DNA of 64,000 nt from Pseudobacteriovorax antillogorgiicola (GCF_900177345.1 NZ_FWZT01000011.1:1-64000); one strand, 5' to 3'; positions 1 to 64,000 are shown, counted from the stretch's first letter. Notes: generated from the sequence alone by a model not told the origin. Made by a program: numbers and translations.

Positions 1-190
1 GAGCCTATTGCTTGTTATCAGCGGGGGGAGCACCTATAGATGTCATCAAGCAATATATAGAAAATCAGGAAAAGCCTACAGAATGATTGCTCACCTCGCT
101 TTGGCTCGGATCACAATTCGCCTTTCCATCCCCCACTAAATCTGGACACCCTTAGCAGGGTTTAGACTCTAGTGGGGGAATTCTGGCGGG
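1..190 (+). mobile_element. IS200/IS605-type insertion sequence, right end
   Basis: Downstream of the transposase tail there is a long imperfect hairpin. The outer arms CCCCCACTA (132-140) and TAGTGGGGG (172-180) are perfect complements, and an inner hairpin pairs ACCC (150-153) with GGGT (160-163). IS200/IS605 elements carry such subterminal palindromes instead of terminal inverted repeats and make no target duplication, so the exact right boundary cannot be read here; it should lie just after the hairpin. The left end is outside the window. Confidence 0.6.
3..86 (+). CDS. IS200/IS605-family transposase, C-terminal end (runs in from the left edge)
   Basis: This is a reading frame with no start in the window, ending at a TGA at 84-86. 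Its last 27 residues contain the stretch SAGGAPIDVIKQYIENQ. A GGAP-(x)-(x)-(V/I)-(I/L)-(K/R)-QYIE-x-Q ending is typical of the short single-tyrosine (Y1) IS200/IS605 TnpA transposases, which move as single-stranded DNA by recognising subterminal hairpins. The catalytic HUH motif and the tyrosine would lie to the left of the window. The hairpin at 132-180 fits the right end of the same element. Recognition rests on a short C-terminal signature only, so the subgroup cannot be named. Confidence 0.7.
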   Translation, partial: AYCLLSAGGAPIDVIKQYIENQEKPTE

Positions 191-220
191 AAATGTTAAA
201 CCATAGGAGAGCAAGCTAGC

Positions 221-688
221 TTAGCTGGCTTTTTTTCCTTTCCACGCTGTTTGGCTTTGCTGATTGACGAATTCAAGTACTTTATTGCGACTTAACACTC
301 CTACCACATGTCCATCATCATCTGTAACCGGATAAGCATGAAACCATCGATCGATAAACGATTGAATGGCATGAAATATCGTTGTTTTTTGATTCATACT
401 ATAAATATCGTGGCTCATGTAGTCTTCGACAAAGCGGGGTTGTTCGTTAAGATATCGCAATTGAGTTGCTAGCTTCAAGCAGTCCTTCTGCGAAAGAAAG
501 CCCACGAGGCGCTTCTCTTTATTTAGAACCGGTGCTCCCGTTATGTTCGCTGCGACGATTTTATCGATGGCAGTCTCAATGGACGAGGCGGCTTCAAACC
601 AAAGATACGACCGATCCATGATGGTCGCGATGGGTTCTTCAAACTGATTTGTTTCTTCCCGCACCAAGTGCGGCGTGTAGTTAACCAT
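221..688 (-). CDS. Tandem CBS-domain protein
   Basis: A soluble protein of about 155 residues made almost entirely of two CBS domains, which as a pair usually bind adenine nucleotides and act as an energy or ligand sensor. The first repeat contains ITGAPVLNKEKRLVGFLSQKDCLK and the second contains HAYPVTDDDGHVVGVLSRNKVL, each with the usual G-(x)-(P/Y)-V ... (V)-G-(x)-(L)-S pattern. I chose the ATG at 688 because GAGAAAGGA precedes it at good spacing. The frame stays open to a TTG at 805 without a good ribosome site. No partner enzyme domain is fused to it and no operon is evident, so the ligand and target are unknown. Confidence 0.8.
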   Translation of the reverse strand: MVNYTPHLVREETNQFEEPIATIMDRSYLWFEAASSIETAIDKIVAANITGAPVLNKEKRLVGFLSQKDCLKLATQLRYLNEQPRFVEDYMSHDIYSMNQKTTIFHAIQSFIDRWFHAYPVTDDDGHVVGVLSRNKVLEFVNQQSQTAWKGKKAS

Positions 689-1054
689 AGCCGTTCCTTT
701 CTCTAAACGTTGGCTGCCACATCCTGTATCGTCGGTCTTTCCTGTAGAACTTAAGGCCTCGCTAGTAATCTTACTAAGAATTCTAGATTTTGAACGGGAA
801 TTCAAACATGCTCACCGGGAACTCATTGTGAGCACACGATAAATTATAAGTTATTGATATTATTACAGCTTGATTTTGACACCCCAATTCAATCGCTCAC
901 CTTGAAAAGGAAGTTTTTGCAACTAAACAACTTGCCTTGCACAAACCATCCTTTTTTTCCTAAGGTCTTATTATCGAAGCAAGTCATAGGATGATTTATG
1001 CATCGAGTCCATTATCAGATGAATATCTGAAGTCTAAATAATCCCATCTTTAGA
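689..1054. other. Intergenic region, no convincing gene
   Basis: AT-rich spacer between the divergent CBS and sensor-kinase genes. It holds the unlikely TTG-started extension of the CBS frame (to 805) and a 16-codon ORF near 990. I see no reliable promoter. The intrinsic terminator immediately downstream at 1055-1090 is on the plus strand although no plus-strand protein gene precedes it. Confidence 0.5.
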
Positions 1055-1090
1055 GAGGCCGGTAAATTTTCTATCGGCCTCGAATTTTTT
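1055..1090 (+). terminator. Intrinsic terminator without an obvious upstream gene
   Basis: GAGGCCG (1055-1061) pairs perfectly with CGGCCTC (1075-1081), the stem can be extended inwards by TA/TA, and TTTTTT follows at 1085-1090. This is a textbook rho-independent terminator. Because no protein gene ends just before it on this strand, it may end a small RNA or read-through from the insertion sequence. Confidence 0.7.
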
Positions 1091-1176
1091 CTACTCCTTC
1101 AAAAAACGCCAAATGCACGAACTTATCTCCTATTGACAAATGTCGATAATGAATCGAACAACTCTTTGAGGCTGAC

Positions 1177-3138
1177 TTGCGATTCGTAACACGATGGCTA
1201 CTTTTCTCGGCTGGTATAATTGCTATAGCTGGGGAATCGCGATCCGACATTAAAATAACGAAATACCGATTCGACTTTGAATCGCAGTCTGCATGGCAAA
1301 TTTTAGCCTCTCCGGCGACTGATTGGGATGAAGCTCTTTCTGCTGAAAGCTGGCAGGCTTACAACGTTTCATTTGAAGATCACGATGAACCGCAATTCTA
1401 TTGGCTCAAATCGTCGATAACCAACCACCTACCTCTTCAGAAAAATGTTTTTTTTCACGTAGTGCCAAGCCTGATCGATCAATTCCAAGTTTTCATTGTG
1501 AAAGATAGAAAGCTAGAAAGTAGTTTTCGCTTGGGCATGGAGTCTTCGGTCCGCTCTTCAAAGGTGAGTGGATTTAGCCATAATTTTTCCCTCAATCTGC
1601 CACCAGGTGCCAAGCGAATCATATTAATTAAGCTCGAAAAAACCTATTTAAACCACATAAAAATCAAGCTTCAAGATCAGGAAACATTTAAGGTTCGGCT
1701 ATCAGAGACCAGATCGTTTCACGGTGCCATTATCGGGGCGATTGGCTCTCTTTTGCTGGTAGGCTTCATCTTGAGTCTTGCCCGATCCGATCGACTATGC
1801 TTCATTTTTAGCATTGGCTCACTCTTTTCTATCGCCCTTATTGCAAGGGCATTGGGCTATTTAGGGTTTAGTGATCCAACTTTCGCTTCTTGGTGGAACC
1901 TTTGGAGCATCACTCTATTTGAAACCCTGTACATTGTATGCATGGCTCGGTACTTCTCTTTTGCACCGACTCTGAACACAGCCCATCAGGTGAGATCCAT
2001 CATGAAGTTTTTTTCATGGCTGGCTCTGCTCTTTCTGCCGCTTTCCTTGATCGACATTCACTCAAGTGTAACCGTTTCCTATCTACTTAATATCTTAGGG
2101 TTTCTTGCTAACCTTCTTATTCTCGTCTCCCTTCTATCCAAACGAGATAGAGCTGTATGGCTATTTGCTCTACCACTGGTATTGCAAGGCGGGCTGATTT
2201 CATCAAGTAGTTTGATTCGCTGGGGATTTGCAGATGCTGAATCATTGGAAGCTTATCTCTATTTATTTTTCCTTGTGATCGTCAACTACTACGGAGCACT
2301 TTTGTATCAAAGTGGTGCGAAGAGACAGTCCGAACCAGCACATCCAACGCCACAAGGAGCAGGCATGGAAAGCTCCGTCACACCTGATAGCAAAGACGCA
2401 CCTCTCGTTTTAGCAAAGCAAGCAAGTGCCGAGCCAGATGAAAGCAGCCTTTTTCAGGAATTTAGAATCGCCTCACTCGGAACTCTGACCAACGGTCTCG
2501 CCCACGAGCTTAATAATCCGCTCGCAATCATCGCTGGCCATCAATACCGATTGTCTTCGATGGTCCGCTCCAAAGCCCTCAATATGAATGACATCAAGGT
2601 GTCCCTCGAAAAAATTGGCAGTGCTGTGAAACGCGTTCTGTCAGTCATTGATGCTTTGAAGGCCTACTCACAAGATGATTTTGCAAAAGTCGAATTCAGT
2701 TCACACAATATTCGAGAAACTATTCAGTTCGCCTTGGATTTAAGTCGGGAGCGCTTAAATAGCCTTGGAGTTCACTTAACAACCCAGCCCATTCCTGATA
2801 CTTTTATAAACTGTAACCAATCGCAGATTATGCAGTGTATTTTGATACTTATCGACAACGCCCTCGATGCTGTTCGTGACCAGGAAAGCAAAACCATCGC
2901 CATCGAATTCAAACAAACAGTCACCATGGTAGAGGTTTCTGTGATCGACAACGGGCCTGGCATATCTATCTCTCACCAATCCAGAATCTTCGATCCATTT
3001 TTTACCACTAAAAGTTCAGATCAAAGGAAAGGGCTAGGCTTGAGCATCGCAAGGGGTGTTGTGGCAAACCATGGCGGCAAACTCTATCTTAGAGCAGACT
3101 TCCCACAAACCTGCTTTGTTGTTCAACTTAAAAGATAA
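1177..3138 (+). CDS. 7TM sensor histidine kinase (7TMR-DISM type)
   Basis: The protein has a signal peptide (about 1-23) and a periplasmic beta-rich sensor region (about 24-175) of the 7TMR-DISM extracellular type. A seven-helix membrane block follows (about 180-375), then a low-complexity linker, a HisKA dimerisation domain and a HATPase domain. The phospho-accepting His443 lies in GLAHELNNPLAIIAGH. The ATPase N-box (LILIDNALDAV) and G boxes (DNGPGI; GLGLSIARG) are intact, so it should be an active kinase. The start is a TTG preceded by TTGAGG. No response regulator is adjacent, so it is an orphan kinase. The ligand is unknown; this fold often senses carbohydrates or diffusible signals. Confidence 0.88.
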   Translation: MRFVTRWLLFSAGIIAIAGESRSDIKITKYRFDFESQSAWQILASPATDWDEALSAESWQAYNVSFEDHDEPQFYWLKSSITNHLPLQKNVFFHVVPSLIDQFQVFIVKDRKLESSFRLGMESSVRSSKVSGFSHNFSLNLPPGAKRIILIKLEKTYLNHIKIKLQDQETFKVRLSETRSFHGAIIGAIGSLLLVGFILSLARSDRLCFIFSIGSLFSIALIARALGYLGFSDPTFASWWNLWSITLFETLYIVCMARYFSFAPTLNTAHQVRSIMKFFSWLALLFLPLSLIDIHSSVTVSYLLNILGFLANLLILVSLLSKRDRAVWLFALPLVLQGGLISSSSLIRWGFADAESLEAYLYLFFLVIVNYYGALLYQSGAKRQSEPAHPTPQGAGMESSVTPDSKDAPLVLAKQASAEPDESSLFQEFRIASLGTLTNGLAHELNNPLAIIAGHQYRLSSMVRSKALNMNDIKVSLEKIGSAVKRVLSVIDALKAYSQDDFAKVEFSSHNIRETIQFALDLSRERLNSLGVHLTTQPIPDTFINCNQSQIMQCILILIDNALDAVRDQESKTIAIEFKQTVTMVEVSVIDNGPGISISHQSRIFDPFFTTKSSDQRKGLGLSIARGVVANHGGKLYLRADFPQTCFVVQLKR

Positions 3139-3235
3139 GTTGCTCCCGAATCAGGAACTACCGATTTCGAGTTGCATTGCTTCGTCATTCCCACCTATCG
3201 TAGGCACCCTGCAAGATCTCATTTACGGAGCACTT

Positions 3236-4123
3236 ATGATTGTCAATGGTAGCCATAGTGAAGCCTTTTATCTTCTCCATGGTGGCGCTGGCCCGATGGA
3301 CCCATCGAAGCCCTGGGTCCATAAAGCCACCAGTGCATTAATAGAGTTGGGTAAGATACTTGAAATGAAACCCTATCAGAGTGGAATTGACTTTATCACA
3401 GAAGGCTTGATGCTTCTGGAAGATCATCCAGAATTTAATGCTGGACTGGGATCTGCACTTCAGGCAGATGGTCAAGCCAGACTTACGACGTCTGTGATGT
3501 CAGGTCCTCAGCAGAGCTTTTCCGCAGTGATGTCTCTTGAAGGTATACGCCATCCTTCGAAACTAGCTCGACGACTTCAAGAAAAATCATCCCGAGTCCT
3601 TACAGCCCCTGGGCACCAAAGGCTTGCCCAAGAACTTGCCTTGCCGTTTGAAAACTTAGTCGTGCCGAAGCGCCTGGATGCGTGGCTCAAGGACATTCGT
3701 GAGGCCATGCCTGATCATGATACGGTGGGTTGCGTGCTTTATCATCCCCGAGATGGGGTTTTCGCTGGGTCGAGCACAGGTGGACGAGGTTTTGAAACTC
3801 CTGGCCGGATCAGTGACTCTGGTACCGTCGCCGGGAACTATGCCAGCCGTTTCGCTGCCGTGACTGTCACTGGTATTGGCGAAGAGATCGTCGATGATGC
3901 TGTAGCAGCGCGGTTAGAGAGCCGAGTTCGAGATGGTATGTCATTGGAGGAGGCCGGACAAAAAACTTACCACGAGGCCAAGGCCCTGCAGCGGTCCTAC
4001 GGCTGGGTCGCTACCGATCACCACGGCTGCTGGCAGGTGGCTTACACGTCACAAGCCATGACATTTCTTGGCAGAAGTCTCGTAGGAGATCACCTCATCG
4101 ATTCGATGGTAGCTTTTGATTGA
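3236..4123 (+). CDS. Isoaspartyl peptidase / type III L-asparaginase (Ntn hydrolase)
   Basis: A precursor of about 295 residues that should cleave itself before a threonine nucleophile and then hydrolyse isoaspartyl dipeptides and/or L-asparagine. Visible hallmarks are the early LLHGGAG loop, NAGLGSALQ, the autocleavage site HDTVG with Thr163 as the expected nucleophile, and GSSTGG followed by GRISDSGTVAGNYA. The length fits the family. I start it at the ATG at 3236, preceded by ACGGAG; the frame is open further upstream but overlaps the kinase 3' end. There is no signal peptide, so it is probably cytoplasmic and involved in nitrogen salvage or repair-peptide turnover. Confidence 0.88.
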   Translation: MIVNGSHSEAFYLLHGGAGPMDPSKPWVHKATSALIELGKILEMKPYQSGIDFITEGLMLLEDHPEFNAGLGSALQADGQARLTTSVMSGPQQSFSAVMSLEGIRHPSKLARRLQEKSSRVLTAPGHQRLAQELALPFENLVVPKRLDAWLKDIREAMPDHDTVGCVLYHPRDGVFAGSSTGGRGFETPGRISDSGTVAGNYASRFAAVTVTGIGEEIVDDAVAARLESRVRDGMSLEEAGQKTYHEAKALQRSYGWVATDHHGCWQVAYTSQAMTFLGRSLVGDHLIDSMVAFD

Positions 4124-4183
4124 CGCGCTTTCGCTGAATTTGGCATCATTAGATTCATGAGCACAATCTAAAGGTGAAACATA

Positions 4184-4795
4184 GTGAATGAGTCGATCAT
4201 GATCCTCGGTGGCGACCTCTTTAGCTTAATCGCTGCCCAGGTCCTGGAAAAGCTAGGCTATGAAGTGATCTGGGTTAGTAGTCGCCTGAGCCAGCAAACC
4301 AACTATGGACAGGAAATCAATCGCACCGTTACATCTCACCCCAGAATCGCCGAGTATCTTTCTTATCTATCCACCGAAGATCCGTTCCTTGCAACGGATC
4401 ACATGAAAGAAAGGGTCAAGGTTATTGAATCGGCCAGCTTACTAAACTTTCTTGATAATGGTTCATTTGTTGACGTGAGACTAAAAGTTCAAAACAAGGT
4501 CCATCGCTATCGACCCGATTATTTGATTGCTACCAATCGCTTTTTCAATGTTCAGAAAAAGCTACGCATTCCCTATGAGCCAAGTCCTTGGGGCGACCGA
4601 CTCCAGCAGCTTTCAGTATCTCGCTGCCATATGTTAGGTGAGGTAAGCTTTTTATATTTTAAAGCTGAGCAGATCGATGCCTGGTTTGATCAACTAAACC
4701 ATTTTATCAAGTCAATGCGATACCGCACCAAATCAAAGCGAAGTCATGGCTTGCCCTGGAGTCCGAAGCAAAGGCTGGCTCGTAACTTTCCATAA
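4184..4795 (+). CDS. Hypothetical protein with a Rossmann-like N terminus
   Basis: I do not recognise this family. The first strand-loop-helix (SIMILGGDLFSLIAAQVLEKLGYEVIWVSSR) resembles a dinucleotide-binding beta-alpha-beta unit, but the expected GxGxxG is only GGDLFS, so cofactor binding is doubtful. The rest is mixed alpha/beta with many basic residues near the C terminus (MRYRTKSKRSHG). The start is a GTG with AAAGGTG upstream. It sits alone between the isoaspartyl peptidase and the convergent fibrinogen-like lipoprotein. The coding call rests on an intact 203-codon frame and a plausible ribosome site. Confidence 0.6.
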   Translation: MNESIMILGGDLFSLIAAQVLEKLGYEVIWVSSRLSQQTNYGQEINRTVTSHPRIAEYLSYLSTEDPFLATDHMKERVKVIESASLLNFLDNGSFVDVRLKVQNKVHRYRPDYLIATNRFFNVQKKLRIPYEPSPWGDRLQQLSVSRCHMLGEVSFLYFKAEQIDAWFDQLNHFIKSMRYRTKSKRSHGLPWSPKQRLARNFP

Positions 4796-4824
4796 GCTAC
4801 ATTCCTTTTTTTAGGAGTCGTAAT

Positions 4825-5688
4825 TTATCGAAACCAAATCCGATGGATGGTACTGCTGGATTGATTATCAACATCATCATCACATTCCCAATCATCCTCA
4901 TCAACTCCACCACGAATATCCCAGTTTCTCGTGCCGTTATTGTCTCGAAACGTTCTTTGGGTCATCGCTAGTTGCTGCTGATCAACCAGGCCATTATTAG
5001 AAACCCCCGGAATATCACCAATATGTCCTGTTAAGGGGGTGAAGCTGTTTCGAACGTCATCACAGTTACCGACCCCAGTTTTGAGGTAATCAATACAAGT
5101 TGCTGCATCAGTTTTAAAGTGAATCACGCGATTATGAGCATTGGTTCGACAGAAGAAACGAAGCTCGGTAAATGTCCAGAGACTCAGGAACGCTGGGTTC
5201 ACATGACCGAAAAACTCTGTATTCTGTTCGTCATCACCAAGATTATTTTTATCAAATTGAGGAAAGCGATCCGTTAAGGTTTGCGTTGGGGGGTTTGTTC
5301 CTCCTAAGTGAACATAGTTCAAGACCATAGTCCATCCACCGTCCTCATCCATATCACAGTGGGCATCAAATTTTGTGAGCTGCCCGGCCTCGTCCCTCTG
5401 ATATAGCTGGTATTTTCCACTGGGCGCTTCGGGATTTTTGGTCTTAAGATCGAGGCAGCTGGTAAATGCTAAAAAAGCAACTTGCTCTTCGCCAGGAACA
5501 ACCTCAAACAAATCAGGAACAGCTGCGACAACATCAGCAGCTTGGGTATCAACATTTACGTCTGGGCCAAGCTCCTGACTTGGGGCCTCTTGATTCTCTC
5601 CACCCTGAAATCCAGTTTCAGAGTTTTCCGCATTTTCGGCTGGATTACATGCCAATAGCGACAAGCTCACAAGAGTCAGTCGTATCAT
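4825..5688 (-). CDS. Lipoprotein with a fibrinogen-like domain
   Basis: An exported lipoprotein: the signal peptide ends in the lipobox LLAC with Cys14 as the lipidation site. An acidic, Gln/Glu-rich linker follows, then a domain starting around residue 77 with the pattern SCLDLK(x)8SGKYQLY ... CDMDEDGGWTMVL. That succession (SC-(x)-(D)-(L/I), SG-x-Y-x-L, CDM-x-x-DGGWT-x-V) is the hallmark of fibrinogen-C/FReD-like folds. Several later cysteines (FFCR, TCID, GNCDD, WECDDD) could form disulphides and an acidic calcium-binding site. In bacteria such domains are mainly found on surface proteins and may bind glycans. The start ATG has GGGAGA upstream. It is monocistronic. Confidence 0.7.
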   Translation of the reverse strand: MIRLTLVSLSLLACNPAENAENSETGFQGGENQEAPSQELGPDVNVDTQAADVVAAVPDLFEVVPGEEQVAFLAFTSCLDLKTKNPEAPSGKYQLYQRDEAGQLTKFDAHCDMDEDGGWTMVLNYVHLGGTNPPTQTLTDRFPQFDKNNLGDDEQNTEFFGHVNPAFLSLWTFTELRFFCRTNAHNRVIHFKTDAATCIDYLKTGVGNCDDVRNSFTPLTGHIGDIPGVSNNGLVDQQQLAMTQRTFRDNNGTRNWDIRGGVDEDDWECDDDVDNQSSSTIHRIWFR

Positions 5689-5972
5689 ACTTATTCTCCC
5701 GATTTTCCAAACGTCCCTTCAATCCTTATCGGAATAGAATAGGCGATTCTTAATAAACACCGATATACCCCTTTAATTACAGTATCTTAATAAGTCATTC
5801 AAATATACGCATTCAGGGTAAACTATTCTGAAAACGCGATTTCGATACCATGAGGCATTCCTCAAGAATGGTCGGTTTTCCAAAAAATTATCAACAGATT
5901 GACAAACCACGACGTATTCATGAAACTGAAAGACCAGTTTGCATTTCTTACTATATTTGAGGTAGCTGCTGT

Positions 5973-7220
5973 ATGCCTTCTCGTACTCAAACAAGTAGCC
6001 AGGGCTTTCCACCGTTAACTAAATTGCTCGAATATTCTCCTAAAACCCTTGCAAGCTCTCCTACAGCTATCTATCTTGCAGGCACGATTTTGCCGGTGTT
6101 TCTACTTGGTCTGACGAAGAATGCTATGGGCCCTTGGCTCGCATTAGCTCTACTTTTAGCCGTTGGTGTGTATCTTGTGAAGATTCCAGCCGCTTGGTCG
6201 AGGCAAGGCATGCTGTTTGTCAGTTGCTTCGCCGCCTGGTCCCTGTGCTTAATGTCTGACTTACCTGCCTGGGCGGTGATGATTAGCTATGGAGTCGCCG
6301 TAACGTGTTATCATACACTCAGCCAGCAGGCTATATCTTGGCTGGGGTTAAGCCTGGCACCACTTATCTTCGGTTCGTTTGTCCTAAGCCAGTCGGAAAC
6401 CCCTAGTTCACCTCTTTATAGCCTCATCATTCTGAGCCCCCCTGTGGTCCTCAGCATGACCCTCCTGCGAGCGAGGATCGCCAAAGCCAATCAGAATGAG
6501 TTGGGGAGCCAAATCTCATATAAAAACCTGATCCGCGTGGCTTGTCACGATATTAGTAACCCTCTGACCCTCATTCTGGGGTCTGCCCAAATTGCTGAAA
6601 GCGGGGTGTTCGACAAAAAGCCAGAAAAATTAAAAGAGCTTTGGCCCAAAATTGTTCGGGCGACAGATTCAATTAACCGCGTACTAATCAATTTGAGAGC
6701 CTTTGAAGCAATTCAGGAGCCATCGCGATTGACTATCGAGCCCATCAATATTGAAAATTTTCTACAGGATCTGAGGATTCTATACCTAGACATGGCAAAC
6801 GCCAGGCAGGTTACCATGGAGTATATTGACCATGTTTCATCTGACGACACCTTCGAAGGTGACCAGCTCATTCTAAAGCAAGCCTGTTTTGGCTGCCTAT
6901 TGCATAACGCTATCCGCTTTTCAGAGGCGGGAGGCACCGTAACAGCCGAAACACGCTTAGAAAATGATCAGTTGCGCTTTCAAGTGACCAACAGCGGCTC
7001 CATGTTTAGCCCTGAAACCTTGCAGAATCTCTATAAATTCGATTTTGTAGCCAGGCCTGCCACCCAGTTGGGCAATAAGGAAGGAGGGTTTTCACTCTCC
7101 GTTTGCCGACTTGTTATCGAACGGTTTGGAGGCTCCCTCAGGATCGATCAAACTCCGAGCTCTCCGCAAGGGACCACCTCCGTAACTTTGATCATCCCCC
7201 AAAAAGCAAAACTTAACTGA
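5973..7220 (+). CDS. Membrane histidine kinase with a degenerate ATP-binding domain
   Basis: About five or six N-terminal hydrophobic helices (residues 25-165) form a membrane sensor with almost no periplasmic domain. A HisKA helix follows, with His192 in ACHDISNPLTLILG, then a HATPase-like domain. The N-box is recognisable (GCLLHNAIRFSE), but the G1 box DxGxG reads TNSGSMF and the G2 box reads EGGFSLSVCR, so nucleotide binding or turnover may be weak. It lies 5' of cheA on the same strand with a gap of about 190 bp, which hints at a link to the chemotaxis cluster. The ATG start is preceded by TTGAGGT. Confidence 0.8.
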   Translation: MPSRTQTSSQGFPPLTKLLEYSPKTLASSPTAIYLAGTILPVFLLGLTKNAMGPWLALALLLAVGVYLVKIPAAWSRQGMLFVSCFAAWSLCLMSDLPAWAVMISYGVAVTCYHTLSQQAISWLGLSLAPLIFGSFVLSQSETPSSPLYSLIILSPPVVLSMTLLRARIAKANQNELGSQISYKNLIRVACHDISNPLTLILGSAQIAESGVFDKKPEKLKELWPKIVRATDSINRVLINLRAFEAIQEPSRLTIEPINIENFLQDLRILYLDMANARQVTMEYIDHVSSDDTFEGDQLILKQACFGCLLHNAIRFSEAGGTVTAETRLENDQLRFQVTNSGSMFSPETLQNLYKFDFVARPATQLGNKEGGFSLSVCRLVIERFGGSLRIDQTPSSPQGTTSVTLIIPQKAKLN

Positions 7221-7413
7221 GATATCAAAGCGCCTCCCCGTCGGGTGCTTAACCTTACCTGAGAACGACAATCCCTAGCGGCTAAGGTTCGCTTAATTCT
7301 TTCGGTGATGTATATCCGGTGAACAAAACTTGACCTCATTGCTTGTCATTACGTTCCGATAGCCTTTCTGATTGAAGCTTCATATACATCGAGTCTTCCA
7401 AGGGAGAGTAAAG

Positions 7414-9192
7414 GTGGGTCAAGTGTTTGATAACTCAGAAATGGAATTGCTGATTCAAACGTTTTTGGGAGAGGCAGATGAGTTCATCGAAGAGATGGAG
7501 GCGGGCCTTCTGAGTCTCGAAGATGGCCCTGATGACTCCATGGTGATCGACCAAGTTTTCCGTGCGGCCCACAGCCTCAAAGGCAGCTCCATGGCGGTAG
7601 GACTAAATCAAGTAGGCAAATTCACTCATGAAGTCGAGGCCCTGCTGCTGAAGGTGAAAGAGCATCAGATCCCAGCATCCCGCGACGTCATCAGCGTCCT
7701 GTTGAAGTGCAACGATCACATTAAGACCATGATTGAAACGCTTAAAGAAAATCTCAATGCCGAGTTTGATTCCGACGACCTCTTTGAACAGCTTCGTTTA
7801 ATGCAAGGAATCGACGCCAAAAAAGCAGCGCCTACAAAACCGGCTACTGGTTTTGGTTTCTTTGACGACGATGAAGACGAACCAAAGGAAGAGCCGAAGC
7901 AAGCTCAAGTTGCCCAAGCTCCTCAGCAAAATTCCAAGCCCACTCCAGAACCTCCCAGTGAGCCTGAAAAGCGAGCTAGCCAAGCAGCACCTGCCCAGCG
8001 GAAAAAGCCTCAGGAGCAGATCAAAGTCTCTCAAGAACGTATTGATCGATTGGTAAATAACATTGGCGAGATGGCAATTCTTCTGACCGTTCTCGAAGAG
8101 CAAATGTATCAATTCGCAGGGACCAATTTAGAGAGTACTGTCAAGCAGCTGTACAAGATCAGCAAGGATGTCCAGGATGTCTCGGTATCTCTTCGCATGC
8201 TGCCCGTGAAACCCATATTTCAGAAAATGCGACGAATCGTTCGTGATACTTCAGCGAAACTTGGAAAGCAGGTGAACTTTGTTGTCATTGGTGAAGATGT
8301 TGAAGTTGATAAATCCATTCTCGACTTGGTAGGTGATCCCTTAGTTCATATTATTCGGAATGCTGTGGATCACGGGATCGAGATGCCAGACATTCGTCAA
8401 GGCAATAGCAAAGATCCTGAGGGCACAATCACCCTTCGAGCTTGTCACGAAAGCGGACGACTCGTCTTCTACATCGAAGACGATGGCGGTGGCATTGACG
8501 CCGAGCGTGTCAGAAAAAAGGCCATTGGTCTCGGCATCATCACAGAAAATCAAAAAATGAGCACCCAAGATCTTCACAACCTGATCTTCCACCCTGGCTT
8601 TTCTACAAAAGATCAGGTTACCGACATCTCCGGACGAGGAGTTGGCATGGATGTGGTTAACAACAACATTAAGCAGATGTCAGGAGAAATCGAAATAAGG
8701 TCTGAGCTTGGCAAAGGGAGTCGTTTTAAGATCACGCTTCCCCAAACGTTCTCAATCATTGAAGGCACAGTGGTGCTCTCAGGTGAAGACAAATTCGTCA
8801 TTCCACTGGGAGACATTCAGGAGTCTGTGAAAGTAACCGACCGAGAAATCTCAAAATCGACAGCTCTTGGCGAGGTACTGACCCTTCGCGGTGATCGCCT
8901 TCCTGTATTCCGCTTCGAAGATCTTTTTGAAGTCAAAGAACACCAAAAACCTGAAGAACAGATCGCCCTAATCGCTAAATCCCAAGAGAAAAATTTTGCC
9001 ATCGTCGTCGACGAAATTCTCGGCCGACAACAAATTGTAATAAAAAATCTGGGCAACGAAGTACAAAGCCTTAAAGAGTTTAGTGGCAGTACAATTCTTG
9101 GGGATGGCAAACCTGCCCTGATCGTCGAACTCGCAAACCTAATCAAGCGTAAAGCAAAGCCAGACCTTCACGTAGAAAGGATATCTGCATGA
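7414..9192 (+). CDS. cheA: Chemotaxis histidine kinase CheA (P2-less)
   Basis: The soluble hub kinase of a chemoreceptor array. Domains in order: P1/Hpt with the phosphoryl-accepting His53 (RAAHSLKGSS); an acidic and Pro/Gln-rich linker in place of a folded P2; P3 dimerisation helices (about 210-270); a P4 ATPase (IIRNAVDHGIE, DDGGGI, FSTKDQVTDISGRGVGMD); and a P5 CheW-like domain from about 445. The linker begins with FGFFDDDEDE, which may serve as the docking site normally provided by P2. I start at the GTG at 7414, preceded by GGGAGA; a TTG at 7372 gives 14 extra residues. It overlaps cheW by 4 bp, so the two are translationally coupled. Confidence 0.95.
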   Translation: MGQVFDNSEMELLIQTFLGEADEFIEEMEAGLLSLEDGPDDSMVIDQVFRAAHSLKGSSMAVGLNQVGKFTHEVEALLLKVKEHQIPASRDVISVLLKCNDHIKTMIETLKENLNAEFDSDDLFEQLRLMQGIDAKKAAPTKPATGFGFFDDDEDEPKEEPKQAQVAQAPQQNSKPTPEPPSEPEKRASQAAPAQRKKPQEQIKVSQERIDRLVNNIGEMAILLTVLEEQMYQFAGTNLESTVKQLYKISKDVQDVSVSLRMLPVKPIFQKMRRIVRDTSAKLGKQVNFVVIGEDVEVDKSILDLVGDPLVHIIRNAVDHGIEMPDIRQGNSKDPEGTITLRACHESGRLVFYIEDDGGGIDAERVRKKAIGLGIITENQKMSTQDLHNLIFHPGFSTKDQVTDISGRGVGMDVVNNNIKQMSGEIEIRSELGKGSRFKITLPQTFSIIEGTVVLSGEDKFVIPLGDIQESVKVTDREISKSTALGEVLTLRGDRLPVFRFEDLFEVKEHQKPEEQIALIAKSQEKNFAIVVDEILGRQQIVIKNLGNEVQSLKEFSGSTILGDGKPALIVELANLIKRKAKPDLHVERISA

Positions 9193-9710
9193 GCGAAGAT
9201 ATGACTAGCCAAGTCAATAACGAGATTAAGAACAGCCATCTGAGCGATCACGATCGATTTCTGGAGTTCAACCTCGGTAAAGAACAGTTCGCTGTGCCAC
9301 TGCTTTCAGTTAAAGAAGTGATTGCAGTTCCTGAGACCACAAAAGTTCCATTCACACCAGATTATTTCCTAGGCATCATGAATCTTCGTGGCCAGGTTCT
9401 ATCTGTGATCGACCTTCGAAGGCGGATGAAAATCGAGCCGCTTACCGAGAATTCTGAAACCGCAGTTATCATCATTGACCTTGATTATACTCACCTTGGC
9501 GTTGTCGTTGATTCAATCAACAGGGTGATCGCAGTAGAAGGGGAAGACTTTGCCCCACCACCAGAAATAGAATCAAACACATCTACTGAATTTGTAACGG
9601 GATGTTACAAAAATGACAAAAATCTAGTCCTATTCCTTGACGTCGATAAGATTCTAGATAATAAAGATCGAGAACTCATTCGACAAAAGGAAGTGGACAA
9701 AGCTAGCTAA
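9189..9710 (+). CDS. cheW: Chemotaxis coupling protein CheW
   Basis: A single CheW/SH3-like domain protein of 173 residues that bridges receptors and CheA P5. Typical features are FNLGKEQFAVPLLSVKEVI near residue 30, followed by PDYFLGIMNLRGQVLSVIDLRRRM, where the NLRG turn is diagnostic, and then VGVVVDSINRVI. The start ATG overlaps the cheA stop in an ATGA, and the fused cheR-cheB gene follows after 14 bp, so all three form one operon. An N-terminal extension of about 25 residues precedes the domain. Confidence 0.95.
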   Translation: MSEDMTSQVNNEIKNSHLSDHDRFLEFNLGKEQFAVPLLSVKEVIAVPETTKVPFTPDYFLGIMNLRGQVLSVIDLRRRMKIEPLTENSETAVIIIDLDYTHLGVVVDSINRVIAVEGEDFAPPPEIESNTSTEFVTGCYKNDKNLVLFLDVDKILDNKDRELIRQKEVDKAS

Positions 9711-9724
9711 GGCCGGAGAAGCAC

Positions 9725-11767
9725 TTGGGAGCAGCAGCCCAACAAAACGATCGGCAAATCTTTGAAGCCATTGCCCAAAAGATTTCGAAGATTACGGGGG
9801 TTCAGCTCGGTGAGAAACAGTACTCCTTAGTACTATCTCGCCTGAGCAAGCATCTGCGCAACATGGGCGGTTTAACTCCTGCTCAGTACTGGGAGTACCT
9901 TCAAGGAAATGAAGAAGACGAAGTTCCTGTCCTAATTTCCCTCTTGACAACCCATCACACCTTTTTCTTTCGTGAACAGGTTCACTTTGATTACCTTGAA
10001 GAAGCCTTGCCAAAACTAATTGAGAATGTAATATCTCAAGGCCGCGACACTCTTTACTTCTGGTGTGCAGCCTGCTCAAAAGGCCAAGAGGGTTATACCC
10101 TAGCAATGTTTCTAGATTACCACCTCAAGCAGCTCCGCTGCACTCTTAAATATAAAATCCTATTTAGCGATGTAGATCAAGCCTCAGTGAACTGGGCTGA
10201 AAATGGGGTTTACTCTAACGACGAGCTAGGGAGAGTTCCCATAACCTACCGATCCAATCACTGGATTCGGGGCAAGGGCCAGATTTCCGATTTTTCCAAG
10301 GTGAGGTCGCAACTCAAAGAAAGCTGTAACTTTCGAACTATAAATCTCTTGGAACTTAAAAACGAACGCTTTCCTAATAAGTTTGATGTCGTTTTCTGTC
10401 GAAATGTCTTTATCTACTTTACAGTCAAAGAGATCGAGTCCATATCCAGAAATATTCTCAACAGTATGGAAGAGCATGGACTTTTTATTATAGGAGTTTC
10501 AGAGTCCCTATTGGGAGCTAAGCTCACCGTCGAGCACCTGGGTAAGTCCGTCTACCAGAAATCTGATGAAGAGAAAGTAGTCAACATTCGGACCGACACA
10601 TCAAAGTTGAAGCCAGGCACCAGCAGTATTCCAAGAACACCCCCGAATCTGACTCAAACATCACGCTCTGAGCGACTATCTTCAGTCCCACCGCAACCTC
10701 GGAACCTTGCTGAATCTGTCACTCACGCAGTTTCTCTAAACCGAATGAGTCCTACTGCCGAAGACGACCTCAGAATCATCACCTTGCAATCATCTCTGAA
10801 ACTCGGATCCGACCTTCGCTCCGTAATTAATAATTTCCCTGGGTGCAAATCAGTTGGCTTTGATGTCATAACATCAGCCGACGAAGCCATCGCCAAAATC
10901 AAAGGCAAGCAAGCAAACCTTTTGATCCTAGAAATAAACGCATCGCGATTCCTTCGTAGGATTCTAGCCGAAACGGATGTTGCCACCTTAATTGCAACCA
11001 CAGACCAAGATGAAAGTGAGAAAATCAATCAAGCTTTGGACGCGGGAGCTAGAGACTATATTGTTTTTCGAACCAAGGTCCTCACTGAGCAGGATCGTGA
11101 GGTTTTGGCTTCAAAGCTTCACAATGTAGGTAGAACTGTAGGTCATGACTCCAACTCAAGATCCCGCACCACGAGTAAGCTAGATAACCAGTTTATTGTG
11201 GGTCTCGGTGCCTCGACAGGAGGGACTGAAGCAATCACAAAAGTGCTAACCAAGCTGCCCCATGACATGCCACCCATCGTCATCGTTCAGCACATACCTG
11301 AGTTCTACTCCAAACAGTTTGCTGATCGCTTAAACAAACTCTGTGAAATCGATGTAAAAGAGGCTGTGGATGGAGATGTACTGCGGCCAGGGCTTGCCAT
11401 TGTTGCTCCAGGGAATTTTCAGATGAAGGTGGTCAAGCGTGGTGGACATTACAAGATTAGCGTATTCGAGGGTGAAAAGGTCAATGGCCACAGGCCAAGT
11501 GTCGATGTGCTATTTAATTCTCTTGCAGAGGTTGTTCCCGAAAAGTTACTAGGAGTATTGCTTACTGGCATGGGCTCTGATGGCGCTAAAGGACTGCTAC
11601 AGATGAAAAAAAGTGGCGCTAAAACATTTACTCAAGACGAGGCAACAAGTGTTGTTTATGGAATGCCTAAGGTGGCATTTGAAATCGGTGCCAGCGACAA
11701 AGTTCTGCCCTTGGAACGGATTCCCGATGCTCTTATCAAAGCTTCGAAGAAAGCTGACCAAAGCTAG
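9725..11767 (+). CDS. CheR-CheB fusion: chemoreceptor methyltransferase plus methylesterase
   Basis: One 680-residue chain carries both adaptation enzymes. Residues 1-280 are CheR: HHTFFFREQVHFDYL, the SAM site WCAACSKGQEGYTLA and DVVFCRNVFIYF. After a Ser/Pro linker, residues 345-470 look like a receiver domain, but the phosphorylation Asp position reads LLILEINAS, so phosphorylation is unlikely. Residues 488-675 are the CheB esterase with catalytic Ser497 (GASTGG), His523 (VQHIPEF) and Asp619 (GMGSDGA). The start is TTG with CCGGAGAAG upstream. It is third in the cheA-cheW operon. Receptors and cheY are not adjacent. Esterase control by phosphorylation is probably replaced by another mechanism. 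Confidence 0.93.
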   Translation: MGAAAQQNDRQIFEAIAQKISKITGVQLGEKQYSLVLSRLSKHLRNMGGLTPAQYWEYLQGNEEDEVPVLISLLTTHHTFFFREQVHFDYLEEALPKLIENVISQGRDTLYFWCAACSKGQEGYTLAMFLDYHLKQLRCTLKYKILFSDVDQASVNWAENGVYSNDELGRVPITYRSNHWIRGKGQISDFSKVRSQLKESCNFRTINLLELKNERFPNKFDVVFCRNVFIYFTVKEIESISRNILNSMEEHGLFIIGVSESLLGAKLTVEHLGKSVYQKSDEEKVVNIRTDTSKLKPGTSSIPRTPPNLTQTSRSERLSSVPPQPRNLAESVTHAVSLNRMSPTAEDDLRIITLQSSLKLGSDLRSVINNFPGCKSVGFDVITSADEAIAKIKGKQANLLILEINASRFLRRILAETDVATLIATTDQDESEKINQALDAGARDYIVFRTKVLTEQDREVLASKLHNVGRTVGHDSNSRSRTTSKLDNQFIVGLGASTGGTEAITKVLTKLPHDMPPIVIVQHIPEFYSKQFADRLNKLCEIDVKEAVDGDVLRPGLAIVAPGNFQMKVVKRGGHYKISVFEGEKVNGHRPSVDVLFNSLAEVVPEKLLGVLLTGMGSDGAKGLLQMKKSGAKTFTQDEATSVVYGMPKVAFEIGASDKVLPLERIPDALIKASKKADQS

Positions 11768-11770
11768 TGT

Positions 11771-12655
11771 TTAACAACTGTTATTTAAATGCTCATGTAA
11801 TTCGAATAGCTTTGGAAAATCGCTAGGATTTTGACCGTCTACCAGCCCAGCCAGGTCACTGGTCTCTGTTTTTCGACCCAACCGAATATCCCGCGCCATG
11901 GAGTTTTCATTTTCAGAAGTCGAGTCAATCAATTCGAATAGATCCTGCCTTAGATCTAGGCGAGGCCTATCCCAAGGCCCGAATAGATCCTGCCCCAATC
12001 TGAAAGCTTCCTCATAGACGAGATCTACTTCTGTAGAAATGTTCTTAAGTTCACCATTGGAGCTTAGTCGATACTTACCGCACAAGCTATTCATAACGGT
12101 ATTAAAAAGCCACTTCTCACGACGCAGTCGGTCACAGTCAGTGCGACATTGAAAGCCGAACGGTGCAAGCCGTGCTGCCATCAATCGATCAATGTCACGA
12201 GCTTCAGCACCACCCCAAGCAAGCAAGCCTCCTTGATTCTGAATTACCCAAGAGCCTCGTTGCGAGCCCTTCACTCCAATATTAGTCGTTCCTAGTTGCC
12301 AAAGTCCCTCACGAAATTCAGGATATGGATTGAGCTTGGGATCGAGGAGGCCATTGCAAATGATCCGGCACGGAGTAGAGCGCACAAACTGGTGAGATTC
12401 TAGTGCAGCTTTCACCTGATAAGACTTCACAGCAATAAAGCAGAAGTCAAACTCATCGAGACTTGCTGGCCCACCTACGATGCGATGAGTTCCCTGCTTG
12501 CCATCGTATACCTTAAAGTCATAGGCGATAGACCCTTGACGCCCTATGAGAGTAGGCTGAAGACCAACCTGTTGACAATAGAAAACGATCATGGAGCCAA
12601 TCGCTCCTGGGCCAATTATGGCGATCCGGGGTTGAGATTTAGGCTGACTTGCGAT
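11771..12655 (-). CDS. Ketopantoate reductase-like NADPH oxidoreductase (start codon not canonical)
   Basis: A 2-dehydropantoate 2-reductase (ApbA/PanE) family protein. The Rossmann motif IAIIGPGAIGS is encoded just upstream of the first ATG (12592). Later hallmarks are DFCFIAVKSYQV, the CNGLLDP loop and the helix KWLFNTVMNSLCG with the family's Lys and Asn. Between the in-frame upstream TAA and that ATG there is no ATG, GTG or TTG. The best initiation site is an ATC at 12655-12653, six bases after GGAGGA; ATA and ATT codons occur further in. Starting at 12592 would delete the nucleotide-binding loop. It overlaps the 3' end of the upstream lipoprotein gene by about 40 bp. Without a pantothenate gene nearby, the substrate is uncertain. 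Confidence 0.7.
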   Translation of the reverse strand: MASQPKSQPRIAIIGPGAIGSMIVFYCQQVGLQPTLIGRQGSIAYDFKVYDGKQGTHRIVGGPASLDEFDFCFIAVKSYQVKAALESHQFVRSTPCRIICNGLLDPKLNPYPEFREGLWQLGTTNIGVKGSQRGSWVIQNQGGLLAWGGAEARDIDRLMAARLAPFGFQCRTDCDRLRREKWLFNTVMNSLCGKYRLSSNGELKNISTEVDLVYEEAFRLGQDLFGPWDRPRLDLRQDLFELIDSTSENENSMARDIRLGRKTETSDLAGLVDGQNPSDFPKLFELHEHLNNSC

Positions 12656-13635
12656 GACTGGTCCTCCAACAACGTTGCGATTCCCGCTTTAAGGTCGATA
12701 GAAGCAGTTTTATCATATTCACCCTGATGATCAAGCCACCGCTCTCGCCAAACCAATAAGCCATTATCGGTTCGCTCGATATCAATGACTTTTTTGAACG
12801 ACTGACTTAGCCAGCTTCCTTCCGGCTGACGCCTTCCCAAAATCAAAGACGACTGTATTACAGATGAACCAAGGCTGAGGTTCATTGTAAGACTGTATAA
12901 GATCGCTCTCTCATCTTCGGGAATGATATCCCAGTTCAATGACACGGATTTCATGTCCTGTCTCTCTACATAGTCCATGACAATGCGACTTTTGCGGTAC
13001 TCCACCAAAGGTGCGTCAGGTTCCTCGATAAGCTGCCACTGGAAATCAGAAACTACATGGGTGTGTTCTCCCGTCTCTACCCGGTAGCCACCACCTTCGA
13101 CTAGGACCCCCATATCATAGAATAATAAGGTGGAGACAAGATCCAGGTCCGGTAATTCTTTAATATCAAGTTTGGCAGAAGAGCCCTGCTCCGCCACGAG
13201 AAATGCTGCACTCCAAAGTACACTATCCAGTTGGGAAAAATCAGGATAAAGCATGAGGTCAACATCGTACAGGGGGAGCTCGATATCCGGCTTAAGGTCT
13301 TGAAAAAGACCTGCACCAAAATCGATGGTCTGCTCCTGGCTAGTAAGCTCAATGACCCTTTTTTCGAGATCCAGAAAAGTTTTGCGAAGACGGCTACGCA
13401 GGCCCTGTTTCAACTCCTCCACTAGGATGCGACCTTCATCTGAGTCAGGTTTTCTTAGGGCCTTCAGAAATCGATCCACATCAGTGATAGCCAGGTTATC
13501 GACATCGGCAATCGCCAAGCCTACCTCGTCAGGAATAAACTCAGGGCGCTCACGTTCCTTTTTACCCACTTCAATTTTAAAGCCACAGGCGTGGGCAGTC
13601 ATAGCGACTATTATAATTGGCAATGTCCGAAGCAT
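12616..13635 (-). CDS. Predicted lipoprotein of unknown function
   Basis: I do not recognise the family. A hydrophobic leader ends in TAHAC, giving a probable lipidated Cys17 (an unusual His at -2), followed directly by a charged region. The mature part of about 320 residues is mostly alpha/beta and acidic, with many Asp-Leu and Ile-Glu strand-like segments and no further cysteines. The ATG is preceded by a strong TAGGAGG. It is the first gene of a pair with the overlapping ketopantoate-reductase-like gene. An envelope role is inferred from the leader only. Confidence 0.65.
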   Translation of the reverse strand: MLRTLPIIIVAMTAHACGFKIEVGKKERERPEFIPDEVGLAIADVDNLAITDVDRFLKALRKPDSDEGRILVEELKQGLRSRLRKTFLDLEKRVIELTSQEQTIDFGAGLFQDLKPDIELPLYDVDLMLYPDFSQLDSVLWSAAFLVAEQGSSAKLDIKELPDLDLVSTLLFYDMGVLVEGGGYRVETGEHTHVVSDFQWQLIEEPDAPLVEYRKSRIVMDYVERQDMKSVSLNWDIIPEDERAILYSLTMNLSLGSSVIQSSLILGRRQPEGSWLSQSFKKVIDIERTDNGLLVWRERWLDHQGEYDKTASIDLKAGIATLLEDQSSQVSLNLNPGSP

Positions 13636-13755
13636 AGTAGCCTCCTACGGAAATCTGACTCATTCCTAGCAAGCACGAATGTCTCGGTCAATGACATTTC
13701 TATAAAATTACCTTGAAACAATTATTAATATACATAAAAAAATTAAAAATTTTTA

Positions 13756-13857
13756 TTATAAATCTTGGGATTCTTTGGGAGTATTCGAAGGAGTCTTGCA
13801 GCCTACCATCACTGTCAATGCTACTTGGTGAAGCATTTCTAGCGAGCCGATACTCAT
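13756..13857 (-). CDS. Possible tiny lipoprotein (33 residues)
   Basis: A short frame beginning 9 bp after the stop of the hybrid kinase, on the same strand. Its product has a hydrophobic stretch ending in VALTVMVGC and a short polar tail (KTPSNTPKESQDL), as in entericidin-like mini-lipoproteins. The ribosome site (GCAAGG) is very close to the ATG, and a second in-frame ATG exists at codon 8. It could equally be chance. It is listed because it fills the gap between two minus-strand genes and has a lipobox. Confidence 0.25.
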   Translation of the reverse strand: MSIGSLEMLHQVALTVMVGCKTPSNTPKESQDL

Positions 13858-13866
13858 CCTTGCGAA

Positions 13867-15765
13867 CTATACCAATCCAGCTTTCTGAGCCCTAGTCTGC
13901 TGCGGATAAAGCTCGCCTAGGAGTTGGAATAGACGTGTTTTATCCAGGGGCTTGGGCAGATGTGCTGTAAAACCCAGTTCAAGGCATCGCTTCACATCCT
14001 GGTCTAAAGTCGCAGCAGTCATCGCTATGACAGGTAGCTCGGCATTCTGGAAGCGACTTTGGCCATTGCGAATAAATTTGATAGCTTCGTCACCATCCAT
14101 GATAGGCATGTGAAGATCCAAAAGCACTAAATCGAATTTTTGCTTTTTAGCCATCTCTACAGCCTCATAGCCGTTGGAAACGTAAACAGTTACAAATTGG
14201 GTTTTCTTAAAAAAGGCCCGCAAAATAAGCTTCACATCGTCACCATCATCGGCAACTAAGATACTTAAAGGCCGTTCTACAATAGAGATCGAATCCAGAT
14301 CTACCTGGGGGTGCTTAGTGGCCCGACTTTTAAAGTGTTGTAGCAACGGCATGCGAAAGTCTTCTGCCTTTGAGAAAGTTGCAACTCCCCGGCTTGCGAA
14401 GCGGCTCCTATCCTGATCCGAAAAGCTGGATGAGACCACAGCCACGGGAATCGGCAGATTCTGCCCCACATCATCGATAAGTTTTTGCCCTACCCCATCC
14501 GGTGACGAAAGATCGGTTACCAAAAAGTCCACAGCACCACTAGCCAGAGATTCCTTGGCCCGTGCCAGCGTAGGCGCTCTTAAGACCTGGTAACCCTCTT
14601 CCTTGAAAAAAACTTTCATATAGTCATGAAGCCTGCTTTCTTCTGCTGCGCAAAGGATAATCGGTTTTGAATAGTCATCAATTTCAAAGGGAATAACGCA
14701 GGTAAAGGTGCTACCTTTTCCAAGTTCGCTCTCAACGGTTATAGAGCCCTTCAATGCCTCGACGATTGATTTTACAATTCCAAGACCCAGGCCGGTTCCT
14801 CCGAAATGCCGGCTTGTGTGCGAACTAGCTTGCTGGTAATTATCAAATATCTTCCTTTGGTTTTCCTCAGAAATTCCAATCCCAGTATCCGACACCCGAA
14901 TGGTAGCCGAGACTCCTGAAACGGACTCTTTCAGATGTATATCTAATCCTATTTGTCCACCGGGAGGGGTAAACTTAATGCTGTTGGATAGGAGGTTCAT
15001 CAGTATTTGCGAAACCTTGTCGGGATCACTGCGAATCATGCTCGAAACCTGCCCTGTAATCGATCGCACGAGGCTGATATTTTTTTCAATGATCTTTGGT
15101 CTAAAAATCGCTTCGATGTCTTGGACGATGGAGTCAAATGTAAAAGCCTCAGATTTTAAACTGATCTTTCCCGAGCGGATCTTGGCCACATCCAAAGTGT
15201 GGTTTACTAGCTTCAGAAGGAATTTAGAGGAGCGATCCAAGGCGTCTAATCGATGATCCTGCTCTTTAGCATGGGTTTCTTCTTGCAACAGATTAGAAAT
15301 TCCAACAATGGTGCTAATGGGAGCCCTCAAGTCGTGAACCAATCGCGCCAGAAACAGTTCCTGCTCTGACTCAGCTGACCGAAATTCAAGCTCCCGTTGA
15401 AAGCGGAGCACCGCCTTCCGAATAACCCTCTCATGAGCCACGTGGGAATCGAGCCTTACGATATCTTGCACACCAAGAGCAAGTAGCGGAAAATACAGGG
15501 CTTCACTTGTGGTGTATACGAGAACGGGTGCTTGGGCAAGGTCTACAAGGTTCTGCGAAAGTATCTCGATATCAGACTCTTGTGGATCTGTGAGTAAAAT
15601 GGCATCGCAGTTCGGCAACTGAAAGTCTTGCTGATCGCGAATCAGATGAATCAGTTGCTTACCCGGATAGATTTCAAACTGAGAGAACTCAGCCCATAGA
15701 AAAGCTGGTAAATCGCCTACTATTAGAAGCCTGAGTTTAGCCTCGCAGGAGCTGGACCATGTCAT
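13867..15765 (-). CDS. Hybrid histidine kinase with a C-terminal receiver
   Basis: A cytoplasmic hybrid kinase of 632 residues. The N-terminal 125 residues look like a receiver that has lost its phosphorylation site (DAILLTDPQES). Then come HisKA with His144 (RLVHDLRAPISTIVGIS), an intact HATPase (MNLLSNSIKFTP, DTGIGI, GTGLGLGIV), a degenerate receiver at about 370-480 (VDFLVTDLSSPDG), and a C-terminal receiver with an acidic pocket and phospho-acceptor in LVLLDLHMPIMDGDEA plus the conserved LPKPLD. Phosphate probably passes from His144 to the last receiver. No Hpt protein is adjacent, though several are encoded further along. There are no membrane segments, so input is presumably via the N-terminal receiver-like domain. 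Confidence 0.9.
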   Translation of the reverse strand: MTWSSSCEAKLRLLIVGDLPAFLWAEFSQFEIYPGKQLIHLIRDQQDFQLPNCDAILLTDPQESDIEILSQNLVDLAQAPVLVYTTSEALYFPLLALGVQDIVRLDSHVAHERVIRKAVLRFQRELEFRSAESEQELFLARLVHDLRAPISTIVGISNLLQEETHAKEQDHRLDALDRSSKFLLKLVNHTLDVAKIRSGKISLKSEAFTFDSIVQDIEAIFRPKIIEKNISLVRSITGQVSSMIRSDPDKVSQILMNLLSNSIKFTPPGGQIGLDIHLKESVSGVSATIRVSDTGIGISEENQRKIFDNYQQASSHTSRHFGGTGLGLGIVKSIVEALKGSITVESELGKGSTFTCVIPFEIDDYSKPIILCAAEESRLHDYMKVFFKEEGYQVLRAPTLARAKESLASGAVDFLVTDLSSPDGVGQKLIDDVGQNLPIPVAVVSSSFSDQDRSRFASRGVATFSKAEDFRMPLLQHFKSRATKHPQVDLDSISIVERPLSILVADDGDDVKLILRAFFKKTQFVTVYVSNGYEAVEMAKKQKFDLVLLDLHMPIMDGDEAIKFIRNGQSRFQNAELPVIAMTAATLDQDVKRCLELGFTAHLPKPLDKTRLFQLLGELYPQQTRAQKAGLV

Positions 15766-16061
15766 CGAAATCTACCATTCGTATGATTCTTACCCGATAA
15801 TGTGATTTCGGAATTTTCTGTTGAAAATGAATAGTGATCGAAGCGTAGGCCAAAATCCCCATACTAATATTACTTGTGTTTACAAGGAGCTGTAGGAAAT
15901 CACCAAGCATTAGTCCAAGGCCAGTGACGGCCTCGAACCGAGTTTTCCCAGAAATCTGAGTGTAAAATTTCGTCCTTCGCTTTTTATTACGACAAAAAAA
16001 GGTTCTATACTCAATATTTGCTTAAAATAGCTCGAAGAGATGATAGTAAAGAGGAGGTCCT

Positions 16062-16472
16062 ATGAGCCAAGAATCCCAAGTCAATCATCCGGAAGGATCA
16101 CCGAAAATTATTTTGGTCGACGATGATCCCATGTTTGGTGCCATGATGCTCAAACAGGCAGAGAAAACTGGTATATCGTTAGACTACTATGACTCTCTGA
16201 GCAGCCTGGGGTTCATATCTCAACTCGCCGAATATGATATCATCATGGTTGATTACCAGATGGATCACATCAACGGTATCGAAATCGCTGCTTATATGCC
16301 GTCGTTCTTTGACGATAAAACGGTGATCTTAGTGAGCGCAACGGCAATCGAAGAACAGCTAGAAGCTCTTCCAGAATATATTACCGCGTTTATTCATAAG
16401 GACCACGGTCATCAAGCTCTCCTGGAAGAATCTCTCAAGGTATTCGCTGACGTCCATCGGAAAGCTTCTTGA
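16062..16472 (+). CDS. Stand-alone receiver-domain protein
   Basis: A CheY-like single domain of 136 residues: acidic pocket LVDDDP, phospho-acceptor Asp64 (IIMVDYQMDHINGIE), switch residue in LVSATAIE and a lysine in FIHKDHG. No output domain is present, so it probably works as a phosphate shuttle or by protein contact. A very strong ribosome site (GAGGAGGT) precedes the ATG, suggesting good expression. It is divergent from the hybrid kinase at 13867-15765, a possible partner. Confidence 0.9.
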   Translation: MSQESQVNHPEGSPKIILVDDDPMFGAMMLKQAEKTGISLDYYDSLSSLGFISQLAEYDIIMVDYQMDHINGIEIAAYMPSFFDDKTVILVSATAIEEQLEALPEYITAFIHKDHGHQALLEESLKVFADVHRKAS

Positions 16473-16508
16473 TGACACATCCTATCAAGCATCTTCCGAT
16501 TTTTTTTT
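16459..16508 (+). terminator. Intrinsic terminator of the receiver gene
   Basis: GGAA (16459-16462) plus CTTGAT (16468-16473) pair with ATCAAG (16484-16489) plus TTCC (16494-16497) in an imperfect stem, followed by nine T at 16500-16508. The stem includes the receiver's stop codon and overlaps the 3' end of the convergent zinc-ribbon gene. Confidence 0.6.
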
Positions 16509-16772
16509 CTGCTTTGAATCGGTACCCGGCTGCCGACCTTGGTCCTGCTTCGCTTTTAGCTTTGCATAAGCCTTCTCATAAAACTCTGCAACGATTCCCT
16601 TCATTTGAGCGGCACTCACGGGGTTAGTTCTGGCTTTGGGTGGTTTTGGTCGATGGCCACAAAGAGGGCAGGCCATAGATGAATCGTCTATTTTTTCGTG
16701 AGTCACAAAACTTCGACATTTTAAGCAGACTCTCTGCCTTTGAAGTATCTTGTCCGAATTGTATTCGTACAT
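16485..16772 (-). CDS. Small zinc-ribbon protein
   Basis: A basic protein of 95 residues with one zinc ribbon: CLKC near residue 16 and CPLCGHRP near residue 37, two CxxC pairs about 19 residues apart. The C-terminal half is helical and rich in Lys and Gln (YEKAYAKLKAKQDQG, then KQKKKSEDA). Such short ribbons bind nucleic acid or proteins, and the function is unknown. I prefer the ATG at 16772, preceded by GGGGAGGG, over a TTG two codons earlier. It is convergent with the receiver gene. Confidence 0.65.
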   Translation of the reverse strand: MYEYNSDKILQRQRVCLKCRSFVTHEKIDDSSMACPLCGHRPKPPKARTNPVSAAQMKGIVAEFYEKAYAKLKAKQDQGRQPGTDSKQKKKSEDA

Positions 16773-17014
16773 ACACAACCCTCCCCTATTTACTTCGGAC
16801 GTGGGTAGAAAAATCTAAACCTCGCCTTGTTCACATGGCAGTGGCATTTTCCTAAGAAGCTTGAGCATACTTAAAGATTTCGTTCCATTAGGATCCAGCC
16901 AGCATGCTCTTTGTCATGCCCCTACCTTTTTAAAGAGACTCGACTCCTTAACATCACTGTAAAACATCCGAAAGGTAATTAAGATATGCTTAGAAAATTA
17001 TCAGGGTTCCGGGG

Positions 17015-18064
17015 ATGACTCCAAAAGGCATTCAATTTCTTCTCGTTCTGTGGCTTGGTTTTTCCAGCCAGTTTGGTATTTCCCAGGGAAGCGGTCAACA
17101 ATACTTCGAACTTGGTTATCAGGCCTACATGCGAAATCAGTTTCCTATTGCCGAAACCCACTTTCGCCGAGCCTTCACTAACGCTAGTACTCCCGAAGAC
17201 AAGGGCTTTATCCTTAAGTTTCTGGGAATCTCCCAGTTTATGCGCGGTGACCGAAAGTCAGCGGCGGCGTCTTTCATGCAAGCGGTTCGATTAGATCCCA
17301 GTTTGGCTGTATTCCAAGAAGAGGTTCTGGATCCTAGTGTTATCAAGTTCTTTGATGCTGTAAAAGTGCAAGCCTTAAAATCTGTCGTTCGTAATACACC
17401 TCCACCCAAAAGTTCAACCCCAGCACCTGGTGCGATGACTGGCGCAGACATTATCGAAGAGAGCGACAGCGTGGATGCAAGCCCTCCGGTAGAACAAAAA
17501 GTTGAAAAGAAAAAGAAGAAAAAGAAACGCAAAAAACGCCGGCGGCGCAAGAAGAGACCTCCTGTGGAAGAAGAAAGTAGTTTTAGCATGATGCACCTTC
17601 TGCCCTTTGGAACCCCTCAGTTCTACAATGGCGAATACATCTTTGGTTCGATCTATGGTCTTGGGCAGGTCGCAACTTTAGGAATTTTTATTACTCGACA
17701 ATCTGAAATTGCTAAAGAAGAAGATGAGAACAGCCGCGTGGAAGCTGATGAATCCCTCAGCCAAGAGGTGAAAGACGCTTTCATTGAGGAAAACAGCAAC
17801 TATATCAGCACCCTGGAAACAGACGCATCCACAGCTTTGATCGGCTTTGGACTCTTATATACGACTTCAGTGGTCCATGGGATTCTCAGTGCTCCGGACC
17901 CCACACCCCCAAAACGGCGACGTCGAACAAGCCTTAATAGGGATAACTCCGACCTACAGGTGACCCAGATGTCTTTGGATTCTTATCGTTCGTCGCAGGT
18001 CACCCAATGGACGATTCTTCCCTTAAAAAAAGGGTGGGCATTCCACTTTCAAAGAAAGTTTTAG
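17015..18064 (+). CDS. TPR protein with a polybasic linker and a C-terminal membrane domain
   Basis: It has an N-terminal signal-like helix (about 6-24) and two or three TPR-like helices (about 27-100; YFELGYQAYMRNQFPIAETHFRRAF, then GDRKSAAASFMQAVRLDPS). A Pro/Ser linker follows, then an extreme basic run at residues 165-181 (Lys and Arg only). Beyond it is a domain beginning LLPFGTPQFYNGEYIFGS with two hydrophobic helices, resembling DUF5683-like segments found in envelope proteins. The polybasic tract is hard to reconcile with simple export and may sit at the membrane. The ATG has TCCGGGG upstream. It is monocistronic with unknown function. Confidence 0.65.
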   Translation: MTPKGIQFLLVLWLGFSSQFGISQGSGQQYFELGYQAYMRNQFPIAETHFRRAFTNASTPEDKGFILKFLGISQFMRGDRKSAAASFMQAVRLDPSLAVFQEEVLDPSVIKFFDAVKVQALKSVVRNTPPPKSSTPAPGAMTGADIIEESDSVDASPPVEQKVEKKKKKKKRKKRRRRKKRPPVEEESSFSMMHLLPFGTPQFYNGEYIFGSIYGLGQVATLGIFITRQSEIAKEEDENSRVEADESLSQEVKDAFIEENSNYISTLETDASTALIGFGLLYTTSVVHGILSAPDPTPPKRRRRTSLNRDNSDLQVTQMSLDSYRSSQVTQWTILPLKKGWAFHFQRKF

Positions 18065-18134
18065 GCCATCAAGATTAGCTAGATTTCCTTGATCGGGACG
18101 AATACAATAACCGAAAAAATCAAGGAACACCCTA

Positions 18135-18924
18135 ATGCCCAGTAGCCATAATTTCAGATCATATGTGGTTTCCGAGCTAGTTGACACTGGCGAGTTAGCA
18201 AAAAAGCTTCATGCTGCTCATTCGACCATCGATCCACGCGCGGCTATCAATCATCGCATCTCCAACGGCGAGATGTTTGCCTTTAACTTTGGAGCGATTG
18301 TTTTCTGGAATGTACCGGACGAGGCGCAAGCGGCAGAACTTTCAAGTTTAATCGATCTTCCCGGGCTGGTGAAGGACAGCATGTGTTCTGAAGATTTTAT
18401 CGCCACTGAAGATCCCGATAAAGCACCACGAGTCGAGTTTAACCGAATTTTAATCGACCACCTATCCAAGGATCGAGCTGAAGTGATTACTTCAACGATC
18501 GCACAGTCTACCACAATGGAATACTATGAAAGCATGTGCGAGGAAGCTTGGACCGAGGTCGATGGTATCATCGCTACCTTAAAGGTTCGGGGCAAGCTTT
18601 CCCCCTCACCGAACAAACTTATGCGATGGGTCGCCCACTGCCTTGAACTCCGTAGCCGCGTCGTTCGAGTCCTGCACCTACTGGTGCCGACCAGACCTAA
18701 TTTGGGAAGACAAGGTTATGGACGAGCTCTATAGCGACCTCAGGGCCATGTTTGATCTAGATGAGCGCTTTCAAGCATTAGAGTACAAACTCCAGCTTAT
18801 CCAACAAAGTCTTGAGTTACTGGTGGATACGTCCCGAGACCGGCGCCTCTATTGGGTAGAGATGGCGATCGTTTTGCTGATCGTTTTCGAAATCGTTATT
18901 ACCCTGATTCCAGGAGGGCATTAA
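18135..18924 (+). pseudogene. DUF155 (RMD1/YagE-type) protein interrupted by a frameshift
   Basis: The frame from 18135 encodes the N-terminal part of a DUF155 protein (FAFNFGAIVFWNV, STIAQSTTMEYYE, KLMRWVAHCLELRS), but it drifts into unrelated sequence and stops at 18734. The family's C-terminal part is in the +1 frame: PDLIWEDKVMDELYSDL, DERFQALEYKLQLIQQSLELL, then the terminal membrane helix WVEMAIVLLIVFEIVITLI. The two halves join with correct spacing if one base is removed at 18687-18690 (four bases where the family needs one codon). AAGGA precedes the ATG. It could be a real inactivation, a sequencing error or recoding. The intact family is membrane-anchored; bacterial members have no established reaction. 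Confidence 0.75.
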
Positions 18925-18930
18925 GCCCTT

Positions 18931-20169
18931 CTAGGATGCTAGTGGGGTGGCGTGATCCACTCTCACATCGCTCTTCTGGATTAGGATGTGATACCACAAG
19001 ACCCCGATTCCATAGATAGCTGCGGTGGTTAGAAAGATAGTCGTATAAGAAAAGCCACCGGCGCGCAGCACACGAAAGATTTGGGTGCTAAAGAACCAGG
19101 AACCAGCCCAGAAAGCTTGTTGGAGTGCACTGGTAATTTCGCGATTCTTTTCGCCAACATACTCCATGGCAAAACTAGCCACAATCGGGTTTGCCATATT
19201 CATAAGGGGCTGGCGCAGGAGATAGCACAAGACTGCCAGTGGAAACGCAATAGCCAAAGTTTTAAACTGTTCGGTAAGGGCTAAGACCACAAGAGCAAGC
19301 ACCGCCAGGGATTGCGTCATCGTGATCGCAACGCGATATCCGTAGGCCTTTTTCAACCTAGGTCCATACATGTTCCCTATTGTGACAAACAAGGTCGAGA
19401 TCGCACCCATCATGGAAAACTCATCGTACTCCATAGAGAAAACATGGAGAAAGAACAGGTTGATGAACGGGATGGTCAAGCCCGCTCCAATACCGATGAC
19501 TACCGACGGAGCCAAAACCCTTGCAATCACGGCCCAATCATAGGATCTAAAATTAATCGCTTGATCTGGATCTGGCCGTTTTTCGTTCATAGGCAGAAAA
19601 GCAACGACCACTCCAATCAAGCTCAGAGCGGTAAAAAACATCAAAACCGAAGATTCAGGGAGTTTTTCTTGCAAGAAGGCATTGGAGCCAAACGATACCA
19701 CACCCAAGAGAAAAGAAGTTACGCTCCAAGTAGTAAAATGTAACGCAATGGCCTCAGTACGCCGCTCTTCGGATTCATTTCTCATAATAAACGGCACCAT
19801 GATTACCTGAACTGCTGCTGTGGCAATCCCAAAGAGGCTAATCCCTAGGGCAAGCAACTCGTGTCGTTGCGCTGGTGCGGCCCAGAGAATCAGTACAGAA
19901 GATATAGGGATAAAGCAGGCCGCAGTTCTAAATATAGGTAGTAAGCGTCGGCTTGGTATGAAAAAGCCGAACGGCAGTGATAAGGCCATGACGGCTAAGA
20001 AGCGATATGATATCATCTGAGCGATAAGCTGATCCTCATAGCCATGCCGAACCAAAAAAAAGTTTAGAATCATAAAGTACGATGTATTCATTAGCTGTAG
20101 GAAGAACTCAGCTAAGACCAGCCGCTTGATGACAGGACTAATGGCCCCGTAGCTTTTTAACCAACTCAT
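18931..20169 (-). CDS. Major facilitator superfamily transporter
   Basis: A polytopic inner-membrane protein of about 412 residues with roughly 12 hydrophobic helices in two halves. Conserved MFS features are weak: the loop after helix 2 reads SLPFGFFIPSRRLLPIFR, corresponding to the G-x-x-x-D-R-x-G-R-R signature in degenerate form, and the central loop (MNEKRPDPDQ) separates the halves. The family is broad and the substrate cannot be told. I prefer the ATG at 20169 with GGAG upstream over a TTG at 20220. It is convergent with the DUF155 gene (6 bp apart). Confidence 0.8.
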   Translation of the reverse strand: MSWLKSYGAISPVIKRLVLAEFFLQLMNTSYFMILNFFLVRHGYEDQLIAQMISYRFLAVMALSLPFGFFIPSRRLLPIFRTAACFIPISSVLILWAAPAQRHELLALGISLFGIATAAVQVIMVPFIMRNESEERRTEAIALHFTTWSVTSFLLGVVSFGSNAFLQEKLPESSVLMFFTALSLIGVVVAFLPMNEKRPDPDQAINFRSYDWAVIARVLAPSVVIGIGAGLTIPFINLFFLHVFSMEYDEFSMMGAISTLFVTIGNMYGPRLKKAYGYRVAITMTQSLAVLALVVLALTEQFKTLAIAFPLAVLCYLLRQPLMNMANPIVASFAMEYVGEKNREITSALQQAFWAGSWFFSTQIFRVLRAGGFSYTTIFLTTAAIYGIGVLWYHILIQKSDVRVDHATPLAS

Positions 20170-20402
20170 ATGTTCATGACTCCAATCGATGTAGGGAAGG
20201 CAACGTCTAAGCAAGCCCAATGTCTAATAAAAAACGTAGGTGAACATGCCCAAACTGCCTCCTAGGGATATCATGAAAAGGAGCCTCAATCACCTAAATA
20301 CTATTATCTACGCAGTGTCATTTTTACCTTGGTACTGACTGCCATTGCGAATCTAGGTTACAATATTGGTAACCGCTGGGGATTCCTTGTTTGGGAGAGT
20401 GT

Positions 20403-21665
20403 ATGAACCCTTTGCGCATTATTATCATTGATGACACCGAAGATATTCACAATAATATCAAGATTTTATTCCAATCTCAGAGCTCACAAGATGCCCTTGA
20501 TAAACTGAGTGAAGAAATCTTTGGTGCAGGCAGCGCACCGTCTCGTCAACAAAGCGAACTAGAGATCGCTATAGATTCTGCCTACCAAGGGCAGGAGGGC
20601 TATGAGATGATCAAGCAGGCTGTGAAAGAGGGCAACCCTTACGCGGTCGCTGTGGTTGATATGAGAATGCCCCCAGGCTGGGATGGCTTGATGACTATTG
20701 AGAAAATTCGGGACGTAGATCAAGATATCGAGATCATCATCAGTTCCGCCTATTCAGATTACTCGTGGCAAGATATCGCCGATCGCCTTGGTGTCAGCAA
20801 CAAGTATCTTTTTCTTTCCAAGCCATTTGAAGTTGCTGAGATGAAACAAATGATCGTAGCCCTCACTCAGAAGTGGACTCTAGACCAGGAAAACCGGAGC
20901 TATATTCGAAAACTTAAAGAAGCAAACGAAGAGGTTCAAGCAGCAATTCGCGCCAAGGATGACTTTCTTGGAGTCATGAGTCACGAGCTACGGACCCCAC
21001 TAAATATTATCATTATGACCCTGGAAGATATTCTAGAAGCAGAATCTGATCCAGATACTGCTCGTATTCTCCAGAACTCTGAAGACTCCGCAAAATACTT
21101 GGCAAGGCTCATTGATAACATCATGTACTTCATTCACCTGGATAGCCACAACTTCCGCTTTGAAGAAACCCAGTTCTCTATGGATGATCTGGTCCAGGAG
21201 GTCATGGACGAGTGCCAGGTAGAAAACCACCGCGACCGACTCCAGTTCGACGTTGAACTCGACTCATCATTGCCAGAGGTCACTCTCGATCGCAAGCGCA
21301 TGCGAATCGCCCTCCATCAACTCGTGGATAATGCTATCAAGTTCACAGATGAAGGACAGGTCAGGATTCGAATCCGTCCACAATCTAGCGGCACGTCTCT
21401 CTTTGTGGAAGTCGAAGATACTGGTATCGGCATGGGACCAATGGAACAAAAGCAAGCCTTCGACCTATTCTATCAGGGTGAAGCTACCAACCATCACAGC
21501 CGTACTGGCACTGGAGTTGGGCTGAGCTTGTGCCGAAAAATCGTTCGTTCCTTAGGGGGCGAAATCGGTTGCAAAAGCCAAGAAGCTATTGGTTCTACCT
21601 TTTGGTTCGAAATCCCCCTAAAGTCAGTCCCGGAGAACAAGGTGCCGGAAAAGAAGCTCGCCTGA
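20403..21665 (+). CDS. Receiver-histidine kinase (REC-HisKA-HATPase)
   Basis: A soluble kinase of 420 residues with its receiver at the N terminus. The receiver has an acidic pocket (IIIIDDTED) and Asp86 in VAVVDMRMPPGWDGLM, with the conserved FLSKPF. About 30 extra residues lie between the first helix and the second strand. After a short coiled coil comes HisKA with His194 (GVMSHELRTPLNII) and an intact HATPase (VDNAIKFTDEG, DTGIGMG, TGTGVGLSLCRK). This order resembles kinases whose activity is set by an incoming phosphoryl group. The ATG is preceded by TTGGGAGAG. No dedicated output gene is adjacent. Confidence 0.88.
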   Translation: MNPLRIIIIDDTEDIHNNIKILFQSQSSQDALDKLSEEIFGAGSAPSRQQSELEIAIDSAYQGQEGYEMIKQAVKEGNPYAVAVVDMRMPPGWDGLMTIEKIRDVDQDIEIIISSAYSDYSWQDIADRLGVSNKYLFLSKPFEVAEMKQMIVALTQKWTLDQENRSYIRKLKEANEEVQAAIRAKDDFLGVMSHELRTPLNIIIMTLEDILEAESDPDTARILQNSEDSAKYLARLIDNIMYFIHLDSHNFRFEETQFSMDDLVQEVMDECQVENHRDRLQFDVELDSSLPEVTLDRKRMRIALHQLVDNAIKFTDEGQVRIRIRPQSSGTSLFVEVEDTGIGMGPMEQKQAFDLFYQGEATNHHSRTGTGVGLSLCRKIVRSLGGEIGCKSQEAIGSTFWFEIPLKSVPENKVPEKKLA

Positions 21666-21806
21666 TCAAAAATCTTAACTTTCTGATTTAAAAAGAATTT
21701 CTTGCACTATGTACCTTGAGCTTGAGTTTGCTAAGGCTTATTGATTGCATCTCCCGCAGGCTGTGGTATCTCTGAGCAGTGTAAATGTGGCAAGCTAGGA
21801 GTCTCC

Positions 21807-22256
21807 ATGCAGCAGGATGAAATTTCACAATCCATCATATCGTATCTTCAGCAGCACAATCGGCCAGACCTCGCCTTGATGCCTGACCAAATCAGCCAAG
21901 GCGTGCTCGATATCCTGATTGAGGATACTCGTCATATGGCCGAGGCAGCCTTGGAAAGTCGTCCACGTGCGGGGCGCTATATCACTCTCGCTGTCTTACT
22001 GCTTCATTCTAAGCTAAAGGGCCAGTCTTCCATCCAGATGACTGAAAGTGAATTACAGAAAAGCATCTCCCGCTATACTCAAGCCATCTACTTGGAAAAT
22101 TTGAGCCGCCAAGGAATCATCAAGAACTTGAGACCAGCTGTTAGCCAAGACAACGTATTCGACCCTAATATCAGACCCGAATACGATTTGACTGAGCTTG
22201 GAAAGCAGGTCGCTAAAGAAAGCCTTCAGCCACTTCCTGATTACCAATCTACCTAA
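21807..22256 (+). CDS. Hypothetical helical protein, possibly winged-helix
   Basis: A 149-residue soluble protein of unknown family. It is mainly helical, and the segment QKSISRYTQAIYLENLSRQGIIKNLRPAV followed by PEYDLTELGKQVAKE looks like the recognition helix and wing of a winged-helix domain, ending in a helix. I chose the ATG at 21807 because of AGGAG six bases upstream; the frame is open to 21741. It is convergent with glrR, sharing the last 4 bp, and follows the receiver-kinase gene on the same strand after about 140 bp. Confidence 0.6.
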   Translation: MQQDEISQSIISYLQQHNRPDLALMPDQISQGVLDILIEDTRHMAEAALESRPRAGRYITLAVLLLHSKLKGQSSIQMTESELQKSISRYTQAIYLENLSRQGIIKNLRPAVSQDNVFDPNIRPEYDLTELGKQVAKESLQPLPDYQST

Positions 22257-23590
22257 CCCTGAGCCTTAAACTGAGCCGGCTGCAAGTTGTGGCGAGCCAT
22301 CAGCTTGTAAAAGTCGGTTCGATTGCGCTTCGCTGCTCGCGCTGCTTGGCTTACGTTGCCTTTCGCCTGGCGCAGCACTTGAATCAAGTACTGCCTCTCG
22401 AACTCACTTTTGGCATCTGCCAAAGACTGTAGTTCCTCTGTATCTGGGGTTAGAGCCTCGCGGACCGAACTCTCAGAAATCACCGATGTCGTGCTCAAGA
22501 CAACCAGTCTCTCGACAACATTGTATAGCTGACGCACGTTTCCCGGCCATTGAGCGTTGCAAATCAACTCTAAGGCCTTAGGAGCAAATGACTTCACTCG
22601 CGGCTTGTGTCTCGAAGCCACTTTTTGCAAAAATGATTTGGCTAGGAGAGAGATATCTTCACGCCTTTGGTTCAGTGTTGGGATGGAAAGACCAATCACG
22701 TTCAACTTATAAAAGAGGTCTTCCCTGAACTCACCAGCTTGAACTTTTTCTTCTAAGTCCTGATGGGTTGCCGACATAATTCGAATATCAGCAGCAGCCG
22801 CACTCAGGCTCCCCCCCGCTCGCATCTGACGTTCTTCTAGAACACGAAGCAGCTTAGCTTGCAAGCCGAGTGGCATTTCGGAAACCTCATCTAGGAACAA
22901 GGTGCCGCCCTTGGCTGCTTGAAACAAACTTTTCTGATCGTTGCCAGCGTTTTTAGTGGTTCCAAACAATTCAGCTTCTAAGAGATCCCCTGGTAGCGCC
23001 GCACAGTTAATGGCGATAAACGGCCCAAACTTGCGACGACTAGCATTATGGATGGCACGAGCAAGAAGCTCTTTGCCGGTGCCGCTTTCCCCTTGCAGAA
23101 GAATATTGCTATCTGACTGAGCCACGAGCTTGGCTTTCTTCAGAAGATCAAGCATAACCTGACTTTGGGTTATAATATCTGCACACCAAGCGTTCTTTTG
23201 TTGATCGGGTTGCTTGCCACTCTGAGTCAACGCTTTTTGAATGACTTTAAATAGCTTATCCTTATCAATCGGCTTGGTTATGAACGAGAAAACTCCCTTT
23301 TGGGTTGCTTCAACAGCTTCTGGAATCGTGCCATGGGCCGTAATAATAATGACCGGGAGGAACGGGCGACGACTGGAAACCTCTTCAAAAAGTGTCATTC
23401 CATCGATCTTATCCATCCTTAAGTCGCTTATGAGAACATCCGGCTCAAAGATATCTAGCCTCTGCAAACACTGCACTCCATCTGTAGCAGTCTCGACGAC
23501 AAACCCCTCAGAGACCAGCCTCATTTTGAGTAGTTTGAGTAGCCCTTCATCGTCATCGACCAGTAGAATTTTTCCATGCTGAGTCATCAT
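22253..23590 (-). CDS. glrR: GlrR/QseF-type response regulator lacking the GAFTGA loop
   Basis: A receiver-AAA+-Fis regulator. The receiver has LVDDDEG and Asp56 (VLISDLRMDKIDG). The AAA+ domain has Walker A GESGTGKE and Walker B GGTLFLDEVSE, and the C-terminal helix-turn-helix NVSQAARAAKRNRTDFYKLMARH closely matches E. coli GlrR. The sigma-54 contact loop is missing: after EAELFG the chain reads TTKNAGNDQKSLFQ, about four residues shorter than normal and without GAFTGA. It probably binds its operators and ATP but cannot open sigma-54 promoters in the usual way, and may act with sigma-70. AGAGGAGG precedes the ATG. It is the last gene of the glrK-qseG-glrR operon. Confidence 0.88.
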   Translation of the reverse strand: MMTQHGKILLVDDDEGLLKLLKMRLVSEGFVVETATDGVQCLQRLDIFEPDVLISDLRMDKIDGMTLFEEVSSRRPFLPVIIITAHGTIPEAVEATQKGVFSFITKPIDKDKLFKVIQKALTQSGKQPDQQKNAWCADIITQSQVMLDLLKKAKLVAQSDSNILLQGESGTGKELLARAIHNASRRKFGPFIAINCAALPGDLLEAELFGTTKNAGNDQKSLFQAAKGGTLFLDEVSEMPLGLQAKLLRVLEERQMRAGGSLSAAAADIRIMSATHQDLEEKVQAGEFREDLFYKLNVIGLSIPTLNQRREDISLLAKSFLQKVASRHKPRVKSFAPKALELICNAQWPGNVRQLYNVVERLVVLSTTSVISESSVREALTPDTEELQSLADAKSEFERQYLIQVLRQAKGNVSQAARAAKRNRTDFYKLMARHNLQPAQFKAQG

Positions 23591-23599
23591 TCACCTCCT

Positions 23600-24094
23600 C
23601 TAACGGGCATTTCGTTGGGAACGTTTTTGGATTTTCTTTTCGATAGTTGAAAGAGCTTGCAACTTGTCTTGCAGATCTTTGGACTCCTTGCGATATTTTT
23701 CTGACGATTCATATAACCGCCGCTTAGCAGTTAGGTGGAGCTGGTACCACTGAGCTGCCAAGCGACTGTCCTCGTCAAGGTCTTGCCTTTTTGCGAGACG
23801 ATTGAAGATCTGAGTCGCCTTTTGATAGTCAGATGAGCTTTGTGGCCGTAGGCCATAAGCTATACCCAGCTCGAAACTTGAAACCCAATCGTCCCGTTTA
23901 CGATTTTTAATGCGTTTGGCTCGCTCTCTAGCAAAGGTCTTATCAGACATCTCCATAATATCCTTGCCATAGTCAACCCAGTAGTTCAAATCCCTATAGC
24001 CGACAAAGACAATGGTTTCCTCAAACTTCTGCGAGAGGTCTGTGGTACAACTAGCTGATAGAGCTAAACAGACGATAACTCCGATCTTTCTCAT
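23600..24094 (-). CDS. qseG: QseG-like outer-membrane lipoprotein
   Basis: A short lipoprotein with leader ending LSASC (Cys16) and a helical, strongly charged mature part containing a TPR-like stretch (SFELGIAYGLRPQSSSDYQKATQIFNRLAKR) and a C-terminal coiled coil. By position, between a GlrK/QseE kinase and a GlrR/QseF regulator, and by type it corresponds to QseG, which in enterobacteria is an outer-membrane lipoprotein that contacts the kinase's periplasmic domain and activates it. Its start overlaps the kinase stop by 4 bp and the regulator begins 9 bp after its end, so all three are co-translated. Sequence identity to QseG cannot be judged by eye. Confidence 0.72.
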   Translation of the reverse strand: MRKIGVIVCLALSASCTTDLSQKFEETIVFVGYRDLNYWVDYGKDIMEMSDKTFARERAKRIKNRKRDDWVSSFELGIAYGLRPQSSSDYQKATQIFNRLAKRQDLDEDSRLAAQWYQLHLTAKRRLYESSEKYRKESKDLQDKLQALSTIEKKIQKRSQRNAR

Positions 24095-25536
24095 GAAAGC
24101 TCCTTATTTGCGATCACATGGGGAATATCCACTCTCATGTGAGCACCAATCAATGAATCTATGATCTGCAACTGGCCGCCGTGCGACTCAACGCACTCCT
24201 TTGCTACAGATAATCCTAGGCCTGTGCCCTTTAGTGGGCCCTGTTTGCGCGCGGTCCCTTGATAGAAAGGTAAAAACACCTTGTGTCGCTCCTCTTGGGG
24301 GATTCCCGGCCCTGAGTCGAGCACTTGGAACACAAGATTTTCTTGTCCTTCAGGAGACCAGTTAATTTCTATATAGCCACCCTTAGGTGTATAGTGCACA
24401 GCATTGGAAACTAAGTTATCAAGGGCTGCTCGCAGCACGGAGCGGTCAGCTCTCACCTGTAAAGCCTGACCTTCCACTTTAAGAGAAATCTTCTTACGCT
24501 TGGCCGTCAACTTATGAGCATTGACCGTGTCTTGTACTATCTCCTCCATATCAAACACGTCGGTATGCAGGTTAGGATCGCGGCGGAGTAGGTTGAAATC
24601 GAGGAGGTTATTAATCAAACTTTGAAAGCTGGTGGCAGCACTCGATAGAATTCCAACAACTTCTTGCTGAGCCTCGTTCAGTTTACCTGGAATCTGATCT
24701 TCAAGAAGCTCAATACCTTCCTTAATCGTTGATAGGGGGGTTTTCAACTCGTGCGATATATGTCTGAGGAAGCGTTTCTTTTCTTCTTCTGATTCTGAAA
24801 GCTGACGCCCTAGCCAAGATAATCGCTGGGCTACGCGCTGCAAATCCACGGGACCCTGGACTGTGAACTCCCCGTCGTACTCGCCTTGGCCAAGCTTACG
24901 AATAGCCGTATCTATTTGTCTCAAAGGCTTTAAAATCAGTGAGGTAAAAAGAAATACAAGGGCCACCGTTAAGGGGAGCAGCGTTACCACGTACAGAACA
25001 AGCTCCTGGCTCACTTCTTCCACAGATCCCTGAGCATCCTTGACGCGTTCGTTTAAAAATAGAGACCCTTCCTGATTGAGAGTCTGAACTAGGAAAAACA
25101 GTCGCTCAAACCGCGCCAACTCTTTATTGAAGGCAGGGTCCTTGTCATCGACTTGATTGATGCCCTGCTCCAGTTTTTCTAGCTCCTGAAGCAAAATTCT
25201 TGCAATGGGAACCAATTTTTCGCCGCGACTAATCAGAGTGATATCAGCCAAGGCATTTTGCGCAGCTTTGTATCGCTCATTGAACATGTCACGAATGGAA
25301 GGGTCACCCAGCAACTGATATTGGCGGGCAGATCGTTCCATATCTTCCAAATTGCCTTGGATCGTTCGCGTTGACTCGGTGAGTAGAACGATGCTGCTCA
25401 TATCGGTTTCATGCTGCGTCGCCATGCGATCCAATGACTGAAAGCCGCGAATCGTGCCTAAAAGCAACGGCATGAGCACGACGACAAAGCCGATCAGGGT
25501 CAGGTGCAAAATGGTTGGTGGTTGAAACTTCTTCAT
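24091..25536 (-). CDS. glrK: GlrK/QseE-type sensor histidine kinase
   Basis: An inner-membrane kinase of 481 residues. Helix 1 (about 9-30), a helical periplasmic domain (31-178), helix 2 (about 179-202) and a HAMP segment precede HisKA with His262 in FLRHISHELKTPLSTIKEG and an intact HATPase (LVSNAVHYTP, DSGPGIP, GTGLGLSVAKE). The patterns LKTPL-(x)3-(K/R)EG-(x)-ELL-(x)-DQ and FYQGTARKQGPLKGTGLGLS closely resemble E. coli GlrK. It is the first gene of the operon with qseG and glrR. In enterobacteria this system controls the glmY small RNA and envelope genes; the targets here are unknown. Confidence 0.9.
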   Translation of the reverse strand: MKKFQPPTILHLTLIGFVVVLMPLLLGTIRGFQSLDRMATQHETDMSSIVLLTESTRTIQGNLEDMERSARQYQLLGDPSIRDMFNERYKAAQNALADITLISRGEKLVPIARILLQELEKLEQGINQVDDKDPAFNKELARFERLFFLVQTLNQEGSLFLNERVKDAQGSVEEVSQELVLYVVTLLPLTVALVFLFTSLILKPLRQIDTAIRKLGQGEYDGEFTVQGPVDLQRVAQRLSWLGRQLSESEEEKKRFLRHISHELKTPLSTIKEGIELLEDQIPGKLNEAQQEVVGILSSAATSFQSLINNLLDFNLLRRDPNLHTDVFDMEEIVQDTVNAHKLTAKRKKISLKVEGQALQVRADRSVLRAALDNLVSNAVHYTPKGGYIEINWSPEGQENLVFQVLDSGPGIPQEERHKVFLPFYQGTARKQGPLKGTGLGLSVAKECVESHGGQLQIIDSLIGAHMRVDIPHVIANKELS

Positions 25537-26013
25537 GTGTCACCTTGATTCAGTTCACGATCTCACTTCTAGCACCTAAGTTCCTAAAACGGAAGATTTT
25601 TTAGCAAAAATGACTGTCTCTCGCTGGCAACAGATCCCCCTAAAATCGGCTATCACCCCGATTTAGCAACGGTATTGTATAGCAGTCATTATGACTTATT
25701 TGCAAGAAAAATAGTCGGAGTTCGGCAACAGGCACTTCCGTGCCCTGAAAACTCGTCAATCGTCGAGTCCCAGCAAGGCTAGATTGCTCTGGCCGCCTGT
25801 GTCGGGCTTTTGAGATAGTTAAAGTAAATCAGATTATTAGCTCCAAAGCATTGCGCGCCAAGGCTTCCATGGTTCGACATCCCGCGAAATTGTTACGCGA
25901 AAGTAATTTCACAAACCGCTCTAGCTCGTTTATCAAGGGATCAGTGGTAGGGCTCCTGGAGCCAGAGGATTGGTCAGCGGGCATCGCCTGCGCAATCTTT
26001 TGGCTCCTTCTTT
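25537..26013. other. Intergenic region between the glrK operon and the multiheme cytochrome gene
   Basis: 477 bp without a convincing gene. It must contain the glrK promoter. A small hairpin GGCAC-TTCC-GTGCC lies near 25731-25744. A plus-strand frame open from about 25749 to 26033 ends in a hydrophobic helix followed by four arginines but has only a TTG start and overlaps the convergent cytochrome gene, so I do not call it. Confidence 0.5.
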
Positions 26014-28779
26014 TTATTCGACGGCGCCGCTGAACGAGAATGTATTATGACACTGCTCACAACTCTGGTACCGGCTGCTAGAGTGATTCGGACTGGTGAC
26101 CAAGTCTGCCTGCGACTGATGACAGCCGGCACAATCTGTGGGTAGAGCCACGTAGTTGCCTTGGTTGTGACAACTTCGACAATCCGTCAAGCGATGCACT
26201 CCGCGGAGTGGAAACTGAGTCATATCGTGGATAAATGTCGTTGACTCCCAAACTGTCTGAGTATGACAGTCTTGACAGTCATTAAGGAAACCACCATGAG
26301 GATCATCTTCGTGGTGACAAACGCGACAGTCTTCGCTACTGCCTCGAAGAACCTTCTCCTCGATATGACACTGATCGCAACCCAACACTAGATGCACTCC
26401 TTCGAGTGTGAAGTCTTTATGGAAACCATCGGCCTTCTTCCAGCCTGCTTCTGTATGACACTTGGTACAGCGAGTCCCGTTAGTTCCTTTGTGAGGGTCC
26501 CGGTGACAAACTTGGCAATTGCGAGTTTTCAGATCGGGGAACATATACCGACCCTTTCTCGCCTTGCGCCCCTGGGTGAACCTCTTCGCCGTTCGGGTAT
26601 GACACTCCTTACACTCGACCTTCTTGTGCTTGTATCGAAGTGCAAAGTTAGTTTCGCTGTGATTGAAACGCTTCAAGTCGCCAAAAGTCGAAGTCTTATG
26701 GCATTCTCCACAAGGCTTTCTATAGAATTTGGCTCTAAACATATCCCTGTGCTCGTTTTTATGGCAATTATCACAGAATCCACGGTTCTCTCCGGGGAAT
26801 TGAAACTTATGAGCAACCTTTGGCGGTTTTGTAGGCAGTTTTTTGTTGGTCTTGACATGACATTCGAAGCAATTGTTTTTGACCTTCGCATGGCGACCAG
26901 TTAGCTTAAATCGGGTCTTATCGTGATTGAATGGTTTCCTCTTCGTAAATGAATTGGTCGTGTGACAATCAGTACAAGCTGAGCGCCTGATAAATTCTGG
27001 GCTGAACTGTTTGCGATGAACGTTATTATGACAATTCTCACAGTAGCCATTCTTAGCGAACTTGAATTTGAATTTGTGAGCTGTTTTAGGTGGCTTCGTC
27101 GGTAACTTGGCTCGGGTGGGAACGTGACACTTGCTACAGTTCTTCTCGAACTTTTTATGCTGCCCCGTGATTTTGAAATCAGTTATGTTGTGATTAAACG
27201 GCTTTCGTTTGCCGAAACTCATCGTTGTGTGGCACTCTCCACAGCCCATCCTGACAAACTTTGGTGTAAACTGCTTCTTGTGGACCGAGTCGTGGCAGTT
27301 CACGCAAAATCCTTTGTCAGCATTAGGAAACTTATATCGCTCCTTGCCATTTACCAAGTGACAGGACTTACATGGCTGATTGGTGTGTTTACCGGTCAAA
27401 GGGAAACGAGTATTTTGATGAAACCTACGATCCCCGCCAGGCATACCCTTAGCTCCTGCCATGATGTTCCAACCCCGAGGGGTGTGACAATCAGCACACT
27501 TAACCCCTTTAAATCGGCGATGGAAGGCACTGGAGTGAGGAGACTTATGGCAGGTCTCACAGGTTTTTGTTGTCAAGCTTTTAAAGTGATAGATCCGCCT
27601 CTCATTGGTTTTTCCTTTTGTTTGACCCTTGAGGGTTACATGACACTGGAAACAATCATTCCTCAAATGCTTTCCTTCAAGGGGGAAGATCGTTTGAGAG
27701 TTATGATTGAATTGAATATTTTGCTTCCACCCAAATTCATTGTGACATTGAGCACAGTTTGATAGTGAAGGCATCCGCTTAGGTTTGGTATTGCCGTAGC
27801 CATGATAGTCAGCATGACAAGAACCGCAGGACTTGTTTAGCCCCACCCATCGGAAATCCGCCAGCTTCTTGCCCTGATTTCCCGGCTTATGGCAATCGAT
27901 ACATTGATTTTGGGCATGCTTGCCGCGTAGGGGCCAACCAGTGACTTCGTGTTTAAAACCAGTGATATCCCATTTTTCTTGGCTGTGACAGGTATCACAA
28001 TTCCCATTTTGGAACTTTGGACTGAGGTTTCGACCGTGATGATCCTCGTGGCAGGTGAGACATTTTCTAGTCTTCAAACCGGGAAAATCATAGATTTCAG
28101 ACCCCTTACCTTTAGGAGCGTGACAATCGGAACACTTATTTCTAGCATGGGCTCCAATAAGCGCATAACCTGTTTCCCGAGCGTGATCGAAGAACTTCGT
28201 ATCTTTCCACTCTGTCGTATTATGGCATTTGCTACATTCGACCTTCGCGAACTTACCCGTATAGCGATGGATATCGTCATCAGCATGACATTCGCGACAG
28301 GATGGAGACTTTCCAAACCATCTTGTATCACTTCGATTGATAGGCTTATTGAGCCTCTTTTCTGTATGACAGTCGGTACACTCGACTTTCGTGTGGGCGC
28401 CGTCAAGAATAAAACCTGTTCTCTTATGATCGAAATTTTTCTCGTCAAAACGGACGGCATTGAAGTCGCGACCCTTATGGTCCTTATGACAATCAACGCA
28501 GGCTTTACCACCCATCAGGCCATGAAAGCTCTTCTTCTGCCTAAGTTGAACCCCAATACCTTTATGACAATCAACACAGCCTTTATTTGGAATTCCGCCA
28601 CCTGGATCGTGACAGGTGAGGCAATCCGTGTGCTCCAATTTTTCGTGCCCGATCATCAAAGGGCCTGGCGCAAGAAGCTTGTTCATCAAGCCTTCAAATT
28701 TCTTTGAATCGCTCTGGGCCAATGATGAACTCGCCATCATTGTGAGTAAAGCTGCGATGATAAACTTAAAGTTCCTCAA
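26014..28779 (-). CDS. 33-heme periplasmic/outer-membrane cytochrome c
   Basis: A secreted protein of 921 residues with signal peptide (cleavage after SSLA, about 22) and 33 CxxCH heme-binding motifs, the first near residue 53 and the last near 907. The motifs sit in repeated modules of about 60-65 residues with the pattern F-x-H-(x)n-F-x-(L/I)-x-G-x-H-(x)4-CxxCH, plus extra histidines as distal ligands, so most hemes are probably bis-His and arranged as a wire. The overall charge is basic. The start is TTG with GAGGG upstream, overlapping the barrel gene's end by 14 bp. It is the last gene of the operon that also encodes barrel, diheme lipoprotein, Fe-S flavoprotein and cytochrome b. A role in moving electrons across or beyond the outer membrane is inferred. 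Confidence 0.93.
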   Translation of the reverse strand: MRNFKFIIAALLTMMASSSLAQSDSKKFEGLMNKLLAPGPLMIGHEKLEHTDCLTCHDPGGGIPNKGCVDCHKGIGVQLRQKKSFHGLMGGKACVDCHKDHKGRDFNAVRFDEKNFDHKRTGFILDGAHTKVECTDCHTEKRLNKPINRSDTRWFGKSPSCRECHADDDIHRYTGKFAKVECSKCHNTTEWKDTKFFDHARETGYALIGAHARNKCSDCHAPKGKGSEIYDFPGLKTRKCLTCHEDHHGRNLSPKFQNGNCDTCHSQEKWDITGFKHEVTGWPLRGKHAQNQCIDCHKPGNQGKKLADFRWVGLNKSCGSCHADYHGYGNTKPKRMPSLSNCAQCHNEFGWKQNIQFNHNSQTIFPLEGKHLRNDCFQCHVTLKGQTKGKTNERRIYHFKSLTTKTCETCHKSPHSSAFHRRFKGVKCADCHTPRGWNIMAGAKGMPGGDRRFHQNTRFPLTGKHTNQPCKSCHLVNGKERYKFPNADKGFCVNCHDSVHKKQFTPKFVRMGCGECHTTMSFGKRKPFNHNITDFKITGQHKKFEKNCSKCHVPTRAKLPTKPPKTAHKFKFKFAKNGYCENCHNNVHRKQFSPEFIRRSACTDCHTTNSFTKRKPFNHDKTRFKLTGRHAKVKNNCFECHVKTNKKLPTKPPKVAHKFQFPGENRGFCDNCHKNEHRDMFRAKFYRKPCGECHKTSTFGDLKRFNHSETNFALRYKHKKVECKECHTRTAKRFTQGRKARKGRYMFPDLKTRNCQVCHRDPHKGTNGTRCTKCHTEAGWKKADGFHKDFTLEGVHLVLGCDQCHIEEKVLRGSSEDCRVCHHEDDPHGGFLNDCQDCHTQTVWESTTFIHDMTQFPLRGVHRLTDCRSCHNQGNYVALPTDCAGCHQSQADLVTSPNHSSSRYQSCEQCHNTFSFSGAVE

Positions 28780-30124
28780 AGCTCATAGCCCTCTTGCGCG
28801 TTGGAGAAGTTGATTCCTTACCAAATTGATACCCTAAAGAGAACATCAACGACGTAACGGTACGATCCTCTGCTGTGCTTAGAATATAGGATGTACTTCC
28901 TCTTAGTTTATCGGATGTGTAGAAAGCAAAATCCAGATGAATTGTCTGCGGATTCAGCGTATCACCAGTATCAAAATTCTCCGTTTCCATGATGTAAGCG
29001 GCTGACAGACTATAAAAATTCTGGTAATAGCGAGTTGATAGCTTAATATAGTTGTCATCCGATTCAAAGTTATCACGTTGCCCATAGTAAGCGCCCAGGC
29101 TAAGCCTTCGTCTCAACATGCCACGATAAGTAGCACCGACTTCTAGTTCTGTGCGGCTTAGTCCATCAGCAGCTCTCTGGGCGTACTCAAGCCCGTAGGT
29201 GAAGTTTAAATCTCGGTTGAATCGCTGTGTCACGGTGGATTTTAGAGCGTTCAGAGTACTTGGCTCCAGATCGTCACGAATATCCTTTTTCAGCCGATAA
29301 TCCTCCGCTGTTATGCGGGTAAAAGATGATCGAACCCTAAACTTCGTTAAGTAGTATCCATGGGTGACGTAAGCTCTGCGTAAGCTAGCAGATGGCATAA
29401 CATCAAAATTCACGTAGCTAGAAACCCGATGCTTGAACCCAAGGTTGAAAATACCCTGATGGTAATAGTAAACCTTATTGACAAAATCATCGAGCTCGAA
29501 TGAGGGTGCCTGAGCCAAGGTATTGATCATAAAGGTGGTATCCATGCGACCGGCATTTTCTCGCTTATAAACTGAATAAATACCACCCTGGTTGCCATCA
29601 AACCCTCGCTCGTCTGGACTGACACTAGCAGGAGTCACCACATCCTCGGGCGCAATTCCAATAAACCCCCCGACCCGGTGAGATCGGTTCAGACGATAGC
29701 CGTATTCTCCACCATCATTTGCAATGATCCCAGCCTCAGGAATCGAAAACCGGCCTACGGTATAGTAGCCTCGATTGACTTCCCAAGGTTTTTTATAAGC
29801 AGCCTGGCGGATGATAAATTCATTGGAAGATTCAAGGCTTAGAATCTCGGAGTTAGCCTTCCCAAAGAAGTCATACTTATCCCGAAGGTCTAAAACGAAG
29901 CCATCGCGGCGCGAAAACAAGTCCTCACCTTCTAGGAAAAGCCGAGTGCTGATGATAGAAATATCATTTGACTCCTCTCCCTGGATAGGTTCGGAGTAAC
30001 GGATTTGACTGTTGATGGCTCCAAGACGCACCTGCCCCGTGTAATCAGCTGCGATTCCCTTTGTTGCCAAAGATAAGCAGGCTACACCGATAGCGGCGAC
30101 AATCTTTTCGACTTCAGCGTTCAT
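28766..30124 (-). CDS. Outer-membrane beta-barrel protein (putative cytochrome-conduit porin)
   Basis: A 452-residue protein with a signal peptide (about 1-25, ending IAA) and long runs of alternating polar and hydrophobic residues with aromatic girdles (FMINTLAQ, YYYHQGIFNLGFKHRVSSYVNF, YSLSAAYIMETE, TSLMFSLGYQF), typical of a large transmembrane barrel. The final strand ends LMFSLGYQFG, then a short polar tail follows. It lies directly upstream of, and overlaps, the 33-heme cytochrome gene. In MtrAB-type systems the barrel sheathes a multiheme cytochrome; sequence resemblance to MtrB cannot be judged by eye, so the role comes from context. Confidence 0.78.
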   Translation of the reverse strand: MNAEVEKIVAAIGVACLSLATKGIAADYTGQVRLGAINSQIRYSEPIQGEESNDISIISTRLFLEGEDLFSRRDGFVLDLRDKYDFFGKANSEILSLESSNEFIIRQAAYKKPWEVNRGYYTVGRFSIPEAGIIANDGGEYGYRLNRSHRVGGFIGIAPEDVVTPASVSPDERGFDGNQGGIYSVYKRENAGRMDTTFMINTLAQAPSFELDDFVNKVYYYHQGIFNLGFKHRVSSYVNFDVMPSASLRRAYVTHGYYLTKFRVRSSFTRITAEDYRLKKDIRDDLEPSTLNALKSTVTQRFNRDLNFTYGLEYAQRAADGLSRTELEVGATYRGMLRRRLSLGAYYGQRDNFESDDNYIKLSTRYYQNFYSLSAAYIMETENFDTGDTLNPQTIHLDFAFYTSDKLRGSTSYILSTAEDRTVTSLMFSLGYQFGKESTSPTRKRAMSFEEL

Positions 30125-30200
30125 AGGTCCGATGCTTATTAATATACATTCTAGTGTATCAGCTCCACTAAAACCGTACTAGTTAGGGACTTCTACAATG

Positions 30201-30443
30201 CTATCTCACGAGACTGATCACAGACCAATCTGGAAATGAGTGACACGAAACACAATCGCCAGTGCGGGTGTGAGAGTCCCTATCTGGACGGGTTTCCTCG
30301 TGACAAACATTGCATTCAGTAAAAGTAAGGTGAGCCCGGCGATCGCTAGGGCTTTTAAAATCCTCACTTGCTTCTGGAGCCTCGACTCCACAGCTACTAC
30401 TAATTAAGATCATACTCCCTATGATGAATCGAAGCTTATTCAT
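30201..30443 (-). CDS. Small diheme c-type lipoprotein
   Basis: An 80-residue lipoprotein: leader ending ISSSC (Cys18), then about 60 residues containing CNVCH and CVSCH, i.e. two covalently bound c-hemes, and several other histidines (THTRT region, AHLTF) that may serve as distal ligands. AGGGA precedes the ATG. It is placed between the Fe-S flavoprotein and the barrel genes of the redox operon and could relay electrons at the membrane surface. It is too small to assign to a named family. Confidence 0.75.
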   Translation of the reverse strand: MNKLRFIIGSMILISSSCGVEAPEASEDFKSPSDRRAHLTFTECNVCHEETRPDRDSHTRTGDCVSCHSFPDWSVISLVR

Positions 30444-30453
30444 GACTTGGTCC

Positions 30454-31794
30454 CTACCCGGTTTTCACAGCTTCGCCATACTTGGTGTCTATCACTACCC
30501 CCAAACTTTCCAAAAATTTGAAAGGTAATTCAGCTCCAGCAAAAATAAAGAGAAAATCGTTTTGAAGGCGAAGCCTTTGCCCTTGACGATCTACTATTAA
30601 ATAATCTTCATAAATTTCGGATACGACTGTATCAAAGCACATCACCACCTTCTTTTTCTTCGCCATGTCAAAGATGATGTTCTGATTGTCTTCGTTACAG
30701 CGATCGAGTTGCGGACCTCTAACTAGAAGATACACTCTATTCTGAAGCCGACTCTTGGCTAGGTACTGAGCGGCCTCAACCGCCGCGTTACCCCCACCAA
30801 CAACTGCGATATCACACTTCTGATACTGATCTGGATCGAGAAGATTGTACGTTACCTTCGTACTTTCCTCGCCCTTTAAGCCGAGTTTTCGGGGACTTCC
30901 TCGAACTCCCATTGCCATAATCACCTTGCTAGCCGTGATGATTCCATTGTTGGTTTCCACATGGAATATGCCGTTTTTCTTCTTCAAATTTATAAACTTT
31001 GCATTCTCTTTGATCTGCAAATTGTACTTCTTACGAAGTCCTCCCCAGACAGCCAAGATTTCTTCTTTTGAGACTTTGTTTCTAGGAAACTTTACCATCC
31101 CCGCAAGGGGAAATTCGAGAGGGTGAGACATAACAACTTTCTGCTTTGGAAAGTTATAGATCGTCCCCCCAAATTTATTCTGCTCAAGGCAAATATACTT
31201 TTTCTTTTTTTCTGCGCAGGTCAGAGACGCTGCAAGTCCCGCTGGCCCTGCTCCAACAACGAGGACATCATATTCAGCTTTACCTGGAGAAACTTTTGAG
31301 CAGGCATGCTCTGCAGCAAGTTTGCCTTGCTTAACGGCATTTCTGATTAGCCCCATGCCTCCAAGCTCGCCCGCGATATAAAGACCACCGACATTGGTCT
31401 CATAATAAGGGCTGATCCTAGGGAGTTGCATCCCCCGCGTCTTGGTTCCGAAGACGAGTTTGATGGCATCGAGAGGGCAGGCCACCTCACAGGCTCCATG
31501 CCCCACACATTTAGTAGGTTCTATAAGCTTAGCCTTGTGATGGATGAGTTTTAGGATTTCCCCTTCAGGGCAGGCCGTGACACAGGCTCCACAACCACTG
31601 CATAGGTTGGGGTCGATCTCTGGATGGAGAGTCATAGGCTCATCCATCTTCTTCTCAACCGCATCTTTCCACTTCTTTTTTGCTACCTTTTCGTGCTTTT
31701 CCCGGCTTTTGACACCACGAAGGGCTAGGTAGACAAAGAATCCAACTCCAAATACCCAAAGATATTCTGTCAAAATATAGTACAGCTTAAGCAT
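30454..31794 (-). CDS. Membrane-anchored 2x[Fe-S] FAD/NAD(P)-binding oxidoreductase
   Basis: From the N terminus: one membrane helix (about 8-26), a ferredoxin-like module, then a thioredoxin-reductase-like two-dinucleotide-binding flavoprotein. Cluster 1 is the classical CSGCGACVTACP; cluster 2 reads CVGHGACEVACP, with His where the second Cys is expected. FAD binds at VVGAGPAGLAAS and NAD(P) at VVGGGNAAVEAA. The reductase CxxC disulphide is absent. I prefer the ATG at 31794 with GGGGA upstream; a GTG at 31839 would add 15 residues. It follows the cytochrome b gene by about 80 bp and precedes the diheme lipoprotein by 10 bp. It probably passes electrons between NAD(P)H or ferredoxin and the membrane cytochrome. 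Confidence 0.85.
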   Translation of the reverse strand: MLKLYYILTEYLWVFGVGFFVYLALRGVKSREKHEKVAKKKWKDAVEKKMDEPMTLHPEIDPNLCSGCGACVTACPEGEILKLIHHKAKLIEPTKCVGHGACEVACPLDAIKLVFGTKTRGMQLPRISPYYETNVGGLYIAGELGGMGLIRNAVKQGKLAAEHACSKVSPGKAEYDVLVVGAGPAGLAASLTCAEKKKKYICLEQNKFGGTIYNFPKQKVVMSHPLEFPLAGMVKFPRNKVSKEEILAVWGGLRKKYNLQIKENAKFINLKKKNGIFHVETNNGIITASKVIMAMGVRGSPRKLGLKGEESTKVTYNLLDPDQYQKCDIAVVGGGNAAVEAAQYLAKSRLQNRVYLLVRGPQLDRCNEDNQNIIFDMAKKKKVVMCFDTVVSEIYEDYLIVDRQGQRLRLQNDFLFIFAGAELPFKFLESLGVVIDTKYGEAVKTG

Positions 31795-31876
31795 ACCGGT
31801 CCCCATACAAAGCCCGAGTATTATCGACTTTCCCGTCACTAAACTTTAGTTTTCGCTCTGTGTTTCGGCGCAACAA

Positions 31877-32737
31877 CTAATTTACTTTAAATATCAGAGA
31901 GGAAACGATGTGAATGATAGCGACAACATACATAAATATCGCAAAGGGAGTATGAAAGGTTCGCCAATATCCGAAGAGAAGCTGATAGTAGTGCATAAAG
32001 ATTAGACGCCTTTTGATGAATGCCCAGTCCCGTAATTTTTTTCGTATCGGCCGACTTCCCCCCCACGGTGTTGCTGGAAGCCTGAACATGAGGTTAATGT
32101 CCCCCGAAAACGAGCGAAAAATAAATTCAACCAAGCCCATCTGTCTTAGAGATTCGCCCATAACACCGCCCGTAGCCTGGTATAAAGCAATGGCCTTCGC
32201 TCGCTCCATATCCTGCTCGCCGATGCCACGACTAGAGATTCGCACGTAGTTATGAAACCCTTGTTCGAAAGCGTCCAGTGTAGAGCGAAGACCGGTCTTT
32301 CGCTGCAGCAGTTGGATGTAAAAATACCGTCCAATAATACCACTCACAAAGCTCACGACCATGCTCCAGAAACTGATGGCAACAAGCCCACCAACCTTAA
32401 AATTGCAGTGGAAGACAATCAGAGTGGGGCCCATTAAGCCAAAGAAGATATGCCAATCAAGCCAAGCTTGCAAGTTACCAAGCTTCTGTAAGGAGTGGAC
32501 CCGTTTGCGAATAATATAAAGATTTGTTAGAGCCATCACCCCAAAACCGAGCCAACCAAGAAAGTAGCTCACTGGCTTACCAGGTCGAGGATCGAAACGT
32601 CGACAAGAATCAAATAGGAAGCATTGTATATCGAGCATCAGACCAGTGAATCGAAAATAGCCATTGGCAGCTAGGTATTCGATTGATAACCATGAGGTTA
32701 TCGCGATCCACACCAACGTGAGGCCCTTTAGAGTCAT
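31877..32737 (-). CDS. Transmembrane cytochrome b-like protein (two b-hemes likely)
   Basis: A 286-residue integral membrane protein with about five hydrophobic helices. Two helices each carry a pair of histidines 14 residues apart: His96/His110 (DWHIFFG, VFHCNF) and His262/His276 (TFHTPF, AIIHIV). That is the classic spacing for two stacked bis-His b-hemes, as in quinol-oxidising cytochromes b and ferric-reductase-like domains. A soluble loop of about 100 residues lies between the two helices. It is the first gene of the five-gene redox operon, so it probably exchanges electrons with the quinone pool and the downstream cytochromes. The exact family is not recognised. Confidence 0.75.
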   Translation of the reverse strand: MTLKGLTLVWIAITSWLSIEYLAANGYFRFTGLMLDIQCFLFDSCRRFDPRPGKPVSYFLGWLGFGVMALTNLYIIRKRVHSLQKLGNLQAWLDWHIFFGLMGPTLIVFHCNFKVGGLVAISFWSMVVSFVSGIIGRYFYIQLLQRKTGLRSTLDAFEQGFHNYVRISSRGIGEQDMERAKAIALYQATGGVMGESLRQMGLVEFIFRSFSGDINLMFRLPATPWGGSRPIRKKLRDWAFIKRRLIFMHYYQLLFGYWRTFHTPFAIFMYVVAIIHIVSSLIFKVN

Positions 32738-32943
32738 ACGAATTCACTCTTTTCTGATCGTCATTCTCATCCTATAGTAAATAGTATACAACTAAAATTA
32801 ACTCAGACCTATCTACGGGAGCAATGGTTCAGCTAAATGGTTTTCAAAAATCGACCGATTAGCAGATGATCAGGGGCCAACTTATAGCAATTCTCAGAGT
32901 GGATTCATGGTCTTGACAATAACCCAACACCACGGAGGAACCG

Positions 32944-33375
32944 ATGATTCGGGTATTTTTCTTAATTGCACTCGGTCTTTACACTAGTGGCTACGGAGAC
33001 AAGCACCATGGACATGGTGAAAGCTACAGCAAATGCGAATCGGATAAAAAGAGCTTATGTGGCGAAGGTTCTGCCTTTGCTAACGAAACAAAGACAAACT
33101 GCCTACAAGAACAATTTGAAAAAATAAAAGATAAAGCCTGTAAGGAGCAGCTAGAGGCATCCCGTAAAGGTTGGCAAAAGCTTCAGGATAGTTTCAAGGC
33201 TGTAAAGAAAACTTGTGATGCAATCGTTGACAAAGAGTGTCCCGAGGATAAAACCTCTCAAAAAAACTATAAGGTTTGTCTCATGATGAACTCAGGAAAG
33301 CTGAGTCTTGAGTGTAAAAACGAGCTTAACCGCCACATCAAAGAACACCTTCCTGGCATTCGCGAAGTCAAGTAA
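32944..33375 (+). CDS. Secreted cysteine-rich repeat protein (GLG1/FGFR-like Cys repeats)
   Basis: A small exported protein of 143 residues with a signal peptide (about 1-18), a His-rich start to the mature part, and eight cysteines in two copies of the same spacing: Cys31-7-Cys39-13-Cys53-12-Cys66 and Cys91-7-Cys99-12-Cys112-11-Cys124. This C-x7-C-x12/13-C-x11/12-C unit matches the cysteine-rich repeats of Golgi GLG1 proteins (Cys_rich_FGFR), also found in bacterial secreted proteins. Each unit likely forms two disulphides. CGGAGGA precedes the ATG. It is monocistronic and divergent from the redox operon, with unknown function. Confidence 0.7.
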   Translation: MIRVFFLIALGLYTSGYGDKHHGHGESYSKCESDKKSLCGEGSAFANETKTNCLQEQFEKIKDKACKEQLEASRKGWQKLQDSFKAVKKTCDAIVDKECPEDKTSQKNYKVCLMMNSGKLSLECKNELNRHIKEHLPGIREVK

Positions 33376-33408
33376 GACCTTCATATATTTTTAAGAGGAA
33401 AAGAAAAA

Positions 33409-33434
33409 AGAGAGACTCCATCTTGGGTCTCTCT
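33409..33434 (-). terminator. Intrinsic terminator (minus strand; possibly bidirectional)
   Basis: AGAGAGAC (33409-33416) pairs with GTCTCTCT (33427-33434). On the minus strand the stem is followed by a run of T (complement of the A-rich 33400-33408), as expected for termination of the protease/lipoprotein transcript. On the plus strand the following bases are only weakly T-rich. Confidence 0.55.
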
Positions 33435-33723
33435 GTTTCCCGTCTTGTAGAACAAGACAAAAGCTAACACTCATACTCTTCTCGTGTCAGCTAGTTTGCA
33501 CAACATATGCCATCTACAAAGTATGGTATTATCGGCTACTTAAACGTAGACCTATGTTCGAGGAAAAAACCATCCGAAGATTGATATCGAGGGGATTGAG
33601 GGCTAAATAAATGATTTTATTGGCAATAGTTCCATGTGTCTCGCTTTACATAGGCTGGGAAGACCTGCCTAACCCTAGCGATTGATATAAAGCACTAATA
33701 TTAAATAATTTTCTAAGACACTT
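33435..33723. other. Intergenic region with hairpins, no gene seen
   Basis: The 348-bp gap from 33376 to 33723 holds the terminator at 33409-33434 and a perfect 7-bp hairpin GTCTTGT-AGA-ACAAGAC (33442-33458). Very short open frames (18 and 24 codons) on the plus strand near 33550-33690 lack ribosome sites. On the minus strand the region is the untranslated 3' end of the small lipoprotein message. Confidence 0.5.
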
Positions 33724-33885
33724 CTAATCTGAGATAGTCCATATTTTGCCTTGAACATCAGAGAATCCGCTCCAAGAATCCAAGCTCTGGATTAGGTTCA
33801 AATCGGCCTCGACTTGGTGATTATCTGCAATCTTACAGCTCATTAAGACACTGGCTCCGAAGATGAAGTAAAGTAATAGCTTCAT
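33724..33885 (-). CDS. Small lipoprotein coupled to the serine protease gene
   Basis: A 53-residue frame with a convincing lipoprotein leader: basic start, hydrophobic core and lipobox VLMSC (Cys17), then an acidic 36-residue tail (DNHQVEADLN ... GKIWTISD). Its ATG overlaps the stop of the protease gene in an ATGA, and AGGAGTG stands upstream, so it is translationally coupled to the protease. The tail contains no cysteine or catalytic motif. By context it may be an inhibitor, chaperone or anchor for the protease. The family is not recognised. Confidence 0.65.
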   Translation of the reverse strand: MKLLLYFIFGASVLMSCKIADNHQVEADLNLIQSLDSWSGFSDVQGKIWTISD

Positions 33886-34955
33886 TTTTGCACTCCTATG
33901 CGGCGCTCTCCAATTTTCTCTCCCCCTTGATTGAAAGCTTGCAGAGTCAAATCAAAACTGCTGCCAACAAGCCTTTGCTTAGACCTAAAGAAGGTTCGAC
34001 CTGCCGGACCATCGATAGCTTCAAACGCCAAAACTCGATCGCAATCCGGGCCAGAGCATGCCCTTAAACCTTGGGTTTCAAGGGACGCTGAAGCCATTAG
34101 ATAGAAGCCATCACTTCCATCTTCATCAACAGCGACGTAGATCTTTGACCTGGCCTTGAATTCCTGTTCATAGGATCTATTTTTTCCATCGGGAAAAAGG
34201 CTTCTCAACAGAGGAGATGCCTCGTATATCAACCACGCCGGGGTCCCAAAATTCCAAGCTTGCGACTGATCTTTGCTTGATCGATCCCAATCACTGGTTC
34301 CAAATTTACTTGGACCACCCTTAACAACTGCGATCAGCATTTGATTCTCTGCCTTAATAATACCTCCACCAGAGTTGCCGTTGATGACTCCAATATTGTA
34401 GTAAAGTGAGCCTTCTGCAAGGCGCTTCGCGCGCCCCTGGGCATAGGTGGCCTTCCATACAGAGCGCTTGTCGTCTGGAAAACCGACAGTGAAAATCAAG
34501 TCACCCTGATTCGAGCGATCGTCGATCCATAGATCTGAAACTGTGGTTGCAACATACGCGGGGTATTGTTGCCCTTCGCGAGGGCCTCCAGCTGGCCATC
34601 GAATCCTAGCGATGGTGTAATCGAGATCCTGATTCAATTCCAGAACTTCGTCGACCTCGATATCGTTCTCTTCACCTGCTCCTACAGCGAGCCCGGAGGT
34701 ATAGAGTTCGCCGACTGCGGGTCTACAATGAGCAGCTGTTAATAAGTATTGTGGGTTGAGTAGCGTCGCTGAACAGCTACCATTGCGAACTGTCCAAGAC
34801 AATTCACTCTGATCCGCATCATGCCGACGTTCGTTCCCGCTAGGAAGCCCACTTTGGTCTTCTCGATAAATATTATTGAGAAGGCTTGGAGATGACTCCA
34901 TACAAGAGATCGTTAATAGTGACAAGAAAGGCCATATTTTTCGTTTGATCGACAT
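33882..34955 (-). CDS. Trypsin-like serine protease, lipoprotein
   Basis: A 357-residue envelope protease of the chymotrypsin fold. The leader ends in LTISC (Cys18), so it is probably lipidated. The catalytic triad is visible as His in LLTAAHC, Asp in the loop QDLDYTIARI and Ser in VINGNSGGGII. The region after about residue 265 is an extra domain of beta-type sequence (IYVAVDEDGSDGFYLMASASLE, then CSGPDCDR). GGGAGGAAAA precedes the ATG at 34955; nine further codons lie upstream in frame without a better site. A small lipoprotein gene overlaps its stop codon. Substrate unknown. Confidence 0.88.
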   Translation of the reverse strand: MSIKRKIWPFLSLLTISCMESSPSLLNNIYREDQSGLPSGNERRHDADQSELSWTVRNGSCSATLLNPQYLLTAAHCRPAVGELYTSGLAVGAGEENDIEVDEVLELNQDLDYTIARIRWPAGGPREGQQYPAYVATTVSDLWIDDRSNQGDLIFTVGFPDDKRSVWKATYAQGRAKRLAEGSLYYNIGVINGNSGGGIIKAENQMLIAVVKGGPSKFGTSDWDRSSKDQSQAWNFGTPAWLIYEASPLLRSLFPDGKNRSYEQEFKARSKIYVAVDEDGSDGFYLMASASLETQGLRACSGPDCDRVLAFEAIDGPAGRTFFRSKQRLVGSSFDLTLQAFNQGGEKIGERRIGVQK

Positions 34956-35179
34956 GATTTTCCTCCCTCTTTCCGATTGCAAATCAGAGGCCTATGTATC
35001 GTTCCTGTCGGAGGAATAACATTCTAATATTACAGCATTTATTTTCATTTCGCGAATCGAGTTTCAAATAGCAGTGTCACTATCTTTGACAATTGTCCTC
35101 TTTCGTCAGAATCACGATTAGGTATTAAACTGCCCTAATAATCTACCGATCTCTTACTGTCGCTGGAAAAAGGACTATC

Positions 35180-36253
35180 ATGGATTTTGAAATCGAAATT
35201 AAGAGAGAATTTCTCCTTGAAGCCCGAGAACTGGTTGAACAAGCCGAGGAGGCATTTCTTGACTTCGAACGCAACCACTCAGACCTGACGGTGATTGACA
35301 ATATTTTTCGCTTGTTCCACACCCTTAAGGGATCCGGGTTTACCGCGGGATTTGACCAGCTCGGCAACTTTACTCACAAACTCGAAAACATCCTGTCGGC
35401 CTTGAAATCGCGGGAAATCAATGTCACTCCTGAGCTGTGTAACACTCTCATCCAATCAAACGACATCCTATCAGACTGGATTAGTGATCTTCAGGATGAT
35501 ATCGACTACTTCAACCCTAAAGCAGAGGCCCTGGAGACGGAGCTAAAATCATTCCTCTCTGAGTCCAGCTCTGCACCAGTCAGTGAGGTCCAAAAGCCCT
35601 CACAAGCATTTGGAATGTTTGACGATGATGAGGATTCAAGCGAAAACGAAAGCTTTGCTGCTCCACAAATTATCGTTCCAACTCCGATCAAGAGCACAGC
35701 CATTGGTCGAGTTCTTGTTGTCGACGACGAGCCTGATATTAGAGAATTGATCCAAATGTATCTGGAAGAAATAAATCTGGAGATCATCACTGCTGGCAAC
35801 GGCCAGGAAGGATTAGACTTCTTTAAATCTGGAAACAAACCAGACCTAGTTCTATCTGACCTTCGCATGCCCCAGATGGACGGCCTACAGTTTATTGGTA
35901 AGCTGCGAGAAATAGAGCCTGATATACCAGTTATTTTTATATCGGGTGCTGCGGAACGAGAGGATATTATCAGCTTTATCGAGCTTGGTGCCTTCAACTT
36001 CATCGAAAAACCAATCACTCGCCAGCTATTGCTTCATCAGGTAAAAAACGCCCTATCGTTTCGCAAGACTCAAGAGAGTATCACCAAAGTCTCTATGCTA
36101 AACTTTAAAGTCCATATGGCCTGTTACCAATTAGTTCGAACCAAAGACCAAGAGAAAAAAGCCAAGCTAGAAAACGAAATTCTTGCCTTACTCGAGCAAA
36201 TATCCGAACTTAATAATGAAATGATTAACTATAAGAATCTAAGCGTCGCTTAA
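35180..36253 (+). CDS. Hpt-receiver fusion protein
   Basis: The N-terminal Hpt domain (1-125) has His47 in FRLFHTLKGSGFTAGF, very like CheA P1. A linker with AFGMFDDDED (143-152) follows, then a receiver with VVDDEPD and Asp227 (LVLSDLRMPQMDGL) and FIEKPI. The C-terminal 60 residues form a coiled coil. Having a phospho-histidine and a phospho-aspartate domain in one chain but no kinase, it can act as a relay or sink between a CheA-type kinase and other receivers. AAGGA precedes the ATG. It stands alone, convergent with the next gene. Confidence 0.88.
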   Translation: MDFEIEIKREFLLEARELVEQAEEAFLDFERNHSDLTVIDNIFRLFHTLKGSGFTAGFDQLGNFTHKLENILSALKSREINVTPELCNTLIQSNDILSDWISDLQDDIDYFNPKAEALETELKSFLSESSSAPVSEVQKPSQAFGMFDDDEDSSENESFAAPQIIVPTPIKSTAIGRVLVVDDEPDIRELIQMYLEEINLEIITAGNGQEGLDFFKSGNKPDLVLSDLRMPQMDGLQFIGKLREIEPDIPVIFISGAAEREDIISFIELGAFNFIEKPITRQLLLHQVKNALSFRKTQESITKVSMLNFKVHMACYQLVRTKDQEKKAKLENEILALLEQISELNNEMINYKNLSVA

Positions 36254-36279
36254 GCTAAGCTTAGTGAACCCTTCGAGTC

Positions 36280-37416
36280 TTACTCAGGGGTTAAGAGACT
36301 TACCATCCAAAGAAAGTCGACGCCACTAAACGTCTCTGTACATTCGCCGGAGTGAGGAGTGTATTCGATCGAATCCCTTTGCCAAAGATAGTCCGCTTTT
36401 CGATCGCAGTTTTGTGGCAACCGATCAGCGGGGAATTGATCCATCGAAAGCAGCTCTTCAAGCATCTGTGCCTTTGATTTTTCGGTCAGTGCCCCGGCGC
36501 TCCGCAGCTGGAGCCAACGGAAGAAGAGATTCCGTTCATCAAGGTCAACTAGCTTATGAGAAACCCACATGAGTCTCTGATCCTCGATCGAGTGACTTTT
36601 AAAGGGGTTAAGAAGCTGATCCAACAGCTCTGTCACAGACCGAACCTTGTTGAGGCTCTTCTTAGCCCTCAGCTCCATTTCTAACCAAATCACTAGTGCG
36701 TTCAGGTGAGAGGTGTAACCACGACCTGCAGTGAAGGTATCAAACTCAATGGTTGAAAATCCGTATTTGATGTCTGGTGGTAAGGCACTATCAGCAATTC
36801 CCTCGCGACGGGCCAAATGCCTTATAATTTCAGCAAGACCTGGACTCAGCTTTGAAACGTAAAATGGGCCGCTTCCAATATAGCCGCCAGTCTTATCCAC
36901 ATAGCTCATGAGATCCTGAAGATAGAGCCGAGAGTCCTCTGGTCTTTGGCTTAAGGCTGCAAGGAGACCGACAATCATATCACGGGATGTCCACCGACGT
37001 TTGCATTTAGGATGCCGATGCCACTTTCCATGATCATTGGCCTTGAGAATCGCTTGCCATGCGTCGTTTGCTTCGCCATGAAGACCCATTTTCTTCAGGG
37101 CAACATATCGTAGGCTGGAAAACAGCAAGCTATCGCACTCTGCCAAGATCCTATTATAGTGGTCATCATGATTTACCACCATGCCCATGGACAGGTTCTT
37201 CTTTTGAATTTCTTCTTCGTAGAAAAGAGCCCTCTGATAGGCTTCGGTAAGAAGCGTTTGGTACCTGCCGTAGTCCTGGTAACTGGTCTGAATAGATTCA
37301 TTCCGTAGCTTAGCGGAAAGCTGGAGGACGTTACCCGTCGTACCAATTATTTGGAAAAAACCCATTCCAAATAGGCAAACCACGAGAAATATAGATAGAC
37401 TAGCAACCTTCTTCAT
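36280..37416 (-). CDS. Membrane-anchored or secreted protein of unknown function
   Basis: I do not recognise this protein. A hydrophobic N-terminal helix (SLSIFLVVCLFGMGFFQIIG) acts as signal anchor or signal peptide. The remaining ~350 residues are mainly helical with Trp, Arg and His-rich turns (KWHRHPKCKRRW, GGYIGSGPFYV, TAGRGYTSHLNALVIWLEMEL), which suggest an alpha/alpha-barrel-like fold, but no catalytic motif can be named. Candidate starts are the ATG at 37416 (GGGTG upstream), an ATG at 37434 and a TTG at 37458. It is convergent with the Hpt-receiver gene. Confidence 0.6.
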   Translation of the reverse strand: MKKVASLSIFLVVCLFGMGFFQIIGTTGNVLQLSAKLRNESIQTSYQDYGRYQTLLTEAYQRALFYEEEIQKKNLSMGMVVNHDDHYNRILAECDSLLFSSLRYVALKKMGLHGEANDAWQAILKANDHGKWHRHPKCKRRWTSRDMIVGLLAALSQRPEDSRLYLQDLMSYVDKTGGYIGSGPFYVSKLSPGLAEIIRHLARREGIADSALPPDIKYGFSTIEFDTFTAGRGYTSHLNALVIWLEMELRAKKSLNKVRSVTELLDQLLNPFKSHSIEDQRLMWVSHKLVDLDERNLFFRWLQLRSAGALTEKSKAQMLEELLSMDQFPADRLPQNCDRKADYLWQRDSIEYTPHSGECTETFSGVDFLWMVSLLTPE

Positions 37417-37653
37417 GACGATCACCCAAACCATTGCATCTTCTAATCTTTTCGGCAAACATAAGAGAAATTTTAAGGGGAATATTAGTTATACTAATAG
37501 TGTAAGATTTTCTAATTCATTTCAGTCAGTAAGGAATGAGCAGAAGCCAAGAAAAATATTCTTAAAGTAAAAATCCCATAACAATCCAGCTCAAATAAAA
37601 CTGAATCCTCCTTGGGATTTTCAAAGTTGACTCGTTTCAATAGAGCTGACAAA

Positions 37654-39039
37654 TTAGAACAAGAGCACATCTCCGGGGGCGTGCTTTTCTGATTCATTTT
37701 CTGCTGCATCAGGGATAAAGAACTCGCAAGAATATTTTTCTTGATCTGTTACAAGGGACTTGTTTACTAACTTGAAAACATCTATTTGGATCGCTGCCCA
37801 GTCCTGCGACTGGCGATCGAGGTAGCCCTGAATCGTTTCAGCTTCTGCAAATCGATGTTCTAAGATTTGGCGCAGAAGGTCAAAGCCCTGGAGCAAGATC
37901 ACGGCGTCGCTGATGGCAGAATCTATACTTTCGATCTGACTCAAAAATTCTACTTTGGTTTCTTCCCAGCTATCCTCTGATAGGGGGTCCATGATTTCCA
38001 AGATATCTCTGATTTGAGCTAGAAGCTCACCAGTAACTTTCTCGTCTTCGACCTTCTCAAGCCTAGTTTTGAGGGTGCTTACGATCGATAGCTTTGATAT
38101 TTTAGATCCTGTATTCGCACCAATTTCCTCTACATGAGGCAGCATTGGCTTCAGAGACAGGGTTGTTTGTGTGAAATCTTGAATCAGTTGATAAAGAGGG
38201 AATCTGTCGGAAAAGTCCTCTTTATCTGCTAACAACTGCATCTCTAGCAGAGTTTTTTGACTATTTTCTGTCGCACTCTTCATAGCCTCAGATAATTGAG
38301 CGCAGGATTTTTGCACCTCATCCACAATTGCATCGATACCATCGGAAGTATGAGCATTATCACAGTGAGAAACCAAAGAGACAGCTTCCTCAGAACTACG
38401 CACGCCCAACTCAATTTCCTTCAGAAGGTTGGCGAGGGTCAAGCTTAGGGATTCGACAAGGTCAAGTGCGAGAAAGCCAGTCGTGTTTGCGAAGTTGCAG
38501 TAGTCAAACCAGAAGTTATACTCATCCAAGTTTTCACGGTACCATTTTGCTTTTTCAGGCCCTGCGGCTGTCGCGGACTGCCCAAATTTATCTGGACAAA
38601 TAAAGTTGTCGCGACCAATAATCTCTTCATTTGAACTGACGCGAAGAAAGGCACGACTAGTCTCGTTAGAGATGAGCTGGAGGTCTTGAGTTGAGAGAAA
38701 CACATTTTTCGTCCGAAGTGTCGGACAATCGACTTGAACAACGTTTAGCTCAACTTGGTCCAGCTTGTAGTTTCTATTCACCTCGGGCATTAGCCTAAGA
38801 TAGTTGAAAATATGATTAGGAATATTTGTGAGTGTCACCTGGGAGTCTAGCTCTCTAAGATACTTGTCAAGCCGGATAACACCGTTCCAACTAGCACTCA
38901 TCAGGTTCGAACAATCGAACTCATTGGTCCCGTCCACCATCTCGTCGATGACCTTAAAGTTCGTCGTATCGCTTATTACCCCATGGAGAAATAGCGTGTG
39001 ATCGGCTTTATGCACTTTGAAACGGTTTCTGATAGACAC
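37654..39039 (-). CDS. STAS-like protein of the signalling island
   Basis: A soluble 461-residue protein. Residues 10-95 look like a STAS/anti-sigma-antagonist-type fold (LFLHGVISDTTNFKVIDEM, then FDCSNLMSASWNGVIRLDKYLREL and LTNIPNHIFNYLRLMPEV), without a clear phospho-serine site. The rest is almost all helix, with long amphipathic stretches (DAIVDEVQKSCAQLSEAMKSA; LLQGFDLLRQILEHRFAEAE) that resemble four-helix-bundle phosphatase or adaptor proteins, though no CheZ catalytic residues can be assigned. The start is GTG after GGGAG. It is divergent from the cyclase-PilZ gene and near cheX-, cheY- and Hpt-kinase genes. Confidence 0.55.
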   Translation of the reverse strand: MSIRNRFKVHKADHTLFLHGVISDTTNFKVIDEMVDGTNEFDCSNLMSASWNGVIRLDKYLRELDSQVTLTNIPNHIFNYLRLMPEVNRNYKLDQVELNVVQVDCPTLRTKNVFLSTQDLQLISNETSRAFLRVSSNEEIIGRDNFICPDKFGQSATAAGPEKAKWYRENLDEYNFWFDYCNFANTTGFLALDLVESLSLTLANLLKEIELGVRSSEEAVSLVSHCDNAHTSDGIDAIVDEVQKSCAQLSEAMKSATENSQKTLLEMQLLADKEDFSDRFPLYQLIQDFTQTTLSLKPMLPHVEEIGANTGSKISKLSIVSTLKTRLEKVEDEKVTGELLAQIRDILEIMDPLSEDSWEETKVEFLSQIESIDSAISDAVILLQGFDLLRQILEHRFAEAETIQGYLDRQSQDWAAIQIDVFKLVNKSLVTDQEKYSCEFFIPDAAENESEKHAPGDVLLF

Positions 39040-39304
39040 GTTAGCTCCCTACTTTTCGAGTTGCCTTTTATCGCACGTAGAATAGGTATCGGAGGCGTTA
39101 TCCGCTCCCCTAAAAACCTTTTTAGCCTCTCGCCTAAGATATGGTAACAACTGCTTTTTTTGCGACCAATTTGATAACATTTAAGCACTACTAAAAGGAG
39201 CATTTTTCCTTTTACAAAAGGTAATGTTTCAATTCGACTTAAGTTATGAAAAATACGACCGAAAGCCAGAAATGTAGAGGATTACTAAAATCCGGAGAGA
39301 GCTG

Positions 39305-40309
39305 ATGAAATTTAATTATAGCGGAAGGGGGACCCTTGCTTGCGTCAAGGTCATAGAGTTGGGTCAGATTTCTCATCGTTATCCTATAGAAGCCGTATTC
39401 GATCGTTTGGCCCAGATTCAGGCAATTCTTCGAGACTCTTGCAATCGCCATGGAGGCTTATATTCTGGTGATATTAGCACCACCTTCTACACATTTTTTG
39501 GCTGGGACGCTAGCACTACACAAGACCCTTTAGAGCACACCCATGCGGCATTTAAATGGGCACAGTATGTTCAAAATTACTTGGCTCAGGAAATCGCTGG
39601 TCATGATACAGAAGCCCCACTCATTCTCTTAAGAATCGGTCTGAATACTGGCTACTACCATATTCATCGAGACGTTGAGCAAAGCTTTCAATCGCTTGTT
39701 ACGGATGATTTTCCCTTGATAGACCAGTCCACCGATCTTTGTGGGATCAATGGAATTATCCTAAATGAAAAACTACTCCGAGCATTAGCGCAGCATGGTG
39801 TGAAACTCCAGCATCTTCACAAACTCAAGGAGAAGTTCCCCCACCACGCTAACCTCTTAACCTTTTATGAGTATAATGCGGTCTCACCAGACACGAACCT
39901 AAACAAAAAGGTCATCACTTGTGTCAAAGATAGTCTTAATCGACGAGAAACAAAGCGCTGGCCCTGCGAACATAGCCAGTTCGAAATCAAAGACCTCCAA
40001 ACTGATGACTCATTTTCAATCAGCAATTTATCGGTTGATGGCTTGGAAGTGGTAGGAAATCAACCGAAAACAACTGGATCTTTTTTCAAATTTTGCTTCG
40101 TAAGCAATGAAGAATCGATCATTCAAGAACTCGTTGCAAATGACTTAAATCTGGTCGAAGCCCAAGTCCGTTGGCAAAGACATGATGGTCAATTTTACCG
40201 CATTGGTTTAAGAATTGAAAACGTAACTCTCAGTGACCGGGAAGAAATCGTCAGAATATTGCTATTTCCCGGAAAGAAGGGCTCTCTTCTGAGCTTAACT
40301 GCCTCCTGA
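39305..40309 (+). CDS. Degenerate class III cyclase domain fused to a PilZ-like domain
   Basis: Residues 8-175 follow the class III adenylate/guanylate cyclase pattern: a first strand (TLACVKVIEL), a helix, RHGGLYSGDISTTFYTFFG, an AAF-x-WAQ helix and LLRIGLNTGYYHIH. The first metal-binding aspartate (normally F-x-DI-x-GFT) is lost, while the second position (GD) remains, so cyclase activity is doubtful. Residues 215-325 resemble PilZ (KRWPCEHSQFEIKDLQ, ISNLSVDGLEVVG, VRWQRHDGQFYRIGLRI), with a weak RxxxR. The ATG follows CGGAGAG. It could sense nucleotides rather than make them, and is divergent from the STAS-like gene. Confidence 0.65.
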   Translation: MKFNYSGRGTLACVKVIELGQISHRYPIEAVFDRLAQIQAILRDSCNRHGGLYSGDISTTFYTFFGWDASTTQDPLEHTHAAFKWAQYVQNYLAQEIAGHDTEAPLILLRIGLNTGYYHIHRDVEQSFQSLVTDDFPLIDQSTDLCGINGIILNEKLLRALAQHGVKLQHLHKLKEKFPHHANLLTFYEYNAVSPDTNLNKKVITCVKDSLNRRETKRWPCEHSQFEIKDLQTDDSFSISNLSVDGLEVVGNQPKTTGSFFKFCFVSNEESIIQELVANDLNLVEAQVRWQRHDGQFYRIGLRIENVTLSDREEIVRILLFPGKKGSLLSLTAS

Positions 40310-40472
40310 ACGAGATAGTATCTGACAAGAGGCTATCTTATTGGATTCCCCAGAAAGAAAATCAGCGGAATAGCTTACATCGTACCATCGGTTTTTGCTC
40401 AATGTTTGATATGACCTGCCGATAGCATCTCGTAATTGGTCAAATTTCGTTGTTTAGCGAGGAAACCGGTTT

Positions 40473-41075
40473 ATGAGTGAAGCAACAGATATCACCACCT
40501 CTGAAGACCGTGAGCGAACTGTCGAAAACCTCAGGACAATGATCAGGGGCAAAGTGCTCTCGACATTGACTAAATCCGCGCGTTTAGAGGAATCGAGAAT
40601 TGTAGAAGTAGAGAATACAGACGACTTCGTCTACGGACACTGGATGGCATTCATCCTTATATCCGGATCGTCTGTGCGTGTCACACTTAAACTTCACTTT
40701 AGCAATCGAACGGCCAAAATCATGCTTGGCAATAAGGTGAAAAATGAGACTGATAAAGACAAGCTCGAACGTATTTCCATGGACTTTATGAAAGAACAGT
40801 GCAACCTCATGGCTGGTGCGCTTAAGACAACCTTCAATAACTCAAAAATTATCACTGGACTTTCGATTCCATTAGTAACGAGAGGTTTTGATGAAGCTGT
40901 TTTTTCTGACAAGCTTGACCACGGCAAGATCAACGATGTTTGGCGACTAACATGGGGTCAGGAGGAGGGTGATGTTATTTGCTCCTCCGTTACTGAGGTA
41001 CTACAGTGGTCGGACTTTAATGGTTTTTCCTACGAGGAAGTAGATGAAGACGACGACGAAGGAGTTTTCCTATGA
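40473..41075 (+). CDS. CheX-like phosphatase-type protein
   Basis: A soluble 200-residue protein whose central part (FMKEQCNLMAGALKTTFNNSKIITGLSIPLV) fits the CheC/CheX pattern E-x-x-N-x-x-x-G, the acid/amide pair that inserts into CheY to hydrolyse its aspartyl phosphate. The preceding strands (VYGHWMAFILISGSSVRVTLKLHFS) also fit that fold, and the tail is strongly acidic. The stop overlaps the start of the next kinase gene in an ATGA, and cheY follows, which supports a role as phosphatase of this module. Overall similarity is weak, so the family call is tentative. Confidence 0.6.
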   Translation: MSEATDITTSEDRERTVENLRTMIRGKVLSTLTKSARLEESRIVEVENTDDFVYGHWMAFILISGSSVRVTLKLHFSNRTAKIMLGNKVKNETDKDKLERISMDFMKEQCNLMAGALKTTFNNSKIITGLSIPLVTRGFDEAVFSDKLDHGKINDVWRLTWGQEEGDVICSSVTEVLQWSDFNGFSYEEVDEDDDEGVFL

Positions 41076-43039
41076 GCAACGCCTATAAATTGGATCCACA
41101 AAACGAACAGGCAAAAGCTGAGATTATTGCTGCTGAAGGACTACGAGCAAGCCACGAGATCATCACAGTTTTAGAAAAGTGTAAATCGTCATCCGAACAT
41201 ATTCTCGATCAGTTGCCGGACCTACTAGTCATCATGTCCCTAGACGGACGAATTCTAAAAGGCAACCTCGCGGCTGCTCGACTAATGGGTGTTGATACTG
41301 AGGATATCCTAAATAGAAACCTTTTTGACGTATTTCATGTAGAAACTCGAAATATCATGAAATCGAGGATATCATCACTCCTTAAAGACCGCAATTTGAA
41401 GCAGCAACAGTTTGAGCTACCGATTATCAACAAAGACTCCCATCAAGTGGAGCACCTTTGGACCGTCAGTCTATTTACCCAAATCAGTGAGCGACGAGGA
41501 CCGTTAATCAAGGTTCTTGGCAAGGATATTTCGAAGATCAAGGAGTTCGAGAAGAAGCTTTCTCAAATCTTCTCTGCCATTCCCCTTGGTATTTTTACTG
41601 TAGACTCTCAAGGAAATATTGAATGGCCATACTCACTGTTTACTGAGTATCTGCTTGGCCAGGATAAACTCGCAGATATGCCCCTCGATGAGGTACTCTT
41701 CAAGCCTATGTGGGATTCCCTCGATAGCATCGAGAAAACTGGTGCAGGGCAAGTTGTTGATTGCATAGGTGGTGACACTCTGTGGTTCGACATGGCTAAG
41801 CTTCATTTTCCAAAAGAAGTTCGGTTCACCCGCGAGACTCCGGATGGTGTGAAAACTTGCTGGTTGGGAATTACCTATCACCCTATCGTTCACGAGAACA
41901 AGATTGAAAAGCTCATGATCGTTCTCGAAGATCGAACTGAAGTCGTAGAAGCTCGACGTGCACTCGAACTTCAAAGAGAAATCGAAAACAATAAGATCAA
42001 GAAGATCCTTGAAATTCAGAATTGCTCAGGATCACTTTTGGAAGTCACCTTCTCTGACTTCGACCTCCTATTCCCGAGGCTCAGCAAAGAATGTGAGGAT
42101 TATGAGCCCGAAAAGGTCGCAAGAACCCTTCATGGGATCAAAGGCATCGCTAGAACTGCCGGCTTTAGTGACCTGGAGCACCATGTTCATGCCTGCGAAG
42201 ATAAGCTACTCGCATCGATCTCTGACGAGAACGTTGATCGGCAGTGGCTTACAGATACCATTGGCTCTCTAAAAACTGAGTGGCACGAGCTTAGATCCCT
42301 ATGTTTCGCACTTTCTGGGAGACAACACGGGCTACAGATCAAGCAAGTCGACTACATGGAAGTCCTGCACGAACTCAAGGAACTTCGTACTAACCTAGAC
42401 GACGAAGGCCGTCGTCATGCCGACAAAATTCTTGAAAAGCTCGGTGGAGGCCAGTTTGCTGAAGAAGTAGAACTGGCCACACTCGAACCCAAACTAGAAA
42501 AGCAGCTCAATGTTACTGCCTCATCTTTAGAAAAGAAGATTGACTTAAGATTCGATTGGGACGGCGTTCAAGTCATTCAAAATGAAATTTTGACTTTCTC
42601 AGAAATATTCTTACATCTACTAAATAATTCAATTGATCACGGGGTCGAAGCCCCAGCAGAACGAAAAAAAATGGGGAAGGGCGAAACCGGTACAATAATA
42701 TTCCATGCAGATATGAGAGAAAAGCATGTTCACATTGAGGTTTCTGACGATGGTCGCGGAATCGACAAAGATAAAATCCTCAAAATCGCCATTGAAAAAG
42801 AGATCATTACCCAGCAACAGGCTAGCAAACTCAAAACCGATGAGGATATACTAGAGTTAATGCTTTTACCTGGCTTCTCAACAAAAAAAGAGGCCGACAC
42901 GATCAGTGGTCGGGGTATCGGCCTTGACTCTGTGAACGACGCGGTGAAAGCATTGGGCTGTACCAAACTATATATTAAATCGGAAATCAACAAGGGTACG
43001 ACCTTTGTTTTCGACGTTCCGTTAACAACTGTCGATTGA
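41072..43039 (+). CDS. PAS-PAS-Hpt-CheA-type ATPase kinase without a CheW-binding domain
   Basis: A soluble 655-residue kinase. PAS domains occupy about 45-155 and 160-290, followed by a coiled coil. An Hpt domain (315-410) carries His354 (RTLHGIKGIARTAGF). The C-terminal domain (500-652) is a CheA P4-type ATPase: HLLNNSIDHGVEAP, SDDGRGID, PGFSTKKEADTISGRGIGLDSV. Unlike CheA there is no P5/CheW-like domain and the Hpt is internal, so it should not dock to receptor arrays. Its gene is fused in translation to the cheX-like gene (4-bp overlap) and is 13 bp before cheY. The likely path is PAS signal to His354 to CheY, with reset by the CheX-like protein. Confidence 0.88.
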   Translation: MSNAYKLDPQNEQAKAEIIAAEGLRASHEIITVLEKCKSSSEHILDQLPDLLVIMSLDGRILKGNLAAARLMGVDTEDILNRNLFDVFHVETRNIMKSRISSLLKDRNLKQQQFELPIINKDSHQVEHLWTVSLFTQISERRGPLIKVLGKDISKIKEFEKKLSQIFSAIPLGIFTVDSQGNIEWPYSLFTEYLLGQDKLADMPLDEVLFKPMWDSLDSIEKTGAGQVVDCIGGDTLWFDMAKLHFPKEVRFTRETPDGVKTCWLGITYHPIVHENKIEKLMIVLEDRTEVVEARRALELQREIENNKIKKILEIQNCSGSLLEVTFSDFDLLFPRLSKECEDYEPEKVARTLHGIKGIARTAGFSDLEHHVHACEDKLLASISDENVDRQWLTDTIGSLKTEWHELRSLCFALSGRQHGLQIKQVDYMEVLHELKELRTNLDDEGRRHADKILEKLGGGQFAEEVELATLEPKLEKQLNVTASSLEKKIDLRFDWDGVQVIQNEILTFSEIFLHLLNNSIDHGVEAPAERKKMGKGETGTIIFHADMREKHVHIEVSDDGRGIDKDKILKIAIEKEIITQQQASKLKTDEDILELMLLPGFSTKKEADTISGRGIGLDSVNDAVKALGCTKLYIKSEINKGTTFVFDVPLTTVD

Positions 43040-43052
43040 TGGAGAATCAACT

Positions 43053-43433
43053 ATGGCTAAGATCTTAATCGCTGACGACTCTGAAACCCTAAGGACTGAA
43101 CTGCGGGAAGTTCTTGAGGGAGCTGGTCATGAGGTAGTCGAAGCTGTCGATGGAACTGACGGCGTGAAAAAGGCTGAAGAAGCTGAGGGTGTTCAGCTGA
43201 TTATCAGCGACTACAACATGCCCGGCCTAGACGGCATTACCATGATTCGGAAGATCAAAGAGATCGATCGCTATGGTAGCGTTCCAGTCGGAATGCTAAC
43301 AACAGAATCGTCAAAAGAGCTAAAAGCTACTGGCAAAGAAGCTGGCGTGATCGTATGGTTTGTTAAACCATTTGAGCCAAATCGACTATTGAGTACTATT
43401 GATAAAGTACTTGAGAAGTTTGCTGCGGCATAG
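43053..43433 (+). CDS. cheY: CheY-type response regulator
   Basis: A single receiver domain of 126 residues. Acidic pocket Asp8/Asp9 (ILIADDSETLR), phospho-acceptor Asp53 (LIISDYNMPGLDG), switch threonine region GMLTTESS and conserved lysine in WFVKPF are all intact. The pattern closely resembles chemotaxis CheY proteins. It is the third gene of the cheX-like/Hpt-kinase/cheY operon, so its kinase is probably the one encoded immediately upstream. Whether its target is a flagellar motor or a PilZ/TPR partner nearby is unknown. Confidence 0.92.
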   Translation: MAKILIADDSETLRTELREVLEGAGHEVVEAVDGTDGVKKAEEAEGVQLIISDYNMPGLDGITMIRKIKEIDRYGSVPVGMLTTESSKELKATGKEAGVIVWFVKPFEPNRLLSTIDKVLEKFAAA

Positions 43434-43462
43434 ATTCGTTCTAAAAATTAAATTGTCTCATG

Positions 43463-43496
43463 AAGCCCTCTCCTAGTTGAAATCTAGCGAGGGCTT
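43463..43496. terminator. Hairpin between convergent operons, probable bidirectional terminator
   Basis: AAGCCCTC (43463-43470) and GAGGGCTT (43489-43496) are perfect complements, with a nested CTAG/CTAG pairing inside. It lies midway between the cheY stop and the stop of the convergent kinase. T-richness is poor on the plus strand and moderate on the minus strand, so termination strength is uncertain. Confidence 0.5.
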
Positions 43497-43518
43497 AGAT
43501 CGTGCCCGCCTTTGCCTA

Positions 43519-46278
43519 TCATCCTACGGAAGCATGAATCTTAAGAATATCTGGTGCGGGAACATCAAAAATCAGACTAAAAGCTCTGAAGCCATTTTCC
43601 AGCTCAGGACCTAACTCCACATCAACCTGTCCACCTAGCTCGTATACGAAGGACTTAACTGCTTCCATCCCGACTCCTCGTCCTGAAATGTCAGTTACCA
43701 TTTCCGAGCAGCTAACCCCAGACTCGAAGATTTGCTCAGCTACTTGCTGATCGTCATTCAAATCGATATCTACACCACTCTCGTTGGCTTTTATGCGAAG
43801 CTTCTGTAGGTTGAGACCCTTGCCAGAGTCTCGATACTTGATCAACCTTCTATCGCCCTTCTTCTCAATATGGATAAAGATCCTACCCCGTTTTTCAGCC
43901 TGAAATCCATGGTCCATACTGTTTCGAATCAGATGTACGAACATATCTTCATACTTCTCAGCACCTTCCTTGCTAATAAAGAAGTCTTCCCCTTCAAAGA
44001 CGACCTCAGGACAAGGTTTACCCAACTGCTCAGCTAAGGATGGCATCGAGTCCATCAATGGCCGCAAGGCCTTCTGGAAGGTATCATTGGTTAAGTAATT
44101 AAGCCTATCAAATAGTTTAGTTACCTCTCGCCTGTGGTAAAATTCTCTTAGATGACCACCATCAGCCAATTCTTTGAGGAAGTCTGTCACGCGCAAAAGG
44201 GTATTTTCCGCCTCAATAGCTTCGGATCTTTCCAAGGTGTGGTCATTAATCTCCCGGTATTCGTTAAGAACATCGACCACCTCACCAAGTCCTTGCAATG
44301 CATTTAATACCACTTCTTGTGAGATTTGGTTTTTTGGAACTGAAAACAAGTAGTCTTCCAATCGATGTACCGTTTCAGTAATCTCGTCGAATCCGTAGGT
44401 TCTAGAGTTACCCTTAATTGTATGAATATTACGTAAAACCGTTGTCCAGTGATCAGCAGGATTTGATGAATTGAGATGAAATCTAGAGTCATTAATTAAA
44501 GTGAAACAAGATTTTATGTAACCTGTGAATTTTGAACCATTTAGTTTGAGAATCTTGCCAATCTTAGCCAATTCCTCTTCCTTGCTCCTGGCCTCCTCCC
44601 GAGCAGCATACAGTTCGGTAACGTCCCGTATCGAGACGAGGAGCTTGCCGACTTCGTCGTTTTGATTCGCTACCGGTGCCCAGTCGAATTCCAAGATGAC
44701 TTTTGTATCCTTTATTTTTGTTTCCACAGAACTAGGGAGAACATGTTGATTCGCTTCGAAATTCAGTATGTCTTCACCGATCATCGCTTTGACACTAGTT
44801 TGTAGGAGGCTGAGTTCATCAGCCTTTAGCTGAGATGGCTCAAACACGATCCTCATGAGTGATTTACCTTCTAAAGACTCCGAGCCCAGAATAGTCTCCA
44901 TAAAACCGCTGTAGTGACCCTTGACCTTTAGATCGTCGTCAACGGTACAAATACCTTGTTTGATGGAGTCCATCATGACCTTAATCTCTTGATTTTTTGC
45001 CCATAGATCGGCTGTGCGCTCTGCGACTAGACTCTCAAGTTTCGTCTTCATCATCTCAGTCACACGATTTGTTTCAATCTGAGCTTCTAGGGCCTCCTTC
45101 TGCGCATGACGGATCTTGCGATTGATTTCGTTAATTTTTGCTGTCTGCCCCACAGCAAGAGTAAGTGCTTGGAACGCCGCTGATAGCTCGACGCTATAGA
45201 CGGACAGGAATGTGACCGGAAGGACACCAAACTTTTGTAGCCCGTAAACCACCGAGGCAGCGATCAAGGCAAACCAAGATATCATAAAATACTTAGCAGG
45301 TTTGAAGCCTTTTCTGTAGCAATAGGCACTTGATGCCACCAGAACAATGTCAAAAAGAAGACCAAGTAGCGTGTAAACTTTGATGAACTTGTAGGGCAAG
45401 ACTAGACTTAGTGCCGCACAAGAACCTAGAATTGCCAGGGATACGATGAAGGCATAGTTCCAATAGCGATATTTTCTTATGTCTAGGAAGACATAAGTAT
45501 ACAGGCCTGCGGCAAAGAAAACCAAAGGCGTGGTTAGCGCTGAAGCTGCATTGGTAAACCAGATGGAGTCACCCCAAACGTACTCCATAGTTACACCATT
45601 CATTGTCATCTTGAAGGCTGCGAGCGCAAAAACATAAAATGCGTAAAATAGATACTCGCGATTCTTTGCGCCGATGCCGATAATTAGGTAATACATACCC
45701 ATGATCAGCATCAAACCAACAAAAATACCTTGCCCAAATTGGCTTTCATGATCCTGAGCCGCATACTGGTAAGCTGACATTAGCTTAAGTGGAATCTCTG
45801 CCGAACCCTCAGTCTGGACTCTCAGGTATAGATCCCGACCTTCAGAAGGAGAGAAACGTAACTTGAAGTATGTATACCGGTGCTTGACATCCCTATTATC
45901 AAACGACCTTCGATCTCCACCCAGTTTGCTGACGACTGTCCCGTCGTCATCCAAGTAGTAGAGGTCAACATAGTCGAGAAGGCTATATTCGACTGCCAGA
46001 ACCCATTCTGTTGGCCTGGTATAGTTGCTTTTAACAGGCAACTTGAACCAAAATGCGGACGTATTGAAGCCAAAGTTCGCGGTATCCTTCGATAGAGCCT
46101 GAAACTTAGTCTGAAGCTCTGGGGTCACAACATCCGTAAACTCTAGATTTCGGCTTTCATCCCTCAGAAACTCAGCCTCGGGACCAAGATTGTAGGTTTC
46201 AATTCCCGGCTCTAACTCCACAGAATTTGCCAATTGAGGCCAAATTAATACCAGGAGTAATAAGTAGTGACGCCCCAT
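43519..46278 (-). CDS. 7TM-PAS-Hpt-CheA-type ATPase sensor kinase
   Basis: A 919-residue membrane kinase. Signal peptide (about 1-19), a periplasmic 7TMR-DISMED2-like domain (20-175), seven helices (about 183-383), a coiled coil and a PAS-like domain (430-560) precede an Hpt domain with His619 (RNIHTIKGNSRTYGF) and a CheA P4-type ATPase (HLIRNSMDHGFQAEKRGR, YRDSGKGLN, VTDISGRGVGMEAV). No CheW-like domain is present. It pairs a sensor half typical of ordinary histidine kinases with a CheA-like catalytic half. I chose the ATG at 46278 (CGAGGT upstream) because it starts exactly at the signal peptide. It is convergent with cheY, a likely substrate. Confidence 0.88.
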   Translation of the reverse strand: MGRHYLLLLVLIWPQLANSVELEPGIETYNLGPEAEFLRDESRNLEFTDVVTPELQTKFQALSKDTANFGFNTSAFWFKLPVKSNYTRPTEWVLAVEYSLLDYVDLYYLDDDGTVVSKLGGDRRSFDNRDVKHRYTYFKLRFSPSEGRDLYLRVQTEGSAEIPLKLMSAYQYAAQDHESQFGQGIFVGLMLIMGMYYLIIGIGAKNREYLFYAFYVFALAAFKMTMNGVTMEYVWGDSIWFTNAASALTTPLVFFAAGLYTYVFLDIRKYRYWNYAFIVSLAILGSCAALSLVLPYKFIKVYTLLGLLFDIVLVASSAYCYRKGFKPAKYFMISWFALIAASVVYGLQKFGVLPVTFLSVYSVELSAAFQALTLAVGQTAKINEINRKIRHAQKEALEAQIETNRVTEMMKTKLESLVAERTADLWAKNQEIKVMMDSIKQGICTVDDDLKVKGHYSGFMETILGSESLEGKSLMRIVFEPSQLKADELSLLQTSVKAMIGEDILNFEANQHVLPSSVETKIKDTKVILEFDWAPVANQNDEVGKLLVSIRDVTELYAAREEARSKEEELAKIGKILKLNGSKFTGYIKSCFTLINDSRFHLNSSNPADHWTTVLRNIHTIKGNSRTYGFDEITETVHRLEDYLFSVPKNQISQEVVLNALQGLGEVVDVLNEYREINDHTLERSEAIEAENTLLRVTDFLKELADGGHLREFYHRREVTKLFDRLNYLTNDTFQKALRPLMDSMPSLAEQLGKPCPEVVFEGEDFFISKEGAEKYEDMFVHLIRNSMDHGFQAEKRGRIFIHIEKKGDRRLIKYRDSGKGLNLQKLRIKANESGVDIDLNDDQQVAEQIFESGVSCSEMVTDISGRGVGMEAVKSFVYELGGQVDVELGPELENGFRAFSLIFDVPAPDILKIHASVG

Positions 46279-46466
46279 GTTTACCTCGATAATCCCTTGA
46301 TGCCAACTGTGAGATCTAATCGGCGTAGAATTAATACGGGTTAAGCAGTCTGTACTAGTCCTTGTCAAGACCATTTGATTACTCCGTAATCAGCCAGACA
46401 AGTTTTGCCTAATGAGACACGAATAGAACTACCGATAACTTACAGAGTGCAAATTATGGGGCTTGC

Positions 46467-46856
46467 ATGATGGCTAGCATTATTCAAAAGATCACAGATC
46501 TATTTCGAGCTGAGCGCCGTGAGGATCGGTACGCGGCCTATGGAAATTTTCCCGGTAAATTTAGCAATAAGCAAGGCTCTCCGTTTTCCGTAATGCCCAT
46601 TGACATTAGCTCCCGGGGCATCGGACTCCTCATTGACCCAGCCCCCTCAGTCGGCGAAATTTTGAGCTTTTCCTTTGTCGCTAGCGAAGACATGGGTCCT
46701 TTGCATTTCCGTGTCATTCACGTTGGCAGAAATAGCATTAGGCCTGTAAACAGTCTCGAAAAGATGAGGCGATGCGGGCTTGAAATGCTACCTGAACACT
46801 CGGTGGACCTCATTAGCCTGATGGCTTCCCAGGATGATTTTATGGTGCAGGAATAG
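46467..46856 (+). CDS. PilZ-domain protein
   Basis: A soluble 129-residue protein consisting of one PilZ domain, the usual c-di-GMP receptor. The N-terminal arginine motif is ERREDRYAAYG, and the second motif is PIDISSRGIGLLID, matching D/N-x-S-x-x-G. RRCGLEML closes the barrel. Binding residues are therefore present. It ends 7 bp before the next gene's start, so the two are co-transcribed, and the module lies next to the Hpt-kinase cluster, linking it to c-di-GMP output. Confidence 0.82.
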   Translation: MMASIIQKITDLFRAERREDRYAAYGNFPGKFSNKQGSPFSVMPIDISSRGIGLLIDPAPSVGEILSFSFVASEDMGPLHFRVIHVGRNSIRPVNSLEKMRRCGLEMLPEHSVDLISLMASQDDFMVQE

Positions 46857-46863
46857 AGGATAC

Positions 46864-48963
46864 ATGGCCCAGCTACCACTCCAAAACCTCGTAAACAGAA
46901 GCTGTCGGATAACTGTGATCAGCGATCAAGATCAGATCCGTAAAACTCTGTTAAAAAATCTTAGACTAAAAGGTTACAAAAATGTGATGGTTCAGGGATC
47001 CCTAGGAGAATTCATTTCTCAAAAAGGCTGGGAAAAGACTCAGTGGCTTATCACTCCCCCGGAACGAGGCAAGCAAATTGATATCCTTAGGGTTCTCAAA
47101 AAGATTATCAACTCCCGTGCCCAAACTCGTGTAAGCGTGCTGCTCTATAACAAAGATGTAAAGATTCTTGAAAGTGCATTTCGAAATGGTCTATTGTCTT
47201 GGTTTGGTGCCGAAGACATTCTGGTTTCGGATGAATCGTTCCGAATCCAATTGGATCGATTTCTCCTCAGAGCAAACCATTGTTTACAGAGCGACCTGAA
47301 GGAGGCTCTCCTTACCGCCATCTATTTCAGGAAGGCTCTAACGATTCAAAAATCATGGGAATCATTGATAAATCTTGAACTAGATCTATGTCATCGATTT
47401 TCAAATAAGCCAGAAACCTTGGTTAAACTTGCCGAAGCTTACCTACTCGCGGGGGAATTCCATCAAGGCCGGATAATTTTAGATAAGGTTAAACAGATTA
47501 ATTCACCAGATACCTACGAAGGCATTGAACGCTTAACCAAGAACTACCCTCAAGCGACACAGACCAACCCATCAACGGCGGCCAAAAACCATATCGACTC
47601 TGCGTTTGTCATTGAGGCAGATGATACCGAGTATAGTAAGATCCTCGAAGGCTTTGCAGGCATTGGTCTCACCAAATTCTTCCGCTTTCCGAATTTCCAA
47701 GAAGCTTGGAATGCGTTGCAACACGGACCTCGTCCAGATATTATAATCACCGAATGGACCCGTAAATCAAAAGATCTCAACAGCGAACAATTCTTGCAGC
47801 GAGTGCGGGGGAAATTTGGAACGAGAATTCCTTTTCTACTTCTGATTTCATCGGTACCTGCCAGAGACTACCAGCTCATCACAGATATGCGGGTTTTACA
47901 ATTGATCAAGAAGCCAGTCCGGCAGCATAACTTTTTGATGGCCCTCACTTACGTGATTGAGCAACACAGAAATCCGACGGAACCCAAAACCCAAGAAATT
48001 AAGATTGAACAACTTCTTCGCGATGGAGATAATCCCTATATTCAGTTTCTGAGGGGTAAATTTCTAAGCGATAAAACCATTGATCCAAAACGAAAGTTTT
48101 ATATTGAAAGCTACTACCACTTTCAGAGGCGTGATTACCAGAAGGCAAAAGACCTACTCATGAAAGGGATCAAAATCCCTGCTAAGGAAACTGACAGTCA
48201 CATCCTGCCTAATCTAGATAAGAAGATTTTACTTTCGTCATGCTTCCAGCACTTGCAAGACCTATCCTCAGCAATCAAGCTTCTTGAGATTGCTCACAAA
48301 GATTCACCGCTCAATGTCGAGGTGAGTACTAGACTGGCTTTATTGCTATACCAACACGGGGAGCCAGAGCGAGCAAAGGAGCTATTGGAAGGAGTTGAAA
48401 GTCAAGATCCAGGGCACCCTGAGTTCATATCTGCAAAGACCCAAATTGCCGTTTTTGAGGGTCATAACGAGCACGCTGAAGAACTTCTTCAAAATGCGGG
48501 CAACATCATTGATATTATCGCCGCTATCAATAGCCAAGCTGTTAAGAAAATCAAAGATCAAGAGTTTGATACGGGATTTAAAATCTATCGAACCCTTATC
48601 CGCTCGATTCCAGAAAGTGTTTCTGAATACCAGGGAATTGTTTACTACAATCTAAGCCTTGCTTATCTAAAATCTGGTATGGAAGAGGAAGCTGAGAAAA
48701 CACTAAAGGCGGCGATGGGATATCGAGGCTCGAAAACTAGTAAAAAGGCAGCTATACTGCTAAAGAAGCTAGAACAAGCCCAAAAACAAGGTAAGGACAT
48801 CAAACGACTCTTCCAGGATGATGACCATCGCGACGAGTCCGATATAGATGAGACTGATTCCTTTACCATCGGATTACATGGTATCCTCAATCAAATTCCC
48901 GCTCGATCCCGCTACAAACAAATTAAGCCTGCGGATGAGCAGGTTAAGGTACAAGCCTCATAG
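46864..48963 (+). CDS. Receiver-like/TPR scaffold protein
   Basis: A soluble 699-residue protein with two degenerate receiver domains and a TPR solenoid. The first receiver-like region (about 8-130) lacks the phospho-Asp (TQWLITPPERG). The second (about 245-365) reads PDIIITEWTRKSKD where LLDxxMP is expected, although LIKKPV retains the lysine position. Helical repeats surround and follow them (about 160-230 and 400-640), the clearest being NVEVSTRLALLLYQHGEPERAKELLEGVE and IVYYNLSLAYLKSGMEEEAEKTLKAAM. The ATG at 46864 follows TAGAGGA. It is co-transcribed with the PilZ gene and probably a protein-interaction hub that reads out no phosphate itself. Confidence 0.75.
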   Translation: MAQLPLQNLVNRSCRITVISDQDQIRKTLLKNLRLKGYKNVMVQGSLGEFISQKGWEKTQWLITPPERGKQIDILRVLKKIINSRAQTRVSVLLYNKDVKILESAFRNGLLSWFGAEDILVSDESFRIQLDRFLLRANHCLQSDLKEALLTAIYFRKALTIQKSWESLINLELDLCHRFSNKPETLVKLAEAYLLAGEFHQGRIILDKVKQINSPDTYEGIERLTKNYPQATQTNPSTAAKNHIDSAFVIEADDTEYSKILEGFAGIGLTKFFRFPNFQEAWNALQHGPRPDIIITEWTRKSKDLNSEQFLQRVRGKFGTRIPFLLLISSVPARDYQLITDMRVLQLIKKPVRQHNFLMALTYVIEQHRNPTEPKTQEIKIEQLLRDGDNPYIQFLRGKFLSDKTIDPKRKFYIESYYHFQRRDYQKAKDLLMKGIKIPAKETDSHILPNLDKKILLSSCFQHLQDLSSAIKLLEIAHKDSPLNVEVSTRLALLLYQHGEPERAKELLEGVESQDPGHPEFISAKTQIAVFEGHNEHAEELLQNAGNIIDIIAAINSQAVKKIKDQEFDTGFKIYRTLIRSIPESVSEYQGIVYYNLSLAYLKSGMEEEAEKTLKAAMGYRGSKTSKKAAILLKKLEQAQKQGKDIKRLFQDDDHRDESDIDETDSFTIGLHGILNQIPARSRYKQIKPADEQVKVQAS

Positions 48964-49017
48964 GTCTTCAGTCAAACTAAGGGCTTGCAGCATGCACACC
49001 TCAAGCCACAACTACTT

Positions 49018-49170
49018 TCAGGAAGACTCCTTTCCATAGCAAGCAATGAAATCGTCGCCATCTATTGCTACATAGATACCCCATGAACCCTTACTTCTAT
49101 AAGTATCATAGGGTTTGCCCCCTTTAATAGTTGTACCTGAAGATACTTTTGTATCGGCGTTAGAAATCAC
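49018..49170 (-). CDS. Possible small or truncated coding remnant
   Basis: A 50-codon frame downstream of the stator genes with protein-like composition (Gly, Tyr, Asp and strand-like segments such as SWGIYVAIDGDDFIACYG). It begins with a GTG directly after an in-frame TAA and has no ribosome site, so it is either the tail of a gene broken by a stop or frameshift, or chance. Not recognised. Confidence 0.25.
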   Translation of the reverse strand: MISNADTKVSSGTTIKGGKPYDTYRSKGSWGIYVAIDGDDFIACYGKESS

Positions 49171-49236
49171 TTAGAGACAAGAAAATCCGCAAGGAAAAAA
49201 CGGCACGAAAACACTCCCCCGATGCTCGTCAATAGT

Positions 49237-50268
49237 CTACGAGGCTTGGTGCCCGTCGTCGGGGTTATCGCCATCGGCGTGAACAGGGTGTTCCCCCTGC
49301 TCCCCCTCTTCGTCGTGATCCTGAAAGTACTCAGGGAAGAATCGAGCATTGTTAAGTAAGAATTGATCGCGTTTGAACTGCTCTACAAAGCGAAGGGCTT
49401 CACCAGCTTCCATATCGAGGCGATCTCTCGCTTCAACGAAGGCAGCGTCGTGATGGCTAATAACATTATGAGCAGCCTTGTTCCAGACGATTTCAATGGT
49501 GTTGGTGAAGCGGTTGATCACTGAGTAGTAGATGTTATCAGGAGACAGCAAGGTATTTGCTACCGTCATCAGGACGGATAACAAGATACCAACGATCGAG
49601 GTATTCATGGCAAAGGATATTTTACTCAAGAAGTTATCCATCACAGCCTTGCTCGCAACCGAGTCTGTAACATCCATACCACCGAGAGCTGGCAAGCCTT
49701 CCATGATACCAAGGAAAGTCCCAAAAATTCCTCCGATTACGAAAAGTCCTGGTAAAATGTTTAGAAAGCTATTGATGAGATTCACAGGAAGATAACCGAA
49801 TAGTCGCCCAAAGATTGGGTTGTGTTCGAAAACTGCTTTGGTAATTTCGAGAAACTTCGGGTGATCATGCTGGGGCTCTAAGTAGCGTGCCTGTCGCAAA
49901 AAATCTAGGATAATTCGCGCTGTTCCTTCCTGAACCATAAATATCCTGTCATTTAAAGTCATGATTTGATCGGGGTGACGACGACCATACTTACGACGCA
50001 GCTCGAAGATTTCGTGGTAGGTTTTCTGCATTGTATCTTTAAGGATCGTAAAAAATGATACTTCCTCATCGTGCCTCAGATGAGATAGGACACGATAGAC
50101 CCTTTTTTCTAGCTCTCGAACGAACCAGCTCTGTCGCTGGACGGTGATGTAGATGAGCGTTCTGAAAATCAGTGCCAAACCAAAACCGACTATCATGATC
50201 GGGATTAGATTATTCGCCAGAAACACGATGGCATCAAAAAGCGATCCTAACGGGTGTTCTTGTTGCAT
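49237..50268 (-). CDS. MotA/TolQ/ExbB-type proton-channel subunit
   Basis: An inner-membrane protein of 343 residues. A helix at about 12-37 is followed by a cytoplasmic loop of about 115 residues, then two helices carrying the channel signature: ILPGLFVIGGIFGTFLGIMEGL and ISFAMNTSIVGILLSVLMTVAN, equivalent to the conserved G-x-x-G-T-(x)-x-G-(x)-(x) and S-x-(x)-(T/S)-(S)-(x)-x-G of MotA/TolQ/ExbB. The C-terminal tail is acidic. Its partner, 13 bp upstream, is the MotB-like gene. Proton flow probably drives rotation or a conformational stroke of the partner. No flagellar, Tol or TonB genes are adjacent. Confidence 0.82.
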   Translation of the reverse strand: MQQEHPLGSLFDAIVFLANNLIPIMIVGFGLALIFRTLIYITVQRQSWFVRELEKRVYRVLSHLRHDEEVSFFTILKDTMQKTYHEIFELRRKYGRRHPDQIMTLNDRIFMVQEGTARIILDFLRQARYLEPQHDHPKFLEITKAVFEHNPIFGRLFGYLPVNLINSFLNILPGLFVIGGIFGTFLGIMEGLPALGGMDVTDSVASKAVMDNFLSKISFAMNTSIVGILLSVLMTVANTLLSPDNIYYSVINRFTNTIEIVWNKAAHNVISHHDAAFVEARDRLDMEAGEALRFVEQFKRDQFLLNNARFFPEYFQDHDEEGEQGEHPVHADGDNPDDGHQAS

Positions 50269-50281
50269 GTCTCGTCCATCC

Positions 50282-52054
50282 TTAGTCTTTCAAGTTAAAC
50301 CTGATAATCACATTCTGTGATTTTTTACAGTCATATTTTTTACAGAAGCTTTTCATATCCATATTGCTATCAACACCACCTTGAATCTCTTGAGTAAAGA
50401 AGCTTCTACCCGTGACTTTAACAAGAGGCAAAAGTCTCTGCTGATAGTCAAAATTCATTCTATTTGTATTAAAGATATGCTTAAAGATCGCTCTAGCACG
50501 CTTGTAACTCAAATCTAGATTGTAGTTGATCGCAGTTCGATCTCGGGGATCCAAACTATTTGGATCAACAACTCTATTTTTGTAAGTTGGAGAGGCAAAT
50601 CCAACAATCTCAACTGAGTTAATAAACTTAGAGATCGAGGTATCTTCAAACAAGGACTTTGCATAGATCGGAACCGCCTGGTTCAAGACCTCTGTCATTC
50701 CCGATTTGATAAAGTATTTACCAGTATCAAAGTATTCTTGGCCAAAGTTCAAGATCAGATCGCCATTATCGGGATTAACACTGACATCCAACCCAGAGTT
50801 CCGAAAGCTTTCCGCAATCTTTTTTGCTACTTCCTTGCGACGATTCGCCTTTGCTTCGGCAGCTTTGAGAGCCTTTGCCATTTCAACAGCTTCAGCCTGC
50901 CTCTCTTGCAAAGCTTCTTTCAGCTTACCTTGCTCATTTTTTGCTGAAGCCAGACTTTTCGATAGATTCGCATTTTGCGATGCGAGGCTTCTCTGCTTGT
51001 CCCTCAGCTCCGTCATTTTCTGGTCCCGTTGCTGAAGCTCATCCTTAAGCCCACTTAGTTTTGAGTTAAATTTTTGCGCCTCAGCTTCCACCTTCGCGCG
51101 ATATTCTCTTTCTGCCTGCAGTTTTTCCTGGGCCGTTAATTGAGTTTTCTTTAGTGTTTCTTGGTACTTTTTCTTCTCTTCCTCAAGAAGGGACTGGTGA
51201 GCCTGCTCCAACTGCTGGATCTTTGCCTGACTTTGAGCCTGAGCTGTTTCTACTTGTTTGATAAGTTGCTGGTTGCGCTGGGCCTGTTCAGCTATAGTGC
51301 CTTTCGCATCTTCAAGTTGCTGAGTTTTCTCTTGAAGAGCCATCTGCCGCGATTCCAGCTCTTGCCGCGCTTGCTCAAGCTTCTGCTTGCTTTCCTCTGT
51401 AATCGACTCAATTTGGGTCTTGAGTTCTTTTTCCTTCTGGGCTGCTGCGATTCTTGTCTGTTGCTCTCGTCGGCTGGTTTCTCTTAGCTTACTCACTGTT
51501 TTATCTAGTTCTTCACCGGTCACATTAAGCTCACGTTGCTTCTTTCTGAGAGCAAACTCTAACTCGTTTAGCTCCTTCACACGCTGGGATAGCTTTTTCT
51601 CCCGCACCTTGACATCTTTGGTCGAGTTCATATTAGCAGTAATTAAGTTCTTGATAGTTTCCTGATAGCGATTTAGCTTTTCAGTCTTCTGCATCTCTTC
51701 AGCCAGTTGCTTCTTAAGCTCTCTTTGTTTTTCAGTGCTCTTATCTCCGAGAAGATCTAACTGGGAAATGACATCGTCGTAGAGCTGCTTTTCAGCCTTA
51801 GTCGCTTCTTCATCGACATAGTTTTTTGAAATTCTTTCATAGACCCGAATTTGCTCCTGCAAGCGTCTTTGGTCTTCAACAAGATCAATCTGCTTTAGCT
51901 TTGCTGAATGACTCACTGTTCCGGTGCGAAAGCTTGCCACCACATAGAGAAGCAAAAACAGAAACGAGAGTGCCATGAACAAGTCACTATAGGAAGCCCA
52001 ATGGCTCCCACCATCGTCTTGCTGTCGCCTGATTTTTTCATAATCAAAATTCAT
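50282..52054 (-). CDS. MotB-like stator subunit with a long coiled coil and OmpA-like domain
   Basis: The N terminus is MotB-like: a basic cytoplasmic stub, then WASYSDLFMALSFLFLLLYVV, where Asp24 corresponds to the proton-binding aspartate. Instead of the short MotB linker, about 350 residues (50-405) are an almost uninterrupted coiled coil rich in Glu, Gln, Lys and Leu. The C-terminal 160 residues are OmpA-like (peptidoglycan-binding; LILNFGQEYFDTGKYFIKSG, then VEIVGFASPTYKNR, RARAIF), partly degenerate. It is the first gene of the stator pair. A coil of this length could span much of the periplasm. Confidence 0.8.
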   Translation of the reverse strand: MNFDYEKIRRQQDDGGSHWASYSDLFMALSFLFLLLYVVASFRTGTVSHSAKLKQIDLVEDQRRLQEQIRVYERISKNYVDEEATKAEKQLYDDVISQLDLLGDKSTEKQRELKKQLAEEMQKTEKLNRYQETIKNLITANMNSTKDVKVREKKLSQRVKELNELEFALRKKQRELNVTGEELDKTVSKLRETSRREQQTRIAAAQKEKELKTQIESITEESKQKLEQARQELESRQMALQEKTQQLEDAKGTIAEQAQRNQQLIKQVETAQAQSQAKIQQLEQAHQSLLEEEKKKYQETLKKTQLTAQEKLQAEREYRAKVEAEAQKFNSKLSGLKDELQQRDQKMTELRDKQRSLASQNANLSKSLASAKNEQGKLKEALQERQAEAVEMAKALKAAEAKANRRKEVAKKIAESFRNSGLDVSVNPDNGDLILNFGQEYFDTGKYFIKSGMTEVLNQAVPIYAKSLFEDTSISKFINSVEIVGFASPTYKNRVVDPNSLDPRDRTAINYNLDLSYKRARAIFKHIFNTNRMNFDYQQRLLPLVKVTGRSFFTQEIQGGVDSNMDMKSFCKKYDCKKSQNVIIRFNLKD

Positions 52055-52328
52055 GAGATCACTTCAAAATAAAACTTTCTGGGACTCAGACTGGTTTCGG
52101 ACTGAATATGAAAAATCTTAGACATCCCAGGTTAAAGAAAGTGCAAGTATTAGATCTTTCTTCACTGTTTTCGATGGGTTAGTTGTTTTACCCCATATCT
52201 AGAAAAACGCCCTGTTCTGAGGATCTGAAAGCAGAAAACTCACCAAGAATGGCCTTGATCAGGGGCAGAGAAGCCGGTATAAACATGGGCTCTAACTGAC
52301 GTTTGGACCGTCGAAAGGAAATTTAGTC

Positions 52329-53363
52329 ATGTCATTTCAGGATCTTAGAACGATCTCGTTCTACCAATACAAAAATATTTCGGAACCTCATAGCCTCCGC
52401 GAAGAGCTTTTTAGCACTTGGTCGGCCCTAGGAATTATTGGCCGCATCTATGTCAGCAGCGAAGGAATTAACGCCCAGCTGAGTGTACCAAACGAAAATT
52501 TTGCAGATTTTCAAAATCACGTGCACAGTATTTTTCCTAAAGTCCCGTTTAAAGTGGCACTTGAAGAGTCAGCTCTGCCTTTTAAGAAGCTCATCATCAA
52601 GGTTCGGGAAAAAATTGTCGCTGACGGGCTTAACGACGAAACGTTTGACGTCACCGATGTCGGTCGTCACTTGAGTGCTGATGAGTTCGATCACGCCCTT
52701 GAGCAAGACGAAACTATCGTCGTGGATATGCGAAATCATTATGAGTGCGAAGTAGGTCACTTTAAGAAGGCTTACTTGCCCAAGGCCCAAACCTTTCGCG
52801 AAGCACTTCCCGAGGTAGAGGAATATTTGCATGGTCAGGAAGACAAGAAGATCCTCCTCTATTGCACGGGTGGCATCCGTTGTGAGAAGGCGTCAGCCTA
52901 TTTCAAGCACAAGGGCTTCAAAGATGTGAACCAGCTTCATGGTGGCATCATCGACTACGCCCGCCAGATCAATGAAGAGCAGAGGCAGAGCAACTTCATC
53001 GGCAAAAATTTTGTCTTTGATGATCGGCTTGGGGAATCGGTAACTGACGACGTGATTTCAAACTGCCACCAATGTGGTAACTCCTGCAACACCCACACAA
53101 ACTGTCAGAATCCTGGATGTAACTTATTATTCATTCAATGCGGCAGCTGTAAGGACGATATTGGAAATTACTGCTCCTATCAGTGCCGAGACATCGTTCA
53201 GCTACCTCGCGAAGAACAAATTAAGATCCAACAGCGGCAGGACGAAAAAGGCTATAAATTCTATCGAAGTCGCCAAAAGCATGATCTCATGAGAATCGCC
53301 GCAGAGTATCGGGAAGCACAAACCAGATCACAAGACCTAGTGCCTCCAAGCCTACCTCAGTAG
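52329..53363 (+). CDS. trhO: tRNA uridine(34) hydroxylase TrhO (rhodanese family)
   Basis: TrhO/YceA makes 5-hydroxyuridine at position 34 of tRNA using molecular oxygen. It has an N-terminal acylphosphatase-like domain (SFYQYKNI, GRIYVSSEGINAQLSV), a rhodanese domain (VDMRNHYECEVGHFKKA, LYCTGGIRCEKASAYFKHKGF with the conserved Cys, NQLHGGIIDYA) and a C-terminal zinc-type Cys cluster (CHQCGNSC, then CGSC, YCSYQC). The length of 344 residues matches the family. GAAAGGA precedes the ATG. It stands alone. Confidence 0.92.
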   Translation: MSFQDLRTISFYQYKNISEPHSLREELFSTWSALGIIGRIYVSSEGINAQLSVPNENFADFQNHVHSIFPKVPFKVALEESALPFKKLIIKVREKIVADGLNDETFDVTDVGRHLSADEFDHALEQDETIVVDMRNHYECEVGHFKKAYLPKAQTFREALPEVEEYLHGQEDKKILLYCTGGIRCEKASAYFKHKGFKDVNQLHGGIIDYARQINEEQRQSNFIGKNFVFDDRLGESVTDDVISNCHQCGNSCNTHTNCQNPGCNLLFIQCGSCKDDIGNYCSYQCRDIVQLPREEQIKIQQRQDEKGYKFYRSRQKHDLMRIAAEYREAQTRSQDLVPPSLPQ

Positions 53364-53407
53364 GCTACTCAAAAATCTTTTAGTTTTAAGTTTGGAAACC
53401 ATATGCC

Positions 53408-55474
53408 CTATGCAGATAGGGTACTCACTTCAGAAACTGAGCCTCGTTCTGGCCACTGAAGTTTAAATGTGGTGCCCCTTGCACTAGTCTTCATCAGATG
53501 AAACTTTCCCCCTACCTGTCGCGCATCACATGCAACTGCATCCATTCCCACACCACGCCCGGAGAGATGGTCTACTGTGTCACGTGAAGAGAATCCTGGA
53601 TGGCAGATCAAGTCGAGAATATCGTCGTTGGACCAGCGATTGAAGTGTTTGACTTGCAAACCTTTGCTGACAGCCTTTTTCCAAAGACTTTCCTTGTCGA
53701 TCCCTCGACCATCATCTGATACGATAACTTCCCATTCACCACCTGAAAACTCAACTTTGACAGAAATATCACCTTGAATCGATTTATTTTTAGACGAGCG
53801 TTCCGTAGGACTCTCGATACCATGGTCCAAGGCATTTCTTAAAATATGTAAGATATTGTTCTTCATAAAACGAAAATCGGTTTCGTTCATCTTCCCGGGC
53901 TTCGAGACCCAATCAATGTTAATCTCTTTACCCAGTTCATCTGCTATCTGCGTCATGGAGCAGGAGACTTCTTGGGTAAATCCGTTCCATTTGTAGGACC
54001 ACGAATTTTCTTCGCCTTGAGAGTCTGCGGCAGCAGTTTGCTGAAGAAAGTCACGGATGGCTTCAAGGGCTTTTTGCATTGAGCAAAGGTATGATTTCAC
54101 GAGCATTGTGTCTTCGTCTGTTAATATATCACCTTGTCGGCTCTTTTCAAGAATCGACTCAGACTCATGACAGAGTTGATCCATAAAATCAAGACCCAAG
54201 GATCGTGAAGCACCTTTCACCGTGTGCAAGATTCGGAACGTCTCGTCTAGCTGATAACCACCTTTCACATGAGCGATAGCCTTAGCCATACTCATAGCAT
54301 GCTCGTCAGCATAGCCGAGAAGAGATTGCTTTTTCCAGGGATCCGCAAGATGATCATGAATCTGAACAAGGCCCTCAACAGTCTGCCTTGCTCCAAAAAT
54401 TTCCACATTTCTTAGAGCTTGCTCACCCGCTTCACTCCGAAAAGTTACGATAATTTTTTTAACCTTATCACCCTCAATGTAAGGGGCATAATTAAACTCA
54501 TAGAGTCCGTTATGGTCCCCAAACGAGACCGGTAAATGGCGGGGGGACGATTTCATGATGTCGCCAAACTGTTCTGGCAGAAATAGATTGAATGCCGTCA
54601 TCAGGCAGCCTTTGAGCTTCTCTAGTTCATGACCTGGTGATGTCACAACCTCTGAGAGAACTTCGATGAAAGCTTGCCCTTTGAGATCTTTTTGTTTGAG
54701 CAAAATTTTCGCACGATCAGAAACACCCTCTTGGATCGTTAAGGACTCATCAATGACCAGCAGGCCTTCGTGCACCAGTCGAACGATAGAGTTCAAGTAC
54801 TGATTATCCGACTTCAATTGGTTTGTTTTCATTTGTTCGCGATCGTTTTGAAAGTTCTTAGCCTGCTGCATCTGGCTCGATCGAAGAGCAATATGATTAA
54901 ATGCCATGGCCATCTGCTTAGTCTCAGCGGAGCGAGACTGAAAGCTGACGTTATCCTTGCCCTCGGCAAGAGCTATCAACGAATCTCTTAGGGCCTGAAA
55001 TTCACCCATCATATACGAACTTAGAAGCTTTATCAGCATCCAGATGCCTAAAATTACAATGGCAAGAATCGCAAGGTTCTCCATCCACATATTGAGAGCC
55101 CGCTCTGACTCGATTCTGGAAAGATTGATCAAAATAACCTGATCCGTTCGACGGGACACCCCAACGATCCATGTATGTTCACCAACCTTAAGGGTCTTGA
55201 CCTGAGGATCTTGCGTGCCCCCAAGCTTCTTTAAAGCATCGATTCCCTTTGCCAGTTGTGGATTCAATGTTCGCTCAGAGACCTTTTCACTAAGTGAGAA
55301 ATGCTCCATGAATGGAGTTTTTAAATTTGGATTGGGGTTGCTTAAAGCTTGTATCACGTGAGTCGTCTGCTCAGAAAGAATGATCTGCCTCAGAGCGTGA
55401 AGCTGATAAACCGAGAGATAAGCCCAACACAGGCACGCCACCACAGTAAGCACCAGAAAGGATCTTAGTTTCAT
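53408..55474 (-). CDS. Membrane Hpt-CheA-type ATPase kinase, third of its kind
   Basis: A 688-residue sensor: helix 1 (about 5-24), a periplasmic domain (25-130), helix 2 (about 131-150), a HAMP-like segment, a coiled coil and a PAS-like region (220-350). The Hpt domain carries His417 (RILHTVKGASRSLGL). The ATPase is CheA P4-type: HILRNALDHGIESP, SDDGRGID, PGFSSRDTVDHLSGRGVGMDAV. As in the proteins at 41072 and 43519 there is no CheW-like domain. The gene is not next to a receiver, so its phosphate acceptor must be encoded elsewhere. Confidence 0.87.
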   Translation of the reverse strand: MKLRSFLVLTVVACLCWAYLSVYQLHALRQIILSEQTTHVIQALSNPNPNLKTPFMEHFSLSEKVSERTLNPQLAKGIDALKKLGGTQDPQVKTLKVGEHTWIVGVSRRTDQVILINLSRIESERALNMWMENLAILAIVILGIWMLIKLLSSYMMGEFQALRDSLIALAEGKDNVSFQSRSAETKQMAMAFNHIALRSSQMQQAKNFQNDREQMKTNQLKSDNQYLNSIVRLVHEGLLVIDESLTIQEGVSDRAKILLKQKDLKGQAFIEVLSEVVTSPGHELEKLKGCLMTAFNLFLPEQFGDIMKSSPRHLPVSFGDHNGLYEFNYAPYIEGDKVKKIIVTFRSEAGEQALRNVEIFGARQTVEGLVQIHDHLADPWKKQSLLGYADEHAMSMAKAIAHVKGGYQLDETFRILHTVKGASRSLGLDFMDQLCHESESILEKSRQGDILTDEDTMLVKSYLCSMQKALEAIRDFLQQTAAADSQGEENSWSYKWNGFTQEVSCSMTQIADELGKEINIDWVSKPGKMNETDFRFMKNNILHILRNALDHGIESPTERSSKNKSIQGDISVKVEFSGGEWEVIVSDDGRGIDKESLWKKAVSKGLQVKHFNRWSNDDILDLICHPGFSSRDTVDHLSGRGVGMDAVACDARQVGGKFHLMKTSARGTTFKLQWPERGSVSEVSTLSA

Positions 55475-55672
55475 TGTTTTCCAAGCCCATTGTATTGTCC
55501 GAGTTTCTACTTAATTCATCGGAATCAGGGCAAAGAAATCTTATTAACACTAAACCTTCTATATTACATTAATATTATCGATACCTTAAAACGTTCAAAA
55601 AAAATATTATTTGCTATACGTAAGATTTGGAAGGGAGAATACGGCCAAAGGACTATTTCGTATCGTTATTTT

Positions 55673-56197
55673 TTAAGAACTTTTATCATCCCAATGCTGC
55701 TTTAAAAAAGCATGCCTACCAGAGCCAACCTTGTAATTCTGGTAGTGGAGCGGATTTTTCTCAGCGTAATTGCAGTGATATTCCTCCGCCTTGTAAAAAG
55801 CACTTGCCGGTTCAATTGCAACTCGAATGGGCTCCTTAAAGAGGCCACGGTCTGCCATCCTATTCCTACTTTTTTCAGCGAGCTGCTGCTGAACGTCATT
55901 ATGGAAAAAAATTACAGGCCGGTATTGGTTGCCCCGATCAGCAAACTGCCCTCCGTCATCAGTTGGGTCTACATTTCGCCAGAAAACTTCGAGAAGGTCT
56001 TCATAGGTGCAAGGGGGCTCAAACGCAACTTGGACAATCTCCACATGGCCGGTACTCCCGCTACACACTTGCTCGTAACTAGGATTTGGCACCTCGCCCC
56101 CCATGTAACCTGGCACCGATGAGATGACACCATCAATCCTTAGAAAGGGAGGTTCCATACACCAGAAGCATCCTCCACCAAAGCTAGCTAGTTCCAT
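55673..56197 (-). CDS. msrA: Peptide methionine sulfoxide reductase A
   Basis: MsrA repairs the S-epimer of methionine sulfoxide in proteins using thioredoxin. The catalytic signature GGGCFWCMEPPF near residue 8 contains the nucleophilic cysteine; GYMGGEVPNPSYEQVCSGSTGH and the later Cys (EEYHCNYAEK) complete the pattern. At 174 residues it lacks an export signal and a fused MsrB. AAGGAGAG precedes the ATG. It is divergent from the LolA-like gene. Confidence 0.95.
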   Translation of the reverse strand: MELASFGGGCFWCMEPPFLRIDGVISSVPGYMGGEVPNPSYEQVCSGSTGHVEIVQVAFEPPCTYEDLLEVFWRNVDPTDDGGQFADRGNQYRPVIFFHNDVQQQLAEKSRNRMADRGLFKEPIRVAIEPASAFYKAEEYHCNYAEKNPLHYQNYKVGSGRHAFLKQHWDDKSS

Positions 56198-56346
56198 TTT
56201 ACTCTCCTTATGGGCCTGTTTTCATTTTTCAAATTTGATTCTGTCAATTTCCGTCAGCGAGATAGATCGAAAAAGTACTAGAGTTTAGCAGCTCAATTCC
56301 GAAGAACTCGTAAAAGGATCAATTTGCACCCTAGCGCGAGGTTCTC

Positions 56347-57099
56347 ATGAAACATGCGGCAATCTTCTTAACCCTATTCCTTGAGCCACTATTGATGGCC
56401 CAAGAGCCGGTCAATGAAGACGCCGTTGCTATACTGGACCGTATTGATAGCCTCTACCTTTCAGAAACAGCAAGTTCCAAGATCAGACTATATGTGTTTC
56501 GCCCTGATTTTCAATGGAGTTACAACCTAGAGTGGTACTCAAGAGGGCGAAACAATGCTTTCGTCCGCATCAATTCACCTCTTGACTACCGGGGCCGCGC
56601 CATTCTGAAAGTAGGCAAAGAGATGTGGTTCTACAACCCTAAAGAGGATCGCGTTAGCCAAATGTCGAGAGCTGGAGCCCTCAGGCGATTCTTGCAATCA
56701 GAATTTAGCCGCGACGACTTTATGAAAATAAATAGGTTGTCAGAAGAATATAACGTCAATATGCGTCAGATGGAAACCACACTTCGTCTCACACTTACAC
56801 CAAAAATGATCACCCCCATTGTGTGGGACAAGATTGTATTTGAAGTCGATCAGGAAACACTTAGCCCCTTAGAGAAGATCTATTTTAATGAGCGAGGGAG
56901 AATTTCCAAGAAACTAGTTTATTCCAAACCTGTCGAGATCAATGGAAAGATGGTCCCAACAGTTTTGGAGATGACAAGTTATCAGTTTAAAAATTACAGG
57001 TCCCGGATTGAGTATCTTGATCTTCAGCTAGACGGCCCCATAAAACCCCATATATTCTCTATGAAACACTTGAAAAATCTACTCTACGAAGAGCAATAA
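56347..57099 (+). CDS. LolA-like outer-membrane lipoprotein-sorting family protein
   Basis: A periplasmic 250-residue protein with signal peptide (about 1-18) and an unclosed-barrel LolA/LolB-type fold: SKIRLYVFRPDFQWSYNLEWYSRG, INSPLDYRGRAILKVGKEMWFYNPKEDRVSQM, RFLQSEFSRDDFMKINR and a final strand MTSYQFKNYRSRIEY. This matches the pfam17131-type outer-membrane lipoprotein-sorting proteins that often accompany RND lipid exporters, though none is adjacent here. It probably shuttles a lipid or lipoprotein. GCGAGG precedes the ATG. Confidence 0.75.
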   Translation: MKHAAIFLTLFLEPLLMAQEPVNEDAVAILDRIDSLYLSETASSKIRLYVFRPDFQWSYNLEWYSRGRNNAFVRINSPLDYRGRAILKVGKEMWFYNPKEDRVSQMSRAGALRRFLQSEFSRDDFMKINRLSEEYNVNMRQMETTLRLTLTPKMITPIVWDKIVFEVDQETLSPLEKIYFNERGRISKKLVYSKPVEINGKMVPTVLEMTSYQFKNYRSRIEYLDLQLDGPIKPHIFSMKHLKNLLYEEQ

Positions 57100-57117
57100 C
57101 CGTTTCTATAAGTGAGA

Positions 57118-57537
57118 CTACCAGGATCCTGTGCTTTCCATAGAAGCCCAAGGCTCCTTTGGCTCCAAGCTCCCACCTTTTTGAAGCAATTCGATGGAAA
57201 TATCATCTGGGGACTTTACAAATGCCATGCGCCCATCCCGTGGCGGCCTAAGAATCGTAACACCGGCTTTTTGCAATCGATCGCAACTTTCGTAGATATC
57301 ATCGACAGCAAACGCAAGATGACCAAAGTTTCTTGCATCACCATAATCTTCCGTAGAGTCCCAATTATAAGTCAATTCGACTTCTGGTTCGCCATCTTCA
57401 GTCGCAAGGTAGATCAAAGTGAAGCGCCCCTGCTCGCTTTCATACCGTCTGGTTTCTTTCAAGCCGAGATGGTCACAGTAAAAGGCAAGAGATTCCTCGA
57501 TATTTCGGACTCGGACCATTGCATGTAAATATTTCAA
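57118..57537 (-). CDS. gloA: Glyoxalase I (lactoylglutathione lyase)
   Basis: A VOC-fold metalloenzyme of 139 residues that converts the methylglyoxal-glutathione hemithioacetal to lactoylglutathione. The four metal ligands can be placed as His5 (LHAMVRV), Glu in VELTYNWDS, His in FGHLAFAV and Glu in ISIELLQKG. The start is a TTG with GGAG upstream, giving the expected first strand. The C-terminal tail is slightly longer than usual. It is convergent with the LolA-like gene. Confidence 0.88.
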   Translation of the reverse strand: MKYLHAMVRVRNIEESLAFYCDHLGLKETRRYESEQGRFTLIYLATEDGEPEVELTYNWDSTEDYGDARNFGHLAFAVDDIYESCDRLQKAGVTILRPPRDGRMAFVKSPDDISIELLQKGGSLEPKEPWASMESTGSW

Positions 57538-57631
57538 GGCTACTCCATATCAATCGTTTAGCGATATCATGGTGTACCACGGTCAGAAAAATCCGCAAAC
57601 TTGAGAATTTATGCGGCACAGCTGCTCAACC

Positions 57632-58141
57632 CTAAGAGTGGGCCGCTCCAAAAAGCTCATTGAGGCCGAATTCTTCAAGCTGATTCAGAATGTATGTGAA
57701 TGCACTTGGTCGCTTCGGTTTCGCTATCAAGACCATCTTGGCTTGGTCCAGCGTATGATTGCCTTTTTTACGATTGCACTGTTCACAACAGCATACCGTA
57801 TTTTCCCAGGTGTCGCCGCCACCCTTGGACTGCGGCACTACATGATCGATAGTTGCACTTTTGGCGTTGAGCTGCTTTGCGCAATACTGACATTGAAATC
57901 GATCTCGTTTAAAAACATTGATTCGTGAGTAAGGAGCCCCTTGATGAAGGCTCTTGATAACGCTGATATAGCGCTTGAGGCGAATGACCTTGGGTGCTGA
58001 AAAGGATCTTGAGACCGAACGAACCTTTGTCACATGAGACGAGATCATCTCAGCCTTCTCTTTCATCACCAGAGTTATTGCTCGCTGCCAAGTAACCACA
58101 TCAATCGGTTCGTAGCTGGCGTTTAAGACCAAGGTACGCAT
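57632..58141 (-). CDS. HNH endonuclease domain protein
   Basis: A 169-residue protein of the type commonly found stand-alone in bacterial genomes. The N-terminal part (TLVLNASYEPIDVVTWQRAITLV) is typical of this group. The HNH core has a zinc knuckle (CQYCAKQ ... CEQCNRKKG), catalytic His in TIDHVVPQSKGG, and Asn in WENTV. It is a probable Mg-dependent nicking or DNA-processing nuclease of unknown biological role. GGGAGTG precedes the ATG at 58141. Confidence 0.88.
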   Translation of the reverse strand: MRTLVLNASYEPIDVVTWQRAITLVMKEKAEMISSHVTKVRSVSRSFSAPKVIRLKRYISVIKSLHQGAPYSRINVFKRDRFQCQYCAKQLNAKSATIDHVVPQSKGGGDTWENTVCCCEQCNRKKGNHTLDQAKMVLIAKPKRPSAFTYILNQLEEFGLNELFGAAHS

Positions 58142-58562
58142 AGGCAAACACTCCCGGTTTTTGATAAATTATACCGTTCAATCCCATCATTTTTAAAGAA
58201 AAATACGCGAGCCTGAATAAACAAGTCAGACCAGATTCCTAGGGCGGGCTCGAACCCAGCCTACGATGACTCAAAAGGGTGGGGATCCGATAAATCTAGA
58301 GTAAAGGAGGCTAACTCATTTCGTATAGGTAATCTTCTTTAGAGAGCTCCTATCAATAATTACCAGACATATAGATTGCTAAGGTCTCTTTATCGTCACC
58401 CAAACAAACACTGAATTCTCATTGGTTTTAGTACCTTAAAAATACTTCAAACACCTTTAAACGACGGTTTTTCAGGGAATTCGCGCACCTAGTTTTTTTT
58501 AAAGTATTTTCTGAGAGTTCTCGATATTGGCTTTAGATGGGTTACACACAGGGGATAGACTT
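58142..58562. other. Intergenic region, no gene seen
   Basis: 421 bp, AT-rich in its second half. It contains a short stretch (58240-58262) resembling a tRNA T-loop on the minus strand (GGTTCGAGCC), but no cloverleaf can be built around it. Runs of A and T near 58430-58510 may be promoter DNA for the small gene at 58563. Confidence 0.45.
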
Positions 58563-58754
58563 ATGACTTATGAGTTTCACTTAGAAAAGCCGCTTCCAAG
58601 CTTTGTAAAAGACACACTTAAGATTCTAGATAGCTCCGAAACTCAAGAGGACTATATCTATAAGATTCAATTCGAATCGACCTTAGAACACGAAGAGTTC
58701 TGCGAAATCGTCTATTCGATTCTCGATATTAACGGTTCCGAAGAAGCGGCCTGA
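58563..58754 (+). CDS. Small acidic protein of unknown function
   Basis: A 63-residue acidic protein of mixed strand and helix (EFHLEKPLPSFVKDTLKIL; DYIYKIQFESTLEHEEFCEIVYSI) without recognised motifs. GGGGAT precedes the ATG at 58563; 12 additional in-frame codons back to a TTG at 58527 have no better site. It is isolated between the HNH gene (divergent) and the large lipoprotein gene. Confidence 0.5.
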   Translation: MTYEFHLEKPLPSFVKDTLKILDSSETQEDYIYKIQFESTLEHEEFCEIVYSILDINGSEEAA

Positions 58755-58895
58755 TATAGCAACGATCAATCCCTAGGATAGAGCGTCAAGCTGCCCTGTG
58801 ATACCATCATATTTAGCAATATTTCTCTTCAGCAAGCCAGCCTCCACCATGTCGGCCCGCAGGCTTGCTCAAGCGACTATGACTGAGGGGACAAG

Positions 58896-60989
58896 ATGAG
58901 ACTCGCCATAGCCATTCTAGGCCTGGGCATTCTGTGTCTCACAGAATCATCATGCACCAAAAAGCAACATTCCGAGCAGAACGAAGCGGTTACTCTTCAG
59001 CAAGACGTAACCAACACTCTCTCGATGCAAGCTAAGCCCATTTCCTGGAAAGATTTGCTGGCAGTGGCCATTGGTAAATCAGATCCAGAGGCGAGCTTCG
59101 GTGATTTGGTCGGTATTCATAAAAGTGGGCGAATCGTCAGACTCTCTCTACCAAACTGTGTTAACTGCAAGATCCAAAACATCATTCCCGGGCCTTCTGG
59201 ATTCCTGATCCAGGGTTTACTCAACCTAATCGACGACAGCAAGAATCTTGTTACGGCAACCGTTATCCACTGGAATGGAAAGGAAGTCAGTATCGTATCT
59301 GATCAAAAGGTTTCCAAAATCGACTTAAAAGACGGCCTTATCTCGCTTGAAGTGGCTCATGAGAATAAGCTGAAAACGGTAGACCTTTCGTCGAAACCTA
59401 TATTTGAAGTCGGCTCAGACACTTGGCAGGACTTCGCAATTCAGGAAGATGGCAAGATTTTTATCGCTAGCTCAGAACCATGGCCCAAAATAGAAAAAAG
59501 TCATTACTTCATCGAATCGGGAAGCCAACTACTTATGGGTCATCATTTCACCCTTGATACGAACTATCAGTCACCAAAGTCCTATTCATACAACCAATGT
59601 TTTCCTCCTGCCCAAATGTGGAAGATCTTTTTCACCCAAGGCAAGCGAGTGACTCGCAGCACGATCCCGGCTCTCTCGCAGAGTGGCGCAAAGTTCCATC
59701 AAGGGGACCATCATATTTTCGCGATTGGTCAACAGGGTGATTTAGCTACGATCTCGAACTATGCACAGATTCCAGTCATTGAAGACATCCTTGAGCGAGG
59801 TTTTGGCCACAGCCTTGACGATCATAACAATCTGTTCTTTGACGGACACAATGTCTATCGAGTTCGCCAAAACATGGACCGGATCACGATAGTACCCCAC
59901 ATTCGTTTGCAATATGACTTCAAAGATCAGGACTATGCAAGAAACCTATTTGGCCCGAACCATGGCTTTAAAAAGGAGCTTGTGGCCATTACGGGAGATG
60001 GAGACCTGGTTTCGTTCAATAACGAGAGTGGGACGATCCAGCCCTTATCACGACGCAAGATCAGTTATGAAAGCGAGTTGGACCATGTGGTTTTGATCAA
60101 GAGCAAGGATAGTATTTATGGACTTGATTTAATTAGACGAAAGGTCCTTGCCGGAGACCAGACGGACCAAGAGCTGCGCCTCAATCCGGTGCTAACCATG
60201 TTAAATATCAAACACATTGAACAAGTTCGCTTTTATCAAGGGCAGATCATTTTTCTAGCAGATCAGATTCTATGGCAACTCAAGCTAGAAACCATGACCT
60301 TAAGGAAGTTGGCCACCGACCCAACTTGTGACCTCAGCTTTGGCTTTAGAGTCGATCAAAAAGGCCATATCCAAGCCCTTCAACGCTGTTCCCACAAGGG
60401 GACATTGGTTGCGATCAACCTAAAAGGCAAAAAAAAGCTACCGGTGACCATGATCCAATCGCCCGAACTGTCCTCGCTGATTCGCCTTGGCAAAGTCGAA
60501 GGTGTCCACCTTCTGAAGCTCAAGGACCAGACTCTCATCACAGCCACTGACACCCAGGTTTGCCAACAGCTTACCTTAAGTCAAAATCATTCTGATCCGA
60601 GCGCGAGAGCCCAATTTATACCCCAAGACCGAATTGAACGTCTCCGGTCTTCGACACGTTTTAAAGAGCCTCATGATGTTTTCGTGCACCAAGCATTCAG
60701 TTGGGACGAATCAACAATTCTTGTTAATGGCCAGCAGAAGACCTCTTGGGTAAGTCATATAGTAAAGCCACAAGAGAGCTATCAAGTTCACCCTCTAACA
60801 GGCCTGGAAGCCCACGAGTTTTTGAGCCTTGATAATGGGCGAGCCTTGGTCCACGGCTACTTGAAAGGAAATCCATTTACATATATTGTCTTCAAGGATG
60901 GTTCGTCTGCCATCACAATTGACGATCAAGAAGGCCTCTACCTTGATCAGCTCTCTGCCACTCCTCTAAATCGATCTCAACTCAACTAA
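58896..60989 (+). CDS. Large lipoprotein of unknown function
   Basis: A 697-residue lipoprotein (leader ending ESSC; Cys20). The mature part is mostly beta-strand, with many short repeats of aromatic-Asp-Gly turns (VIHWNGKEVSIVSD, IQEDGKIFIASSE, LDDHNNLFFDGHNVYRV, IRLGKVEGVHLLKLKDQTLITATD), suggesting a beta-propeller-like fold, but no blade motif is regular enough to name. Six cysteines in the mature part could form disulphides. GAGGGGACA precedes the ATG, and a pair of hairpins follows the stop. The family is not recognised. Confidence 0.65.
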   Translation: MRLAIAILGLGILCLTESSCTKKQHSEQNEAVTLQQDVTNTLSMQAKPISWKDLLAVAIGKSDPEASFGDLVGIHKSGRIVRLSLPNCVNCKIQNIIPGPSGFLIQGLLNLIDDSKNLVTATVIHWNGKEVSIVSDQKVSKIDLKDGLISLEVAHENKLKTVDLSSKPIFEVGSDTWQDFAIQEDGKIFIASSEPWPKIEKSHYFIESGSQLLMGHHFTLDTNYQSPKSYSYNQCFPPAQMWKIFFTQGKRVTRSTIPALSQSGAKFHQGDHHIFAIGQQGDLATISNYAQIPVIEDILERGFGHSLDDHNNLFFDGHNVYRVRQNMDRITIVPHIRLQYDFKDQDYARNLFGPNHGFKKELVAITGDGDLVSFNNESGTIQPLSRRKISYESELDHVVLIKSKDSIYGLDLIRRKVLAGDQTDQELRLNPVLTMLNIKHIEQVRFYQGQIIFLADQILWQLKLETMTLRKLATDPTCDLSFGFRVDQKGHIQALQRCSHKGTLVAINLKGKKKLPVTMIQSPELSSLIRLGKVEGVHLLKLKDQTLITATDTQVCQQLTLSQNHSDPSARAQFIPQDRIERLRSSTRFKEPHDVFVHQAFSWDESTILVNGQQKTSWVSHIVKPQESYQVHPLTGLEAHEFLSLDNGRALVHGYLKGNPFTYIVFKDGSSAITIDDQEGLYLDQLSATPLNRSQLN

Positions 60990-61031
60990 GCCTGCTGTGC
61001 ATAGAACTCACTTCAGCCACCTAAAAAACAA

Positions 61032-61058
61032 AAGCGCCAGCTCGGAGAGCTAGCGCTT
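61032..61058 (+). terminator. Hairpin downstream of the lipoprotein gene
   Basis: AAGCGC (61033-61038) and AGCTC pair with GAGCT and GCGCTT (61052-61057) with one mismatch in a strong stem. It is followed by a second perfect hairpin. Together they lie between convergent genes and probably end transcription from both sides. Confidence 0.6.
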
Positions 61059-61060
61059 GA

Positions 61061-61083
61061 CTGGCTGCACAGCCAGAAAAATG
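61061..61083. terminator. Second, perfect hairpin of a tandem terminator
   Basis: CTGGCTG-CA-CAGCCAG (61061-61076) is a perfect palindrome. It is flanked by A residues at 61077-61081, which are T on the minus strand just before the stem rather than after it, so its orientation is ambiguous. Confidence 0.45.
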
Positions 61084-61110
61084 TCTTCTAAGGTATTTCT
61101 TACTCTGAGT

Positions 61111-61245
61111 CTAAAACTTCAAATAAGGAGCAATCACCGACATAACAACTGGAATTAGTATACTGAAGTAAAGCAAGTTCTTGAATTTCACTTTCTCTGG
61201 GCACGCACGCGAGTCAGTGGCGTTTAGAGCCATATCATTGTTCAT
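61111..61245 (-). CDS. Small single-helix membrane protein
   Basis: A 44-residue product with one C-terminal membrane helix (FKNLLYFSILIPVVMSVIAPYL) and a polar N terminus containing one Cys. GAGGAGA precedes the ATG at 61245 at good spacing; the frame extends upstream to a TTG without a better site. Not recognised. Its good ribosome site and placement before a tandem terminator favour a real gene. Confidence 0.5.
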   Translation of the reverse strand: MNNDMALNATDSRACPEKVKFKNLLYFSILIPVVMSVIAPYLKF

Positions 61246-61438
61246 GACTTTCAATCTCCTCAAGGGGTCACTTTTTTGTAATTGCTGTAGTATTAATAGT
61301 TTCGGCATCCGAAAAATGATTTCAAAGGAAAACTGATTTACCGTTTACAATCCATAGGTTAATTGGGGTATTTATTGTAGGACCTCAAGCATCCCGATTG
61401 TAGAAGGTCTAAGTCCCTAGGAATACACAAAATAAAAT

Positions 61439-62977
61439 CTACGCTGCGTCGACGAAATAGTGGAAAGACGAACGCCCTATACGCTTGGCCTCGTGACGAT
61501 CAATTGCGAAAAAAGCGGCGACCTCAGTCCGAAATCCAGGCCTGACGTTGAAGACAACAAGGTCTGCTCCTTCTACGATCATATAGAGGCCCCGTCCTGC
61601 TCCACCCTTAGTGGTATCGACAGATCCAGCTTGATCTGAGTAACAGCTTTCAAGGTACTTGAAAACTGTATTTTTCTTTATGGAGCCAAACGGATCAATT
61701 GCAGCGACACCCACGTAGGAACCATCACAACCGTAGGTGAAATGTGCCATCTGTTCAGGGCGAAGTTTTACTGCCACCCGGCGGTCGAGAGTGTTGTACA
61801 AAGCTTCTCCATCTTGATCCACAGGCGCATCGTAGATAGCGTTGAGTAGAAGCTCTTCGGCAACCATTGAAATTCTGGTTGTGAGTGCCTTAGTTAAGCC
61901 AACATCTCTGAAATAATCTTTCATATGGTCTATGGCTGACAGCCTGTGATCGCTTCCTTCAATTGTTTCCTTGTAGATTTTGGTTCCTGATTCTAAGTAC
62001 TTCTCTATTCCAAAGATATCTCCAGTGGTGATCTTTTTAATGGTGCTCAGCACTCCTTTGAGCGTGAACTTATAATCAGACTTACTAAGAGACACAATAT
62101 TGTTGACGTAGGGATAGGGGGCTAGACGCGGTATATATTCATCGGGTGACTCTGCAGTTAGCAAGACAATCTTCGTGTTGGGATTCTTATCGCGGGCAAT
62201 AGCAGACAATTTGATCATTCGCTTATCTAGTATAACAATTTGATAATTCCCTTCGTAGATATACTTCTCGCCTTTGTCAACTGTTTCAGCATAGTCTATC
62301 GTGCCTCCAGTGCTTTGAAGAGCCATACGGGTAATCCGCAATGATTTACTCGACTCACCACAAAATAGAATCTTGAGGTGAGATAGGTTTAGTGGGCCTT
62401 CTTCATAGATCATTTTGATTTGCTCTAACTCACTTTTCACTTGCCCCACTAAATCACCATAAAAATCTTGCGTTAAATTTGTGACTTTATCTACTAGCGA
62501 GGCATAAATACTATCCTCAGCATCATCTGCAAGCTGAAGATGGGGCGTTGGTTGCTGATCAAGAGAGTATCCTAGCAAACTGTCGTGAGCATGAATGATT
62601 GCATCAACGACCTCTTCTAAAGAGATAAAACCTAACAACCTCTGATTTTCGACCACTGGTAAGCAATGATAGCGATTCTTGGTAAATACCTTCAAAGCTT
62701 TTTCAAGTGAACAGCTTGGGGAGATTGTGGTAGGGTTTGGTGACATTAGGTGTAGGGCTCTAGTTTTATCCGTCATAGCCTCGCCCTTGATCAGGAAACG
62801 CTCCACAAAGTCATGCTTTGTGATTACCCCCTTCAAGACCGAATCCTTAACGACTAGGACGGCATTAGCCCCTTTTTTCGCTAAGATATTTAAAGCATCG
62901 GAGGCGTGCTGCTCAGGTTCAACAGTCCAATTGCTTAGGCTTTTTTCTTGTGTCTCTATTAATGTTCTGACATCCAT
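61439..62977 (-). CDS. CBS-receiver-like-ATPase signalling protein
   Basis: A soluble 512-residue protein. A CBS pair (1-130; ANAVLVVKDSVLKGVITKHDF and HCLPVVENQRLLGFISLEEV) is followed by a helical linker. A receiver-like domain (200-320) has its aspartate position preserved (YQIVILDKRM) but a poor acidic pocket. The C-terminal GHKL-type ATPase fold (360-505; MVAEELLLNAIYDAP, then KGGAGRGLYMIVEGADLVVF) lacks a HisKA or Hpt domain, which resembles anti-sigma/serine-kinase-type ATPases more than sensor kinases. It follows the upstream lipoprotein gene by 9 bp. The CBS module suggests control by adenine nucleotides. Confidence 0.72.
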   Translation of the reverse strand: MDVRTLIETQEKSLSNWTVEPEQHASDALNILAKKGANAVLVVKDSVLKGVITKHDFVERFLIKGEAMTDKTRALHLMSPNPTTISPSCSLEKALKVFTKNRYHCLPVVENQRLLGFISLEEVVDAIIHAHDSLLGYSLDQQPTPHLQLADDAEDSIYASLVDKVTNLTQDFYGDLVGQVKSELEQIKMIYEEGPLNLSHLKILFCGESSKSLRITRMALQSTGGTIDYAETVDKGEKYIYEGNYQIVILDKRMIKLSAIARDKNPNTKIVLLTAESPDEYIPRLAPYPYVNNIVSLSKSDYKFTLKGVLSTIKKITTGDIFGIEKYLESGTKIYKETIEGSDHRLSAIDHMKDYFRDVGLTKALTTRISMVAEELLLNAIYDAPVDQDGEALYNTLDRRVAVKLRPEQMAHFTYGCDGSYVGVAAIDPFGSIKKNTVFKYLESCYSDQAGSVDTTKGGAGRGLYMIVEGADLVVFNVRPGFRTEVAAFFAIDRHEAKRIGRSSFHYFVDAA

Positions 62978-62986
62978 GTCTAACTC

Positions 62987-63382
62987 CTAGCTGCCCACCG
63001 GGGTGAAGTTACTATCACCTTGACCCGCACACATTCCTTGGGCAGTTGCAATATCGAACAAAGGCCCATAGTAGATTTGCCCTGGGTCCTGACTCAGCCC
63101 TGTCTCATAAGTTGACAAAGAGCAGGTACCAAGTTGATTTTCCGGAGGGCAAGATTCACTGACCCATCGTCGGTCATCACTCGATTCGCAACGAGACTGT
63201 AATGATGCAATATCAGCGTCTGACTGCCCACTGAAGTCTTGACAAAGTAAGAGTCGATCGCCTTGGACCGTTTGGCAACTCAACGATACAGCGGTCGCTA
63301 AATCCTCACTTGTCGTAGGATCAGATGAATTTTTACAGGAAAACCCTGAAACTGCCACCAAAACTGATAACACTCGAAGCAT
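62987..63382 (-). CDS. Small Cys-rich lipoprotein of unknown function
   Basis: A 131-residue lipoprotein with leader ending SGFSC (Cys16). The mature part carries several paired cysteines (VSLSCQTVQG, LLLCQDFSG, SRCESSDD, ESCPPEN, LGTCSLSTY) that probably form disulphides. AGGAGGTG precedes the ATG. It is the first gene of a two-gene unit with the CBS-ATPase protein. No family recognised. Confidence 0.65.
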   Translation of the reverse strand: MLRVLSVLVAVSGFSCKNSSDPTTSEDLATAVSLSCQTVQGDRLLLCQDFSGQSDADIASLQSRCESSDDRRWVSESCPPENQLGTCSLSTYETGLSQDPGQIYYGPLFDIATAQGMCAGQGDSNFTPVGS

Positions 63383-63560
63383 CTAGCACCTCCTTAAACA
63401 GGGAGTCGGTTCTTCACAGCACACACTTAATCTGAAAGCTAGGCAATTCCGTGGAGTGACATATTTTCCTAGCACTTCCTTCATCGCACCAAGAGCTCTT
63501 ACGAAAAACAGGGTGGAAGCCTCAAAAAATACCCTCACCATCCATGCAAGGGCTTAGACA

Positions 63561-64000
63561 ATGACAAAAACCCTGAATTTTCAAGAAACCATGAGCGGCG
63601 TTATATATCCAAGCCAGAAGCAAAAAAATTTCGAATTGAAGGATGATCAACCTAACCACAAAATTATTTTGACGATGGAACTCTCACTTCAAGACCCCCC
63701 ATCCTTGCTTCGTGACGGTCACGTTTCGGGAACAATCAATGGCTGGGTCGAATCTGATGCCTTGGGTGGCATATCGCTCATTGAAGACGGCATGGTTTCG
63801 CTATTTACCAATTCAATGCTTGAGGATGTTGAGCGTGAGATGACCTACTCATTAGTAGTTAAGTCACCAATGCATGGCTTGCTAACTATCGACGGACGAA
63901 AGCTTCTGAGGGGCTTAAACCCACTCAAGATCTGGTATGAAACCACAACATTAATGCTTCATATCAGAAAATGCACACCAAGAAGCAAAACAACCGAGTC
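63561..64000 (+). CDS. Cholesterol-oxidase-associated N-terminal domain protein (continues past the right edge)
   Basis: The frame is open from an ATG at 63561 (AAGGG upstream) to the window end. The visible 146 residues follow the conserved pattern of the domain attached to GMC-type cholesterol oxidases: FQETMSGVIY near the start, a central VSGTINGWVESDALGG, MVSLFTN, MTYSLVVKSPMHGLLTIDGRKLL and KIWYETTTLMLHI, the last matching the family's W-x-(D/E)-TTTL. The flavin domain, if present, lies outside. An enzyme acting on sterols or other lipids is possible but not shown. Confidence 0.55.
   Translation, partial: MTKTLNFQETMSGVIYPSQKQKNFELKDDQPNHKIILTMELSLQDPPSLLRDGHVSGTINGWVESDALGGISLIEDGMVSLFTNSMLEDVEREMTYSLVVKSPMHGLLTIDGRKLLRGLNPLKIWYETTTLMLHIRKCTPRSKTTE

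Follow-up and report, generated by a model that had tools for sequence, protein, structure and literature searches.

The question raised by this locus is whether five neighbouring genes form a single route for electrons through the whole cell envelope. The genes are co-directional on the minus strand (26014-32737) of the window, the 64,000-nucleotide stretch of DNA that was analysed, and the initial annotation read them, in the order cytochrome b, Fe-S flavoprotein, diheme lipoprotein, barrel and multiheme protein, as a candidate trans-envelope conduit. ORF calling confirmed the genes and that order, and the conduit reading is supported, being favoured by every available test. In our view the five genes probably specify a one-chain form of the PCC3 porin-cytochrome conduit, linked to NAD(P)H and working outward.

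The first gene (31877..32737, minus strand) encodes a predicted inner-membrane diheme cytochrome b of 286 aa. Its two histidine pairs, already noted as lying 14 residues apart, are His 96/110 and His 262/276; they belong to two WX3HX13H motifs (WLDWH...H110 and WRTFH...H276), and an SGxxG motif is found at 132. Two WX3HX13H motifs plus SGXXG in a protein of about 300 aa is the published signature of the PCC3 and PCC4 membrane proteins (He et al. 2017, PMC5566968). The window cytochrome b has both the size and the motifs of a PCC3 inner-membrane protein (IMP), of which it is by this measure a homologue, and the same motif set occurs in homologues at 54 loci. A simple hydropathy scan gave four transmembrane helices for the window IMP and four to five for most relatives; the PCC3 description has five. 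A PDB profile search with the IMP returned no match, and the Pfam model Ferric_reduct gave no significant one (best E 0.1, in one of 11 IMP family members).

At the other end of the operon lies the gene for a c-type cytochrome of 921 aa (26014..28779, minus strand), with a TTG start, a Sec signal peptide and c7-like triheme modules. The count of 33 CxxCH motifs is exact, and the protein is predicted to be secreted, as had been proposed. All 66 cysteines are used in these motifs and none is spare, there are 40 histidines outside them, and residue shuffles of the same composition contained on average 0.4 and at most 3 CxxCH motifs. PF14522 scored above its cut-off (133.7 bits, 10 stretches), so repeated triheme c7 domains are present. 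The chain has 27 aa per heme; MtrA homologues have about 33 (PMC5566968).

Two parts of this chain place it among known cytochromes. A profile of the N-terminal domain, residues 28-140 (28360..28698, minus strand), matches the IMP-side cytochromes of PCC3-type clusters in Proteobacteria, Bacteroidota/Ignavibacteria and Nitrospirota at their N-terminus with 77-119 bits, whereas second cytochromes reach 37 bits at most. The domain is thus common to the PCC3 periplasmic cytochromes of other phyla, and its presence here marks the 33-heme protein as their enlarged relative. Complete cytochromes with this domain mostly carry 17/20/23, 18/21/24 or 30/36 hemes, that is, steps of three, and a few carry 19, 37, 38 or 57. 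The C-terminal domain, residues 785-918 (26026..26427, minus strand), scored at least 171 bits at the C-terminus only in one-chain loci of the Bdellovibrionota type; outside these its profile matches interior repeats.

We also considered the chain as a fusion of the two cytochromes of PCC3, and rejected this as unsupported, since the C-terminal domain is not C-terminal in any second cytochrome. From the positions of this domain, the blastp alignments of second cytochromes with the C-terminal half of the chain are better explained by cross-matching of repeats.

The AlphaFold model of the chain (13 sequences) was uninformative, with a pLDDT of 38 as expected without hemes, and no claim on length or docking is based on it. 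MtrA holds 10 hemes over about 100 A (quoted in PMC5566968). Scaled from MtrA, and so not a measurement, 33 hemes in line could extend in the order of 300 A, enough for the periplasm and the outer membrane.

The gene next to the chain (28766..30124, minus strand) encodes a predicted outer-membrane beta-barrel of 452 aa. Its AlphaFold model (20 family members, pLDDT 81, pTM 0.74) has 22 strands in residues 27-435, followed by a short conserved tail. Standard barrel geometry gives a backbone radius of about 20 A, in principle wide enough for a heme chain. MtrB has 26 strands; the predicted barrel is narrower than this and wider than a 16-strand porin. The barrel matched Porin_4 weakly, and searches of Pfam and PDB gave no sequence match of the MtrB type; the PDB profile search returned nothing, solved MtrB included. 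Foldseek against PDB gave no informative relative, its matches being limited to generic porins and pilus ushers (TM no higher than about 0.5).

If the barrel is an ordinary pore that shares the operon by chance, the chain may be a periplasmic electron store. The Geobacter c7 nanowires GSU1996 (12 hemes) and GSU2210 (27 hemes) are periplasmic and are regarded as capacitors (PMC10138318), and the present chain is related to the periplasmic, not the extracellular, cytochrome of PCC3. We consider a mere store very unlikely, because the chain is tied to its barrel in several ways. The overlap of the two genes is real (14 bp, at the TTG start of the cytochrome gene), so that they overlap translationally, and the overlapping TTG is kept in the relative G001. 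Of 56 related genomes, 12 have the barrel (12 of 58 by profile), and far from being found apart from the cytochrome, it adjoins a multiheme gene in 12 of 12; genomes with two copies show this for both (in genome G006 one copy is split across two contigs). This strict adjacency extends to second copies with 36 hemes and no IMP nearby, and the C-terminal module of the chain goes with this barrel family.

A comparable barrel of 415-426 aa also directly follows the cytochrome in two Nitrospirota loci (L086 and L100) and in L068 (titled Deltaproteobacteria), which likewise have one chain, of 38, 37 and 57 hemes respectively. An hhalign comparison of these barrels with the window barrel family covered 391 columns at a probability of 96.7; this is weak evidence that they share descent, because barrels align easily.

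It has further to be asked whether the 33-heme protein leaves the cell through the barrel, as the subunit of an extracellular filament or as a surface cytochrome. It is heme-rich, basic (pI 9.35) and repetitive, and extracellular cytochrome filaments are known in other bacteria. We give this reading hardly any credence, since the protein is homologous to the periplasmic chain beside the IMP and not to the extracellular one, and the cluster holds no secretion genes.

The operon as a whole is conserved. The five-gene order recurs within the family and also in a second family of the same taxonomic order, and since relatives at 52-67% identity keep both this order and all 33 motifs, the locus is not a chance arrangement. 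Across related genera and families the same gene order goes with chains of 24, 27, 33 or 36 hemes, and in the family of the window all complete copies have 33. A genus of the other family has one locus with 24 or 27 hemes in the same order with cytochrome b, and a second with 36 hemes that no cytochrome b adjoins, from which it follows that the cytochrome b may be shared between loci. In the alignment, whole three-heme blocks are inserted or deleted in the interior of the chain, and both ends are constant.

The small gene at 30201..30443 (minus strand) encodes a c-type lipoprotein of 80 aa with two CxxCH motifs and a lipoprotein-type signal ending in CG, in agreement with the initial annotation. 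The heme number is two in the window and in G001 and four in most relatives. Some loci lack the protein, so the plan does not depend on it, and it may be an accessory at the outer membrane.

How electrons would enter the conduit is suggested by the remaining gene (30454..31839, minus strand), which encodes a flavoprotein of 461 aa. It has a hydrophobic N-terminal helix, a Fer4 dicluster and Pyr_redox_3/2 matches, which bears out its description as a membrane-anchored protein with two Fe-S clusters; FAD and NAD(P) Rossmann domains follow the two Fe-S motifs. Positive charges past the helix would place these domains in the cytoplasm by the positive-inside rule. Several relatives begin further in, and the start codon is uncertain. 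In the Fe-S part, residues 72-128 (31456..31626, minus strand), the first motif is Cys 80/83/86/90 and the second is Cys111-His114-Cys117-Cys121, that is, CxxHxxCxxxCP in place of four cysteines. This histidine is present in 96 of 96 flavoprotein sequences, as is Arg380 in the nucleotide-binding half; neither position was part of the scan patterns used. With histidine at the second cysteine position, the cluster may be a [4Fe-4S] with a His ligand or a [3Fe-4S]. The nearest named model is YpdA, far under its cut-off (149.6 vs 339.9 bits), and the YpdA/thioredoxin-reductase-like domain points to NAD(P)H as the likely partner.

The flavoprotein is a conserved partner of PCC3 that is unlisted in the PCC3 literature consulted here; the definition given there comprises four genes and does not include it (PMC5566968, PMC12442390). 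We scanned a collection of 84,980 species genomes with the flavoprotein alignment and analysed the best 80 loci, which come from Bdellovibrionota-type MAGs, Bacteroidota/Ignavibacteria, Gamma-, Beta- and Alphaproteobacteria, Nitrospirota and others. Among the 48 loci flanked by 3 kb or more on each side, a cytochrome b lies within 6 kb in 40 and a multiheme cytochrome within 6 kb in 43, and the gene orders match clusters published as PCC3 (PMC5566968). In the flavoprotein tree (midpoint root), the family of the window falls in a Bdellovibrionota-type clade, apart from the groups of Proteobacteria and Bacteroidota/Ignavibacteria. The partnership was tested in the family of L117 (titled Nitrosomonadales bacterium) with 60 genomes, counting flavoproteins above 380 bits. 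The PCC3 membrane protein is present in 26 of the 60; all 26 have the flavoprotein, compared with 2 of the 34 others (Fisher p = 5e-15, relatedness of the genomes uncorrected), and in 22 of the 26 it lies within 3 kb of the IMP.

He et al. remarked on a resemblance of the PCC3 membrane protein to the ferric reductase/NADPH oxidase domain, yet drew the protein as quinone-linked, with quinol as the proposed partner of the IMP (PMC5566968). The constancy of the flavoprotein makes an NADPH-oxidase-like input a serious alternative to the quinone link, which may nevertheless hold here. The likeness to NADPH oxidases and ferric reductases (FRD) is in architecture only: two b hemes on two HX13H pairs and a feed from flavin and nucleotide on the cytoplasmic side, with the difference that here a separate YpdA/TrxR-like Fe-S protein serves as the flavin module.

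From what is directly established (the genes, their domain identities, the PCC3 homology, the conserved order, the module-wise heme numbers and the flavoprotein association) we infer the topology, docking sites, NAD(P)H partner, outward direction, acceptor and insertion of the chain in the barrel as follows. On the cytoplasmic side, NAD(P)H would reduce the FAD of the membrane-anchored flavoprotein, whose two Fe-S clusters would feed electrons to the membrane cytochrome, first at its inner and then at its outer b heme. The 33-heme protein would dock at this cytochrome by its N-terminal module, the c7-like triheme modules would form a continuous heme wire over the periplasm, and the conserved C-terminal module would dock in or at the 22-strand barrel and deliver electrons to an outside acceptor, which may be Fe(III)/Mn(IV) minerals, humics or another cell. 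The number of modules (24 to 36 hemes) would set the length of the wire. A stronger version, which we put forward tentatively, is that a single chain runs from the IMP to the exterior with its C-terminus in the barrel and its length tuned by modules, and that the whole PCC3 class is driven by NAD(P)H via the flavoprotein with the His cluster and not by quinol, in a split NADPH-oxidase-like entry.

The same parts might work in reverse and take up electrons from Fe(II), minerals, a cathode or partner cells, passing them via the IMP and flavoprotein to the quinone pool or NAD(P)+. Porin-cytochrome wires can be reversible (PMC10734462), it has been suggested that PCC3 may serve iron oxidizers as a conduit for Fe(II) oxidation (PMC5566968), and the flavoprotein is tied to PCC3 in the L117 family. 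Uptake is nevertheless unlikely in our judgement. Transfer from outside to NAD(P)+ would be uphill in redox terms and against the membrane potential, and Sideroxydans lithotrophicus ES-1 lowers expression of both its PCC3 clusters on Fe(II) (PMC8788666). Electrons that pass from NAD(P)H to the exterior, by contrast, run downhill and with the membrane potential; these points together favour export, which we prefer over uptake with moderate confidence.

The rest of the genome fits a conduit with one large cytochrome. Cytochrome c assembly proteins are present elsewhere, and a CxxCH-pair scan of the genome (96.9% complete) found no second large multiheme cytochrome; the other matches were a protein that is ActA-like by motif, lipoproteins with four and six hemes, and several proteins with two motifs.

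Beside the operon and outside the conduit are three genes of a possible regulator (22253..25536, minus strand), found at the same position in G001 only. They encode a GlrK/QseE-like kinase (24091-25536), a lipoprotein (23600-24094) and a GlrR/QseF-like sigma-54 regulator (22253-23590), all on the minus strand. A scan for sigma-54 -24/-12 sites gave 52 matches where 47 were expected, with none just upstream of the operon, and thus lends no support to control of the operon by the neighbouring GlrR-like protein. Matches in sigma-70 and terminator scans of the DNA were at chance level.

We know of no experiment on any PCC3 system, and a 2025 paper calls PCC3 functionally unverified (PMC12442390). 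PCC3 is widely spread, and the quinone pool has so far been the guess for its entry on the inner side. The presence of the flavoprotein in all IMP genomes of one PCC3-rich family and in clusters of several phyla provides a testable alternative, export or uptake linked to NAD(P)H. The locus also brings candidate extracellular electron transfer to Oligoflexia-like Bdellovibrionota (the group is assigned by relatives), for which our literature search found no such report. Among the architectures compared, the one-chain form is the simplest of PCC3, with one large cytochrome, a barrel, a membrane protein and the flavoprotein, and it is therefore a good candidate for reconstitution.

Compared with known systems, the chain resembles the Geobacter monomeric c7 nanowires GSU1996 and GSU2210 in being one polypeptide of triheme c7-like domains, but it goes with a barrel and an IMP, and it scores below the cut-off of the NCBIfam nanowire_3heme model TIGR04257 (17.1 vs 40 bits). 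With MtrAB, MtoAB and PioAB the operon shares a porin and a multiheme cytochrome across the outer membrane. It differs in that the cytochrome is not of the decaheme MtrA/DmsE type (TIGR03508, 77.7 bits, cut-off 192.2) and the barrel has 22 predicted strands instead of the 26 of MtrB, and also in its input, via an IMP cytochrome b and not CymA.

The closest likeness is to PCC3 as described by He et al. (PMC5566968) and in a survey of Gallionellaceae (PMC10734462): an IMP with two WX3HX13H motifs and SGxxG, the same N-terminal cytochrome domain, a porin beside the cytochrome gene, a very low ratio of residues to hemes, and heme numbers that change by threes. Published PCC3 has two large cytochromes, with a median of 21 hemes in the periplasmic and 34 in the extracellular one, and porins predicted to have up to 42 transmembrane regions (PMC5566968). 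Here the one-chain loci have a single large cytochrome of 24-36 hemes, the adjacent barrel is compact, and the flavoprotein and small heme lipoprotein lie inside the operon. In the Gallionellaceae cluster L080 the order is a 743-aa porin whose N-terminal half matches TPR weakly, cytochromes of 17 and 24 hemes, a membrane protein of 298 aa and, set apart, the flavoprotein. In Gammaproteobacteria the neighbour of about 660 aa resembles a porin in length; the one examined, in L111, is an ankyrin-repeat protein. The operon lies outside strict published PCC3 because an extracellular multiheme cytochrome was looked for in the cluster and not found; as its membrane protein and cytochrome are homologous to those of PCC3, it is a one-chain variant of that class. 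The initial annotation had called the input and heme number unlike the standard. This is correct with respect to MtrAB and CymA, but they are not unprecedented: the operon is not a new kind of system but a relative of published PCC3, in which both the large heme number and the cytochrome b input have a precedent.

In the flavoprotein encoded by the operon, the second Cys of the second ferredoxin-type motif is replaced by an invariant His in all sequences (96/96; window 31456-31626 and loci L021-L118). The second Cys of the first ferredoxin-type motif is also replaced, by Ser or Thr, in most Bacteroidota-type members.

Outside the operon, the same genome encodes a six-heme lipoprotein (L147, 5865-6572), whose CHEEDR...CHSYPSW motifs resemble those of the small heme lipoprotein of the operon. 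Possibly, the six-heme lipoprotein is a trans-acting accessory. A four-heme lipoprotein (L146, 4829-5224) adjoins a protein with two CxxCH motifs (L146, 3552-4757), and CxxCH pairs resembling those of the latter are found at three more sites in the genome (C4:227347, C4:273673 and C7:14267).

Directly downstream of the 33-heme cytochrome gene are genes for a GlrK/QseE-like kinase, a lipoprotein and a GlrR/QseF-like sigma-54 regulator (window 22253-25536). The position of this set is kept in the related genome G001, and the set is absent from that place in the other relatives. Signalling genes are very abundant in the window (1177-21665 and 35180-55474); these regions hold numerous histidine kinases, including 7TMR-DISM types, and a CheA/CheR-CheB-like cluster is located at 7372-11767.

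Two Bdellovibrionales MAGs (L041 and L040) encode the barrel and a one-chain 30-heme cytochrome, with an additional 37- or 20-heme cytochrome adjoining the flavoprotein. These layouts may be intermediates between the one-chain and two-chain arrangements. In PCC3-like clusters, the second cytochrome carries 70 CxxCH motifs in a Bacteroidales locus (L113, 11893-17109) and 61 in an Ignavibacteriales locus (L056, 11870-16435).
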